Shown here: one piece after another, positions 1 through 40,137 of the stretch | How positions within the stretch are numbered: position 1 is the first letter of the stretch | Layout: each line of letters opens with the position of its first letter | Assembly (NCBI RefSeq): GCF_951230135.1 | Contig: NZ_CATNVC010000017.1 | Coordinates: 1-40,137 of the forward strand | Source of the DNA: Butyricicoccus sp. Marseille-Q5471 | GTDB taxonomy: Bacteria; Bacillota; Clostridia; Oscillospirales; Butyricicoccaceae | Reading direction: 5' to 3' | DNA length: 40,137 bases | Notes under the pieces: generated by a model | Databases searched by the model: none | The model's input: the letters and a program-made list of their open reading frames with translations, nothing else | Told to the model about the DNA's origin: nothing | Program-made: the position numbers and the translations under genes

Positions 1-2
1 CA

Positions 3-743
3 TCACTTGCGCAGAATGCGGACGCAACCAATCGTCTGCTCGGCGCGGGCAACCCGCTGCCGGCTCCGGTCGTCGCACTGATCGGCATCGGAATTGGCGC
101 ACTGGTCGGCGCAATCGTGGGCGCGATAATCGCGTTCACCAAGATTCCGCCGTTCATCGCAACGCTTGGCTCGCAGCTGATTTGCCGCGCACTGGCCAAG
201 ATGTATTCGACGCAGCCGGTCTCCAAGCTGACCGACGATTTCCGTTTCTTCGGCAAGGGTAAGCTGTTCGGCGTCATCCCGATGATTGTCGTCATTTTCC
301 TGATTATGTTCGTCATTTCGGCATTTTTGCTGACGCAGACGCGCTTCGGCAAGAGCGTGTACGCAATCGGCGGCAATGACCAGGCGGCGCGTGTGGCCGG
401 TATCAACGTGGAAAAGAATCTGATTCTGGTGTACATCTGGTGCTCGGTTTGCGCGGCAGTAGGCGGCATTCTGCTGGCCGGTCGTACCGGCTCGGCCGAC
501 CCGTCTACTTACGGTCTCAACTATGAACTCGACGCCATCGCGGCCGCAACGGTCGGCGGCACCTCGCACACAGGCGGCATCTGCCGCGTGTCGGGCGTGC
601 TGTGCGGCATCCTGATTCTCGGCGTCATCAACAACGGCTTGGTTATGCTGGGCGTCAACGACAACATGACAAGCATCATCAAGGGCCTGATTATCGTTGG
701 CTCGGTTGTGTTTGACATGCGCAAGAACACCAAGCATTCCTGA
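3..743 (+). CDS. mglC: Galactose/methylgalactoside-type sugar ABC transporter permease (partial, 5' end outside window)
   Basis: Integral-membrane permease of a carbohydrate ABC importer of the RbsC/MglC (BPD_transp_2) family, which would form the membrane channel with a periplasmic-type sugar-binding lipoprotein and an MglA-type ATPase. The reading frame is open from base 3, so the gene begins before the window and only about the last 246 codons are present. The residues around AFTKIPPFIATLGS, TRFGKSVYAIGGN, AARVAGINVEKNL, GRTGSADPSTYG and YELDAIAAATVGG follow the MglC family order closely, and several hydrophobic helices alternate with these loops. It ends with a short basic tail and is followed by a strong terminator, so it is probably the last gene of an mglBAC-type operon. 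Codon use is strongly biased to C/G-ending codons, suggesting high expression. RbsC-type specificity cannot be excluded. Confidence 0.85.
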   Translation, partial: SLAQNADATNRLLGAGNPLPAPVVALIGIGIGALVGAIVGAIIAFTKIPPFIATLGSQLICRALAKMYSTQPVSKLTDDFRFFGKGKLFGVIPMIVVIFLIMFVISAFLLTQTRFGKSVYAIGGNDQAARVAGINVEKNLILVYIWCSVCAAVGGILLAGRTGSADPSTYGLNYELDAIAAATVGGTSHTGGICRVSGVLCGILILGVINNGLVMLGVNDNMTSIIKGLIIVGSVVFDMRKNTKHS

Positions 744-774
744 TTTTTGACCAAATCACTCTCTTCTTTATAGG

Positions 775-812
775 ACAAAGCGCCGCCTGCAGAGCAGACG
801 GCGCTTTGTTCC
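775..812 (+). terminator. Intrinsic terminator after the sugar permease
   Basis: The inverted repeat acaaagcgcc / ggcgctttgt with a short GC-rich loop lies about 30 bases after the permease stop. The U-tract is short, so efficiency is uncertain. Confidence 0.7.
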
Positions 813-820
813 GGTTATAT

Positions 821-850
821 AAAACTCCCTGCCGGGCGGCAGGGAGTTTT
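821..850 (-). terminator. Terminator downstream of dapB
   Basis: A perfect 13-base inverted repeat (aaaactccctgcc / ggcagggagtttt) with a 4-base loop sits just past the dapB stop codon. On the minus strand the stem ends in TTTT. It can also act on plus-strand transcripts from the permease. Confidence 0.75.
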
Positions 851-855
851 GCTTT

Positions 856-1617
856 TTACTTGGAGGCAATCACGTCAGTCATATCATACATGCCGGGTTG
901 CGAGCAAGTCGCCATAAACGCGGCAGCATCTACTGCGCCGACGGCAAATACCTCACGCGAGAGCGCAGAGTGCTTAATCTCGATGATTTCATCACGGCCA
1001 CAGAACAATACACTATGCTCACCTACGATGGTGCCGCCGCGAACGGCGTGAATACCAATTTCGTGCGGCGGGCGCTTTTCACGGCGCTCGTGGCGATCAT
1101 ATTCATAATTTGCGTCATAGGGTAGGGCTTCGGAGACTGCATCAGCCAACATGAGAGCCGTGCCCGAGGGGGCATCAAGCTTCTGATTGTGATGCTTTTC
1201 AATGATTTCAACATCAAACCCATCCCCGAGGACGGCGGCGGATTTACGCAGCAAATCCATCATTAAATTGATACCAATCGACATGTTTCCCGAACGGAAA
1301 ATCGGAAATTGGGCAGATGCTTCGCGGATTTTTTGCAATTGCTCCGGAGAATGGCCGGTCGTGCAAATCACAATCGGAATGTGCTTCTTTTCGCAGAACG
1401 CGAGTAAGTGTTCGGTGCTCGAGGCATTTGAAAAATCAATAATCACATCGCATTCACCTGTGAACTCAAATGGATCTGCGAATACCGGGAAAGCACCACT
1501 TTTCGTTGTGTTTACATCAAAACCCGCAACGATATTCATATCTTTTTTGCCATCGACAATATCGGCGATGACATGTCCCATGCGTCCGTTACAACCGGAA
1601 AGCGCTATTTTTAACAT
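856..1617 (-). CDS. dapB: 4-hydroxy-tetrahydrodipicolinate reductase
   Basis: Cytoplasmic enzyme that reduces the DapA product to tetrahydrodipicolinate with NAD(P)H, in the pathway to diaminopimelate and lysine. The 253-residue protein has the N-terminal nucleotide-binding motif SGCNGRMG (residues 7-14) and the family signature EKHHNQKLDAPSGTA (about 140-154), with catalytic His142/His143 and Lys146. A conserved RGG motif follows near residue 195. Length is close to the usual 240-270 residues. An aaggag ribosome-binding site lies 9-10 bases before the ATG. It is the last gene of asd-dapA-dapB, 31 bases after dapA, and is followed at once by a hairpin terminator. Expression should follow the lysine riboswitch upstream of asd. 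Confidence 0.95.
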   Translation of the reverse strand: MLKIALSGCNGRMGHVIADIVDGKKDMNIVAGFDVNTTKSGAFPVFADPFEFTGECDVIIDFSNASSTEHLLAFCEKKHIPIVICTTGHSPEQLQKIREASAQFPIFRSGNMSIGINLMMDLLRKSAAVLGDGFDVEIIEKHHNQKLDAPSGTALMLADAVSEALPYDANYEYDRHERREKRPPHEIGIHAVRGGTIVGEHSVLFCGRDEIIEIKHSALSREVFAVGAVDAAAFMATCSQPGMYDMTDVIASK

Positions 1618-1648
1618 CTTTTTAAACTCCTTTAAGAAGGAACAGCTT

Positions 1649-2539
1649 TTAAATGCGGCAGCCCGCAGCTTCTAATTCGCGCTTGATATAAGCGATATGA
1701 TCATCACTTGCCTCAATCAGCGGCATACGCAGCTTGCCAACGTTCCAGCCAAGCAGTTCCATCGCTTTCTTGACCGGAATCGGGTTAACCTCGCAGAACA
1801 GTGCATCAATCAAACCGTGAAGCGAGAGCTGAAGCTTTGCTGCTTCCGGAAACTTGTTATCCAAGCACAGCTGCGTCAAATCATGCGTAATCTGCGGTGC
1901 AACGTTGGACAGCACAGAGATAACGCCCTTGCCGCCAAGAGACATCAGCGGAACGACCTGATCGTCGTTGCCGGACCATACGTTAAGATTGTCACCGCAC
2001 TTCGCCATGGTTTCCGCAAGGAGTGAGAAATTGCCGGAGGCGGCCTTTAGACCATTGATATTCGGGTGCTTGGAAAGTTCAAACAGCGTATCGGCAGTAA
2101 AGCAGATGCCGGTACGACTAGGTACGTTATACAGAACAATCGGCAGGTCAGAGCAGTCGGCAATCTGGGTGAAATGCGTTACGAGTCCGCGCTGAGAGGT
2201 CTTGTTATAGTATGGCGTAACAGACAGTCCGCCATCCGCACCGCACTCGGCGGCAAATTTCGTCAATTCGATTGCATAAGCGGTATCATTTGAACCAACG
2301 CCTGCAATAACAGGTACACGATGGTTGACATATTCGCAGCACCAGGCAACCACTTCGCGATGCTCCCGATCATGGAGCGCGGAAGATTCACCGGTTGTGC
2401 CGCAGACGATAATGGAATCAGTGCCGTTGGCAATCTGATGGTCGATAATCTTTCCGAATTCTTCAAAATTCACTTCACCGGTCGAACAGAAGGGCGTGAC
2501 AACGGCAACACCCGCGCCGGTAAAAATAGGCTTCTTCAT
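1649..2539 (-). CDS. dapA: 4-hydroxy-tetrahydrodipicolinate synthase
   Basis: Schiff-base aldolase that condenses pyruvate with aspartate semialdehyde, the committed step to diaminopimelate and lysine. The 296-residue protein shows the class I lyase pattern: GTTGES (47-52), the YYNK tyrosine at 110, the YNVPSRTG motif with catalytic Tyr137 and Arg142, and the Schiff-base lysine Lys165 in the GLKAASGN segment. Length is typical for DapA. The start is supported by an aggagg sequence overlapping the end of asd, 15 bases away, so translation of asd and dapA is probably coupled. The neighbours asd and dapB encode the preceding and following enzymes, which makes DapA far more likely than other members of the superfamily. 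Confidence 0.96.
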   Translation of the reverse strand: MKKPIFTGAGVAVVTPFCSTGEVNFEEFGKIIDHQIANGTDSIIVCGTTGESSALHDREHREVVAWCCEYVNHRVPVIAGVGSNDTAYAIELTKFAAECGADGGLSVTPYYNKTSQRGLVTHFTQIADCSDLPIVLYNVPSRTGICFTADTLFELSKHPNINGLKAASGNFSLLAETMAKCGDNLNVWSGNDDQVVPLMSLGGKGVISVLSNVAPQITHDLTQLCLDNKFPEAAKLQLSLHGLIDALFCEVNPIPVKKAMELLGWNVGKLRMPLIEASDDHIAYIKRELEAAGCRI

Positions 2540-2554
2540 AGATATATGGCCTCC

Positions 2555-3637
2555 TTAACGGTCCATGTAGCCCTCGGCGCACAGCAACTCCGCCATCAGG
2601 ACGGCGCCGCCGGCAGCGCCGCGCAGCGTATTGTGGGAAAGGCTGACAAACTTGTAGTCGTAAATGCTGTCCTCGCGAAGACGGCCAATCGAAACACCCA
2701 TGCCGCCTTCCAAATTGCGATCCAACTTGGTCTGCGGACGATTGTCTTCTTCAAAATAAGCAAGAAAATGCTCGGGAGCAGAGGGGAGTTTCAACTCCTG
2801 TGCGCGGCCGGAAAAATTCTGCCAACGGCGAATCATCTCATCCTTGCTCGGCTTGGTTTTGAATTTCACAAAGGCTGCAGCCATGTGACCATCTGCTACG
2901 GGAACGCGCAGGCACTGCGCGGTGATGACAGGCGAGACGGCGGACTCGATATGATCGCCGACAATCTTACCCCAAACCTTCATCGGCTCCTTCTCGCTTT
3001 TCTCTTCCTCGCCGCCAATGTAGGGGATGACATTATCAAGCATCTCCGGCCAGGATTCAAAGGTTTTGCCGGCACCGGAAATCGCCTGATAAGTGCACAC
3101 TGCAACCTCGGTCGGCTCAAAATCCATCAGAGCGGTCAGCGCGGGCACGTAGCTCTGAATTGAGCAGTTTGATTTTACAGCAATAAAACCGCGTTTGGTG
3201 CCAAGACGCTTACGCTGTTCGGGAATAATCTGTGCGTGGTCGGCGTTGATTTCCGGAATAATCATCGGCACGTCAGGGGTCATGCGATGCGCCGAATTGT
3301 TAGAACAAACCGGGCATTCGAGCTGCGCATATCGCTCCTCCAGCGCGCGGATTTCATCCTTTTTCATATCGACCGCACAGAAAATAAAGTCTACCATCGA
3401 AGCAATCTGCTCTGCATCGGCGGTTGCATCGAACATAACCATGTCTTTGTATTTTTCCGGCATCGGATCGGCCATTTTCCAACGGCCTTCGCAGGCTTCT
3501 GCGTAAGCTTTACCGCGGTTACGGCCGGACGCTGCGAGCGCTACGACATCAAACCACGGATGATTTTCGAGCAGCAGCGAAAAACGCTGACCTACCATGC
3601 CGGTTGCACCGACGATACCGACTTTGTACTGTTTCAT
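2555..3637 (-). CDS. asd: Aspartate-semialdehyde dehydrogenase (archaeal/fungal-like subtype)
   Basis: NADPH-dependent enzyme that reduces aspartyl phosphate to aspartate semialdehyde, the branch-point metabolite for lysine, threonine and methionine. The 360-residue protein has the Rossmann motif GATGMVGQRF (10-19), the active-site cysteine Cys158 in KSNCSIQ, and the conserved RVPVADGHM segment with His251. It ends with a C-terminal dimerisation part including SHNTLRGAAGG. The SNCSIQ context, the VADGH motif and the length resemble the archaeal/fungal branch of Asd (TIGR00978 type) more than the classical E. coli or Bacillus branch; this assignment is from memory of the families. It is the first gene of asd-dapA-dapB and is preceded by a lysine riboswitch. 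A gggagg site precedes the ATG. Confidence 0.93.
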   Translation of the reverse strand: MKQYKVGIVGATGMVGQRFSLLLENHPWFDVVALAASGRNRGKAYAEACEGRWKMADPMPEKYKDMVMFDATADAEQIASMVDFIFCAVDMKKDEIRALEERYAQLECPVCSNNSAHRMTPDVPMIIPEINADHAQIIPEQRKRLGTKRGFIAVKSNCSIQSYVPALTALMDFEPTEVAVCTYQAISGAGKTFESWPEMLDNVIPYIGGEEEKSEKEPMKVWGKIVGDHIESAVSPVITAQCLRVPVADGHMAAAFVKFKTKPSKDEMIRRWQNFSGRAQELKLPSAPEHFLAYFEEDNRPQTKLDRNLEGGMGVSIGRLREDSIYDYKFVSLSHNTLRGAAGGAVLMAELLCAEGYMDR

Positions 3638-3700
3638 TTATTTCTGTTCCTCCCATAAGAATTGCTAACAAAATGTAAACTTTCCATCAGGCTGGCAGCA

Positions 3701-3728
3701 AAGAAAAATACCGGTTGAAAAACCGGTA
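3701..3728 (-). terminator. Riboswitch expression-platform terminator
   Basis: On the minus strand a stem ataccggtt / aaccggtat is followed by TTTTTCTTT. It lies between the lysine aptamer and asd, the expected place for a lysine-controlled intrinsic terminator. Confidence 0.8.
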
Positions 3729-3775
3729 TGATCTATACTATAATAGAAAAAGCGGATAAACCGAATTCTTCTAAT

Positions 3776-3958
3776 CACAGGATAGCTCTCCACCGGCATT
3801 TCTGCTGATGACAGATACGGGGATATTCTCCCGAGTATCCAGTACAGGCTTGCCGCAAACTCAAGACTGCCTTCGGCGGAAGACCCTTTTTCGACTGTTC
3901 CTCGGGGTTTACAGACCCTCCCAGTCGATACTGATGAAAACCGCGCCTCTACCTTATT
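3776..3958 (-). ncRNA. Lysine riboswitch (L box)
   Basis: The minus-strand leader of asd contains the hallmark L-box segments in order: ggtagaggcgcgg near 3953-3941, an AGTA shortly after, a gggagggtctg segment, the ccgaaggc segment, and ggtggagagctatc at 3794-3781, which closes the P1 helix. The aptamer starts about 10 bases after the predicted transcription start and is followed by an intrinsic terminator and then asd. In the family, lysine binding stabilises the aptamer and allows the terminator to form, so asd-dapA-dapB should be switched off when lysine is plentiful. Confidence 0.93.
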
Positions 3959-3975
3959 ATGTACTTGCACTTTAC

Positions 3976-4004
3976 ATTGTAAAATAATGCAGCATATTTG
4001 TCAA
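3976..4004 (-). promoter_or_regulatory. Sigma-A promoter of the lysine riboswitch-asd-dapA-dapB unit
   Basis: On the minus strand TTGACA (4004-3999) is followed after exactly 17 bases by TACAAT (3981-3976). Transcription would start near 3968, just ahead of the aptamer. Confidence 0.85.
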
Positions 4005-4036
4005 TAGAGCGCATGAAATTTAACTGGAGGATGAAA

Positions 4037-5722
4037 ATGAAACGCATCAAACGCCTGTTATCCTTGACGCTGGCCGCTGTGACACTGACTGGCTGCCTGT
4101 GTACAGCACCTGCATTCGCTGCGGATGTTGACACGGATCAAACCCTGCGCATCGGTCTGTATTATGACTCAACTGCGCTGACTGAAGCCAAGCTCGAAAA
4201 TGTCGATGTTGCCGGATACAGCATTGGCTATTATAACGGAATGGCTTTTACGCCTGTACAGTCGGTTTCACAGAGCCAACTGACCATTAAGATTGTCAAT
4301 AACGCCTTTGAGGTGTCAGACACGTCAACCGGCGCGGTTCTCTACACGAGCAAAGCGGAAGCGGACAATCTTGCCATTCGTCCGAACAGCGAACTGACAT
4401 GGTGCAAAGGCTTTAAATGGAATGGGGACTTTGTATATCGAAACGCCTCAAACGGCAAGATTGCTGTTATAAACTATGTTGGCGTTGAAGATTATGTGAA
4501 GGGTGTTATTCCCTATGAGGTTAATGTAAGCTGGCCGAGCGAGGCGCTCAAAGCGCAGGCGGTTTGTGCACGTTCTTACGCGCTGGGCACGCTGAATAAA
4601 CACGCAAGCTTTGGCTTTGATCTTTGCAATACTACCAATTGTCAGGTGTACAAGGGCGCCAATCTGGCGACTAGCGCGTCGGACAAAGCGGTAGACGACA
4701 CAAAGGGTGAGTACCTTACTTACAACGGCAATTTAATTGTTGGATATTTTTTCTCCTCGGACGGCGGTGCGACCGAGGATGCAGTCAATGTTTGGGGCGG
4801 AGATTATCCGTATCTGAAGGGCAAGGTCGATCCGTACGAGGACGTCGACAACGCCTATAACGGCAAATGGTCCGTCACGCTGACGGCGGCAGAGATTAAG
4901 ACAAAGCTCATCGATGCCGGCTATTCGATTGGGGATGTTGTAAAAGTCGAGGTCACTAAGCGGACGGCGACAGACAACGTCAACGAAGTGACCGTCACAG
5001 ATAAGGACGGTAAGACCGCCATCATCAGCAAGGCGGCATGCCGGTCGGTATTTGGAGTCAACAGCATTCGGTATACTATTACCCCCAATACTGCGAAGAC
5101 CGAGCAGACCAAGCTTGTGCGCACTGCAAACAAAATCAGTGCCTCGACGCACAAGGTGACGATGGACGGCACAGCGGTTGCGCCGCAAGGCTATAATATC
5201 AATGATAATAATTACTATAAACTCCGTGATATTGCTACCATTCTGAATGGGAAAACGCATCAGTTTAATGTCGCGTGGGATGCTCAGAACGATCAGATTC
5301 TGCTAACCGGAAACAGCGCCTATCAGTCGGTCGGCGGCGAGCTGACAAAAGCGGATACGGTACAGGTTGAATATTATGCGCCGTCTTCGTCAAAAATTGT
5401 TTTGGACGGAACACCGATTTCACTGTCCGGCTATCGGGTCAACGGAAATAACTACTATAAACTGCGCGATATTGCTGCCGCCATTGGTTTTGGCGTGGAT
5501 TTTGATACGGCAACCGAAACTGTTGTGATGACGAGCGGCACACCTACCACGCCGGAAATACCGGGGGATGAAACAGTGCCCACTGCGTATACCTTTGACG
5601 GCACCGGTTGGGGTCACAGCGTTGGCTTGAGCCAATATGGTGCGCTTGCTATGGCTCAAAAGGGACATACATATGATGAAATTTTAAAATTCTATTATAC
5701 CGGCATTACGATTAAACAATAA
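4037..5722 (+). CDS. Secreted SpoIID/LytB-domain protein with two inserted copper-amine-oxidase-like stalk repeats
   Basis: Predicted exported cell-wall protein, 561 residues. SpoIID proteins are lytic transglycosylases acting on denuded glycan strands. The ATG at 4037 is chosen because a ggagg lies 6 bases upstream; the in-frame ATGs at 3998 and 4031 lack a usable spacing. A signal peptide runs to about residue 30 (AFA-A), with an LTGC that might alternatively be a lipobox. The SpoIID core is clear: VEDYVKGVIPYEV with candidate catalytic Glu161, then EALKAQAVCARSYAL and the SSDGGATED region. The characteristic C-terminal motif GWGHSVGLSQYGA sits at 524-536. About residues 365-505 between the two parts hold two repeats sharing NNYYKLRDIA, typical of copper amine oxidase N-domain-like stalks. 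It may act in vegetative wall turnover rather than engulfment. Confidence 0.85.
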   Translation: MKRIKRLLSLTLAAVTLTGCLCTAPAFAADVDTDQTLRIGLYYDSTALTEAKLENVDVAGYSIGYYNGMAFTPVQSVSQSQLTIKIVNNAFEVSDTSTGAVLYTSKAEADNLAIRPNSELTWCKGFKWNGDFVYRNASNGKIAVINYVGVEDYVKGVIPYEVNVSWPSEALKAQAVCARSYALGTLNKHASFGFDLCNTTNCQVYKGANLATSASDKAVDDTKGEYLTYNGNLIVGYFFSSDGGATEDAVNVWGGDYPYLKGKVDPYEDVDNAYNGKWSVTLTAAEIKTKLIDAGYSIGDVVKVEVTKRTATDNVNEVTVTDKDGKTAIISKAACRSVFGVNSIRYTITPNTAKTEQTKLVRTANKISASTHKVTMDGTAVAPQGYNINDNNYYKLRDIATILNGKTHQFNVAWDAQNDQILLTGNSAYQSVGGELTKADTVQVEYYAPSSSKIVLDGTPISLSGYRVNGNNYYKLRDIAAAIGFGVDFDTATETVVMTSGTPTTPEIPGDETVPTAYTFDGTGWGHSVGLSQYGALAMAQKGHTYDEILKFYYTGITIKQ

Positions 5723-5732
5723 GGGAGGATTT

Positions 5733-5761
5733 TGCACGGGCGTTCATAAAACGCCCGTGTA
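5733..5761 (+). promoter_or_regulatory. Hairpin between the ribosome-binding site and start codon of queA
   Basis: The sequence cacgggcgtt / aacgcccgtg forms a perfect 10-bp stem (5735-5744 with 5750-5759), extendable by a G-U and an A-U pair, with a 5-base loop. It lies between aagggagg (5721-5728) and the ATG at 5765. There is hardly a U-tract, so it is a poor intrinsic terminator. When folded it would bring the Shine-Dalgarno to about 9 unpaired bases from the start codon. Confidence 0.55.
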
Positions 5762-5764
5762 TTT

Positions 5765-6793
5765 ATGATGAAGAAGAGTGATTTTTATTTCGATTTGCCT
5801 GAACGCCTGATTGCGCAGCACCCGCTTGTGCAGCGGGACGCATCGCGTCTGCTGGTGTTGGACCGTAAGGATGGGTCGGTGACGCATCGCCATTTTCATG
5901 ATTTGCTGGAATATGTGCAGCCGGGCGACTGTATGGTTTTCAACAATTCGCGTGTGATTCCCGCAAGACTAATGGGACATGCCGTCGGGCATACCACGCC
6001 GATTGAGGTGCTGCTGCTAACCGATAAAGGAAATGGCGTCTGGGAATGCCTGACCCGCCCCGGCCGCAAGACGCGCGAAGGCGTCGAATTGACCTTTGGC
6101 GATGGCCTGCTCACTGCGACGGTAGAGTCGGTTCAGCCGGACGGTAATCGTTTAATTCGGTTTCACTACAATGGAATTTTTCTGGAGATTCTTGAAAAAC
6201 TGGGTACGATGCCGCTGCCCCCTTATATCAAAGAAAAATTGGATGACCCGGAGCGCTATCAAACAGTGTATTCCAAAACGCCGGGTTCTGCTGCCGCACC
6301 GACCGCCGGACTGCATTTTACGAAAGAACTGTTGGCTGCGTTGGAAGCAAAGGGCGTCAAACTGGCATTCGTCACGCTGCACGTCGGTCTGGGTACATTC
6401 CGACCGGTCAAGGAGGATGAGATTACAGATCATATTATGCATTCCGAGTTTTATATGATGGATGAGCAGACTGCGCAGATCATTAACCAGACCCGTGCGT
6501 CCGGTGGCAAAGTGTGGGGTGTTGGGACGACCGCCTGTCGGACAATGGAGACCATCGCAGATGAGGGCGGATGCGTGCGCGCGCAATCCGGCTGGACGGA
6601 TATTTTCATTTACCCGGGGTATCGCTTCAAATCCATTGATCATATGATTACCAACTTCCACTTGCCGGAAAGTACGCTAATGATGCTCATTTCGGCTTTT
6701 GCATCTCGCGAAATGATTATGAATGCGTACCACCAGGCCATTGAAGAGGAATACCGCTTCTTCTCGTTTGGCGATTCGATGACAATTCTGTAA
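5765..6793 (+). CDS. queA: S-adenosylmethionine:tRNA ribosyltransferase-isomerase
   Basis: Cytoplasmic enzyme of queuosine biosynthesis that transfers and isomerises the ribosyl part of SAM onto preQ1 already inserted in tRNA, giving epoxyqueuosine. The 342-residue protein matches QueA along its whole length: [12 protein letters not shown] near the N terminus, RLLVLDR, the [12 protein letters not shown] segment, PLPPYIK, the [12 protein letters not shown] motif and the [13 protein letters not shown] segment, ending in [17 protein letters not shown]. The start may be either of two adjacent ATGs (5765, 5768); no in-frame upstream start exists because of a TAA. The Shine-Dalgarno lies 36 bases upstream, across a stable hairpin. 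It precedes an amidohydrolase and tgt. Confidence 0.95.
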
Positions 6794-6802
6794 TATACAA
6801 AT

Positions 6803-6832
6803 GGCCTTCGGTGAATCCGAAGGCTGTTTTTA
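6803..6832 (+). terminator. Terminator after queA
   Basis: A 9-10 bp stem (gccttcgg / ccgaaggc) with loop TGAAT is followed by TGTTTTTAC. Confidence 0.75.
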
Positions 6833-6856
6833 CATCATTCTATGATAATTTTCAGC

Positions 6857-6885
6857 TTGCATCAAAGAAACCAATGCGGTAAAGA
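6857..6885 (+). promoter_or_regulatory. Possible promoter of the amidohydrolase-tgt unit
   Basis: TTGCAT (6857-6862) and TAAAGA (6880-6885) are separated by 17 bases. It lies between the queA terminator and the amidohydrolase start. The -10 box is a weak match. Confidence 0.35.
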
Positions 6886-6908
6886 ATATCTGTTATGGAG
6901 GGAATTCG

Positions 6909-8510
6909 ATGAAACAACTGTATGAAAACGGGACGATTCTTACCATGGAGGGCGACAACGTTGCCGAGGCTGTTTTGGTGGATGATGGGCGCATTCGCTG
7001 GGTGGGTTCCAAACAGCAGATACCGACAGATGGCGATATCGAACGCATCGACCTGCGCGGCGCCACGCTCCTGCCCGGATTTATTGATGCACACAGTCAC
7101 TTTGCGGCGACGGCCAACGCGATGCTGCAGGTGCCACTGGAGGAATGCTCTGATTTTGAAGAGATTATTCAGTGCGTGCAGACATTTATTCGGGAGCAGC
7201 AGATACCTGCTGGGCAATGGGTGACTGCAAAAGGCTACGATCACAATCATTTAGCAGAAAAACAGCATCCCGGGTTAGCCGTGCTGGATCGTGCTGCGCC
7301 GCACCATCCGCTCGTGATTCAACATCAATCCGGCCACGTTGGCGTGTTCAATACCATGGCGTTGGAACAACTGCACGTCACGACGGAGACCCCTGTGCCG
7401 GAAGGCGGAAAAATCGAGCGTCAGAACGGTGTGCTCACAGGATATATGGAAGAAGCCGCATATTTAAAATATGTAAAACAAGTTCCAATGCCGAGGCCTG
7501 AGGCACTGTTTGATGCGCTGCAGCAGGCACAGAAAAAGTACGCTTCGTACGGCATCACCACGGTGCAGGAGGGCATGATGGTCGAGCAGCTTGGGCCGCT
7601 CTATCGCGCGCTTCTGGATGCGGATGCGCTGTGGCTTGATGTAGTTGGGTATGTAGAGATTGCGAGTGCTGACAAACTGCTTGCAGACTTCTCGGAGCAT
7701 CGTGGGGTATATCATAAGCACTTTAAGATCGGCGGGTATAAAACCTTTCTGGACGGTTCTCCGCAGAGCCGCACGGCATGGATGCGCACCGCGTATCAGA
7801 ATTCGGATAGCGACTCCGGCTACGGCACGCTAACTGATGAGCAACTTGCGTCGCATTTTCGCTTAGCGCTGCAGAATCAGTTACAGCTGTTGGCGCATTG
7901 CAATGGAGATGCCGCTTGTGCGCAATATCTGAACATTGCGCACAAGATGCAGCAGGAATACGCAAACCTTGCCGCCAGCCGACCGGTTATGATTCATGCC
8001 CAACTGCTTGGTATTGATCAATTGGATGCAGTGTGTGAATTGGGTGTCATACCATCCTTCTTTGTTGCGCACGTTTATCATTGGGGAGATGTGCATATTC
8101 GCAATTTTGGCCGTGCGCGCGCAGAACAGATTAGCCCAGCGGGCAGTGCGCTGAGAAAAGGGATTCTCTTTACGTTTCATCAGGATGCCCCTGTCATTGA
8201 ACCTAATATGTTGGAAACAATCTGGTGTGCGGTGAATCGTAGGACGAAATCGGGCGAGTTGCTTGGCGCAGAGCAACGCATCAGTGTGATGGAGGCTTTG
8301 CGGGCGGTTACCATACATGCGGCGTACCAGTACTTTGAGGAACACGAAAAGGGGAGTGTCGCTGTTGGTAAACGCGCGGACTTCACGATTCTTGACCGGA
8401 ATCCGCTCGCGGTCGATCCGATACGGCTTCGCGAAATCAGAGTTTTGCAAACAATCAAGGATGGGCGAACAATCTACCGCGCAGAAGTTGAAACTCCCTC
8501 TGATTTGTGA
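6909..8510 (+). CDS. Metal-dependent amidohydrolase, YtcJ-like (amidohydrolase 3 family)
   Basis: Predicted cytoplasmic hydrolase of 533 residues in the amidohydrolase superfamily; the substrate is not known. Visible features are the N-terminal beta-sandwich start (NGTILTMEGD), the strand GATLLPGFIDAHSHF with the metal-binding HxH pair, the YtcJ-type segment GYDHNHLAEKQHP followed by HPLVIQHQSGHVGV, KTFLDGSPQSRTA, the histidine in LLAHCNGD, and the C-terminal aspartate segment TFHQDAPVIEPN. The C terminus returns to the sandwich with GSVAVGKRADFTILDRNPL. The start is supported by ggaggg 7-8 bases upstream. It lies between queA and tgt and only 39 bases from tgt, so it is probably co-transcribed with tgt. 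A role in queuine or purine-analogue salvage is possible but unproved. Confidence 0.85.
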   Translation: MKQLYENGTILTMEGDNVAEAVLVDDGRIRWVGSKQQIPTDGDIERIDLRGATLLPGFIDAHSHFAATANAMLQVPLEECSDFEEIIQCVQTFIREQQIPAGQWVTAKGYDHNHLAEKQHPGLAVLDRAAPHHPLVIQHQSGHVGVFNTMALEQLHVTTETPVPEGGKIERQNGVLTGYMEEAAYLKYVKQVPMPRPEALFDALQQAQKKYASYGITTVQEGMMVEQLGPLYRALLDADALWLDVVGYVEIASADKLLADFSEHRGVYHKHFKIGGYKTFLDGSPQSRTAWMRTAYQNSDSDSGYGTLTDEQLASHFRLALQNQLQLLAHCNGDAACAQYLNIAHKMQQEYANLAASRPVMIHAQLLGIDQLDAVCELGVIPSFFVAHVYHWGDVHIRNFGRARAEQISPAGSALRKGILFTFHQDAPVIEPNMLETIWCAVNRRTKSGELLGAEQRISVMEALRAVTIHAAYQYFEEHEKGSVAVGKRADFTILDRNPLAVDPIRLREIRVLQTIKDGRTIYRAEVETPSDL

Positions 8511-8549
8511 TATCATATCAATAACTGTATTTTTAATGATGAGGGAATT

Positions 8550-9692
8550 ATGGATATTGGAACTTTTGAACTCCTCAAAACTGAGGGGAATGCGCGCCGT
8601 GGCACGTTTATGACTGCACACGGCTTAGTGCAGACGCCGGTCTTTCAGAATGTCGGCACGCAAGGGGCAATCAAGGGCGCGGTAGACGCCTTCGATCTGA
8701 AGGAACTGGGGTGTCAGGTCGAGCTGTCAAACACGTACCATCTGCATGTCCGTCCGGGCGATCAAATCATCAAACAAATGGGCGGCCTACACAAATTTAT
8801 GCGTTGGGATGGGCCGATGCTGACTGATTCGGGCGGTTTTCAGGTCTTTTCGTTGGCAACGCTGCGTAAGATTAAGGAAGAAGGCGTTTATTTTCATTCT
8901 CATGTAGACGGCCGGAAGATTTTCATGGGCCCGGAAGAGAGCATGCGGATCCAGTCCAATCTCGGTTCCGATATTGCGATGGCATTTGATGAGTGCATTG
9001 AAAATCCTGCACCGCGCGAATATGTAAAGGCATCGATTGATCGAACGACGCGCTGGTTGGTGCGCTGCAAAAATGAGCTGAGCCGACTCAATAGCCTGCC
9101 GGACACCGTGAATCCGAATCAAATGCTGTTCGGCATCAATCAGGGCGGAACGTATGATGATTTGCGTATTGAACATATGCAGGAAATCGCAAAACTGGAT
9201 CTGCCCGGTTATGCAATTGGTGGACTGGCCGTTGGTGAAAGCACGGAAATCATGTATCATATACTGGATGCCGTCCTGCCGCACGCCCCGAGCAATAAAC
9301 CGCGCTATCTGATGGGAGTAGGCACGCCGTCCAATATCATCGAAGGGGTTGCGCGCGGCATCGACTTTTTTGACTGTGTCATGCCCACACGTAATGCTCG
9401 CCACGGTCACTTGTTTACTTGGAACGGCATTATGAACATTCAAAACGCCAAATATCAAACGGACGACCGGCCGATCGAAGAGGGCTGTCAGTGCCCGACC
9501 TGCCGCCGATTCTCCCGTGCATACCTGCGGCATTTGCTCAAGTCCGGTGAAATGCTATCGCAGCGGTTGCTGGTCATGCACAACCTTTGGTTCTACAATC
9601 ACCTGATGGAAGAAATTCGAAAGCATCTGGATGATGGCACGTTCGCCGCATTCCGTGGGGAATACAGCGATAAGATTGGAAAACGTATTTAA
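8550..9692 (+). CDS. tgt: tRNA-guanine transglycosylase
   Basis: Exchanges guanine-34 of GUN-anticodon tRNAs for preQ1 (or queuine in salvagers) in queuosine modification. The 380-residue protein is full length: LTDSGGFQVFSL with active-site Asp93, the MAFDEC segment, the QGGTYDDLR and GYAIGGLAVGE motifs, GVGTPSNIIEGV, and FDCVMPTRNARHGH with the candidate nucleophile Asp275. The zinc site has Cys313, Cys315 and Cys318 plus a later histidine in MHNLWFYN. The start follows a gaggg sequence. It works after queA's substrate is formed, and the two genes are separated only by the amidohydrolase. A G-U-containing hairpin follows the stop. Confidence 0.96.
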   Translation: MDIGTFELLKTEGNARRGTFMTAHGLVQTPVFQNVGTQGAIKGAVDAFDLKELGCQVELSNTYHLHVRPGDQIIKQMGGLHKFMRWDGPMLTDSGGFQVFSLATLRKIKEEGVYFHSHVDGRKIFMGPEESMRIQSNLGSDIAMAFDECIENPAPREYVKASIDRTTRWLVRCKNELSRLNSLPDTVNPNQMLFGINQGGTYDDLRIEHMQEIAKLDLPGYAIGGLAVGESTEIMYHILDAVLPHAPSNKPRYLMGVGTPSNIIEGVARGIDFFDCVMPTRNARHGHLFTWNGIMNIQNAKYQTDDRPIEEGCQCPTCRRFSRAYLRHLLKSGEMLSQRLLVMHNLWFYNHLMEEIRKHLDDGTFAAFRGEYSDKIGKRI

Positions 9693-9698
9693 TAGTTT

Positions 9699-9735
9699 AA
9701 GAGCTTCTCCTATCGGGGAAGTTCTTGGTCTTTTA
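9699..9735 (+). terminator. Probable terminator after tgt
   Basis: aagagcttctcc pairs with ggggaagttctt over 12 positions including two G-U pairs, with loop TATC, followed by GGTCTTTTA. The U-tract is displaced by two G residues, so it may be only partly effective. Confidence 0.5.
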
Positions 9736-9792
9736 TGGAATGAATATCGATGGAGAATCATAGGATATGGCAGGACAAAGGGGGAGAAGCGC

Positions 9793-10365
9793 ATGCAAGA
9801 AGAAAAAAGCTTCGTCTACACGCTGATTTTGGGTGCGTGCATGTTGATTTCGCTGCTGTTGATTGGAAAAATGCTGCTTGGACACCCTTCTGGGGAGGCA
9901 ACACCGCCAACGCAGACCGAACCGCAGGAGATGCAGGAGGAGCAAGATGAAATTATGGAAGTGCAGCTGAGCGAAAATGACCTGTGCACGCTGATCGTGC
10001 AGGCGATGCCGTTTTCACCGGACAGCATCGTTGCGCATATTGGCAAGGATGGTGTGATTGAGGTCAGCGTAATTGTCAGCAAGCAGGCACTGCAGCAGAG
10101 CGGCCTTGCAGGCGACCTGAGAACGGCGCTGCTGTTCCTGCCAGACTCCTGCAAGGTTTATGGGGCTTGGAAAGTGGAAGCAACAGACGGCGGCATAAGC
10201 CTTAAAACGCAGAAAGCAGAAATTGCGGACATTTCACTTTCTGAAACTGCAGTCGCGCCGCTGTCAGAACTGCTGAACAAGGCGGTGAACGATCAATTAC
10301 AGAATTTGGGCATCACGGTTTCCTCTATCGAATGTGACGATGGCGTCGTCGTACTGAAACCATAG
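9793..10365 (+). CDS. Membrane-anchored extracytoplasmic protein of unknown function
   Basis: A 190-residue protein that I do not recognise with certainty. The ATG at 9793 is preferred because gggggag lies about 6 bases upstream; a longer reading frame from 9631 would overlap tgt. One N-terminal transmembrane helix (FVYTLILGACMLISLLLIGK, about residues 7-26) is followed by a Pro/Glu/Gln-rich linker (about 33-56) and a soluble domain of alternating beta strands. The layout, one N-terminal anchor plus a lipid-binding-like soluble domain with a late segment on a nonpolar helix (SELLNKAVNDQL), is reminiscent of YpmS-like DUF2140 proteins, but this is a weak resemblance. It ends 32 bases before the convergent NlpC/P60 gene, with a shared terminator between them. 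Confidence 0.7.
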   Translation: MQEEKSFVYTLILGACMLISLLLIGKMLLGHPSGEATPPTQTEPQEMQEEQDEIMEVQLSENDLCTLIVQAMPFSPDSIVAHIGKDGVIEVSVIVSKQALQQSGLAGDLRTALLFLPDSCKVYGAWKVEATDGGISLKTQKAEIADISLSETAVAPLSELLNKAVNDQLQNLGITVSSIECDDGVVVLKP

Positions 10366-10367
10366 GA

Positions 10368-10395
10368 AAAGGCCCTCCGAATTTGGAGGGCCTTT
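10368..10395. terminator. Bidirectional terminator between convergent genes
   Basis: A perfect 11-bp stem aaaggccctcc / ggagggccttt with loop GAATTT serves the membrane protein on the plus strand and the NlpC/P60 gene on the minus strand. Confidence 0.85.
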
Positions 10396-10397
10396 GA

Positions 10398-11297
10398 TTA
10401 GTCAAAAATTACGCGTGCACCGCCTTGGAAGCGGGTGTCATATGTACCGGTCAGTGAGTCATACTTTACAACATCACCGGTGTGGGGAGAATGAATAAAT
10501 TGATTATCGCCCACATAGAGACCGACGTGGCTGATTGAATAAGCGCTGCTGCCGAAGAAGACCAAGTCGCCGGGCAGCAGTTCACTGCGTGAAACTCGAG
10601 TCAGGTTATCGAACTGATCCTGTGCGACACGGGGAATCGAAGTGATGGTGTTCTTCATGACATAGGAGGTAAAGCCAGAGCAGTCGAAGCCGCTCGGCGT
10701 GCTGCCGCCATAGACATAGGGTGTTCCGAGAAACTGAGCTGCATAGGCCAGTACCTCGGCGCGTTTTGTGCTGAGACCCGTAGCGGCGGTGTTGGTTACC
10801 GCGCCGGCAACACCGGAGTTTTCAGATGCACTAAGTACAAGGTAATCCGGATGCATATAGCCTGACACGCCATTGTAAACAACTTTGTACCAACCGTTTT
10901 CAACGCCCACTGCGGATACAGAAGCGCCATTCGGCATAGTGGACAAGATCTTTGCGGACATATTAGGCTGTTCCCGCAGATTTACAATGGTATCACACAC
11001 CACCTTGCCGCTGCCGATTGTGAAATCACAGTTCGGAGAGCCGGCCAGGTAGGCACCGCTGACGTAGCCTTCTTTTCCGTTCACCACAACCTGATACCAT
11101 TCGCTGCTGTTGTCAATGACGGCAAGCGTGGTATTCTGCGGCAAAGTGGTAATAATCGCGCCGCCGGGGGACTGACGCAGATAAAGCGCATCCGCTTTCA
11201 CCGTAGCGGGATAAAGCGCAAAGGCGCTAGGCAGCAACATAGAAGCCGCCAGAGCCGCAGAAATGACGACTCGAATCACTTTTTTAGACGAATTCAT
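10398..11297 (-). CDS. Secreted cell-wall peptidase: two SH3 domains plus NlpC/P60
   Basis: Predicted exported gamma-D-glutamyl-diamino-acid endopeptidase that cleaves peptidoglycan stem peptides. The 299-residue protein begins with a signal peptide (VISAALAASMLLPSAFA, cleavage near residue 27). Two bacterial SH3 domains follow, about 30-85 (ALYLRQSPGG, GYVSGAYL) and 100-155 (VNLREQPN, GYMHPDYLVL). The C-terminal NlpC/P60 domain, about 178-299, has the catalytic triad pattern: Cys206 in GFDCSGF, His257 in SHVGLYVG and His269 in FIHSPHTG. The cggaggtttacc leader gives a good ribosome-binding site. It is 43 bases downstream of a small conserved gene in the same direction and may be read from that gene's consensus promoter, because only a weak hairpin lies between them. 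Confidence 0.93.
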   Translation of the reverse strand: MNSSKKVIRVVISAALAASMLLPSAFALYPATVKADALYLRQSPGGAIITTLPQNTTLAVIDNSSEWYQVVVNGKEGYVSGAYLAGSPNCDFTIGSGKVVCDTIVNLREQPNMSAKILSTMPNGASVSAVGVENGWYKVVYNGVSGYMHPDYLVLSASENSGVAGAVTNTAATGLSTKRAEVLAYAAQFLGTPYVYGGSTPSGFDCSGFTSYVMKNTITSIPRVAQDQFDNLTRVSRSELLPGDLVFFGSSAYSISHVGLYVGDNQFIHSPHTGDVVKYDSLTGTYDTRFQGGARVIFD

Positions 11298-11340
11298 CGG
11301 TAAACCTCCGTTTTCGTTTCAAACAAATCCATTGGAACCT

Positions 11341-11640
11341 TTACTTGGTTCCAAGCGCACGCCCAAGCCAGATGGAAGCGATGTCCATTGCCGCCCATAG
11401 GCTGTCCTTTTCGGTTCTCTTAACAATGCGCTCTTTAATCCGAACGTTCGGATTGGTTTGTTGAAGCTGTACGGAAACACGCTTGGCAACTGGAAGTCCC
11501 TTGATCGTTCCATTTTCGAGAATTTGCATCATAATGATATGCGAATCACTCATGCTGCCGTAATAGATGATATTTTCTTTGCGCATCAAGGGGTGACCCT
11601 TGTAAATCAGCGTATCATTGCTTTTCGTAGTGGATGGCAT
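11341..11640 (-). CDS. Small conserved clostridial protein of unknown function
   Basis: A 99-residue soluble protein that resembles a conserved hypothetical of Clostridia, recognised by phrases such as LIYKGHPLMRKENIIYYG, SHIIMMQIL and the C-terminal DSLWAAMDIASIWLGRAL; no function is known to me. A start at the GTG of 11649 would overlap the Shine-Dalgarno, while the ATG at 11640 has aaaggag 8 bases upstream, so the shorter form is preferred. There is no signal peptide or membrane helix. It has a perfect-consensus sigma-A promoter and a leader with three GTTACA repeats, and is followed by the NlpC/P60 gene. Confidence 0.8.
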   Translation of the reverse strand: MPSTTKSNDTLIYKGHPLMRKENIIYYGSMSDSHIIMMQILENGTIKGLPVAKRVSVQLQQTNPNVRIKERIVKRTEKDSLWAAMDIASIWLGRALGTK

Positions 11641-11658
11641 AGACTGCACTCCTTTATG

Positions 11659-11688
11659 GTTACAAAACAGTTACATTTCAAAGTTACA
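11659..11688. repeat. Three GTTACA direct repeats in the leader of the small conserved gene
   Basis: On the plus strand GTTACA occurs at 11659-11664, 11670-11675 and 11683-11688, i.e. TGTAAC repeats on the transcribed strand between the predicted start site and the Shine-Dalgarno. They may be an operator or chance; spacings are 11 and 13 bases. Confidence 0.4.
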
Positions 11689-11698
11689 TTATGGAAAC

Positions 11699-11727
11699 AT
11701 TATAGCATGCGCACCTGTATCTGTCAA
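11699..11727 (-). promoter_or_regulatory. Perfect sigma-A promoter for the small conserved gene (and possibly the NlpC/P60 gene)
   Basis: On the minus strand TTGACA (11727-11722) and TATAAT (11704-11699) are separated by exactly 17 bases. Confidence 0.88.
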
Positions 11728-11744
11728 ATGAATTTTCGGAAACG

Positions 11745-11773
11745 TTGGATTCATTTCTATTTTGTGTTATACT
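11745..11773 (+). promoter_or_regulatory. Promoter of mtaB
   Basis: TTGGAT (11745-11750) and TATACT (11768-11773) with a 17-base spacer, back-to-back with the minus-strand promoter 17 bases away. Confidence 0.7.
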
Positions 11774-11816
11774 GTTGCGTGAGATACAAGAAAAGTTAAA
11801 TTTGGAGTACCCAATC

Positions 11817-13097
11817 ATGAAATTCGCTTTTTACACGCTTGGATGTAAAGTTAACTTATATGAAACACAAGCTCTAACGCAGCTTGCGGAGATGCGTGGC
11901 CATCAAATCGTTGAGCACGACGCGGATGCGGTTATCATTAACACTTGCACTGTGACTTCGGCCTCCGACCATAAAAACATTCGCGCGTTTCACAAAATGC
12001 GGCGAGAGAACCCTTGTGCGGTGATTGCGGCCTGCGGCTGTCTAGCTGAGCTGTCGGCAGAGAAGGTGAAGGCAACAGGAGACATTGACCTTGTTTTCGG
12101 CACGCATGACCGTGCACATATTATACAGCATTGCGAGCAGGCGGTCATTGGAGAGAGCAGTACGCAGGAAATGGTGGAGGAATCCGCATTTGAATATCTG
12201 CCAGCCGGCGTACCGGCAGGGCGTACACGCGCACTGCTGAAGATACAGGACGGGTGCGATAATTTCTGCACCTACTGCATTATTCCCTATGCGCGCGGAC
12301 ATGTGCGTTCGATGGCCAGAGACACTGTGCTTGACGAGACGGCTCGTTTGCAGAAGCAGGGAGTGCATGAAATCGTGCTGACCGGCATTGAACTGTCCTC
12401 CTATGGACGCGATTTAATGCCAGCGGTCACACTGATCGATTTGTTAGAGCAGCTGCTCGCCGAGTTTCCTGATATGCGGTTTCGGCTAGGGTCTTTGGAT
12501 CCTCGCACGGCCAATGACGATTTCTGCGCGCGTCTCTCGCGTTTTGATAATTTGGCGCGGCACTTCCATCTATCAATGCAGAGCGGTTGTGACAGCGTGC
12601 TTGTTCGCATGGGACGCAGATACCGAACAGAAGAATACTATAATAATGTATCCAAACTGAAAACAACCTTCCCGGATTGTTCGATAACGACCGATTTAAT
12701 TGTTGGCTTTCCGCAGGAAACCGAGGCGGAATTTGCCGAAACGCTTGCGTTCCTGGAGCGCTGCGCCTTTGCCTCGGTGCATGTGTTTCCCTTCTCGGCC
12801 CGCGAGGGGACACGTGCGGCTGAGATGGATGGCCAGCTGCCGCAATCCGTCAAGGCAGAACGTGCGTCCCGCGCAAAAGCAGTAGCCGAATGTTTATCTG
12901 AAAGGTATCGGATGGATTTGCTTGGGCGCGTGATAGATGTACTGCCGGAGCATACGGGCGCAGACGGCACTTGGGTAGGCCATGGGTGTTTTGGCGTACC
13001 TGTTTATATCCGAGAGAATGCGCTTGCCAAAAACGTCCTGAGTCGGGTCTGCATTACCGGACTTTATCGGGACGGATGGCTCGCCGAAAAAATTTAG
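11817..13097 (+). CDS. mtaB: tRNA (N6-L-threonylcarbamoyladenosine(37)-C2)-methylthiotransferase
   Basis: Radical-SAM enzyme that adds a methylthio group to t6A37 of ANN-decoding tRNAs, using two [4Fe-4S] clusters. The 426-residue protein begins with the MtaB signature FYTLGCKVNLYE; this TLGCKVN sequence separates MtaB from MiaB and RimO. The N-terminal UPF0004 cluster domain has cysteines at 10, in INTCTV and in AACGCLAEL. The radical-SAM triad is Cys147, Cys151 and Cys154 in GCDNFCTYCIIPYARG. A short C-terminal TRAM-like region follows. The ATG at 11817 is preferred because ggag lies 10 bases upstream; the longer frame from 11745 would start inside the promoter. No immediate partner gene is seen. 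Confidence 0.93.
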   Translation: MKFAFYTLGCKVNLYETQALTQLAEMRGHQIVEHDADAVIINTCTVTSASDHKNIRAFHKMRRENPCAVIAACGCLAELSAEKVKATGDIDLVFGTHDRAHIIQHCEQAVIGESSTQEMVEESAFEYLPAGVPAGRTRALLKIQDGCDNFCTYCIIPYARGHVRSMARDTVLDETARLQKQGVHEIVLTGIELSSYGRDLMPAVTLIDLLEQLLAEFPDMRFRLGSLDPRTANDDFCARLSRFDNLARHFHLSMQSGCDSVLVRMGRRYRTEEYYNNVSKLKTTFPDCSITTDLIVGFPQETEAEFAETLAFLERCAFASVHVFPFSAREGTRAAEMDGQLPQSVKAERASRAKAVAECLSERYRMDLLGRVIDVLPEHTGADGTWVGHGCFGVPVYIRENALAKNVLSRVCITGLYRDGWLAEKI

Positions 13098-13167
13098 TCT
13101 GGTGTTGTAACCCATTTGCCTCTTCCTCCATAGGATGAAATGAAATCATTGATAGGAGGAAAAATAT

Positions 13168-13326
13168 ATGTGTTCTTCTAATAATCTCTGGGGCGAAAAT
13201 TACTGGTGGATCATCATCGTTGTTATCATCCTGATCTGGGTTTGCTGCTGCGATGGTGGCATGGGCGGCTGCGGCGAGAATAACTGCGGCGAGAATAACT
13301 GCGGTTGCTGCGGCGGCTGCTGCTAA
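13168..13326 (+). CDS. Cysteine-rich membrane microprotein
   Basis: A 52-codon reading frame with a very good ribosome-binding site (taggagga, 8 bases before the ATG) and its own strong terminator. The product starts MCSSNNLWGENYWW, continues with one transmembrane helix (WIIIVVIILIWV, about residues 14-25), and ends in a Gly/Cys/Asn tail with ten cysteines after the helix, including the repeat CGEN-NCGENN. The tail is encoded partly by a 15-bp tandem duplication. Small hydrophobic Gly/Cys-rich proteins of this kind are found in spore-forming Firmicutes (YjcZ-like class), but the family name is uncertain. A function in the spore or in metal binding is a guess. Confidence 0.75.
   Translation: MCSSNNLWGENYWWIIIVVIILIWVCCCDGGMGGCGENNCGENNCGCCGGCC
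13270..13299 (+). repeat. 15-bp tandem duplication inside the cysteine-rich microprotein
   Basis: tgcggcgagaataac occurs twice head to tail (13270-13284 and 13285-13299) and encodes the repeated CGENN unit. It looks like a recent in-frame slippage expansion of the tail. Confidence 0.85.
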
Positions 13327-13360
13327 TCCAAACGCACCACATACCGTGTAATTAGCCTGA

Positions 13361-13396
13361 ACGGCGCGGATATTTTATCCGCGCCGTCTCTTTTTT
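13361..13396 (+). terminator. Strong terminator after the microprotein gene
   Basis: acggcgcggata / tatccgcgccgt forms a GC-rich stem followed by CTCTTTTTT, so the microprotein has its own transcript end, separate from efp. Confidence 0.9.
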
Positions 13397-13425
13397 AAAA
13401 AAATTAGAAAAATGAAAAAAACCTC

Positions 13426-13454
13426 TTGCAAAAGTCGAAAAAATGGGGTATTAT
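13426..13454 (+). promoter_or_regulatory. Promoter of efp
   Basis: TTGCAA (13426-13431) and TATTAT (13449-13454) with a 17-base spacer, about 67 bases before the efp start. Confidence 0.75.
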
Positions 13455-13521
13455 AAATAAGCGCTGTTCAGCAGGACAGCTTGAACGAGAAAAAGACATG
13501 CTTCGTTGGAGGATTTAATAT

Positions 13522-14085
13522 ATGATTTCCGCTGGTGAGTTTCGCAATGGCGTAACCTTTGAAATGGACGGTCAGGTGCTGCAGGTTGTTGAGTTTCAGC
13601 ACGTAAAGCCGGGCAAGGGTGCTGCTTTTGTTCGCGTGAAGATGAAAAACGTGATCACGGGCGCAGTCACTGAGCGTTCCTTCAATCCTACTGATAAATA
13701 CGAACCTGCTTTCGTCGAACGTCGTGATATGCAGTACCTTTATGATGAAGGCGATCTTTTCTACTTCATGGACAATGAAACGTATGAGCAGATTCCGATC
13801 AGCAAGGATACGCTGGGTGATGATTTCCGATTCGTTAAGGAAAATGAAAACGTAAAGGTTTGCTCTTATAAGGGCAGCGTTTATGCGGTAGAAGCTCCGC
13901 TCTTCGTTGAGTTGGAGATTATTGAGACCGATCCCGGTTTCAAGGGCAATACCGCTACCAATACCCTGAAACCTGCTAAGGTAGAGACAGGCGCAACCAT
14001 TCAGGTTCCGCTTTTCATCGAGCAGGGTGAACGTGTTAAGATTGACACCCGTACTGGTGAATATCTCGAGCGCGCGAAGGGCTAA
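13522..14085 (+). CDS. efp: Translation elongation factor P
   Basis: Ribosome-binding factor that relieves stalling at consecutive prolines. The 187-residue protein has the three-domain EF-P layout: N-terminal KOW-like domain with the loop [10 protein letters not shown], where Lys32 is the site that is modified in many species, a middle OB domain, and a C-terminal OB domain ending in the conserved [20 protein letters not shown] segment. An ggaggat ribosome-binding site precedes the ATG. It has its own promoter and is followed by a hairpin and then tRNA-Val. No modification enzyme gene (epmA/epmB or ymfI-like) is seen nearby. Confidence 0.97.
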
Positions 14086-14097
14086 TTTATACAATAC

Positions 14098-14120
14098 GGA
14101 CGGCAAGTCCATTGCCGTCC
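14098..14120 (+). terminator. Hairpin between efp and tRNA-Val
   Basis: ggacggcaa / ttgccgtcc is a perfect 9-bp stem with loop GTCCA. There is almost no U-tract, so read-through into the tRNA, with the hairpin as a processing site, is possible. Confidence 0.5.
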
Positions 14121-14128
14121 TGTAATAT

Positions 14129-14204
14129 GGACATTTAGCTCAGCTGGAAGAGCATCCGCTTGACGTGCGGAAGGTCGGCGGTTCGAACCCGTCAATGTCC
14201 ACCA
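14129..14204 (+). tRNA. tRNA-Val (GAC)
   Basis: The sequence folds into a full cloverleaf: acceptor GGACATT with AATGTCC, D-stem GCTC/GAGC, anticodon stem TCCGC/GCGGA with the loop TTGACGT (anticodon GAC, reading GUC valine codons), and T-stem GGCGG/CCGTC with the loop TTCGAAC. The 3' ACCA is encoded. A terminator-like hairpin follows. It lies 43 bases after efp. Confidence 0.93.
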
Positions 14205-14208
14205 TTTT

Positions 14209-14233
14209 CCCCGTAATCTAACTGATTGCGGGG
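14209..14233 (+). terminator. Terminator after tRNA-Val
   Basis: ccccgtaatc pairs with gattgcgggg (one G-U) around loop TAACT, followed by ATTGTCTTATTTA. Confidence 0.6.
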
Positions 14234-14269
14234 ATTGTCTTATTTACTCGGATTTATTTTTTTACCGCC

Positions 14270-14306
14270 GAAAAAAAATAAAAAACCGCCCCCGGTAAGG
14301 GGGTGG
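14270..14306 (-). terminator. Terminator of the small charged protein gene
   Basis: On the minus strand ccaccccc / gggggcgg (with a G-U) around TTACC is followed by a long T-rich run. It lies 4 bases after the stop codon. Confidence 0.8.
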
Positions 14307-14310
14307 AGGA

Positions 14311-14541
14311 TTAGTGGTTAACGTGTTCGACCGCGCCATCGCCTTTGAGTTCATGGAAGACTTTGAGCGGTGTCCGATCTCCATTCTCAATGATTGGACG
14401 AGCTTTTTCATGTCCGTGCTTCGCATTTCCCTGTATTTCAGGAACAGGTGCTACATCATTCTTCGCAAAATGGTTGTGTTGCCGCGCCTCGGTGCCGTGG
14501 GGCGCTTCTGGGTCTGGGCGGCGCATGCCTGCTTTGGCCAT
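14311..14541 (-). CDS. Small highly charged protein of unknown function
   Basis: A 76-residue hydrophilic protein without signal peptide, membrane helix or cysteine. It opens with MAKAGMRRPDPEAPHGTEAR and continues with a KNDVAPVPEIQGNAK motif and a HGHEKARPII segment; it is rich in His, Lys, Pro and Glu and probably disordered. I recall similar small proteins beginning with the same ...GMRRPDP... motif in other Clostridia, without a function. The ATG at 14541 is chosen because gaggtgat precedes it by 5 bases, whereas the upstream in-frame start at 14559 lies inside that site. It has its own terminator. Confidence 0.7.
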   Translation of the reverse strand: MAKAGMRRPDPEAPHGTEARQHNHFAKNDVAPVPEIQGNAKHGHEKARPIIENGDRTPLKVFHELKGDGAVEHVNH

Positions 14542-14619
14542 AGTTATCACCTCAACCATAGCATTTGTAAAAAGGCTTCCATCATACGATGGTTTTTCTG
14601 GAAAGTTCGAACATTGAAT

Positions 14620-14895
14620 TCATGAATCCAGAATGTCTGTTTGCTCGGGATGCCGCTGAAACCATTCGACCGCGTAGGAGCAGGTTGCTACTGCGCGATG
14701 CCCATCGGCGCGAATCACGCCCAGTGCGGTGCGAATTAACTGATCTGCAACTCCTTGACCTCGAAGAGACGGATCAACAAATGTATGGTCGATATTTACG
14801 ACGCCTGCATGCACCACTGGGAAGGTAATGTCTGCGATGACATGCCCATCAGCATCGCAGGCATATACGCGGTTTGACTCGATTTTAAAATTCAT
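14620..14895 (-). CDS. Short GNAT-fold N-acetyltransferase (YjdJ/COG2388-like)
   Basis: A 91-residue minimal GNAT protein. These small COG2388 proteins carry only the acetyl-CoA-binding half of the fold and are thought to acetylate small molecules or proteins; no substrate is established here. The acetyl-CoA pyrophosphate loop is visible as TFVDPSLRGQGVADQL (about 38-53), followed by an amphipathic helix and the strand HRAVATCSYAVEWFQRHPE, which is the family's typical C-terminal signature. The ATG at 14895 has gaggtga 5 bases upstream; the GTG at 14904 is inside that site. It is about 80 bases upstream of the small charged gene in the same direction, so co-transcription is possible. Confidence 0.87.
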   Translation of the reverse strand: MNFKIESNRVYACDADGHVIADITFPVVHAGVVNIDHTFVDPSLRGQGVADQLIRTALGVIRADGHRAVATCSYAVEWFQRHPEQTDILDS

Positions 14896-15011
14896 ATAAA
14901 TCACCTCGTTTATAGTATATCACATGCGGTTCGTGCACGAGAAAGAAATATTTGGGCAACGAGAAATCCCTGGAAAGAACATTGTAAGCCATCAAAAATA
15001 ATCAAATTACG

Positions 15012-15027
15012 CGAAATTATTTTGTGG
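15012..15027 (+). promoter_or_regulatory. Possible degenerate second NrdR box
   Basis: cgaaattattttgtgg matches mainly the right half of the NrdR consensus. It lies 42 bases (four helical turns) from the clear box at 15054. Tentative. Confidence 0.3.
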
Positions 15028-15048
15028 AACATTTTCTCCGTTCTCTAC

Positions 15049-15077
15049 TTTGCGTACAATATATAGTGTGCTATAAT
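15049..15077 (+). promoter_or_regulatory. nrdD promoter with overlapping NrdR box
   Basis: The -10 box TATAAT (15072-15077) and a weak -35 (TTTGCG, 15049-15054, 17-base spacing) flank the 16-base sequence gtacaatatatagtgt (15054-15069). That is close to the NrdR consensus acaCwAtATaTwGtgt. A repressor bound there would occlude the promoter. Confidence 0.75.
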
Positions 15078-15112
15078 GGTATCCGGACACAACATAAAGA
15101 GAGGGAGAGCAC

Positions 15113-17233
15113 ATGGTCCATATTGTTAAAAAAGATAATACCAAAGAGGCATTCAACATTCAAAAGGTTGTAATTGCCGTCAATAAATCCGCAAATCGCG
15201 TCCTTTACTCCTTTACGGAGGATGAGCTGCGACTAATCTGCAACTACGTAGATGGTTACATTCGTGACCACAAGATGAAAGAAGTACAGATTTGGCAAAT
15301 GCACAACATTGTCGAAGCTGCGCTTGAATCCGTTCGGCCTGAGGTGGCAAAAAGTTATCGCGATTACCGCAATTACAAGCAGGATTTTGTCGGTATGTTG
15401 GACAGTGTCTATCAAAAGAGTCAGTCCATCATGTATATTGGTGACAAAGAAAACTCGAATACCGACTCTGCGCTAGTTTCGACAAAACGCAGCCTGATTT
15501 TTAATCAGCTGAACAAGGAGCTTTATCAGAAATTTTTCATGAACACGGACGAGCTGCAGGCTTGCCGTGACGGATATATCTATGTGCATGATATGTCGGC
15601 CCGCCGCGATACGATGAACTGCTGCCTGTTTAATGTACAAAATGTGCTGCGAGACGGCTTTGAAATGGGGAATCTTTGGTATAATGAGCCTAAAACGCTC
15701 AATGTTGCCTTTGACGTTATTGGCGATATTGTGCTGTCTGCTGCCAGCCAACAGTACGGCGGTTTTACTGTCCCGTCCGTCGATTTGCTGCTCGAGCCTT
15801 ATGCGCAGCGCAGCTACGATATGCTGACTGCCAAGTATAAGCAGCTTGGTTTAGATGACGAAACCGTTGAGAAAGAGGTCACTGCCGATATCCTGAACGA
15901 CTTTGAGCAGGGATTTCAGGGTTGGGAGTACAAGTTTAATACAGTAGCCTCGAGCCGCGGTGACTACCCGTTCATTACCATGACTACCGGAACGGGTACC
16001 GGACGTTTTGCAAAGATGGCTTCCATCACGATGCTGGATGTGCGCCGCAAGGGGCAAGGAAAGAAGGGGCAAAAGAAACCTGTTCTTTTCCCGAAAATCG
16101 TCTTTTTATATGACGAAAACCTGCACGGGATTGGCAAGCCGCTCGAGGATGTTTTTGAAGCAGGCATTGAATGCTCGTCCAAGGCGATGTATCCGGATTG
16201 GCTCAGTCTGACGGGCGATGGCTATGTGCCCAGCATGTATAAAAAATACGGTGCGATTATCAGTCCGATGGGTTGCCGCGCGTTCTTGTCTCCGTGGTAT
16301 GAGCGCGGTGGAATGAAGCCTGCGGATGAAGCGGATCAGCCTGTTTTTGTGGGTCGATGGAACATTGGTGCGGTTTCGCTGCACCTGCCGATGATTTATG
16401 CAAAGGCGCAGCAGGAAAGCCGGCCCTTCTTCGAAGTGCTGGATTATTATTTGGAGCTGATTCGCAAGCTGCATATTCGCACCTATTCCTATTTGGGCGA
16501 GATGCGTGCCTCGACCAATCCTTTGGCTTACTGCGAAGGCGGATTCTATGGCGGCAATTTGAAGCCATCGGATAAAATCAAGCCGATTTTGAAGACGGCA
16601 ACCGCTTCTTTTGGCATAACAGCTCTGAATGAACTACAGGAAATCTATAATGGCAAATCGCTTGTGGAAGACGGCGATTTTGCCAGCGAGGTGCTGCAGT
16701 ATATCAACCAGAAGGTGCAGCAGTTTAAGGAAGAAGACGGAAATCTGTACGCAATTTATGGCACACCGGCAGAGAGCCTGTGCGGACTTCAGGTAGAGCA
16801 ATTCCGCAAAAAGTTCGGCATCATTGAAGGCGTATCAGACCGCGCCTATGTTTCCAATAGCTTTCATTGTCACGTGACCGAGGAATTGACTCCGATTGAG
16901 AAGCAGGATTTGGAAGGCCGCTTCTGGGATTTGTGCAATGGCGGCAAAATCCAATATGTAAAATATCCGATTGACTATAATCTGGATGCGGTCCGCACAC
17001 TGATTCGCCGTGCAATGCAAAAGGGATTTTATGAAGGGGTCAACCTTTCGCTGTCTTATTGTGATGACTGCGGTCACGAAGAACTGTCGATGGACGTTTG
17101 TCCGAAATGCGGCAGCCACAATTTGACCAAGATTGACCGAATGAACGGTTATCTGTCCTATTCGCGCGTCAAGGGGGACACTCGACTGAACGATGCGAAG
17201 ATGGCGGAAATAGCAGAGAGAAAGAGTATGTAA
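15113..17233 (+). CDS. nrdD: Anaerobic (class III) ribonucleoside-triphosphate reductase
   Basis: Glycyl-radical enzyme that makes deoxynucleotides without oxygen. The 706-residue protein starts with an ATP-cone (about 1-95; HIVKKDNTKEAFNIQKVV), an allosteric dATP/ATP site, followed by the ten-stranded barrel with the DMNCCLFN and GGFTVPSVD segments and AYCEGGFYGGNL. Near the C terminus a zinc site is visible (Cys650, Cys653, Cys663, Cys666) and then the glycyl-radical loop DRMNGYLSY with Gly679. The asparagine before this glycine replaces the cysteine found in E. coli NrdD. Length is normal for the Firmicutes type. It is followed by nrdG with a one-base gap; an NrdR box overlaps its promoter. 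It is the only ribonucleotide reductase in the window, consistent with an anaerobe. Confidence 0.97.
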   Translation: MVHIVKKDNTKEAFNIQKVVIAVNKSANRVLYSFTEDELRLICNYVDGYIRDHKMKEVQIWQMHNIVEAALESVRPEVAKSYRDYRNYKQDFVGMLDSVYQKSQSIMYIGDKENSNTDSALVSTKRSLIFNQLNKELYQKFFMNTDELQACRDGYIYVHDMSARRDTMNCCLFNVQNVLRDGFEMGNLWYNEPKTLNVAFDVIGDIVLSAASQQYGGFTVPSVDLLLEPYAQRSYDMLTAKYKQLGLDDETVEKEVTADILNDFEQGFQGWEYKFNTVASSRGDYPFITMTTGTGTGRFAKMASITMLDVRRKGQGKKGQKKPVLFPKIVFLYDENLHGIGKPLEDVFEAGIECSSKAMYPDWLSLTGDGYVPSMYKKYGAIISPMGCRAFLSPWYERGGMKPADEADQPVFVGRWNIGAVSLHLPMIYAKAQQESRPFFEVLDYYLELIRKLHIRTYSYLGEMRASTNPLAYCEGGFYGGNLKPSDKIKPILKTATASFGITALNELQEIYNGKSLVEDGDFASEVLQYINQKVQQFKEEDGNLYAIYGTPAESLCGLQVEQFRKKFGIIEGVSDRAYVSNSFHCHVTEELTPIEKQDLEGRFWDLCNGGKIQYVKYPIDYNLDAVRTLIRRAMQKGFYEGVNLSLSYCDDCGHEELSMDVCPKCGSHNLTKIDRMNGYLSYSRVKGDTRLNDAKMAEIAERKSM

Positions 17234-17234
17234 C

Positions 17235-17732
17235 ATGCGCTATCATAACATAACAAAGGACGATATGCTTAACGGGGAAGGACTTCGTGTCGTATTGTGG
17301 TTGGCAGGTTGCGATCACGCCTGCCCCGGATGTCATAACCCCATCACCTGGGATGCGGCAGGTGGAATCCCCTTCGACGAGGCTGCGAAAGAAGAACTTT
17401 TCGCAGAACTGGACAAGGATTATATTGCAGGTGTCACACTTTCCGGCGGGGATCCGCTGTATTGCGGCAATCGGGAGGATGTGACCGCCCTTTGTGCGGA
17501 GATTCGAAAGCGGTATCCGCAAAAGACCATTTGGCTATATACGGGATACACGTGGAAGGAAATTCATGATCTTCCGGTGATAAACTGGATTGATGTGTTG
17601 GTAGATGGCCGCTTTGTACAGCAGATTGCTAATTCGCAGCTGCACTGGCGGGGCAGTGAAAATCAAATGGTGATTGACGTCCGGAGGACGTGTCAACTGG
17701 GGCAAGTTGTATTATTAGACGGTACAAAATAA
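17235..17732 (+). CDS. nrdG: Anaerobic ribonucleotide reductase activating protein
   Basis: Radical-SAM activase that installs the glycyl radical on NrdD. The 165-residue protein is the usual length. It has the CxxxCxxC cluster motif at Cys26, Cys30 and Cys33 in AGCDHACPGCHNP, then the TLSGGDPLY motif that binds SAM, and the IWLYTGYTWKEI segment typical of NrdG. The start codon lies one base after the nrdD stop, so translation is likely to be coupled and both proteins made together. dut follows within 12 bases. Confidence 0.97.
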   Translation: MRYHNITKDDMLNGEGLRVVLWLAGCDHACPGCHNPITWDAAGGIPFDEAAKEELFAELDKDYIAGVTLSGGDPLYCGNREDVTALCAEIRKRYPQKTIWLYTGYTWKEIHDLPVINWIDVLVDGRFVQQIANSQLHWRGSENQMVIDVRRTCQLGQVVLLDGTK

Positions 17733-17744
17733 GGAGAAAAAGAG

Positions 17745-18254
17745 ATGCAGAAAATTGCCAAGTTCCACAAGGTAAGTGAAAAGCAGTTTATCCGTGACTG
17801 GACTGCGGTCAGCGGGACGAATGCTGCCATTGCGCAGCGTCTCTATCAGGAAATCAAGCTGCCGCGCCGTGCGACGGTCGGATCGGCGGGGTATGATTTC
17901 TTTTCCCCCGAGGGTTTTACACTGGCGCCGCATGAGACCATCGCCGTGCCGACCGGCATCCGCGCCGAAATTGCAGATGGTTGGGTGCTGCAGCTGTATC
18001 CCCGTTCGGGACTGGGATTTAAGTTCCGCCTGCAGATGAACAATACCGTGGGCATTATCGACAGCGACTATTTTTATGCCGATAATGAGGGGCATATTTT
18101 TATCAAGCTGACGAATGATACCAATGAGGGTAAAACCGTTTCCATTAAGCAGGGAGATGGCTTTGCGCAGGGTATTTTCCTGCCGTTTGGCATTACAGAG
18201 GATGATGATGCAGATGGTGAGCGCCGCGGTGGCTTTGGCAGTACAACAAAATAA
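17745..18254 (+). CDS. dut: dUTP diphosphatase
   Basis: Hydrolyses dUTP to dUMP, preventing uracil incorporation and supplying dTMP synthesis. The 169-residue protein has all five trimeric dUTPase motifs in order: GSAGYDFF (46-53), YPRSGLG (85-91), the uracil-binding motif NTVGIIDSDY with catalytic Asp106 (100-109), GDGFAQGIF (137-145) and RRGGFGSTT (160-168). Relative to E. coli Dut it has about 30 extra N-terminal residues and a variant motif 4, features shared with many Firmicutes proteins as I recall them. It is co-transcribed with nrdD-nrdG, a functional pairing: reductase product feeds directly to dUTP control. Confidence 0.92.
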   Translation: MQKIAKFHKVSEKQFIRDWTAVSGTNAAIAQRLYQEIKLPRRATVGSAGYDFFSPEGFTLAPHETIAVPTGIRAEIADGWVLQLYPRSGLGFKFRLQMNNTVGIIDSDYFYADNEGHIFIKLTNDTNEGKTVSIKQGDGFAQGIFLPFGITEDDDADGERRGGFGSTTK

Positions 18255-18265
18255 GTGCAACTCTT

Positions 18266-18296
18266 CAGCCGGCCTATTGAGCCGGCTGTTTTTTTC
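18266..18296 (+). terminator. Terminator of nrdD-nrdG-dut
   Basis: cagccggc / gccggctg with loop CTATTGA followed by eight T residues. It closes the operon cleanly. Confidence 0.92.
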
Positions 18297-18357
18297 TATC
18301 GGGACAGGAACCGAATGCTGTGCACGCGCTTATACTGTGGTAGGAGCGTGATGCGCA

Positions 18358-18504
18358 ATGTTCTGTAGGCTGCAGGCTATCGGGTTGATTCTAATCAGCT
18401 TTGGCGTTGGTGTCCTGATTGGCGGTTTGCTTCCGTCATTCCTCGCCATCTGGCTCGTTTCGCTTGCGCTGATCGCGGCCGGCGTGATCATTGCAGGATT
18501 ATGA
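18358..18504 (+). CDS. Small two-helix membrane protein of unknown function
   Basis: A 48-residue reading frame, almost all hydrophobic. The sequence starts MFCRLQAIGLILISFGVG and contains two probable transmembrane helices (about 8-24 and 29-47) around GGLLPSFLA. The ribosome-binding site aggag (18342-18346) is 11 bases before the ATG; an out-of-frame ATG at 18351 gives only five codons. The stop is 15 bases before the SpoVM-like ORF, and both genes share a terminator, so they form one small transcript. Short Cys-Arg-containing hydrophobic proteins with this opening are familiar to me from other Clostridia, but no function is known. The position next to sporulation genes suggests, but does not prove, a spore role. 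Confidence 0.6.
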   Translation: MFCRLQAIGLILISFGVGVLIGGLLPSFLAIWLVSLALIAAGVIIAGL

Positions 18505-18519
18505 CGAGGAGGTGCCAGC

Positions 18520-18591
18520 ATGAAAGTTGTCATTTGGGAGAGCCCGAAATATCTGAAGGGACTGCTCAGCAGGCTGTTCCACATTACCTAA
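18520..18591 (+). CDS. spoVM: Probable SpoVM-like spore morphogenesis micropeptide
   Basis: A 23-residue peptide, MKVVIWESPKYLKGLLSRLF plus HIT, with an excellent ribosome-binding site (gaggaggtg, 6 bases upstream). SpoVM of Bacillus is a 26-residue amphipathic helix that recognises the curved forespore membrane and anchors SpoIVA. Here the landmarks are kept: MK start, Pro9-Lys10, Leu12, Gly14, then an amphipathic C-terminal half with basic residues. Short length, position and composition fit; overall identity is modest because the peptide is so short. The strongest support is context: the next two genes encode a SipL-like protein and SpoIVA, its known partner. It is followed by its own terminator. 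Confidence 0.75.
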   Translation: MKVVIWESPKYLKGLLSRLFHIT

Positions 18592-18598
18592 AGTAAAA

Positions 18599-18626
18599 AG
18601 CAGAGGCAATTGCCTCTGCTTTTTTC
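18599..18626 (+). terminator. Terminator after the SpoVM-like ORF
   Basis: agcagaggca / tgcctctgct forms a perfect hairpin (18599-18620, with central AT) followed by TTTTTT. It separates the micropeptide transcript from sipL. Confidence 0.92.
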
Positions 18627-18653
18627 ATATCTGAGCGAAGAGGGACATATCGT
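18625..18653 (+). promoter_or_regulatory. Possible sigma-E-type sporulation promoter for sipL-spoIVA
   Basis: TCATATC (18625-18631) matches 6 of 7 positions of the Bacillus sigma-E -35 consensus kmATATT, and CATATCGT (18646-18653) partly matches CATACAhT at a 14-base spacing. It is about 40 bases before the sipL start. Mother-cell expression would be expected for these genes. Confidence 0.4.
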
Positions 18654-18688
18654 TTATCAGGAGCAGCAGTAAAAAGGAGGAGCAGCAC

Positions 18689-20164
18689 ATGGAACTGAAT
18701 CAAACAAGCATTAGCTACTATGACCGGCGGCTTGCGCGCACTGCTACTTGCAACGAAACAGCCGATTCGATCGTACCGGATACTTTTCCGGACATCGGAC
18801 GCGTCGTATGCGCGTATGGTGTAGCGTCCATCAAGGATCAGTCGCCGCAGAATGACCGCCTGCTGGTATCAGGTGTCGTCAAGACAACAGTTGTTTACCA
18901 ACCCGAGGAGGGAGGAGGTCTGCGGAGGCTGAGCATACCGATCAGCTTCGCGCATATCGAGGATTGCGAAGGTCTGGATGCGAACACCGTATGCTATGTA
19001 CAGTGCAGCGTAGCCGGAATCGAAGCAACCGCAGTGAACAGCCGAAAGCTCAGCGTAAACGCACAGCTCTGCTTTGAAATGGATGGATATCAAAAGGCAG
19101 ATTGCACGGTTACGGAAAGCGTATCCGGCACGGATATCGAGCTGATGTGTACACCTTGCACAGTATCGCTGATTGAACAGACACAAGTCAGTCAGTTCAC
19201 GGTACTAGAGGATGTTAATTTGCCGGATGCCGCTGATTTGGCGCTGCTGCATACACAGTGCGCACTGCGCGTGAGCGAGTGCCGTGCAATGCACGGTAAG
19301 GTGGTATTAAAGGGCGAAGCAGCGATTACGTGCCTTGCCCTGCAGGAAGATGATGCAGTACGTGTGCTGACCAGCAGTACACCGTTCACGCAGATCATCG
19401 AGATGAATGATGTAAGCGAAAATGATATGGTCGCGGCGCGGCTTTCGGCGCGCGAGGTCGATTGCCGGCTGGAGCCGGATGGCCTGCTGTCCTACACAAT
19501 TGGCGGATCTGCGCTATTTACTGTTCGCCGGATGCAAACGCTGAAAAACATCGATGATCTTTATATTCCCGGCAAGCAGCTTCACCTAAAAGAAGAGAAA
19601 GTAACCATCCATACGATGCCGCCAACAACACAGGCCATGGCTGAGGCGAGTGAAACGCTCCAAACCGCCCAGCGAGCATCGCATATCATCTCGTCCACGG
19701 CGGTGTGCTGTGGGGTGAAGCAGAAAGAAAAAGACGAAGCGGTATTGACCACTTCCGTTCAAATTCTGTACCTCAATGAAGATCAGCAGTTGTGCTCACT
19801 ACAGCGTACGCTGCCGCTTACCGTTTCGTGCACTTCGCGCGGTGTCCTGTCACAGGTAGAGTTAAATGCGCGAGCAACGCCGTCTGGTGAACAGGGAATC
19901 GCACTGACTGTCAGTATGACCGGACAGATAGCAGCGGAGTCGCGCTGCACATTCCGCAATATTGATAGCTATGAGGTCAGCGAATCGGAGGGTGTCAACA
20001 GCGGAATCACGCTGGTGCTTCGTTTTATCGATCAGGAACAGCCGCTTTGGGATATTGCCAAAGCCTGCGGTACGACAGTGAATGCTATTCGGCAGGCAAA
20101 CGAGCTGCCGAGTGAAGCAGCCGCAGTGTCGAATACCATGCTGCTGATTCCCATTCAGTCGTAG
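18689..20164 (+). CDS. sipL: SipL-like spore coat morphogenesis protein (DUF3794/SPOCS plus LysM)
   Basis: Predicted mother-cell protein that binds SpoIVA and helps encase the forespore, like SipL of Clostridioides difficile and functionally like SpoVID of Bacillus. The 491-residue protein has DUF3794/SPOCS repeat regions: the first follows ADSIVPDTFPDIGRVVCAYG and includes LLVSGVVKTTVVYQ, and later copies appear around ALRVSECRAMHGKVVLKGE and in the C-terminal half (SIQILYLNEDQQLCSLQ is similar in layout). A C-terminal LysM domain begins near residue 450 (PLWDIAKACGTTVNAIRQAN) and ends in LLIPIQS. No signal peptide is seen, consistent with action from the mother-cell side. An aaaggagg site precedes the ATG. 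It is 13-16 bases upstream of spoIVA. Confidence 0.88.
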   Translation: MELNQTSISYYDRRLARTATCNETADSIVPDTFPDIGRVVCAYGVASIKDQSPQNDRLLVSGVVKTTVVYQPEEGGGLRRLSIPISFAHIEDCEGLDANTVCYVQCSVAGIEATAVNSRKLSVNAQLCFEMDGYQKADCTVTESVSGTDIELMCTPCTVSLIEQTQVSQFTVLEDVNLPDAADLALLHTQCALRVSECRAMHGKVVLKGEAAITCLALQEDDAVRVLTSSTPFTQIIEMNDVSENDMVAARLSAREVDCRLEPDGLLSYTIGGSALFTVRRMQTLKNIDDLYIPGKQLHLKEEKVTIHTMPPTTQAMAEASETLQTAQRASHIISSTAVCCGVKQKEKDEAVLTTSVQILYLNEDQQLCSLQRTLPLTVSCTSRGVLSQVELNARATPSGEQGIALTVSMTGQIAAESRCTFRNIDSYEVSESEGVNSGITLVLRFIDQEQPLWDIAKACGTTVNAIRQANELPSEAAAVSNTMLLIPIQS

Positions 20165-20180
20165 GAAAGGCGGGAAAGTG

Positions 20181-21659
20181 ATGGGCAATAATACCATTTA
20201 CGAGCAAATCAGCGCGCGGACCGGCGGAGATATTTATATTGGCGTCGTCGGTCCGGTGCGGACGGGTAAATCAACGTTTATCAAGCGCTTCATGGAGACC
20301 ATGGTTCTGCCGGACATGGATAATGTCTATAAGCGCGAACGTGCACGCGACGAATTGCCGCAGTCGGGCACAGGCCGCACGATTATGACAGCTGAACCGA
20401 AATTTGTCCCTGAGGAGGCCGCAGAAATTGCACTGCCGGATGGCGGCGCTTGCCGTGTGCGGTTGGTTGACTGCGTGGGATATCTGGTAGAAGGCTCTCT
20501 TGGCAGCATGGAAGACGATGCACCGCGCATGGTTTCCACACCGTGGCGTGAAACGCCGATGACGCTAGCTGAGGCAGCGGAAGTCGGCACGCACAAGGTC
20601 ATCGGCGAACATTCGACCATTGGCCTTGTGGTGACAACGGATGGTACATTTTCTGAAATTCCGCGAGAAAGCTATGTGCCGGTAGAGCGCCGGGTGATTC
20701 AGGAGTTATCCGAAATTGGCAAGCCGTTTATTGTTTTGGTCAACTCGGCAGATCCGCAGGGCGAAGCTGCCCAAAAGGTGTGCACGTCGCTGCGCGATCA
20801 GCATGGAATTGAGCCGATTGCGGTGAACTGTCTGTCGCTTGACGAGCACGGCATTGCCGAAGTGCTGCAGCGTGTGCTGTATGAGTTCCCGGTGCGTGAG
20901 GTGGGGTTTGTGCTGCCGCGGTATATCGGTGCACTGCCGGCCAATCATCCGGTACAGTGCAGCATTTACAAGACCATTCGCGGTGCTGCTCATGTGGATC
21001 AGAAGATGCGTGATGTCAAGGCAATGTGCGCAGCGTTGACGCAGAATGAGTATATCGGACGTGTATCGGTCGATCAAATGGCATTGGGCACCGGTGTAGC
21101 AAAGCTGCAAGTGAATATTCCAGAGAGCGTTTTCTACGGAATTGTAGGCGAGCAGACCGGCATCAAGGTAACGGATGCGGCTGATTTAATCAATGTGCTC
21201 GAGGAATTTGCAGAGACGAAACGCCAGTATGAGCGCATTCGCGGTGCACTGGATCAGGTCTATCAGACCGGTTATGGCATCGTTATGCCGTCGGTTGAGG
21301 ATCTTTCGCTCGAAGCACCGGAAATTGTGCGCCAGGGCGGTCGCTATGGGGTTCGCCTGCGTGCATCGGCTACGTCGATTCACATGATGCGTGCCAATAT
21401 CAAGGCCGAAGTGAATCCGATTGTCGGAACGGAAAAGCAGTCGGAAGAACTGGTGCATTACTTGCTCAGTGAGTTTGAGGAGCAGCCGGAAAAGATTTGG
21501 GATACCAATATTTTTGGCAAATCACTCAACGAGCTGGTTAAGGAAGAACTGTCGCACAAGCTGAGTCGCATGCCGGATGACGCGCGTGGAAAAATACGCG
21601 AAACGCTTGAGAAAATCATCAACGAAAGCGCCGGCGGCTTAATTTGCATCATTTTGTAA
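20181..21659 (+). CDS. spoIVA: Stage IV sporulation protein A, spore coat ATPase
   Basis: ATP-hydrolysing cytoskeletal-like protein that polymerises around the forespore to form the base of the spore coat. The 492-residue product has the same length as Bacillus SpoIVA and matches it throughout: RTGGDIYIGVVGPVRTGKST with the Walker A Lys30, FVPEEAAEI, VDCVGYLVEG (Walker B region), the EHSTIGLVVTTDGT and PFIVLVNS segments, and the conserved C terminus GTEKQSEELV, IFGKSLNELV and INESAGGLICIIL. The ATG at 20181 is chosen over the adjacent GTG because it restores the Bacillus length and N terminus. It is probably co-transcribed with sipL. A perfect 16-bp hairpin follows. Confidence 0.97.
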   Translation: MGNNTIYEQISARTGGDIYIGVVGPVRTGKSTFIKRFMETMVLPDMDNVYKRERARDELPQSGTGRTIMTAEPKFVPEEAAEIALPDGGACRVRLVDCVGYLVEGSLGSMEDDAPRMVSTPWRETPMTLAEAAEVGTHKVIGEHSTIGLVVTTDGTFSEIPRESYVPVERRVIQELSEIGKPFIVLVNSADPQGEAAQKVCTSLRDQHGIEPIAVNCLSLDEHGIAEVLQRVLYEFPVREVGFVLPRYIGALPANHPVQCSIYKTIRGAAHVDQKMRDVKAMCAALTQNEYIGRVSVDQMALGTGVAKLQVNIPESVFYGIVGEQTGIKVTDAADLINVLEEFAETKRQYERIRGALDQVYQTGYGIVMPSVEDLSLEAPEIVRQGGRYGVRLRASATSIHMMRANIKAEVNPIVGTEKQSEELVHYLLSEFEEQPEKIWDTNIFGKSLNELVKEELSHKLSRMPDDARGKIRETLEKIINESAGGLICIIL

Positions 21660-21661
21660 GA

Positions 21662-21699
21662 CAAAGCCTGACACTGCCAAGCTGCAGTGTCAGGCTTTG
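21662..21699 (+). terminator. Long perfect hairpin after spoIVA
   Basis: caaagcctgacactgc pairs perfectly with gcagtgtcaggctttg (16 bp) around CAAGCT. No U-tract follows, so it may be a factor-dependent terminator or a 3' stabiliser. Confidence 0.65.
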
Positions 21700-21797
21700 C
21701 GTTGCCTTGCCAGTAAACGTAACGCGGGTGGGAATGGCTTGCCAAGGACATGGCGCTGTGCTAGAATAGATTCAGAAATGCACAGAGGGGTGAAGCA

Positions 21798-22304
21798 GTG
21801 AAAAAACATGTGTTCGTCATCAATGGAAGCGGCGGCGTCGGCAAAGATACAATATGTGAGCTTGCAGCCAGGCATTGGCGCGTTCAGAATATTTCTTCCA
21901 TCACACCGATTCTTGATGTTGCACGTTCGGCCGGTTGGAACGGCGATAAAACACCAAAGGCTCGGCGGTTTCTGTCACAGCTCAAGCAAATCTGCACAGA
22001 ATTTAATGATTTGCCGTTTTCATACTGTCTGGAACAATATCACTCGTTCCTGCAGAGCGATGCGCAAATTCTGTTTGTCCATATCCGTGAACCGGAAGAA
22101 ATCGCACGTTTTTGCAGCACCGTGGGAAATGACTGTAAAACGATATTGGTGCGCCGGGAGGCAATGGAATCCGTGCGCGGCAAATTAGGCAATCGTTCAG
22201 ACGATGATGTGGAAGGATTTGCATATGATTTCGTATTTTGCAACGATTATTCGCTTGACAAGTTGCCGGATCAGGTGTATCGGTTTTTTACAGAGATTTT
22301 ATGA
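21798..22304 (+). CDS. P-loop kinase-like protein of unknown substrate
   Basis: A 168-residue cytoplasmic protein with a clear Walker A motif near the N terminus, INGSGGVGKDT (residues 8-18). This is the form seen in nucleoside/nucleotide monophosphate kinases and dephospho-CoA kinase-like proteins. Further landmarks are a HIREPEEIARF segment (LID-like or Walker B region) and the terminal NDYSLDKLPDQVYRFF. I do not recognise it as one named family; it is like hypothetical P-loop kinases of Clostridia. It starts with GTG, supported by agagggg. It lies 138 bases downstream of spoIVA behind a strong hairpin and is followed by its own terminator, so it is probably independently expressed. Confidence 0.7.
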   Translation: MKKHVFVINGSGGVGKDTICELAARHWRVQNISSITPILDVARSAGWNGDKTPKARRFLSQLKQICTEFNDLPFSYCLEQYHSFLQSDAQILFVHIREPEEIARFCSTVGNDCKTILVRREAMESVRGKLGNRSDDDVEGFAYDFVFCNDYSLDKLPDQVYRFFTEIL

Positions 22305-22316
22305 AGATACAGTAAG

Positions 22317-22342
22317 GCGCGGGTGGCATAACCCGCGCTGTA
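22317..22342 (+). terminator. Terminator after the P-loop protein
   Basis: gcgcgggt / acccgcgc stem with 6-base loop followed by TGTATTT. The U-tract is weak. Confidence 0.6.
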
Positions 22343-22423
22343 TTTATGCGGGATTGTATCGCACTCGGTGGGAACAAAATACAGTAAAATTCGTCTAATC
22401 CATATAATGTAACCCGGGGAGGG

Positions 22424-22452
22424 TTGACAGTCAGACGCAAAGTCGTTATTAT
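22424..22452 (+). promoter_or_regulatory. Promoter of the MacAB-like export operon
   Basis: TTGACA (22424-22429) and TATTAT (22447-22452) with a 17-base spacer, about 58 bases upstream of the adaptor gene. Confidence 0.85.
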
Positions 22453-22509
22453 TATGGTGTATTATCTAAAATAGTACACTCGCGGATAGAGAAAAGAAAG
22501 GAACATAAC

Positions 22510-24429
22510 ATGAGCGAAGAAAAAAAGCAGGCACAGGAGAGCGTGGCCGCACAGCAGGAGACCGTGGAATCTACTGCCGTTGTACAGCCGGAAAACGCCG
22601 TTGAGCCAATCGGTGACGCGTCACAGAAAGCCACCAAAGGCGGTGCGCATACGACCCCAAAGCGCAATAAATACGCCGACATGATGTCAAAAAAGAAAAA
22701 GCGTTTAAGCAAAAAGGCGAGCATTATCCTCGCAGTTTCGCTGGCAGCGCTGTTAATCGGTCTTGGCATTTATCTGGTGGCACGCAGCCGGAACAGCGGT
22801 ACAGATGAGCAAGCCAATACCATTGGTTATGCGACCCGTGGCATGTTGGAAACATACATAGAGGGCGACGGCACGACTGCTGCCAAGAAGCGCGAGGAAC
22901 TTGGCAAAGAACTTAAGGGCAAGGTCAGCGAAGTGCTTGTTGAGGTTGGTCAGCAAGTGTCCGAGGGGGACACGCTGCTGATTGTGAATCCGACCGAAAC
23001 GCGTAAGGAACTCGAAACTGCGATTAGCGAACTGACCGATACGCAGCGCGCTGTGTCCGACGCACAGGCGGATGTCACAAAGGCGCAGAATGAGGTCAAC
23101 AGCGCCAAGAAAGATCAAAGCAAGCTGAATATCACAGCGCCGTTTACCGGCAAGATTGTGCCGGCTTCTACAGAGGGTGCGGCCACCAGCTTTAAGGTCG
23201 GCCAACAGCTTTCTCAAGGTACTGTGATTGGCTCTATGGTGGACGACAGCCAGATGACGCTGCCGCTCTACTTTAGCTATGCCTATATTAATGATGTGAA
23301 AAGCGGACAAACGGCTACGGTTTCGATTCCGTCTGCAATGAGCACTGTAACGGGCAAGGTTGACTCAATTGAAAAAGTACAGAAGGTTTCTGCAGAGGGC
23401 GTAAAGCTGTTCCGAGTGGTGATTCGACTCAGCAATCCGGGCACTCTGACCAAGGGAATGCTCGCAACCGCTACCATTAACACATCGGCAGGGGAGTTGT
23501 ATCCGGCCGAGTCGGGTTCGCTGGAATACAATCGTGAAGAAGAAATCACGGCGCAGGTCAGCGGCGAAATTGTTTCCGCCAATGGAATTGATAACCATTC
23601 CTATAACAGCGGTGCATCAATCATCCGCATGACCAGCGATTCCGTCCAAACGGCAATTCAAAACGCACAGAGCGGCGTCGTTAGCGCGCAAAATGCCGTC
23701 GTAAATGCACAGAAGCAGGTTCAGGCAAAACAGGAGCGCATCAAGGAACTGAATACGCTGATTGAAAATGCGACAATCAAGTCGCCCATAGATGGTGTGA
23801 TTGTCAGCCTTCCGGTAACGGTCGATCAGGAGGTAACCGGTACCGGTGCTCTGTGCGTAGTTGCTGATATGTCTGATATTGTTGTAAACGCTAATATTAC
23901 AGCGACTGATGTGTCGGCCGTTCAGCCGGGGCAGGTTGCTACGATTACGATGTACACCAACGAGGGCGAAGCGACGTTTACCGGCACGGTGCAGTCTGTT
24001 TCGATGGAGGCCTCACAGAATCAGAACAACAGCCAAGGCAGCATGCCGACCTTCCCGGCGATTATTCAAATTGATCCCATCGAGGGACAGACGCTGCGCC
24101 CGGATTATCCGGTGCAATATAAGATTACAACGGCGCAGTCGATGGACTGCATTACCGTTCCGTCCTCGGCAGTGGTCAACACGGAAGAGGGAACAGCGGT
24201 GTTTGCACGTCCGGCAGAAGGACAGGAGTTTGAAAATGTGCTTCCGCTGCCCGAGGGCACCGAGAATCTGCCGGAAGGCTTCGTACTGGTTCCGGTAGAA
24301 GTTGGCATTGCCGATTCGACGAATACAGAAATCCTGTGGGGAATCGATGAAGGAACTGAAGTCTATCTGGCCGGTCCCGAGGACATGAATGCCGGCATGG
24401 GCGACGGCATGACTGTCGCCGTCGGTTAA
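22510..24429 (+). CDS. Membrane-fusion (HlyD/MacA-like) adaptor with two tandem hairpin modules
   Basis: Predicted extracytoplasmic adaptor of a MacB-type ABC exporter. The 639-residue protein is unusually long. A charged Gln/Glu/Lys-rich N terminus (about 1-70) precedes one transmembrane helix (SIILAVSLAALLIGLGIYLV, about 75-95). The extracellular part appears to hold two lipoyl-like plus coiled-coil modules. Module one has the ELKGKVSEVLVEVGQQVSEG motif, a helical SDAQADVTKAQNEVNSAKK hairpin and ITAPFTGKIV. Module two has AQVSGEIVSANG, a second helical hairpin (SGVVSAQNAVVNAQKQVQ) and IKSPIDGVIVSLPV. A beta-barrel domain with ITMYTNEGEATFTG and a C-terminal membrane-proximal part follow. 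It is the first gene of a four-gene unit with the ATPase 12 bases downstream. Relatives include YknX of Bacillus. Confidence 0.87.
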   Translation: MSEEKKQAQESVAAQQETVESTAVVQPENAVEPIGDASQKATKGGAHTTPKRNKYADMMSKKKKRLSKKASIILAVSLAALLIGLGIYLVARSRNSGTDEQANTIGYATRGMLETYIEGDGTTAAKKREELGKELKGKVSEVLVEVGQQVSEGDTLLIVNPTETRKELETAISELTDTQRAVSDAQADVTKAQNEVNSAKKDQSKLNITAPFTGKIVPASTEGAATSFKVGQQLSQGTVIGSMVDDSQMTLPLYFSYAYINDVKSGQTATVSIPSAMSTVTGKVDSIEKVQKVSAEGVKLFRVVIRLSNPGTLTKGMLATATINTSAGELYPAESGSLEYNREEEITAQVSGEIVSANGIDNHSYNSGASIIRMTSDSVQTAIQNAQSGVVSAQNAVVNAQKQVQAKQERIKELNTLIENATIKSPIDGVIVSLPVTVDQEVTGTGALCVVADMSDIVVNANITATDVSAVQPGQVATITMYTNEGEATFTGTVQSVSMEASQNQNNSQGSMPTFPAIIQIDPIEGQTLRPDYPVQYKITTAQSMDCITVPSSAVVNTEEGTAVFARPAEGQEFENVLPLPEGTENLPEGFVLVPVEVGIADSTNTEILWGIDEGTEVYLAGPEDMNAGMGDGMTVAVG

Positions 24430-24441
24430 GGAGGCTTCGCC

Positions 24442-25239
24442 ATGTTTCGAAAGACCAAAGCGCCGCCTTCTGAACGGCCAACGCAGGATGCGGTAATCGT
24501 CGAGCCGCAGGCTGAACCGAGGCTTGATTCCAACGATGACTTGCTGATTGATGTTCAAAACCTGAGTAAAATTTACAACGAGGGCAAGGAAAACGAGGTT
24601 CGCGCACTTGATGACATCAGCTTGCAAGTTAAATGGGGCGAGTTTCTATGCATTTTAGGGCAATCAGGTTCCGGTAAATCCACGCTGATGAATATTTTGG
24701 GGTGTCTGGACATTCCCACATATGGCACGTATCGTCTCAATGGACAATTTGTCAGCGATATGAAGCCGTCAGTATTGTCCGGCATCCGAAATCGAGAAAT
24801 TGGATTCATTTTTCAGGGATTTAATCTGATTCCCGCATTGACAGCATTGGAGAATGTTGAACTGCCGCTGATTTACCGAGGTTTGGGTAAAACGGACCGA
24901 ACCGATCTCTCGATCAAGGCACTGGACGCTGTCGGACTGAAAAATCGTATGGATCACCGACCGGGCGAAATGTCCGGCGGACAGCAGCAGCGCGTTGCGA
25001 TTGCGCGCGCAGTCGCAGCCAAGCCCCCGATTATTATGGCGGATGAACCTACCGGCAATTTGGATTCCTCATCGGGGCGCGAAATTATGGAGCAGCTTTC
25101 GGCACTCAACAATCAAGGAACATCGATTATTCTGATTACGCACGATAATCATCTAGCACAGATGGCAAAGCGTATAGTGACCATTCAGGACGGTCGTATC
25201 ATTTCGGATGAACCGGGCAGGGGAGGTGTCAGCGCATGA
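24442..25239 (+). CDS. MacB-type ABC transporter ATP-binding protein
   Basis: Cytoplasmic ATPase of a three-component exporter. The 265-residue protein has all ABC motifs: Walker [10 protein letters not shown] (73-81), Q-loop in [10 protein letters not shown], signature MSGGQQQR (177-184), Walker [17 protein letters not shown] with Asp201-Glu202, and the switch His234 in LITHDNH. The [21 protein letters not shown] phrase is typical of MacB/LolD-type ATPases. An extra N-terminal tail of about 30 residues, rich in Pro and Glu, is unusual. The ATG follows an aaggaggc site. The stop overlaps the permease start (ATGA), so the two are translationally coupled. Confidence 0.93.
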
Positions 25240-26474
25240 ACTGGATGCAAACACTTCGCATGTCCATCAAATCCATTGCAAACAACAAAGTACGCTCCAT
25301 TCTGACAATGCTTGGTATTATTATCGGTGTAGCGTCGGTTATCGCAATCGTCGCCTCGATTCAAGGCACATCCAAGCTGCAGCGGCTGCAATTTGAGGCG
25401 ATGGGCACAAATCAGATTCAAATCTACGGTTATGGCCCTAAAAATGCAGATTGGAAGGCGCTGGAGACCTATATGGACACCGACTTGGCTTCGGATATCA
25501 AGGCTTGGTCACCGCAGAGTCAATATTATGACTGGCAGAACAAGGGTATTAAATATCGTTCCAAGACGTTGGATGTCAATAATACACAGATTTATTTCGG
25601 CAATGAGGATTACGGCGTCTGCACCAATAATGTGATTACGGCAGGCAGAGACATCTCCGAAAACGACTGCCGCAACTCAGCGAAGGTCTGTGTGATTGGT
25701 GAAACGGTTAGAAAGGCCTTCTTTGGCGCCATGAGCCCGCTTGATCAATCCATCCGCATTGGCGGTATGAGCTTTAAGGTCGTCGGCGTGTATAAGGGAA
25801 AATACGGCGGAAAGCTCAATTCTCAGGATCAGATGATTGTGCTGCCCTATACGTTGCAGCAGCGAATGATGGGCAATGTAAATGGCAGCAAGCAGTATTT
25901 TGTACAAGCCAGCAGTAAGGATGTCATTGACCCAACCATCGAGAAAATCAAAGAATTCATGTCAACGCGATATGATGCAAACCAAGGATATGTAGATGCT
26001 TATTCCAACAGCCAGTGGCAGGAGCAGTCGGAGCAGTCAACGAATCTGCTGGCGTTGCTTGGCGGCGGTGTTGCGGGTATTTCGCTGCTCGTTGGCGGTA
26101 TTGGTATTATGAACATCATGCTTGTATCCGTAACGGAACGTACGCGCGAAATCGGTATTCGTATGGCAATCGGTGCGCGCAAACGAGATATTATCGGTCA
26201 ATTTCTGATTGAAGCTGCGGTGGTTTCCTGCTGTGGCGGTATCGTAGGCATCATACTGGGGTGTTTCCTTTCGGCAATCCTCGGCAATTTGCTGCTCGCG
26301 CAGCAAATGCAGGGCGGGTGGATGCCGCAGGTAGAGCAGTTCACCGTGCTGCCCTCTTTGGGGCTTGTCATTGGTGCATTTCTGTTTTCAGCGCTGCTCG
26401 GTATTATTTTTGGCCTGTACCCGGCCAATAAGGCATCTAACTTGCAGCCGGTCGATGCGCTGCGCACGCAGTAA
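25236..26474 (+). CDS. MacB/YknZ-like ABC transporter permease
   Basis: Membrane component of the exporter, 412 residues. The N-terminal half has the MacB_PCD layout: a first transmembrane helix at about 20-41 (ILTMLGIIIGVASVIAIVAS) and an extracytoplasmic domain of about 200 residues. The C-terminal FtsX domain has three helices, with the family motif SVTERTREIGIRMAIGARKRDI between the first and second and the ending LYPANKASNLQPVDALRTQ. The start codon overlaps the ATPase stop. The exported compound is not known; in the family, substrates range from antimicrobial peptides to lipoproteins. It is likely to be an efflux or envelope-stress exporter in which the 639-residue adaptor takes part. 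Confidence 0.93.
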   Translation: MNWMQTLRMSIKSIANNKVRSILTMLGIIIGVASVIAIVASIQGTSKLQRLQFEAMGTNQIQIYGYGPKNADWKALETYMDTDLASDIKAWSPQSQYYDWQNKGIKYRSKTLDVNNTQIYFGNEDYGVCTNNVITAGRDISENDCRNSAKVCVIGETVRKAFFGAMSPLDQSIRIGGMSFKVVGVYKGKYGGKLNSQDQMIVLPYTLQQRMMGNVNGSKQYFVQASSKDVIDPTIEKIKEFMSTRYDANQGYVDAYSNSQWQEQSEQSTNLLALLGGGVAGISLLVGGIGIMNIMLVSVTERTREIGIRMAIGARKRDIIGQFLIEAAVVSCCGGIVGIILGCFLSAILGNLLLAQQMQGGWMPQVEQFTVLPSLGLVIGAFLFSALLGIIFGLYPANKASNLQPVDALRTQ

Positions 26475-26491
26475 TGGAGGTAAAGGTAGGA

Positions 26492-28771
26492 ATGAAAAAA
26501 AGAATTCTGAGCATGCTCATGGCTATGCTCCTCACATTTTCGGCTGCTTCCGCCGCGTTTTCCGATATTTCGGATACACGGCTTGAGCAAACGGCGTCCG
26601 TGCTCGACGCATTGGGAATTATGCAGGGCGTGGGCAACAATCAATTTGATCCAAGCAGTTCGCTGACCCGTGCACAGTTCTGCAAACTTGCGGTCACATC
26701 AATGGGTTTATCTGATGTCAGCGCCTATGGCAGCTACACAATTTTCCCGGATGTGAAAAACTCTCATTGGGCAGCGCCGTATATTAACGCTGCGGTGCGG
26801 CACCCTGACTTGAAAGATCGCAAAATTATTCGCGGCTATGCAGACGGCACATTCGGCCCGAATAAAACGGTGAACTTTGGCGAAGCGTGCACAATGCTGC
26901 TGCGCATGCTGGGATATCAGGAAACGGATATTGGTCCGTTTTGGCCGCAGGACTATATTGCCCGTGCAAAATCGCTCGGCTTGACGGATAATGTATCGGA
27001 TGTCAAGGATACCGGTGCCGTCAAGCGTTCTGATGCCGCGCTTATGCTGCTTAATACCCTGGGAGCGACGCCGAAGGAAGGCGATATCCTGCTGAAAAAG
27101 GTCGCATCCGGCACGGTAGAAAACAGCGTTTTGCTGGCAACCAGCGAGACAAACGGCAAGCTGCGCAGCGGTATGGCGCTGTTCTATGAGGATGGCAATG
27201 TACAGCAGCGTTCTACAATCGGCACATTAGATAAGTCGATGATCGGAATTAGTGGCACGGTAGTGTTTGATAAAAAGAATAGTGCTGTCGCCATTGGCAT
27301 TGTACCGAATCATAACAAGGTTGAAGTTGTCTCGGTGCGGACAGCCGCCGCAAACGGCGTGACAACCGAGTCCGGTGTGATTCGACCGGATCGCAACACC
27401 AAGCTTTACACCGGCGAAATCACCGAACCCAAGACGTATGCGGAATCCTGGGCAGACATTACATCCGGTAGCAAGCTGCATTTGTTCTATGACTCTTATG
27501 GTCAGCTTGCGCTGATGGCCGTACTGCCGACCGGCGCTACGGCAAATGCACACTCTTTTGTTTATGGTCTGGAAAGTTCGGTCAATATTCCGCAGAATTA
27601 TGCAGTTGTTAAAAACGGTGTAACCATTGACCGTACGAAGCTGCAGAAGTATGATGTGGTCACGCTGGACGCGGCAAACCAGAAGGCGATTGTTACCGAC
27701 ACCCGACTGAGCGGATATTATGGCGAGGGTACGCCAACCTTCAGCTATCCGCAACAGGTGACAATGTATGATGAGAGCTACGCAATCTCCGACAGCGCAG
27801 CAGCCACCTTTAAGAACATCAAACTGGGTGATTACATTACACTGTTGTTTGATGCCAACGGAGGCGTGGTTGCGGCCTATCCCAAATCGGTTGTAAGCGC
27901 CGAAATGCAGGGCATTGTTACGGGCATTAATGGCAAGCAGACGACGATTCTGATGACAAATGGACTGACAATTCGGCCAACCTGCGAAGCTGAAGATTTG
28001 ACTGCGTTCATGGGGCGCTTGGTTACAGTCGGACAGTCTTCCGGCAAAACCTATCTCACCAAACGTTCCCTCAGCGGCAAAACTTCGGGTAGCTGGACAA
28101 TTGCGGACGGAAAAATCGGAACAGCACAAGTTTCACCCACCGTAAAGGTGTATGAAGAGGTCATCAGCGGTGCGCCGCTCAACCTGATTTCGATTTCGGA
28201 TATTAAGCTGTCCAGCGTGTCTTCCGGTCAGATTAAATATACCGTTTCCGATAATGCCGGAACCATCACGAATATCGTGTTGGGTGATGTAACCGGTGAA
28301 AGCTGGGTATACGGTATTGGATATGGGGAAAAGAAGCAGGGCGAGTATGTGCCGCCGTTGGATGAACACAGTGCTGGGTCATTCAACTACTTGTATTCGG
28401 TTAAACTAGATTATTGGGAAGACGGAAAGAACACTGCAGCTACTTACCCGGTTGTTTCACTGCCTTCTGCAGCTTGGGGCAACCCAGTTGGAATTCCAAA
28501 GGGTTATAGTACGTCTGTTAAAAATCCGTCTTTGGACACTCTTCCGCTCAAATTAGTGGATACGGTAGAAGTCAGCGCATTTGATGGTTCGGTAGGCGTG
28601 AAAACATCGGACGGCTATTACGAATTGGCAGATGAAATCGGTGTATATGTGACTGCACAGCAGCAGTTTATTTCTCTGCAGAGTGCAAAAACCAATTATA
28701 CCAAATTCCGCCTGTATGCGAATAACACTGCCTCCAACGGGGGTAAAATCCGCGTTATCATCGCTTCATAA
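26492..28771 (+). CDS. Secreted S-layer homology (SLH) domain protein
   Basis: A 759-residue surface protein. The ATG at 26492 is preferred over the overlapping one at 26474; it is preceded by ggagg and aaaggtagg sequences. A signal peptide runs to about residue 22 (cleavage in SAASA-AF). Three SLH-type modules follow within about 24-200: one near FSDISDTRLEQTASVLDALG with LTRAQFCKLAV, a second with FPDVKNSHWAAPYINAAV and GYADGTFGPNKTVNFGEACT, and a third with the degenerate WPQDYIARAKSLGL and AVKRSDAALMLL. The rest is a long beta-rich region without a recognised domain. SLH modules bind pyruvylated secondary wall polymers. It follows the export permease by 17 bases and is the last gene of the operon before a terminator. 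Confidence 0.88.
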   Translation: MKKRILSMLMAMLLTFSAASAAFSDISDTRLEQTASVLDALGIMQGVGNNQFDPSSSLTRAQFCKLAVTSMGLSDVSAYGSYTIFPDVKNSHWAAPYINAAVRHPDLKDRKIIRGYADGTFGPNKTVNFGEACTMLLRMLGYQETDIGPFWPQDYIARAKSLGLTDNVSDVKDTGAVKRSDAALMLLNTLGATPKEGDILLKKVASGTVENSVLLATSETNGKLRSGMALFYEDGNVQQRSTIGTLDKSMIGISGTVVFDKKNSAVAIGIVPNHNKVEVVSVRTAAANGVTTESGVIRPDRNTKLYTGEITEPKTYAESWADITSGSKLHLFYDSYGQLALMAVLPTGATANAHSFVYGLESSVNIPQNYAVVKNGVTIDRTKLQKYDVVTLDAANQKAIVTDTRLSGYYGEGTPTFSYPQQVTMYDESYAISDSAAATFKNIKLGDYITLLFDANGGVVAAYPKSVVSAEMQGIVTGINGKQTTILMTNGLTIRPTCEAEDLTAFMGRLVTVGQSSGKTYLTKRSLSGKTSGSWTIADGKIGTAQVSPTVKVYEEVISGAPLNLISISDIKLSSVSSGQIKYTVSDNAGTITNIVLGDVTGESWVYGIGYGEKKQGEYVPPLDEHSAGSFNYLYSVKLDYWEDGKNTAATYPVVSLPSAAWGNPVGIPKGYSTSVKNPSLDTLPLKLVDTVEVSAFDGSVGVKTSDGYYELADEIGVYVTAQQQFISLQSAKTNYTKFRLYANNTASNGGKIRVIIAS

Positions 28772-28777
28772 GCAAAC

Positions 28778-28810
28778 AAAAAGCCAGAGGTTTTCACCTC
28801 TGGCTTTTTT
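28778..28810. terminator. Bidirectional terminator between the SLH gene and the AraC-type regulator
   Basis: aaaaagccagagg / cctctggcttttt is a perfect 13-bp stem with loop TTTTCA, with T-runs on both sides. Confidence 0.92.
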
Positions 28811-28813
28811 AGT

Positions 28814-29677
28814 TTAAAGTGGGTTTTTCCGAAAAGTTGATGGAGAAACGCCTGCTTTATCAGTGAAAGACGCAATGAAATTCACTTCGCTTCGATATCC
28901 TACCCGGAATGCAATCTCTTTTACCGAAAGAGAAGTAGAGTGCAGCAGTGCCTTCGCCTCATCAATGCGATGAAGTACGATATATTCATGGGGAGAAAAG
29001 CCGGTAGAGCTTCGAAACAAGCGTGAAAAGTGGGATGGACTCAAGTTGACCGCGCGCGAGACTCGACTGACCGAAAGCTCCTCGAACAAATGCGCATTGA
29101 TGTAGTGCATGGCTTGGGCAACCGGCCCGTCCGTTTCGATAGCGCCAGCTGACTGCGGAAATAGCAGGTGGCATAGCATTCGATAGATACGCTGCGAGCA
29201 ATCCACCTCCGTCAGTGTCGCGCTGCGGATTCCTGAGATTAATTGTGCGAGTTCCTGCTCAATTTTCGCATCAGCAGGAGGGAGAAACACCTGTTTTCCG
29301 CAGCGGAAAGTCAAGATTTGATTGAAGAAGGCGCGTGCGCCTGCCCCGTCAAAGTGCATCCATAGCGTTTCGGCAGAATCGGTCGCATAAAAGCGGTGGG
29401 GCATCCGACAGTCTATGAGTGCAATTTGACCTTGTTCAGCCATAAACGTAGCCGCTGTTTGAAAATGCAGTTTTCCGGAGCGGATAAAAATCAAAAAAAA
29501 ATTCTTATGGCTGTCCATCTTGCCGACCGCGCAGTCATCCCTAAAATCATATTCCGCATCGCAGTAATAGTGCCCACAGCGCGTCACATAAAAAAACAAG
29601 TGCCGTGCCATGGCCGAGGGTGTAGAAAAAAATCGTTCTGAGCGATATAGAACGCCGGGTTCGCCAAGAACCTTCAT
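28814..29677 (-). CDS. AraC-family transcriptional regulator
   Basis: DNA-binding regulator with an N-terminal cupin-like sensing domain and a C-terminal double helix-turn-helix. The start at 29677 is chosen because aggaagtga lies 6 bases before it; a longer frame opens at 29731 but has no ribosome-binding site. The sensing half contains IFIRSGKLHFQTA, a GQIALIDCRMPHRFYA phrase typical of sugar- or small-molecule-binding AraC cupins, and a WMHFDGAG segment. The DNA-binding half has LSVSRVSRAVNLSPSHFSR and the family signature EIAFRVGYRSEVNFIASFT then TFRKNPL at the end. It is divergent from a MATE exporter, with about 250 bases between start codons, and might control it. Confidence 0.92.
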   Translation of the reverse strand: MKVLGEPGVLYRSERFFSTPSAMARHLFFYVTRCGHYYCDAEYDFRDDCAVGKMDSHKNFFLIFIRSGKLHFQTAATFMAEQGQIALIDCRMPHRFYATDSAETLWMHFDGAGARAFFNQILTFRCGKQVFLPPADAKIEQELAQLISGIRSATLTEVDCSQRIYRMLCHLLFPQSAGAIETDGPVAQAMHYINAHLFEELSVSRVSRAVNLSPSHFSRLFRSSTGFSPHEYIVLHRIDEAKALLHSTSLSVKEIAFRVGYRSEVNFIASFTDKAGVSPSTFRKNPL

Positions 29678-29924
29678 ACGAATCACTTCCTGTACCATCG
29701 AAGCTTCACAGAGGCTGAGAGCAACCGTCATTTTCTTCGATGAATTCTTTCATATTCTTGCTGTACTTCTATGATAGCACAAAATATAAATAGATTGCAC
29801 TGTTTTCTTATTGCTATTTCTATCCTTCTCCGATAAACTATAAACAGCACAGAAAGATAACCGTAATTTCTCGGCAAAGATTCATAAAATGCAAATAAGT
29901 TTATCATTTTCGGGGGAGACATTC

Positions 29925-31295
29925 GTGATTAAAGAAAAGACATTTTATAAATCATTCATGATTTTGACTTTATCACTTGCGCTTCAAAATCTGCTGACTT
30001 ACAGTGTCAACATGATGGATACCATCATGCTCGGCCGATATAGCCAAGATGCGATGGCAGGCGTTTCACTTTGTAACCAGGTGCAATTTTTGCTGCAGAT
30101 GCTGGTTGTGGGCGCGGGCGAGGGCGCGGTTGTGCTCGGTTCTCAATATTGGGGCAAGAACAAACTGGAGCCCATTCCGCATATCATCGGCGTTGCGCTT
30201 CGCTTTGGCGGTGCACTTTCTGTAATCCTCTTCGGCATCGTTTTCTTTTTCCCGACGCAGCTGCTTGGGTTACTTTCCAATGAACCATTGGTGATTGCCG
30301 AAGGCGCAAAGTACTTCCAGATTATTTGCTTTTCCTATGTCATTTTCACAGTCACCAATATTTTGGTGGCATCTTTGCGGTCGGTTGGCATTGTAACAAT
30401 TGGTTATATCATCTCATTTTCGACCTTGTGCATCAATGTTACCTTAAATTATTGTCTGATTTACGGATATTTCGGCTTTCCCGAGTTAGGCGTACGCGGT
30501 GCCGCGATTGCGACTCTTGTGTCGCGCTGCATAGAGTTGGTCATCGTTATTTTCTACCTCAAATATCGTGAAAAGCGACTGCATTTGACGCTGAAAAAGT
30601 TGATTGGGATTGATGCAAGTTATATTTGGGATTACACCCGTGTTTCCTCGCCGGTGTTGATTAATCAAGCGCTTTGGGGCGTTGCGCAAATGGTACAAAC
30701 CGGCATTTTAGGTCATTTGGGCGGTGATGTTACCGCGGCAAACGCCATAGCGGTTCAGGTATTCCAAGTTCTCTCCGTCATTGCATATGGTGCGGCATCA
30801 GCCTCCGGCATTGTGGTTGGCCGCACAATCGGTGAAGGACGCGAGGAACAGCTCCGACCGCTCGTCCATACGCTACAAGTGATATTTATCACCATTGGCC
30901 TGCTATCCGGACTGACCATCTTCCTTCTGCGTGCCCCAATTCTACAAATCTTCGGCGGTACGCTGACAGAACGTGCATATGCACTGAGCACGCAGTTTAT
31001 GGCAGTCCTTGCGGTGACAACAGTAGGCACTTCTTATCAGATGGCTTGCGACAATGGCATTATCCGCGGCGGCGGTGATACAGCATTCAGCGCAAAGTTA
31101 AACATTATCAGCATGTGGCTGATTGTCGTGCCGCTATCGGCCATGGCGGCCTTTTGGTGGGAGTGTGCACCGGTGGTTGTATTCTTCTTTTTGAAATGGG
31201 ATCAGCTTTACAAAGCACTTCCGGTAGCAATACGGCTGCATAGTTGGAAGTGGGTTAAAAAGGTAACCCGCTTAGATGACGAGACAATAACTTAA
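29925..31295 (+). CDS. MATE-family multidrug efflux transporter
   Basis: Cation-coupled antiporter of 456 residues with about 12 transmembrane helices in two homologous halves. The GTG at 29925 is preferred because ggggga lies 6-8 bases upstream; an in-frame ATG at 29889 has no site. Family features are the N-terminal LQNLLTYSVNMMDTIMLGRYSQDA, the loop AGEGAVVLGSQYWG, and the second half starting INQALWGVAQMVQTGILG with SGIVVGRTIGEGREEQ. The divergent AraC-type gene might regulate it. A hairpin follows. The substrate cannot be told from sequence. Confidence 0.92.
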   Translation: MIKEKTFYKSFMILTLSLALQNLLTYSVNMMDTIMLGRYSQDAMAGVSLCNQVQFLLQMLVVGAGEGAVVLGSQYWGKNKLEPIPHIIGVALRFGGALSVILFGIVFFFPTQLLGLLSNEPLVIAEGAKYFQIICFSYVIFTVTNILVASLRSVGIVTIGYIISFSTLCINVTLNYCLIYGYFGFPELGVRGAAIATLVSRCIELVIVIFYLKYREKRLHLTLKKLIGIDASYIWDYTRVSSPVLINQALWGVAQMVQTGILGHLGGDVTAANAIAVQVFQVLSVIAYGAASASGIVVGRTIGEGREEQLRPLVHTLQVIFITIGLLSGLTIFLLRAPILQIFGGTLTERAYALSTQFMAVLAVTTVGTSYQMACDNGIIRGGGDTAFSAKLNIISMWLIVVPLSAMAAFWWECAPVVVFFFLKWDQLYKALPVAIRLHSWKWVKKVTRLDDETIT

Positions 31296-31308
31296 ATCAC
31301 CTCTCTTT

Positions 31309-31340
31309 AAGAAAACCGGCCACAAAGGGTCGGTTTTCTT
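31309..31340 (+). terminator. Terminator after the MATE gene
   Basis: aagaaaaccggc pairs with gtcggttttctt (one G-U) around an 8-base loop. It ends one base before the -35 box of the alaS leader. Confidence 0.8.
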
Positions 31341-31341
31341 G

Positions 31342-31370
31342 TTGACAAAGAGCAAAAAAAGTGGCATAAT
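31342..31370 (+). promoter_or_regulatory. Promoter of the alaS T-box leader
   Basis: TTGACA (31342-31347) and CATAAT (31365-31370) with a 17-base spacer. Confidence 0.85.
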
Positions 31371-31377
31371 AAACACG

Positions 31378-31602
31378 TAATATCGAGAATTGCGATGACG
31401 AAACGAGTTTTTCGGCAATGCCTTTAGCGAGAGGGAGATGGTGCAAGCCCTCGGCACAAACGAAAAGCAGCCACTTCTGAGCAGCCTGTGAGAATAGGCC
31501 GGATTTGTCCCCGATAACGGACTGCTAAGATGCCTTCGGGCAGATTAGGGTGGTATCGTGGAAGTTTGCTTTCGCCCCTAACGAGGTGGCGGGAGCATTT
31601 TT
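31378..31602 (+). ncRNA. T-box leader responsive to tRNA-Ala
   Basis: The 5' leader of alaS contains a long Stem I with the AG-bulge-like gcgagagggagatggtgcaagc segment, a GCN specifier region near 31467-31472 (GCAGCC), and the T-box core tagggtggtatcgtgg at 31546-31561. Its bulge TGGT pairs with the ACCA 3' end of tRNA-Ala (discriminator A). The terminator is gctttcgcc (31568-31576) with ggcgggagc (31588-31596) followed by ATTTTT. Uncharged tRNA-Ala should stabilise the antiterminator and allow alaS transcription. Which of the overlapping triplets GCA or GCC is the specifier is not clear from sequence. Confidence 0.92.
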
Positions 31603-31632
31603 AATTTGTAAATTTATATTTTGGAGGATACA

Positions 31633-34263
31633 ATGAAGTACAGAAGTTTAAATGAACTGCGCGAAATGTACTTGGCCTTCTTTGAAACCAAGGGTCATCT
31701 TCGTTTGCCGAGCTTTCCGCTCATCCCGCAGAACGATCCGTCGCTTCTGCTCATCAATTCCGGCATGGCGCCGATGAAGCCGTTTTTCACCGGTGAGCAG
31801 GAGCCCCCGCGTCACCGTGTGACGACCTGCCAGAAGTGCATCCGCACGGGCGATATCGAAAATGTCGGCAAAACGGCACGTCATGGCACTTTTTTTGAAA
31901 TGCTGGGCAATTTCTCGTTTGGCGACTATTTCAAGAGAGAGGCGATTGCGTGGAGCTGGGAATTCCTGACCAGCCCCGACTGGGTCGGTATTGACCCAGA
32001 CCGGCTCTATCCTTCCATCTATGAGGAAGATGAAGAAGCATTTGAAATCTGGAACAAAGAAATGGGCATTCCGTCTGAGCGGATTTTCCGTTTTGGAAAG
32101 GCCGATAATTTTTGGGAGCATGGCTCCGGCCCCTGCGGCCCCTGCTCTGAGATTTATTATGACCGCGGTGAGGAATATGGCTGCGGCAAGCCGGACTGTA
32201 CGGTTGGCTGTGAATGCGACCGATATATGGAGGTCTGGAACAATGTGTTCTCGCAGTTTGATAACGATGGAAACGGTCACTATACCGAGCTGAAGCAAAA
32301 AAATATCGATACCGGCATGGGTCTGGAACGTCTGGCCTGCGTGGTGCAGAACGTTGGGTCGCTGTTTGATGTTGACACGGTTCGGAATATCACCAATCAT
32401 GTTTCCGAGATTGCCGGCAAGCACTATGGTGAAAGTGATAAGACGGATGTGTCGCTGCGTGTAATCACCGATCACATTCGTTCGACTGTTATGATGGTTT
32501 GCGACGGTGTCATTCCGTCCAACGAGGGACGCGGCTATGTGCTGCGCCGCCTGCTGCGTCGTGCCGCGCGCCATGGCAAGCTGCTTGGCATCAACCGCCC
32601 CTTCCTGACGGAGATTACCGACACGGTCATTCAGGAGTCCGGAGACGCATACCCGGAGTTGGTTGATAAGAGCGTTTATATTCACAAGGTAATTGAGAAC
32701 GAAGAGGCCAGCTTTAACAAGACGATTGACAGCGGCCTCTCCATGCTGAATGATTTGATTGAGGCCTCGCGCGAAAGCAAGGAGCTGCCGGCAGCTGAGG
32801 CATTCAAACTGTATGACACATACGGTTTCCCGATTGATTTGACGCTTGAAATTCTGGAAGAGCGGGATATGACGACCGATCGAGCTGAGTTCGATCGCCT
32901 GATGAGCGAGCAGCGCCAGCGCGCTCGTGAAGATCGCAAGAAAATGGGCGATTTGGGTTGGCAGAGCGAGGATTTGGGTCTGGATAAGTCTATCAAAACA
33001 GCATTTGACGGTTACGCAACGTTGGAAGAAACAGCAAAGGTTCTTGCTATTGTTTGTGAGGGTGAGCCTTCCGGTGCGGCTTCTACCGGCGAGAAGGTGA
33101 CAATCGTACTGGATCATACGCCGTTCTATGCGGAAATGGGCGGCCAGATTGGCGACCACGGCGTGCTTAGCACAAAGAGCGGCCGCGTTTCCATTACAGA
33201 TGTTCAGAAGACCAAGGACGGCAAGTTCATGCACATCGGCACGGTAACCGAAGGCCAGATTAATGTCGATGATACGGTGACGGCGACTGTTGACACGGCG
33301 TTCCGTCAGGCGATCTGCCGTGCCCACACGGCAACGCATCTGCTGCAGCGTGCATTGCGTACGGTGCTGGGCACTCACGTTGAGCAGGCAGGCTCTTATA
33401 CCGCGAATGACCATATCCGCTTTGACTTCACCCATTTTGCAGCGTTGACCGAAGACGAGATTCAGCAGGTAGAGACCTTGGTCAATGATGCCATTCTGTC
33501 CGGTGACTCTGTTATTACCGAGGAAATGACAATTGACGAGGCCAAGAAGCGCGGTGCGATGGCTCTATTTGGCGAAAAGTACGGTTCAACTGTTCGCGTT
33601 GTACAGGCTGGAGACTCGGTTGAGCTGTGCGGCGGCACACATCTCGACAATACTGCCAAGGCGGGTGTCTTCAAGATTATCGGCGAAGCATCCGTTGCTG
33701 CGGGTGTACGACGCATTGAGGCTGTAACCGGTAAGGGTGTGCTGAATCTGATGAGCGCACATCAAAACTTGCTGTCAGACGCTGCAAAAGCACTCAAGAC
33801 ATCTCCGAGTGAACTGCTGCAGAAGGCCAACCAGACCATGGTTGAGTTGCGTGAGCTGTCTAAAAACGTGGATAAGCTGAACACACAGATTGCCAATATG
33901 CAGATGGTTGACCTGTTTAACCTCTCTTGTGACATTAAGGGTGTAAATGTTGTTGCTGCAAAGTTTGATGATGCAACACCCGATATGCTACGCACCATGG
34001 GCGACAGTTTTAAGGAAAAAGCACCCAATATGGTTGCCGTACTTTCCTGCGTTGTCGGTGAAAAAGTAAGCCTGCTGTGCGTCTGCGGCGCAGAAGCCAT
34101 TCAGAAGGGTGCACATGCCGGTAAGATTATTAAGGAAGTCGCCAAGCTTTGCGGCGGCGGTGGCGGCGGTAAGCCGGACAGCGCAACGGCAGGCGGCAAG
34201 GATGCTTCCAAGCTGGAGATGGCACTGGAGGCCGTGAATAACATCGTCGAATCCCTATTATAA
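31633..34263 (+). CDS. alaS: Alanyl-tRNA synthetase
   Basis: Charges tRNA-Ala and edits mischarged serine and glycine. The 876-residue protein has the class II catalytic core with motif PSFPLIPQNDPSLLLINSGM, then a tRNA-recognition domain, the editing domain with HTATH (565-569) and CGGTH (666-670), and a C-terminal DHHA1-like glycine-rich segment GGGGGGKPDSATAGGKD. The ATG at 31633 is chosen because ggagg lies 5 bases upstream; an upstream TTG at 31621 lacks a site. It is controlled by the T-box leader above. A HIT protein gene follows after 25 bases and is probably co-transcribed. Confidence 0.97.
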   Translation: MKYRSLNELREMYLAFFETKGHLRLPSFPLIPQNDPSLLLINSGMAPMKPFFTGEQEPPRHRVTTCQKCIRTGDIENVGKTARHGTFFEMLGNFSFGDYFKREAIAWSWEFLTSPDWVGIDPDRLYPSIYEEDEEAFEIWNKEMGIPSERIFRFGKADNFWEHGSGPCGPCSEIYYDRGEEYGCGKPDCTVGCECDRYMEVWNNVFSQFDNDGNGHYTELKQKNIDTGMGLERLACVVQNVGSLFDVDTVRNITNHVSEIAGKHYGESDKTDVSLRVITDHIRSTVMMVCDGVIPSNEGRGYVLRRLLRRAARHGKLLGINRPFLTEITDTVIQESGDAYPELVDKSVYIHKVIENEEASFNKTIDSGLSMLNDLIEASRESKELPAAEAFKLYDTYGFPIDLTLEILEERDMTTDRAEFDRLMSEQRQRAREDRKKMGDLGWQSEDLGLDKSIKTAFDGYATLEETAKVLAIVCEGEPSGAASTGEKVTIVLDHTPFYAEMGGQIGDHGVLSTKSGRVSITDVQKTKDGKFMHIGTVTEGQINVDDTVTATVDTAFRQAICRAHTATHLLQRALRTVLGTHVEQAGSYTANDHIRFDFTHFAALTEDEIQQVETLVNDAILSGDSVITEEMTIDEAKKRGAMALFGEKYGSTVRVVQAGDSVELCGGTHLDNTAKAGVFKIIGEASVAAGVRRIEAVTGKGVLNLMSAHQNLLSDAAKALKTSPSELLQKANQTMVELRELSKNVDKLNTQIANMQMVDLFNLSCDIKGVNVVAAKFDDATPDMLRTMGDSFKEKAPNMVAVLSCVVGEKVSLLCVCGAEAIQKGAHAGKIIKEVAKLCGGGGGGKPDSATAGGKDASKLEMALEAVNNIVESLL

Positions 34264-34288
34264 GGTTCGGGCGAAAGGAGCAAATCTG

Positions 34289-34624
34289 ATGGATTGTCTG
34301 TTTTGTAAAATTGCTGCGGGTGAAATTCCATCTAAGAAAGTTTATGAGGATGACCGGGTCTATGCGTTCTACGACATCGACCCGCAGGCGCCGACCCACT
34401 TTTTAGTGATTCCCAAGCAGCATATTGCATCAGTGGCGGCAGTTGATGTTTCTAATAGCGCAGTTGTGGCACACTGCTTTGAAGTGATTACCAAACTGGC
34501 AGCAGAGTTGGGAATGGAAAGCTTCCGCGTGGTATCAAATATTGGGGAGCAGGCGGGGCAGAGTGTTTTCCATCTGCATTTTCATGTACTTTCAGGTCGT
34601 GATATGACCTGGCCTCCGGGTTGA
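34289..34624 (+). CDS. hinT: HIT-family nucleotide hydrolase (HinT-like)
   Basis: Small cytoplasmic hydrolase of purine nucleoside phosphoramidates and aminoacyl-AMPs. The 111-residue protein begins with CLFCKIAAGEIPSKKVYED, a typical HinT opening with its CxxC, and has the catalytic histidine triad His95, His97 and His99 in VFHLHFHVLSG. Length fits bacterial HinT. It follows alaS and may be read from the same promoter; the link is apt because HinT hydrolyses aminoacyl-adenylates produced by tRNA synthetases, though this role in situ is inference. It is closed by a perfect hairpin. Confidence 0.92.
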   Translation: MDCLFCKIAAGEIPSKKVYEDDRVYAFYDIDPQAPTHFLVIPKQHIASVAAVDVSNSAVVAHCFEVITKLAAELGMESFRVVSNIGEQAGQSVFHLHFHVLSGRDMTWPPG

Positions 34625-34630
34625 TATGTG

Positions 34631-34666
34631 AGAAAAGAAGTGGCGCGTCTGCGCCACTTCTTTTCT
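34631..34666 (+). terminator. Terminator after the HIT gene
   Basis: agaaaagaagtggcgc / gcgccacttcttttct is a perfect 16-bp stem with loop GTCT; the 3' arm supplies the T-rich stretch. Confidence 0.8.
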
Positions 34667-34690
34667 ATCTTGATTGAGAGGGGGAGTATC

Positions 34691-36928
34691 ATGGGGAGTC
34701 GTCCGTTGATTTTCTGCGCACCTGCATTTGCGGCTGCAATTTTTCTATGCGTGACGTTTGATGTAACACCCAATGTGAATTTTCTAATTTTAAGCCTTGC
34801 GGCACTGTTGTTTGCAATCGCTGCCGCGCTGAATCACCCAAGAGTATGCACTGCCTTGGTACTCTCTGCCTGTGCCGTGGCCGGCATGGTTTATCTGTCC
34901 TTGTATGATGCGGTACAAGTCTTGCCTTTGAAAATGCTGGATCAACAAGTCCGCACCATCTCGGCAACGGTTCGGAACAAGCCAGTGATCTATGAAACCA
35001 ATCAGCGCGTGGAGTTACTTGTACAAGGGGAAAAACCATTCCGCACTCTTTGCTATCTGCCATTGACAGAGCAGCCACTGAATGTTGGCGATTGTGTAGA
35101 GGCTTCGGTTGGATTTTACCGTGCTACATCCTCAGAAGGATTTAATCGGGCAGCGTATCACGCATCCAATGGAATATACATACTATCCAGCTATCAAAAG
35201 AGTGATAATGCAGATAATCCGAGCGCTCCGGAGCACTTTGTGCATACCTCTGCCGAATCCCCTATGTCTATTCGCCTGCCACTCAAGGCAGCCGAATGTG
35301 TTCGCGCGGCTATCGCTTCACTGCTGCCGGCGCGCGAAGGCAGCTTACTTACCGCTTTGCTGATTGGAGATCGCTCAGATATCCCGGATAATGATGCTGC
35401 GGCATTCCGAAAGGCAGGCCTCAGCCACTTGATTGCAGTTTCGGGTATGCATATCGGTTTTTTGGTATCCTTCTGTCTGCTGCTGTTTGGGCGGAAATGG
35501 GGCACGCTATTTTCTGTAGCGGCTGTGCTGTTCTTTATTCCCATGGCCGGCATGACACCGTCGGTCGCCCGTGCCGGTATTATGTACCTGGTCGCAGCGG
35601 GCGGGTTCTTCTTAAAAAAGCAGGCAGATAGTCTGAATTCTCTCTTCTTGGCGCTTGCTATTTTGCTCCTATCCAACCCGCATGCGATTGCCAATGTCGG
35701 GTTACAGCTTTCGTTTGCCGCAACAATGGGACTGATTCTTTTTGCCAGTAAAATGCTTAATAAACTAATGCGGCCGTTTCGGCGCGCGCCAAGAGCAGTC
35801 AGGCGACTGCTTCATGTGATATTCAGCGCACTCAGCTGTACAGTCTGCGCTATAATTTTTACTATCCCTATTCTCTTTTCCGCCTTTGGCTATGTGTCCG
35901 TACTCTCCGTCCTCAGCAATTTATTGATGGTGGGAGTCGTTGCGCTGTGCTTTGTCGGCGGATTTCTACTCAGCATTACGTACTGGACGCTTCCACCCAT
36001 TGCACAGGGACTGGCTGCCTGCGTCCGGCGGATGCTTACATACATGCTTCGGGTAGCGCACTGGATTGCCGATTTGCCATTTGGACTTGTGTATTTGGAA
36101 GATGCCTATAGCGTTGCAGCGCTGCTGGTTTTCAGTACCTTTATTGTATTGTGGCTGCTATGGGGCGATAAAGTAAAACTGCGTTTTTCAGTTCCGCTCG
36201 TTTGTGGTATACTGATAGTGCTGATTGGACTGGATGCAAGTCAGGCGCGTGCAAACTTCACTGTTTCCTATCTGTCCTGCGGCACGGGTCAAGTGATACT
36301 GGTTTCTCATGCGCAGAAGGCGTTGACTGTAATCGACTGTAGCGGCAGCGGCTACCACAATGCCGCGGAGATGACGCAGGAGTGGATGGACTGGAATTGT
36401 TACAACCAGATTGACACCTTGATTTTGACTGCCGTAGATAAGGGCCATGCACGCAATTTGCCGGAATTAGTGGAAGATGTGCCGGTTCGCCAAATTATTA
36501 TGCCTGCAGGATGCAAGCAGACCAAGCACAATGAAGCACTGCTCAAAACACTTACCACAACGAATATCCCCGTAACGGTGCAGCGAACCGAGCAAACTCT
36601 AGCAGGTGAGATACCGATTCAAGTCTTTCCGATTGTGGATGGTAAACTCGGGGTTCGAGTGGGTGAGGATACCGTCGTGCTGCACAGTCCGACGCAGAAA
36701 CAACTGCAGACCTATCTCGAAGACCATTCACTTCGTGCAAAAAATGTGGTTTTATCACAAAGCGGAATGGGAGATTCCAGCCTGCTGAGAACGGCACTGC
36801 ATCAGATGGAAACACAGCGAATCATTCTGGAATCGGGAAGCTCTGCGATGGATCGGTTTGACGGAATAATGATAGAAAACACCTATGAAATAGGTGAGAT
36901 TTCTAAGAAATATAAACTGAGGGAGTAA
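34691..36928 (+). CDS. comEC: ComEC/Rec2-type DNA uptake channel with degenerate C-terminal domain
   Basis: Membrane protein of natural transformation, 745 residues. The ATG at 34691 is preferred (gggggag upstream); a GTG at 34628 overlaps the preceding hairpin. After two N-terminal helices there is a soluble OB-like (DUF4131) region, then the ComEC core with the signature LIAVSGMHIGFLVSF near 244-258 and about 8-10 helices up to about residue 510. The final part (about 515-745) has the strand order of a metallo-beta-lactamase domain (FTVSYLSCGTGQVILV, TVIDCSGSGYHNA), but the expected metal-binding HxHxDH motif is replaced by LTAVDKGHARN near 578-588. The gene is 7 bases upstream of holA, the order also found in Bacillus. 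Confidence 0.88.
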   Translation: MGSRPLIFCAPAFAAAIFLCVTFDVTPNVNFLILSLAALLFAIAAALNHPRVCTALVLSACAVAGMVYLSLYDAVQVLPLKMLDQQVRTISATVRNKPVIYETNQRVELLVQGEKPFRTLCYLPLTEQPLNVGDCVEASVGFYRATSSEGFNRAAYHASNGIYILSSYQKSDNADNPSAPEHFVHTSAESPMSIRLPLKAAECVRAAIASLLPAREGSLLTALLIGDRSDIPDNDAAAFRKAGLSHLIAVSGMHIGFLVSFCLLLFGRKWGTLFSVAAVLFFIPMAGMTPSVARAGIMYLVAAGGFFLKKQADSLNSLFLALAILLLSNPHAIANVGLQLSFAATMGLILFASKMLNKLMRPFRRAPRAVRRLLHVIFSALSCTVCAIIFTIPILFSAFGYVSVLSVLSNLLMVGVVALCFVGGFLLSITYWTLPPIAQGLAACVRRMLTYMLRVAHWIADLPFGLVYLEDAYSVAALLVFSTFIVLWLLWGDKVKLRFSVPLVCGILIVLIGLDASQARANFTVSYLSCGTGQVILVSHAQKALTVIDCSGSGYHNAAEMTQEWMDWNCYNQIDTLILTAVDKGHARNLPELVEDVPVRQIIMPAGCKQTKHNEALLKTLTTTNIPVTVQRTEQTLAGEIPIQVFPIVDGKLGVRVGEDTVVLHSPTQKQLQTYLEDHSLRAKNVVLSQSGMGDSSLLRTALHQMETQRIILESGSSAMDRFDGIMIENTYEIGEISKKYKLRE

Positions 36929-36935
36929 TGAAAAT

Positions 36936-37982
36936 ATGGCAGGCAAAACGACGCAAAACGGCAAGATAAAGCTGATACAGGATATTAAAAATGGAACGTT
37001 TGCGCCGCTTTACATCATTTCCGGAGAAGAGGCATATCTCAAAGAGTATTACCTGAATCAGTTGAAACAGCAGGTGGTTGACGAGACGTTTCGAGAGTTT
37101 AACCTGATAGAATTCGAGGGCAAAGGCCTCACCCCGGAGCAACTAACCGAGGCAGTAGACAGTTACCCGGCCATGGCCGAAAAAAAGCTGGTTGTTGTCA
37201 CCGATTTCGATCTTTTTAAACCATCCGCCGCCTTTTCGGACATGCTCGATCACATGCTCGATGATTTGCCGGACTATCTATGTCTGGTATTCTATTTTGA
37301 TACAATAGATGGTAAACCTGATAAACGTACAAAGATTTATAAAAAACTAGAAAAAAGTGCATGCTTTGCCGAGTTTACGCATCTGGATGAGCACGAATTG
37401 ACGGCATGGATAGAACGTCGTTTCCGAGCGCTTGATCGGTCCATTTCACCGGATGTTTGTGCATATATGATGTTCCTTTGCGGCAACTCCATGACCAACC
37501 TGCTGGGGGAGATTGAAAAGGCGGCGGCGCACGCAACAACAGGCGAGATTAAAAAATACAATATTGATTCCGTCTGTTCTCGTGTACTGGAAGCGGTGGT
37601 ATTTGATTTATCAGATGCAATTACTGCAGGAAAATTTGACCGTGCCGTTGCATTAGTGGATGATTTGATTGCACAAAAGAATAGTGAAGTTATGCTGTTC
37701 TCGGTTATTACACGGCATATACAGCGCTTATATGCTGCAAAAATATGCGAAGGAGCAAGGGGAGGGGAGAAAAGACTGATGGAGCTGATTGGCTCAAAAT
37801 CTCCTTTTTATGCGCGCCAAATTCAAAGTTCCGCGCGTAAGCTGCCGCTGTCATGGCTACGAAATGCAGCCTCTGTCTGTGCTAGGACGGATACAATGCT
37901 GAAGGGGAGTGTGGTTGACCGCCAAAAGCAAATTGAACTCACCCTGCTAGAACTGGCAGCAGAATTCGGAGCGAACAAATGA
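36936..37982 (+). CDS. holA: DNA polymerase III subunit delta
   Basis: Clamp-loader subunit that opens the sliding clamp at replication forks. The 348-residue protein matches the HolA/YqeN family: PLYIISGEEAYLKEYYLNQL at the N terminus, YPAMAEKKLVVVTDFDLF, the acidic LVFYFDTIDGKPDKRTKIYK segment, a FLCGNSMTNLLGEIEKAAA helical region, and the C-terminal KGSVVDRQKQIELTLLELA. No Walker motif is present, as usual for delta. The neighbour comEC is upstream by 7 bases, and the stop overlaps the next start (ATGA). The three genes form one transcription unit. Confidence 0.94.
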   Translation: MAGKTTQNGKIKLIQDIKNGTFAPLYIISGEEAYLKEYYLNQLKQQVVDETFREFNLIEFEGKGLTPEQLTEAVDSYPAMAEKKLVVVTDFDLFKPSAAFSDMLDHMLDDLPDYLCLVFYFDTIDGKPDKRTKIYKKLEKSACFAEFTHLDEHELTAWIERRFRALDRSISPDVCAYMMFLCGNSMTNLLGEIEKAAAHATTGEIKKYNIDSVCSRVLEAVVFDLSDAITAGKFDRAVALVDDLIAQKNSEVMLFSVITRHIQRLYAAKICEGARGGEKRLMELIGSKSPFYARQIQSSARKLPLSWLRNAASVCARTDTMLKGSVVDRQKQIELTLLELAAEFGANK

Positions 37983-38587
37983 TACGGATTAAAGAAGCAA
38001 TATTAGTTGAGGGCCGCTATGATGTCAATACGGTACGGCAGGTGGTGGATACCGTCATCCTCGAAACAGGCGGTTTTCGCATATTTAACAATGCTGAGCA
38101 GCTTCAGATGATACGGCGAATTGCTGCTGTACGCGGTTTAATCGTGCTAACGGACAGCGACGGCGCCGGTTTTGTAATTCGCAATTATTTAAAAGGAGCG
38201 TTGCCCAAACAACAAGTCAAGCAGGCATATATTCCAGATGTTCTCGGCAAGGAATCCCGCAAACGACAGGTATCAAAAGAAGGGAAGCTAGGGGTAGAAG
38301 GAATGCGCCCCACCGTGATTATTGATGCATTACGTCGCGCCGGAGCAACATTCTTAGACGATAACACAGCGTCCGAACGCCAAGCTCCGCCAATTATTAA
38401 GGCAGATTTATTTGCTTGGGGACTTAGTGGAGGACAGGGAAGCGCGGCACGGCGCAAACTACTTTTGCGAAAGCTGGATTTGCCCGAGCATATGACAGCA
38501 AACGCCTTACTGGAGTTTATCAACGCTGTCAGCACACGGAGCGAGATTCTTGAGGTGCTTTCGTCATTTTCTGTAGAACCTTATTGA
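37979..38587 (+). CDS. rnmV: RNase M5-like TOPRIM protein
   Basis: Predicted nuclease of the RNase M5 family, which matures 5S rRNA in Firmicutes. The 202-residue protein has a TOPRIM domain with the glutamate in ILVEGRYD (Glu11) and the DxD in VLTDSDGAG (Asp59, Asp61), then the C-terminal extension of the family (DUF4093-like) that includes GKLGVEGM and ADLFAWGLSGG. The Bacillus protein has EGRDD and TDPDFPG at the corresponding sites, so this member is divergent, and RNase M5 activity is probable but not sure. The start overlaps holA (ATGA). The stop codon TGA lies inside the -35 box of the FMN riboswitch promoter. Confidence 0.82.
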   Translation: MIRIKEAILVEGRYDVNTVRQVVDTVILETGGFRIFNNAEQLQMIRRIAAVRGLIVLTDSDGAGFVIRNYLKGALPKQQVKQAYIPDVLGKESRKRQVSKEGKLGVEGMRPTVIIDALRRAGATFLDDNTASERQAPPIIKADLFAWGLSGGQGSAARRKLLLRKLDLPEHMTANALLEFINAVSTRSEILEVLSSFSVEPY

Positions 38588-38612
38588 CAAATGCAACAAC
38601 CTGCACTATAAT
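38584..38612 (+). promoter_or_regulatory. Perfect sigma-A promoter of the FMN riboswitch
   Basis: TTGACA (38584-38589) and TATAAT (38607-38612) with a 17-base spacer. The -35 box contains the stop codon of the rnmV-like gene (38585-38587). Confidence 0.92.
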
Positions 38613-38634
38613 GAAGCTATAAATTTAATTAGTT

Positions 38635-38759
38635 CTGTTTCAGGGCGGAGTGAAAGTCTCCACCGGCAGTGAAAGGGGCATATCCCCGATAGTCTGCGAG
38701 CCGAAAGGCTGATGGGTGAAAATCCCAACCGACGGTTAAAGTCCGGATGAAAGAAACAG
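38635..38759 (+). ncRNA. FMN riboswitch (RFN element)
   Basis: The leader of ribU has the RFN hallmarks: cagggcggagtgaaagtct near the 5' side, ccggcagtgaaag, gcgagccgaaaggctgat, gggtgaaaatcccaaccgac, and gtccggatgaaagaaac at the 3' side. The closing P1 helix is ctgtttc (38635-38641) with gaaacag (38753-38759). An intrinsic terminator lies 20 bases on. FMN binding should shut off the riboflavin transporter. Confidence 0.96.
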
Positions 38760-38780
38760 GTGTATTTCGGTACGTCTGCA

Positions 38781-38816
38781 CGCCCTTGGACTATTATGTT
38801 CGAGGGCGCTTTTTTG
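38781..38816 (+). terminator. FMN riboswitch expression-platform terminator
   Basis: cgcccttgga pairs with ttcgagggcg (with G-U pairs) around an 8-base loop, followed by CTTTTTTTG. Confidence 0.88.
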
Positions 38817-38856
38817 TTCCCAACAAAGCAGAACCTCAAAAGGAGACGACCACCAA

Positions 38857-39471
38857 ATGACAAAAACAACAAAAATCACTTATACTGCATTATTTGCAGC
38901 GTTAGCCACGGTGCTGATGTATTTTGAATTCCCCATTCCGTTTATGCCACCGTTTTTAAAAGTTGATCTGAGCGGTGCAGTGGTATTGATCGGTGCGTTT
39001 ATTTTTGGAATTGGGCCTGCGATATCGATGATTCTAATCAAGGATTTGCTCCACTTGACCCAAACTGTGACCGGTGGTTCTGGCGAATTGGCTGATTTTC
39101 TCATGCTCAGTGCATTGGTAATTGTTTCCGTTATGGTATATCGCTTTCATAAAACACGTAAAGCCGCAGCAATTGGTTGTGTGCTCGGAACAGCTGCAAT
39201 GACCGTGATTGCCACTCTTGCAAACTACTTTTTAATTATTCCGTTTTACATCAACGCGATGGGTTGGAATTTACAGGCTATTTTTGATCTTTGCGCAACG
39301 GTCAACCCAAGCATTAGTGGTATGAGTACCTATTTGTTAATCGGAGTGGTACCTTTTAACATTATTAAAGGTCTTATTTTGACGGTTATAACGATGCTTG
39401 CGTATAAAAAGCTCAGCGTATTTATCAAATCTAAGCAAATTTCGCTGCATCACACGCAAAATGTGAATTAA
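38857..39471 (+). CDS. ribU: Riboflavin ECF transporter S component
   Basis: Substrate-binding membrane subunit of an energy-coupling-factor importer for riboflavin; the shared EcfA/EcfT module is not in the window. The 204-residue protein has about six transmembrane helices, starting with TALFAALATVLMYFEFPIPF and containing the RibU-type stretch PPFLKVDLSGAVVLIGAFIFG and the KDLLHLTQTVTGGSGELADF segment. Assignment to riboflavin rests on the FMN riboswitch directly upstream. A perfect 18-bp hairpin follows the stop. Confidence 0.94.
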   Translation: MTKTTKITYTALFAALATVLMYFEFPIPFMPPFLKVDLSGAVVLIGAFIFGIGPAISMILIKDLLHLTQTVTGGSGELADFLMLSALVIVSVMVYRFHKTRKAAAIGCVLGTAAMTVIATLANYFLIIPFYINAMGWNLQAIFDLCATVNPSISGMSTYLLIGVVPFNIIKGLILTVITMLAYKKLSVFIKSKQISLHHTQNVN

Positions 39472-39473
39472 AG

Positions 39474-39516
39474 AAACGCACCCAGATAAAGTAACCATCT
39501 TTATCTGGGTGCGTTT
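39474..39516 (+). terminator. Terminator after ribU
   Basis: aaacgcacccagataaag pairs perfectly with ctttatctgggtgcgttt (18 bp) around TAACCAT. The T-tract is the end of the stem. Confidence 0.85.
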
Positions 39517-39571
39517 TCATCCAATCATAGTACTCATTACAATCCACGCATAAATAGGGAAGGGAGCAGCA

Positions 39572-39976
39572 ATGGAAAAGGGTATTAAGGATATAATTGA
39601 CTGGTGTAGCTTTGCGGTGTACGCTCTTGAGAATCTTAGGGAAGTAATCCGAAAATATCTTGGCTTTGATCCTGATTTGTTTACTTCGTGCGGTAGCTGT
39701 CTACAAGCATACAAAGAAGGGTACAGCTACAATAACATTCACAGAGCATAGGGAATTCGTCAACATCTCTCGCGTCGATTTGGCTTGTGACGATCATAAT
39801 GATGTTTTGGATATGGAAGAGATTGGCGAGTAGGTTCAAAATAACGAGGTCAGATCAAGAATCGAAGCACGAGAGAATTTAAGGCATGGAGCAGAAAGAA
39901 GCTTTCTGGCATTACGTCTTACATAGGTTCATCAGCATCTGACTTTTTTATCCGATTTTATCATCTGAAATTCTGA
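39572..39976 (+). pseudogene. Decayed replication-initiation/MobT-like gene (mobile-element relic)
   Basis: Remnant of a Rep_trans/MobT-type replication-initiator, a family found on plasmids and integrative conjugative elements. An open frame of 59 codons (39572-39751) starts after agggag and carries MEKGIKDIIDWCSFAVYALE, FDPDLFTSCGS and a YKEGYSYNNI segment, which resemble the family's N-terminal DYLQWSY/LDPDLF/GYxYxxxI pattern. The rest is in another frame: 39753-39830 encodes FVNISRVDLACDDHND, the conserved NITRLDxAxDD motif, then a TAG, then QNNEVRSRIEAREN. Around 39908-39973 in the first frame again TSYIGSSASDFFIRFY matches the family's GSSxSDxxxRFYDK. So the gene shows an internal deletion, an in-frame stop and frameshifts. 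The pattern match is from memory. Confidence 0.6.
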
Positions 39977-40010
39977 ATAATAAGCTTGCTTTCGTTGATG
40001 TTAAGGTCTG

Positions 40011-40137
40011 GTGTAAGCAGTCAAGTAAAGTGCACACTTTTTCGCCAGCAAATGCACACTTTTTCAGCGCCAGTTTTTTAGCCGGTAATGGACTGGTGGT
40101 GAGCTAAACGGTAGCTGTTACCAGTCATGTTAATAAT
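40011..40137. mobile_element. Possible terminal region of an insertion sequence (IS21-like)
   Basis: Two 13-base direct repeats TGCACACTTTTTC (40031-40043 and 40053-40065), 22 bases apart, each followed by a GCCAG, lie in a stretch that begins tgtaagcagtcaagtaaagtg. Repeated short boxes at the ends are typical of IS21-family transposase-binding sites. An imperfect inverted repeat (gactggt / accagtc, 40091-40126) follows. The element's coding part would be outside the window, so the assignment is tentative. Confidence 0.4.

Follow-up and report, generated by a model that had tools for sequence, protein, structure and literature searches.

The 40,137-nucleotide stretch of Butyricicoccus sp. Marseille-Q5471 DNA analyzed here (the window) raises the question of whether a very short frame beside two sporulation genes encodes a SpoVM too divergent for standard models to recognize. 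A sequence-only reading of the window had proposed a 23-codon ORF 5' of sipL and spoIVA with an optimal ribosome-binding site. Both statements hold: the frame occupies 18520-18591 (+) exactly, and GAGGAGGT, 6 nt before its ATG, is a strong site (Table 1). Searched against Pfam and NCBIfam, the window peptide matched 0 families.

Table 1. Features around the peptide gene, in window coordinates.
Feature	Position	Strand	Basis or remark
dUTPase (dut)	17745-18254		Pfam match
Terminator-like hairpin (18266-18288) with T tail, the cassette's upstream border, 3' of dut	18266..18298	+	terminator scan
TATACT, -10-like box	18331..18336	+	TATA[CAT]T in 24/25 closest loci
AGGAGCGTGATGCGCAATG, Shine-Dalgarno (SD) and leader of TM48	18342..18360	+	GGAG[CT]GTGAT in 23/25 closest loci
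TM48 (name coined here), 48-aa predicted two-helix hairpin ORF	18358..18504	+	15 nt upstream of peptide gene
Shine-Dalgarno GAGGAGGT of peptide gene	18506..18513	+	6 nt before ATG, 1 nt past upstream ORF stop
Peptide ORF, putative SpoVM ortholog, 23 aa	18520..18591	+	ATG to TAA, 23 codons, MKVVIWESPKYLKGLLSRLFHIT
Hairpin AAAAAGCAGAGGCAATTGCCTCTGCTTTTTT just 3' of peptide gene	18595..18625	+	-20.7 kcal/mol, z -6.62, 0/200 shuffles as stable
TCATATCT-13 nt-CATATCGT before sipL	18625..18653	+	read from sequence
sipL (SPOCS + LysM; PF12673 plus LysM)	18689..20164	+	domain match
spoIVA, 492 aa	20181..21659	+	TIGR02836, E 8.6e-198; residue 486 Gly

The proposal had been tied to conservation of the peptide, beyond that of the DNA, in related genomes and to a coding-type pattern of substitution, and both were found. 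Within the genus, 21 of 24 genomes contain a peptide match; the three that do not are assemblies of 78, 81 and 78% completeness. Across the 60 genomes searched, the window's own included, 44 gave a match at E<=1. The conserved core comprises 22 residues and has the consensus MKVVVWKSPK.L.GILR.LF.I in profile A1, which was built from 23 Oscillospirales peptides. Mean pairwise differences among 25 distinct DNA sequences of the gene (24 from the family and 1 from the order) were 0.207, 0.085 and 0.463 at first, second and third codon positions, respectively, with a pS of 0.733 versus a pN of 0.121. Third positions vary most, and the peptide is under purifying selection at the protein level.

Profile searches related the peptide to SpoVM. 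Profile A3, whose 43 copies were gathered independently of the Pfam model (which nevertheless matches one of them, from G423), had B. subtilis SpoVM (2MVH) as its top PDB match with an E of 0.0034, the runner-up standing at E 2.3. The broader profile A2 matched 2MVH at E 8.9e-8, a value that is partly circular because A2 includes 7 sequences retrieved via PF08183; a PDB search with the narrow profile A1 did not find SpoVM. Aligned without gaps, the window peptide and B. subtilis SpoVM are identical at 6 of 22 residues, and 52 of 100,000 shuffles were as good. These identities, and lengths of 23 versus 26 residues, bear out the sequence-only description of the peptide as shorter than the Bacillus sequence and far from it. 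Copies of the family form a continuum, exemplified by MKIVVLKMPKFIGKILKAVFRID, MKIIVLKMPKFLGGILKKLLRIT and MRIVIIKLPKFIGSLIRRLSGKL, towards the B. subtilis sequence MKFYTIKLPKFLGGIVRA. The standard Pfam model, PF08183, misses the family of the window peptide: it exceeded its cut-off in none of 60 relatives and in 1 of 393 genomes of the class, there as a partial match in a longer frame. Because only this one genome was matched while 287 of the 393 have SpoIVA, we read the model as too narrow rather than decisive.

Individual residues add detail to this picture. The accessible text of Ribis et al. 2017 (PMC5607322) names K2, I6, P9 and I15 as important residues of B. subtilis SpoVM, with Ile6 required for SpoIVA binding and Gly486 of SpoIVA as the partner residue. 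The window peptide has both Lys2 and Pro9, the latter invariant across all 23 rows of A1, along with a conservative L15 for I15 and W6 where B. subtilis has I6; residue 486 of the window SpoIVA is Gly. Of the SpoVM-like layout claimed earlier, the MK start, Pro9-Lys10, Leu12 and Gly14 are in place, whereas the amphipathic argument is weak by itself, the hydrophobic moment of the window peptide being reached by 8.4% of shuffles and thus not significant. B. subtilis SpoVM itself does no better (10.2% of shuffles), and the moment was rejected as evidence for SpoVM.

The peptide keeps company with SpoIVA across the class. At E<=1e-3, with E calculated per single genome, profile A1 found 126 of 393 Clostridia genomes, and SpoIVA was present in 122 of these versus 287 of 393 overall (Fisher p 6e-16, with genomes treated as independent); 4 of the 126 were without SpoIVA. 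Profile A2 matched 196 genomes at the same threshold, 189 with SpoIVA and 7 without, and 225 of 393 at E<=0.05, of which 215 have SpoIVA. No A2 match was obtained even at E<=0.05 in 72 of the 287 SpoIVA genomes. The family is mostly single-copy per genome. Judged by these profiles, SpoVM-like peptides are widespread in Clostridia and lie mostly below the Pfam model.

The gene neighborhood proved more variable. The peptide had been described as sitting beside SpoIVA, which is true in the window, an Agathobaculum-like genome whose SpoIVA has its best named relatives, at 84% identity, in records of Agathobaculum and Butyricicoccus; the position of sipL is not constant among the 26 closest loci, however. 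Window included, sipL lies within the fetched 1.5 kb in 14 of the 26 and was not seen there in 12, two of which are shortened by a contig end. The classical rpmB address was not found at the window peptide locus, and two ORFs upstream in the window are presumably nrdD and nrdG. Elsewhere, 37 of 60 fetched loci contain at least one of L28, RsgA, Rpe, ThiN, PP2C, Asp23 and a PrkC-like kinase within about 5 kb on each side, and L28 is downstream on the opposite strand in 22. These 60 loci were picked by hand (58 from A1 matches over many families and 2 from PF08183) and are therefore no random sample; neighbor genes were assigned by Pfam on one representative each, the kinase by eye. In locus L050 (~3135-3363, + strand coordinates), the peptide gene and the ORF upstream of it lie between dut and sipL as one inverted block. 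The Pfam domain match of the window dUTPase starts at residue 36, leaving an N-terminal extension. Because the peptide is conserved, selected at the codon level, accompanied by SpoIVA, found in relatives with classical neighbors and linked by A3 to 2MVH, it looks like a divergent SpoVM ortholog, and the SpoVM assignment made from the window sequence is upheld.

That assignment gave sipL and spoIVA as the context of the gene and overlooked the 48-aa ORF, TM48, that precedes it by 15 nt. AlphaFold predicts TM48 as helices at residues 5-22 and 29-47 with moderate confidence (mean pLDDT 71.3, pTM 0.38). Across 20 distinct equal-length sequences, pS was 0.562 and pN 0.212, the same selection signal as in the peptide gene in weaker form. 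Small ORFs near spoIVA in relatives, suggested earlier as a check, included the peptide in 19 of 30 loci, and all 19 have a hairpin ORF directly 5' of it; the remaining 11 have neither in the fetched stretch. The 48-aa hairpin ORF is not incidental and is a steadier neighbor of the peptide than sipL.

A profile of 25 such ORFs (A4) extended this association. Of 142 loci entered, 121 distinct ones were kept after duplicates and loci without a 15-bit peptide score were dropped, and in 86 of them the peptide is immediately preceded by the best small-ORF match to A4 within 1.5 kb, or in 61 of 96 when loci whose best match is itself an A4 member are excluded. Among 60 relatives, 42 have an A4 match at E<=0.01, exactly one in 40 of these, and in each of the 36 relatives with both a hairpin and a peptide match, fewer than 300 nt separate the two. 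Another 8 have a peptide match only, 6 a hairpin only and 10 neither. Five of the six hairpin-only relatives carry a SpoVM-like peptide, missed by BLAST, just 3' of the hairpin; none was seen after the hairpin of the sixth, G052. The 72 SpoIVA-positive genomes lacking an A2 match include 40 with a hairpin at E<=0.01 and 24 at E<=1e-5, compared with 11 and 6, respectively, among the first 80, in handle order, of 106 SpoIVA-negative genomes. Since five of the latter six have an A2 match, SpoIVA may simply be missing from their assemblies. Several weak hairpin matches are located in long frames and probably reflect chance. The window hairpin had no match in Pfam or NCBIfam. The 25-member alignment yielded only single-member matches at E<=0.01 and no family that covers the group, and individual scans of four hairpins produced weak matches below the curated cut-offs. 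Loci L160-L162 have a second hairpin-like ORF ~230-450 nt upstream of the peptide that scores 19-28 bits with A4, an arrangement resembling tandem duplication. On profile and positional data, the hairpin family looks like a widespread, little-noticed partner of SpoVM.

Sequences flanking the two small genes suggest a unit of its own. Upstream of the -10-like box, a GTCAC, GCAC or TTCAC box is positioned at exactly 19 nt in 19 of the 25 closest loci; no GTCAC-type box was found before TATACT in the window copy. The closest loci thus show a block like TGTCACC.TTT-N-GCTTATACTGATGACAGGAGCGTGATGCGCAATG 5' of the hairpin ORF, with spacing that we take to resemble a sigma-E promoter. A sigma-70 scan listed nothing at 18331-18336, and a promoter-pattern search of two genomes gave 1 forward match versus 5 forward and 3 reverse for a reversed control pattern. 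The leader of TM48, from SD to ATG, is conserved well beyond the SD itself, and the window copy also has a 5-codon ATG frame that overlaps the TM48 start. Hairpins flank the two small ORFs on both sides, so that they look like their own transcription unit. The hairpin after the peptide gene is probably a terminator between this cassette and sipL, although a terminator pattern scan did not list it. A crude search found a similar hairpin 3' of the peptide in only 10 of the 25 closest loci, and this border is therefore not general. The TCATATCT/CATATCGT pair that follows, in front of sipL, resembles a sigma-E promoter.

Exceptions to the pairing allow a different view, in which the 48-aa hairpin gene is the main object of conservation and the downstream peptide an accessory that genomes can lose. 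We read 34 loci (30 + 4) with hairpin matches from the 40 SpoIVA-positive, A2-negative genomes. A SpoVM-like ORF was present downstream of the hairpin in 11 of the first 30; in the other 19, none starts within 150 nt downstream, and 18 of these 19 retain L28 in the locus. Nine of the 19 belong to family f42 (L210, L211, L212, L215, L223, L226, L229, L230, L231), in which the hairpin ORF is kept near rpmB (L28). The SpoVM-like ORF was also absent from three of the four further loci. Such loci favor this view. Against it, by profile, 35 of the 121 peptide loci have no hairpin directly upstream, as do the 8 of 60 relatives with a peptide match only. Moreover, in the accessible text of PMC5607322, disruption of the probable C. 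difficile counterpart, CD25622, causes about the same mild defect as disruption of spoVM. We consider the primacy of the hairpin gene improbable.

A second type of exception concerns Pro9, the only fully conserved residue in the SpoVM set aligned in PMC5607322, whose accessible part calls it essential for recognition of positive curvature. In Oscillospirales family f23, the peptide that comes after the hairpin lacks Pro9 in five genomes of three genera, which have four distinct sequences, such as MKVVVVKGSKFWGFVLRKMFHIKKEQ (L217, L218, L222, L224, L232; L199 and L217 come from one genome). Pro9 is retained in G358 and G216, also of f23, and likewise at locus L246. Elsewhere, Pro occupies position 8 (L175, L190 and L193).

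Divergence of this degree could also mean that the window frame encodes some other conserved micropeptide, basic and amphipathic like SpoVM (a leader, say, or an antimicrobial-like peptide), that neighbors sipL by chance. Only 6 of 22 residues agree with B. subtilis SpoVM, there is no Pfam match, Trp replaces Ile6, and the profiles also give a weak score to piscidin, a short basic helix that is unrelated. Yet the family grades into copies that neighbor rpmB and thiN, the classical setting of spoVM, occurs mainly in SpoIVA genomes and mostly once in each, and has SpoVM as its top PDB match, all of which make this alternative very unlikely. That the frame is nothing but conserved DNA in a sipL regulatory region is scarcely conceivable, for although it lies just 5' of sipL, its variation is concentrated at third positions with pS far above pN, frame and upstream ORF occur away from sipL elsewhere and are inverted together in L050, and a stable hairpin separates the frame from sipL.

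Taken as a whole, the ORF is very probably spoVM, with a SpoVM-type role and expression from a two-gene unit. By analogy with the SpoVM literature, the peptide would be made in the mother cell early in sporulation. It would lie in the outer forespore membrane as a basic amphipathic helix kinked at Pro9 and would recognize the convex curvature of that membrane. It would bind SpoIVA near the C-terminal end of that protein and, with SipL, help attach the SpoIVA shell to the forespore. Its gene would be second in a hairpin-flanked unit, after that for the 48-aa two-helix protein, which may be a membrane partner in the same step. We extend this more tentatively, and with slightly less than even confidence, to the proposal that most Clostridia make the SpoVM layer via a two-gene cassette in which the hairpin belongs generally to the outer forespore membrane, helps place or hold SpoVM/SpoIVA, works even without SpoVM and perhaps relieves the need for Pro9 in one Oscillospirales family. 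Natural Pro9-less copies would allow a direct test of the kink model of curvature sensing. The hairpin gene also serves as a second marker, having led to peptides that sequence searches had missed. Galperin et al. 2012 (PMC3533761, accessible part) did not find SpoVM in several clostridia and left distant versions open; our profiles answer part of that question by suggesting distant clostridial SpoVMs in many genomes.

Compared with B. subtilis SpoVM (PF08183; PDB 2MVH), the window peptide shares a gapless 22-residue match with M1 K2, P9-K10, L12 and G14, a basic amphipathic second half and SpoIVA in the same genome. It differs in having 23 rather than 26 residues, W6, L15 and no basic tail. 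B. subtilis spoVM adjoins rpmB, whereas the window gene is beside sipL-spoIVA; proximity of spoVM to rpmB is described as conserved in the available text of PMC5607322. In the literature within reach, with subscription journals mostly outside it, no description of the window gene came up, and one likely relative of the hairpin appears, in the accessible part of PMC5607322. There, C. difficile spoVM, near rpmB and under sigma-E, shares a transcript with the gene preceding it, CD25622, whose functionally uncharacterized 50-aa product is found primarily in Peptostreptococcaceae (apparently unique to them, according to a legend). The C. difficile locus thus resembles ours in its ~50-aa gene directly upstream of spoVM and in the presence of SpoIVA and SipL, and differs in that the window pair is not near rpmB. 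TM48-type ORFs, with two predicted hydrophobic helices, share with CD25622 a length of ~50 residues and a position directly upstream of spoVM, and the more classical SpoVM loci L196-L198 (family f74) also show an upstream hairpin. Position and size make CD25622 a probable member of the hairpin family, whose range would therefore extend far beyond one bacterial family. As reported in the same accessible sections, disruption of CD25622, probably polar on spoVM, resembled spoVM disruption in effect, heat resistance falling 3- to 5-fold and the coat being detached in ~20% of cells; the authors judged CD25622 itself of little impact, which argues against a strong role for the hairpin in C. difficile. 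SpoVM is described there as largely dispensable in C. difficile, and the hairpin is a candidate for how Clostridia hold the coat in such a setting. On this evidence, the window peptide is a divergent SpoVM and as such of a known kind, and the more novel part of the locus is the conserved hairpin gene upstream of it.
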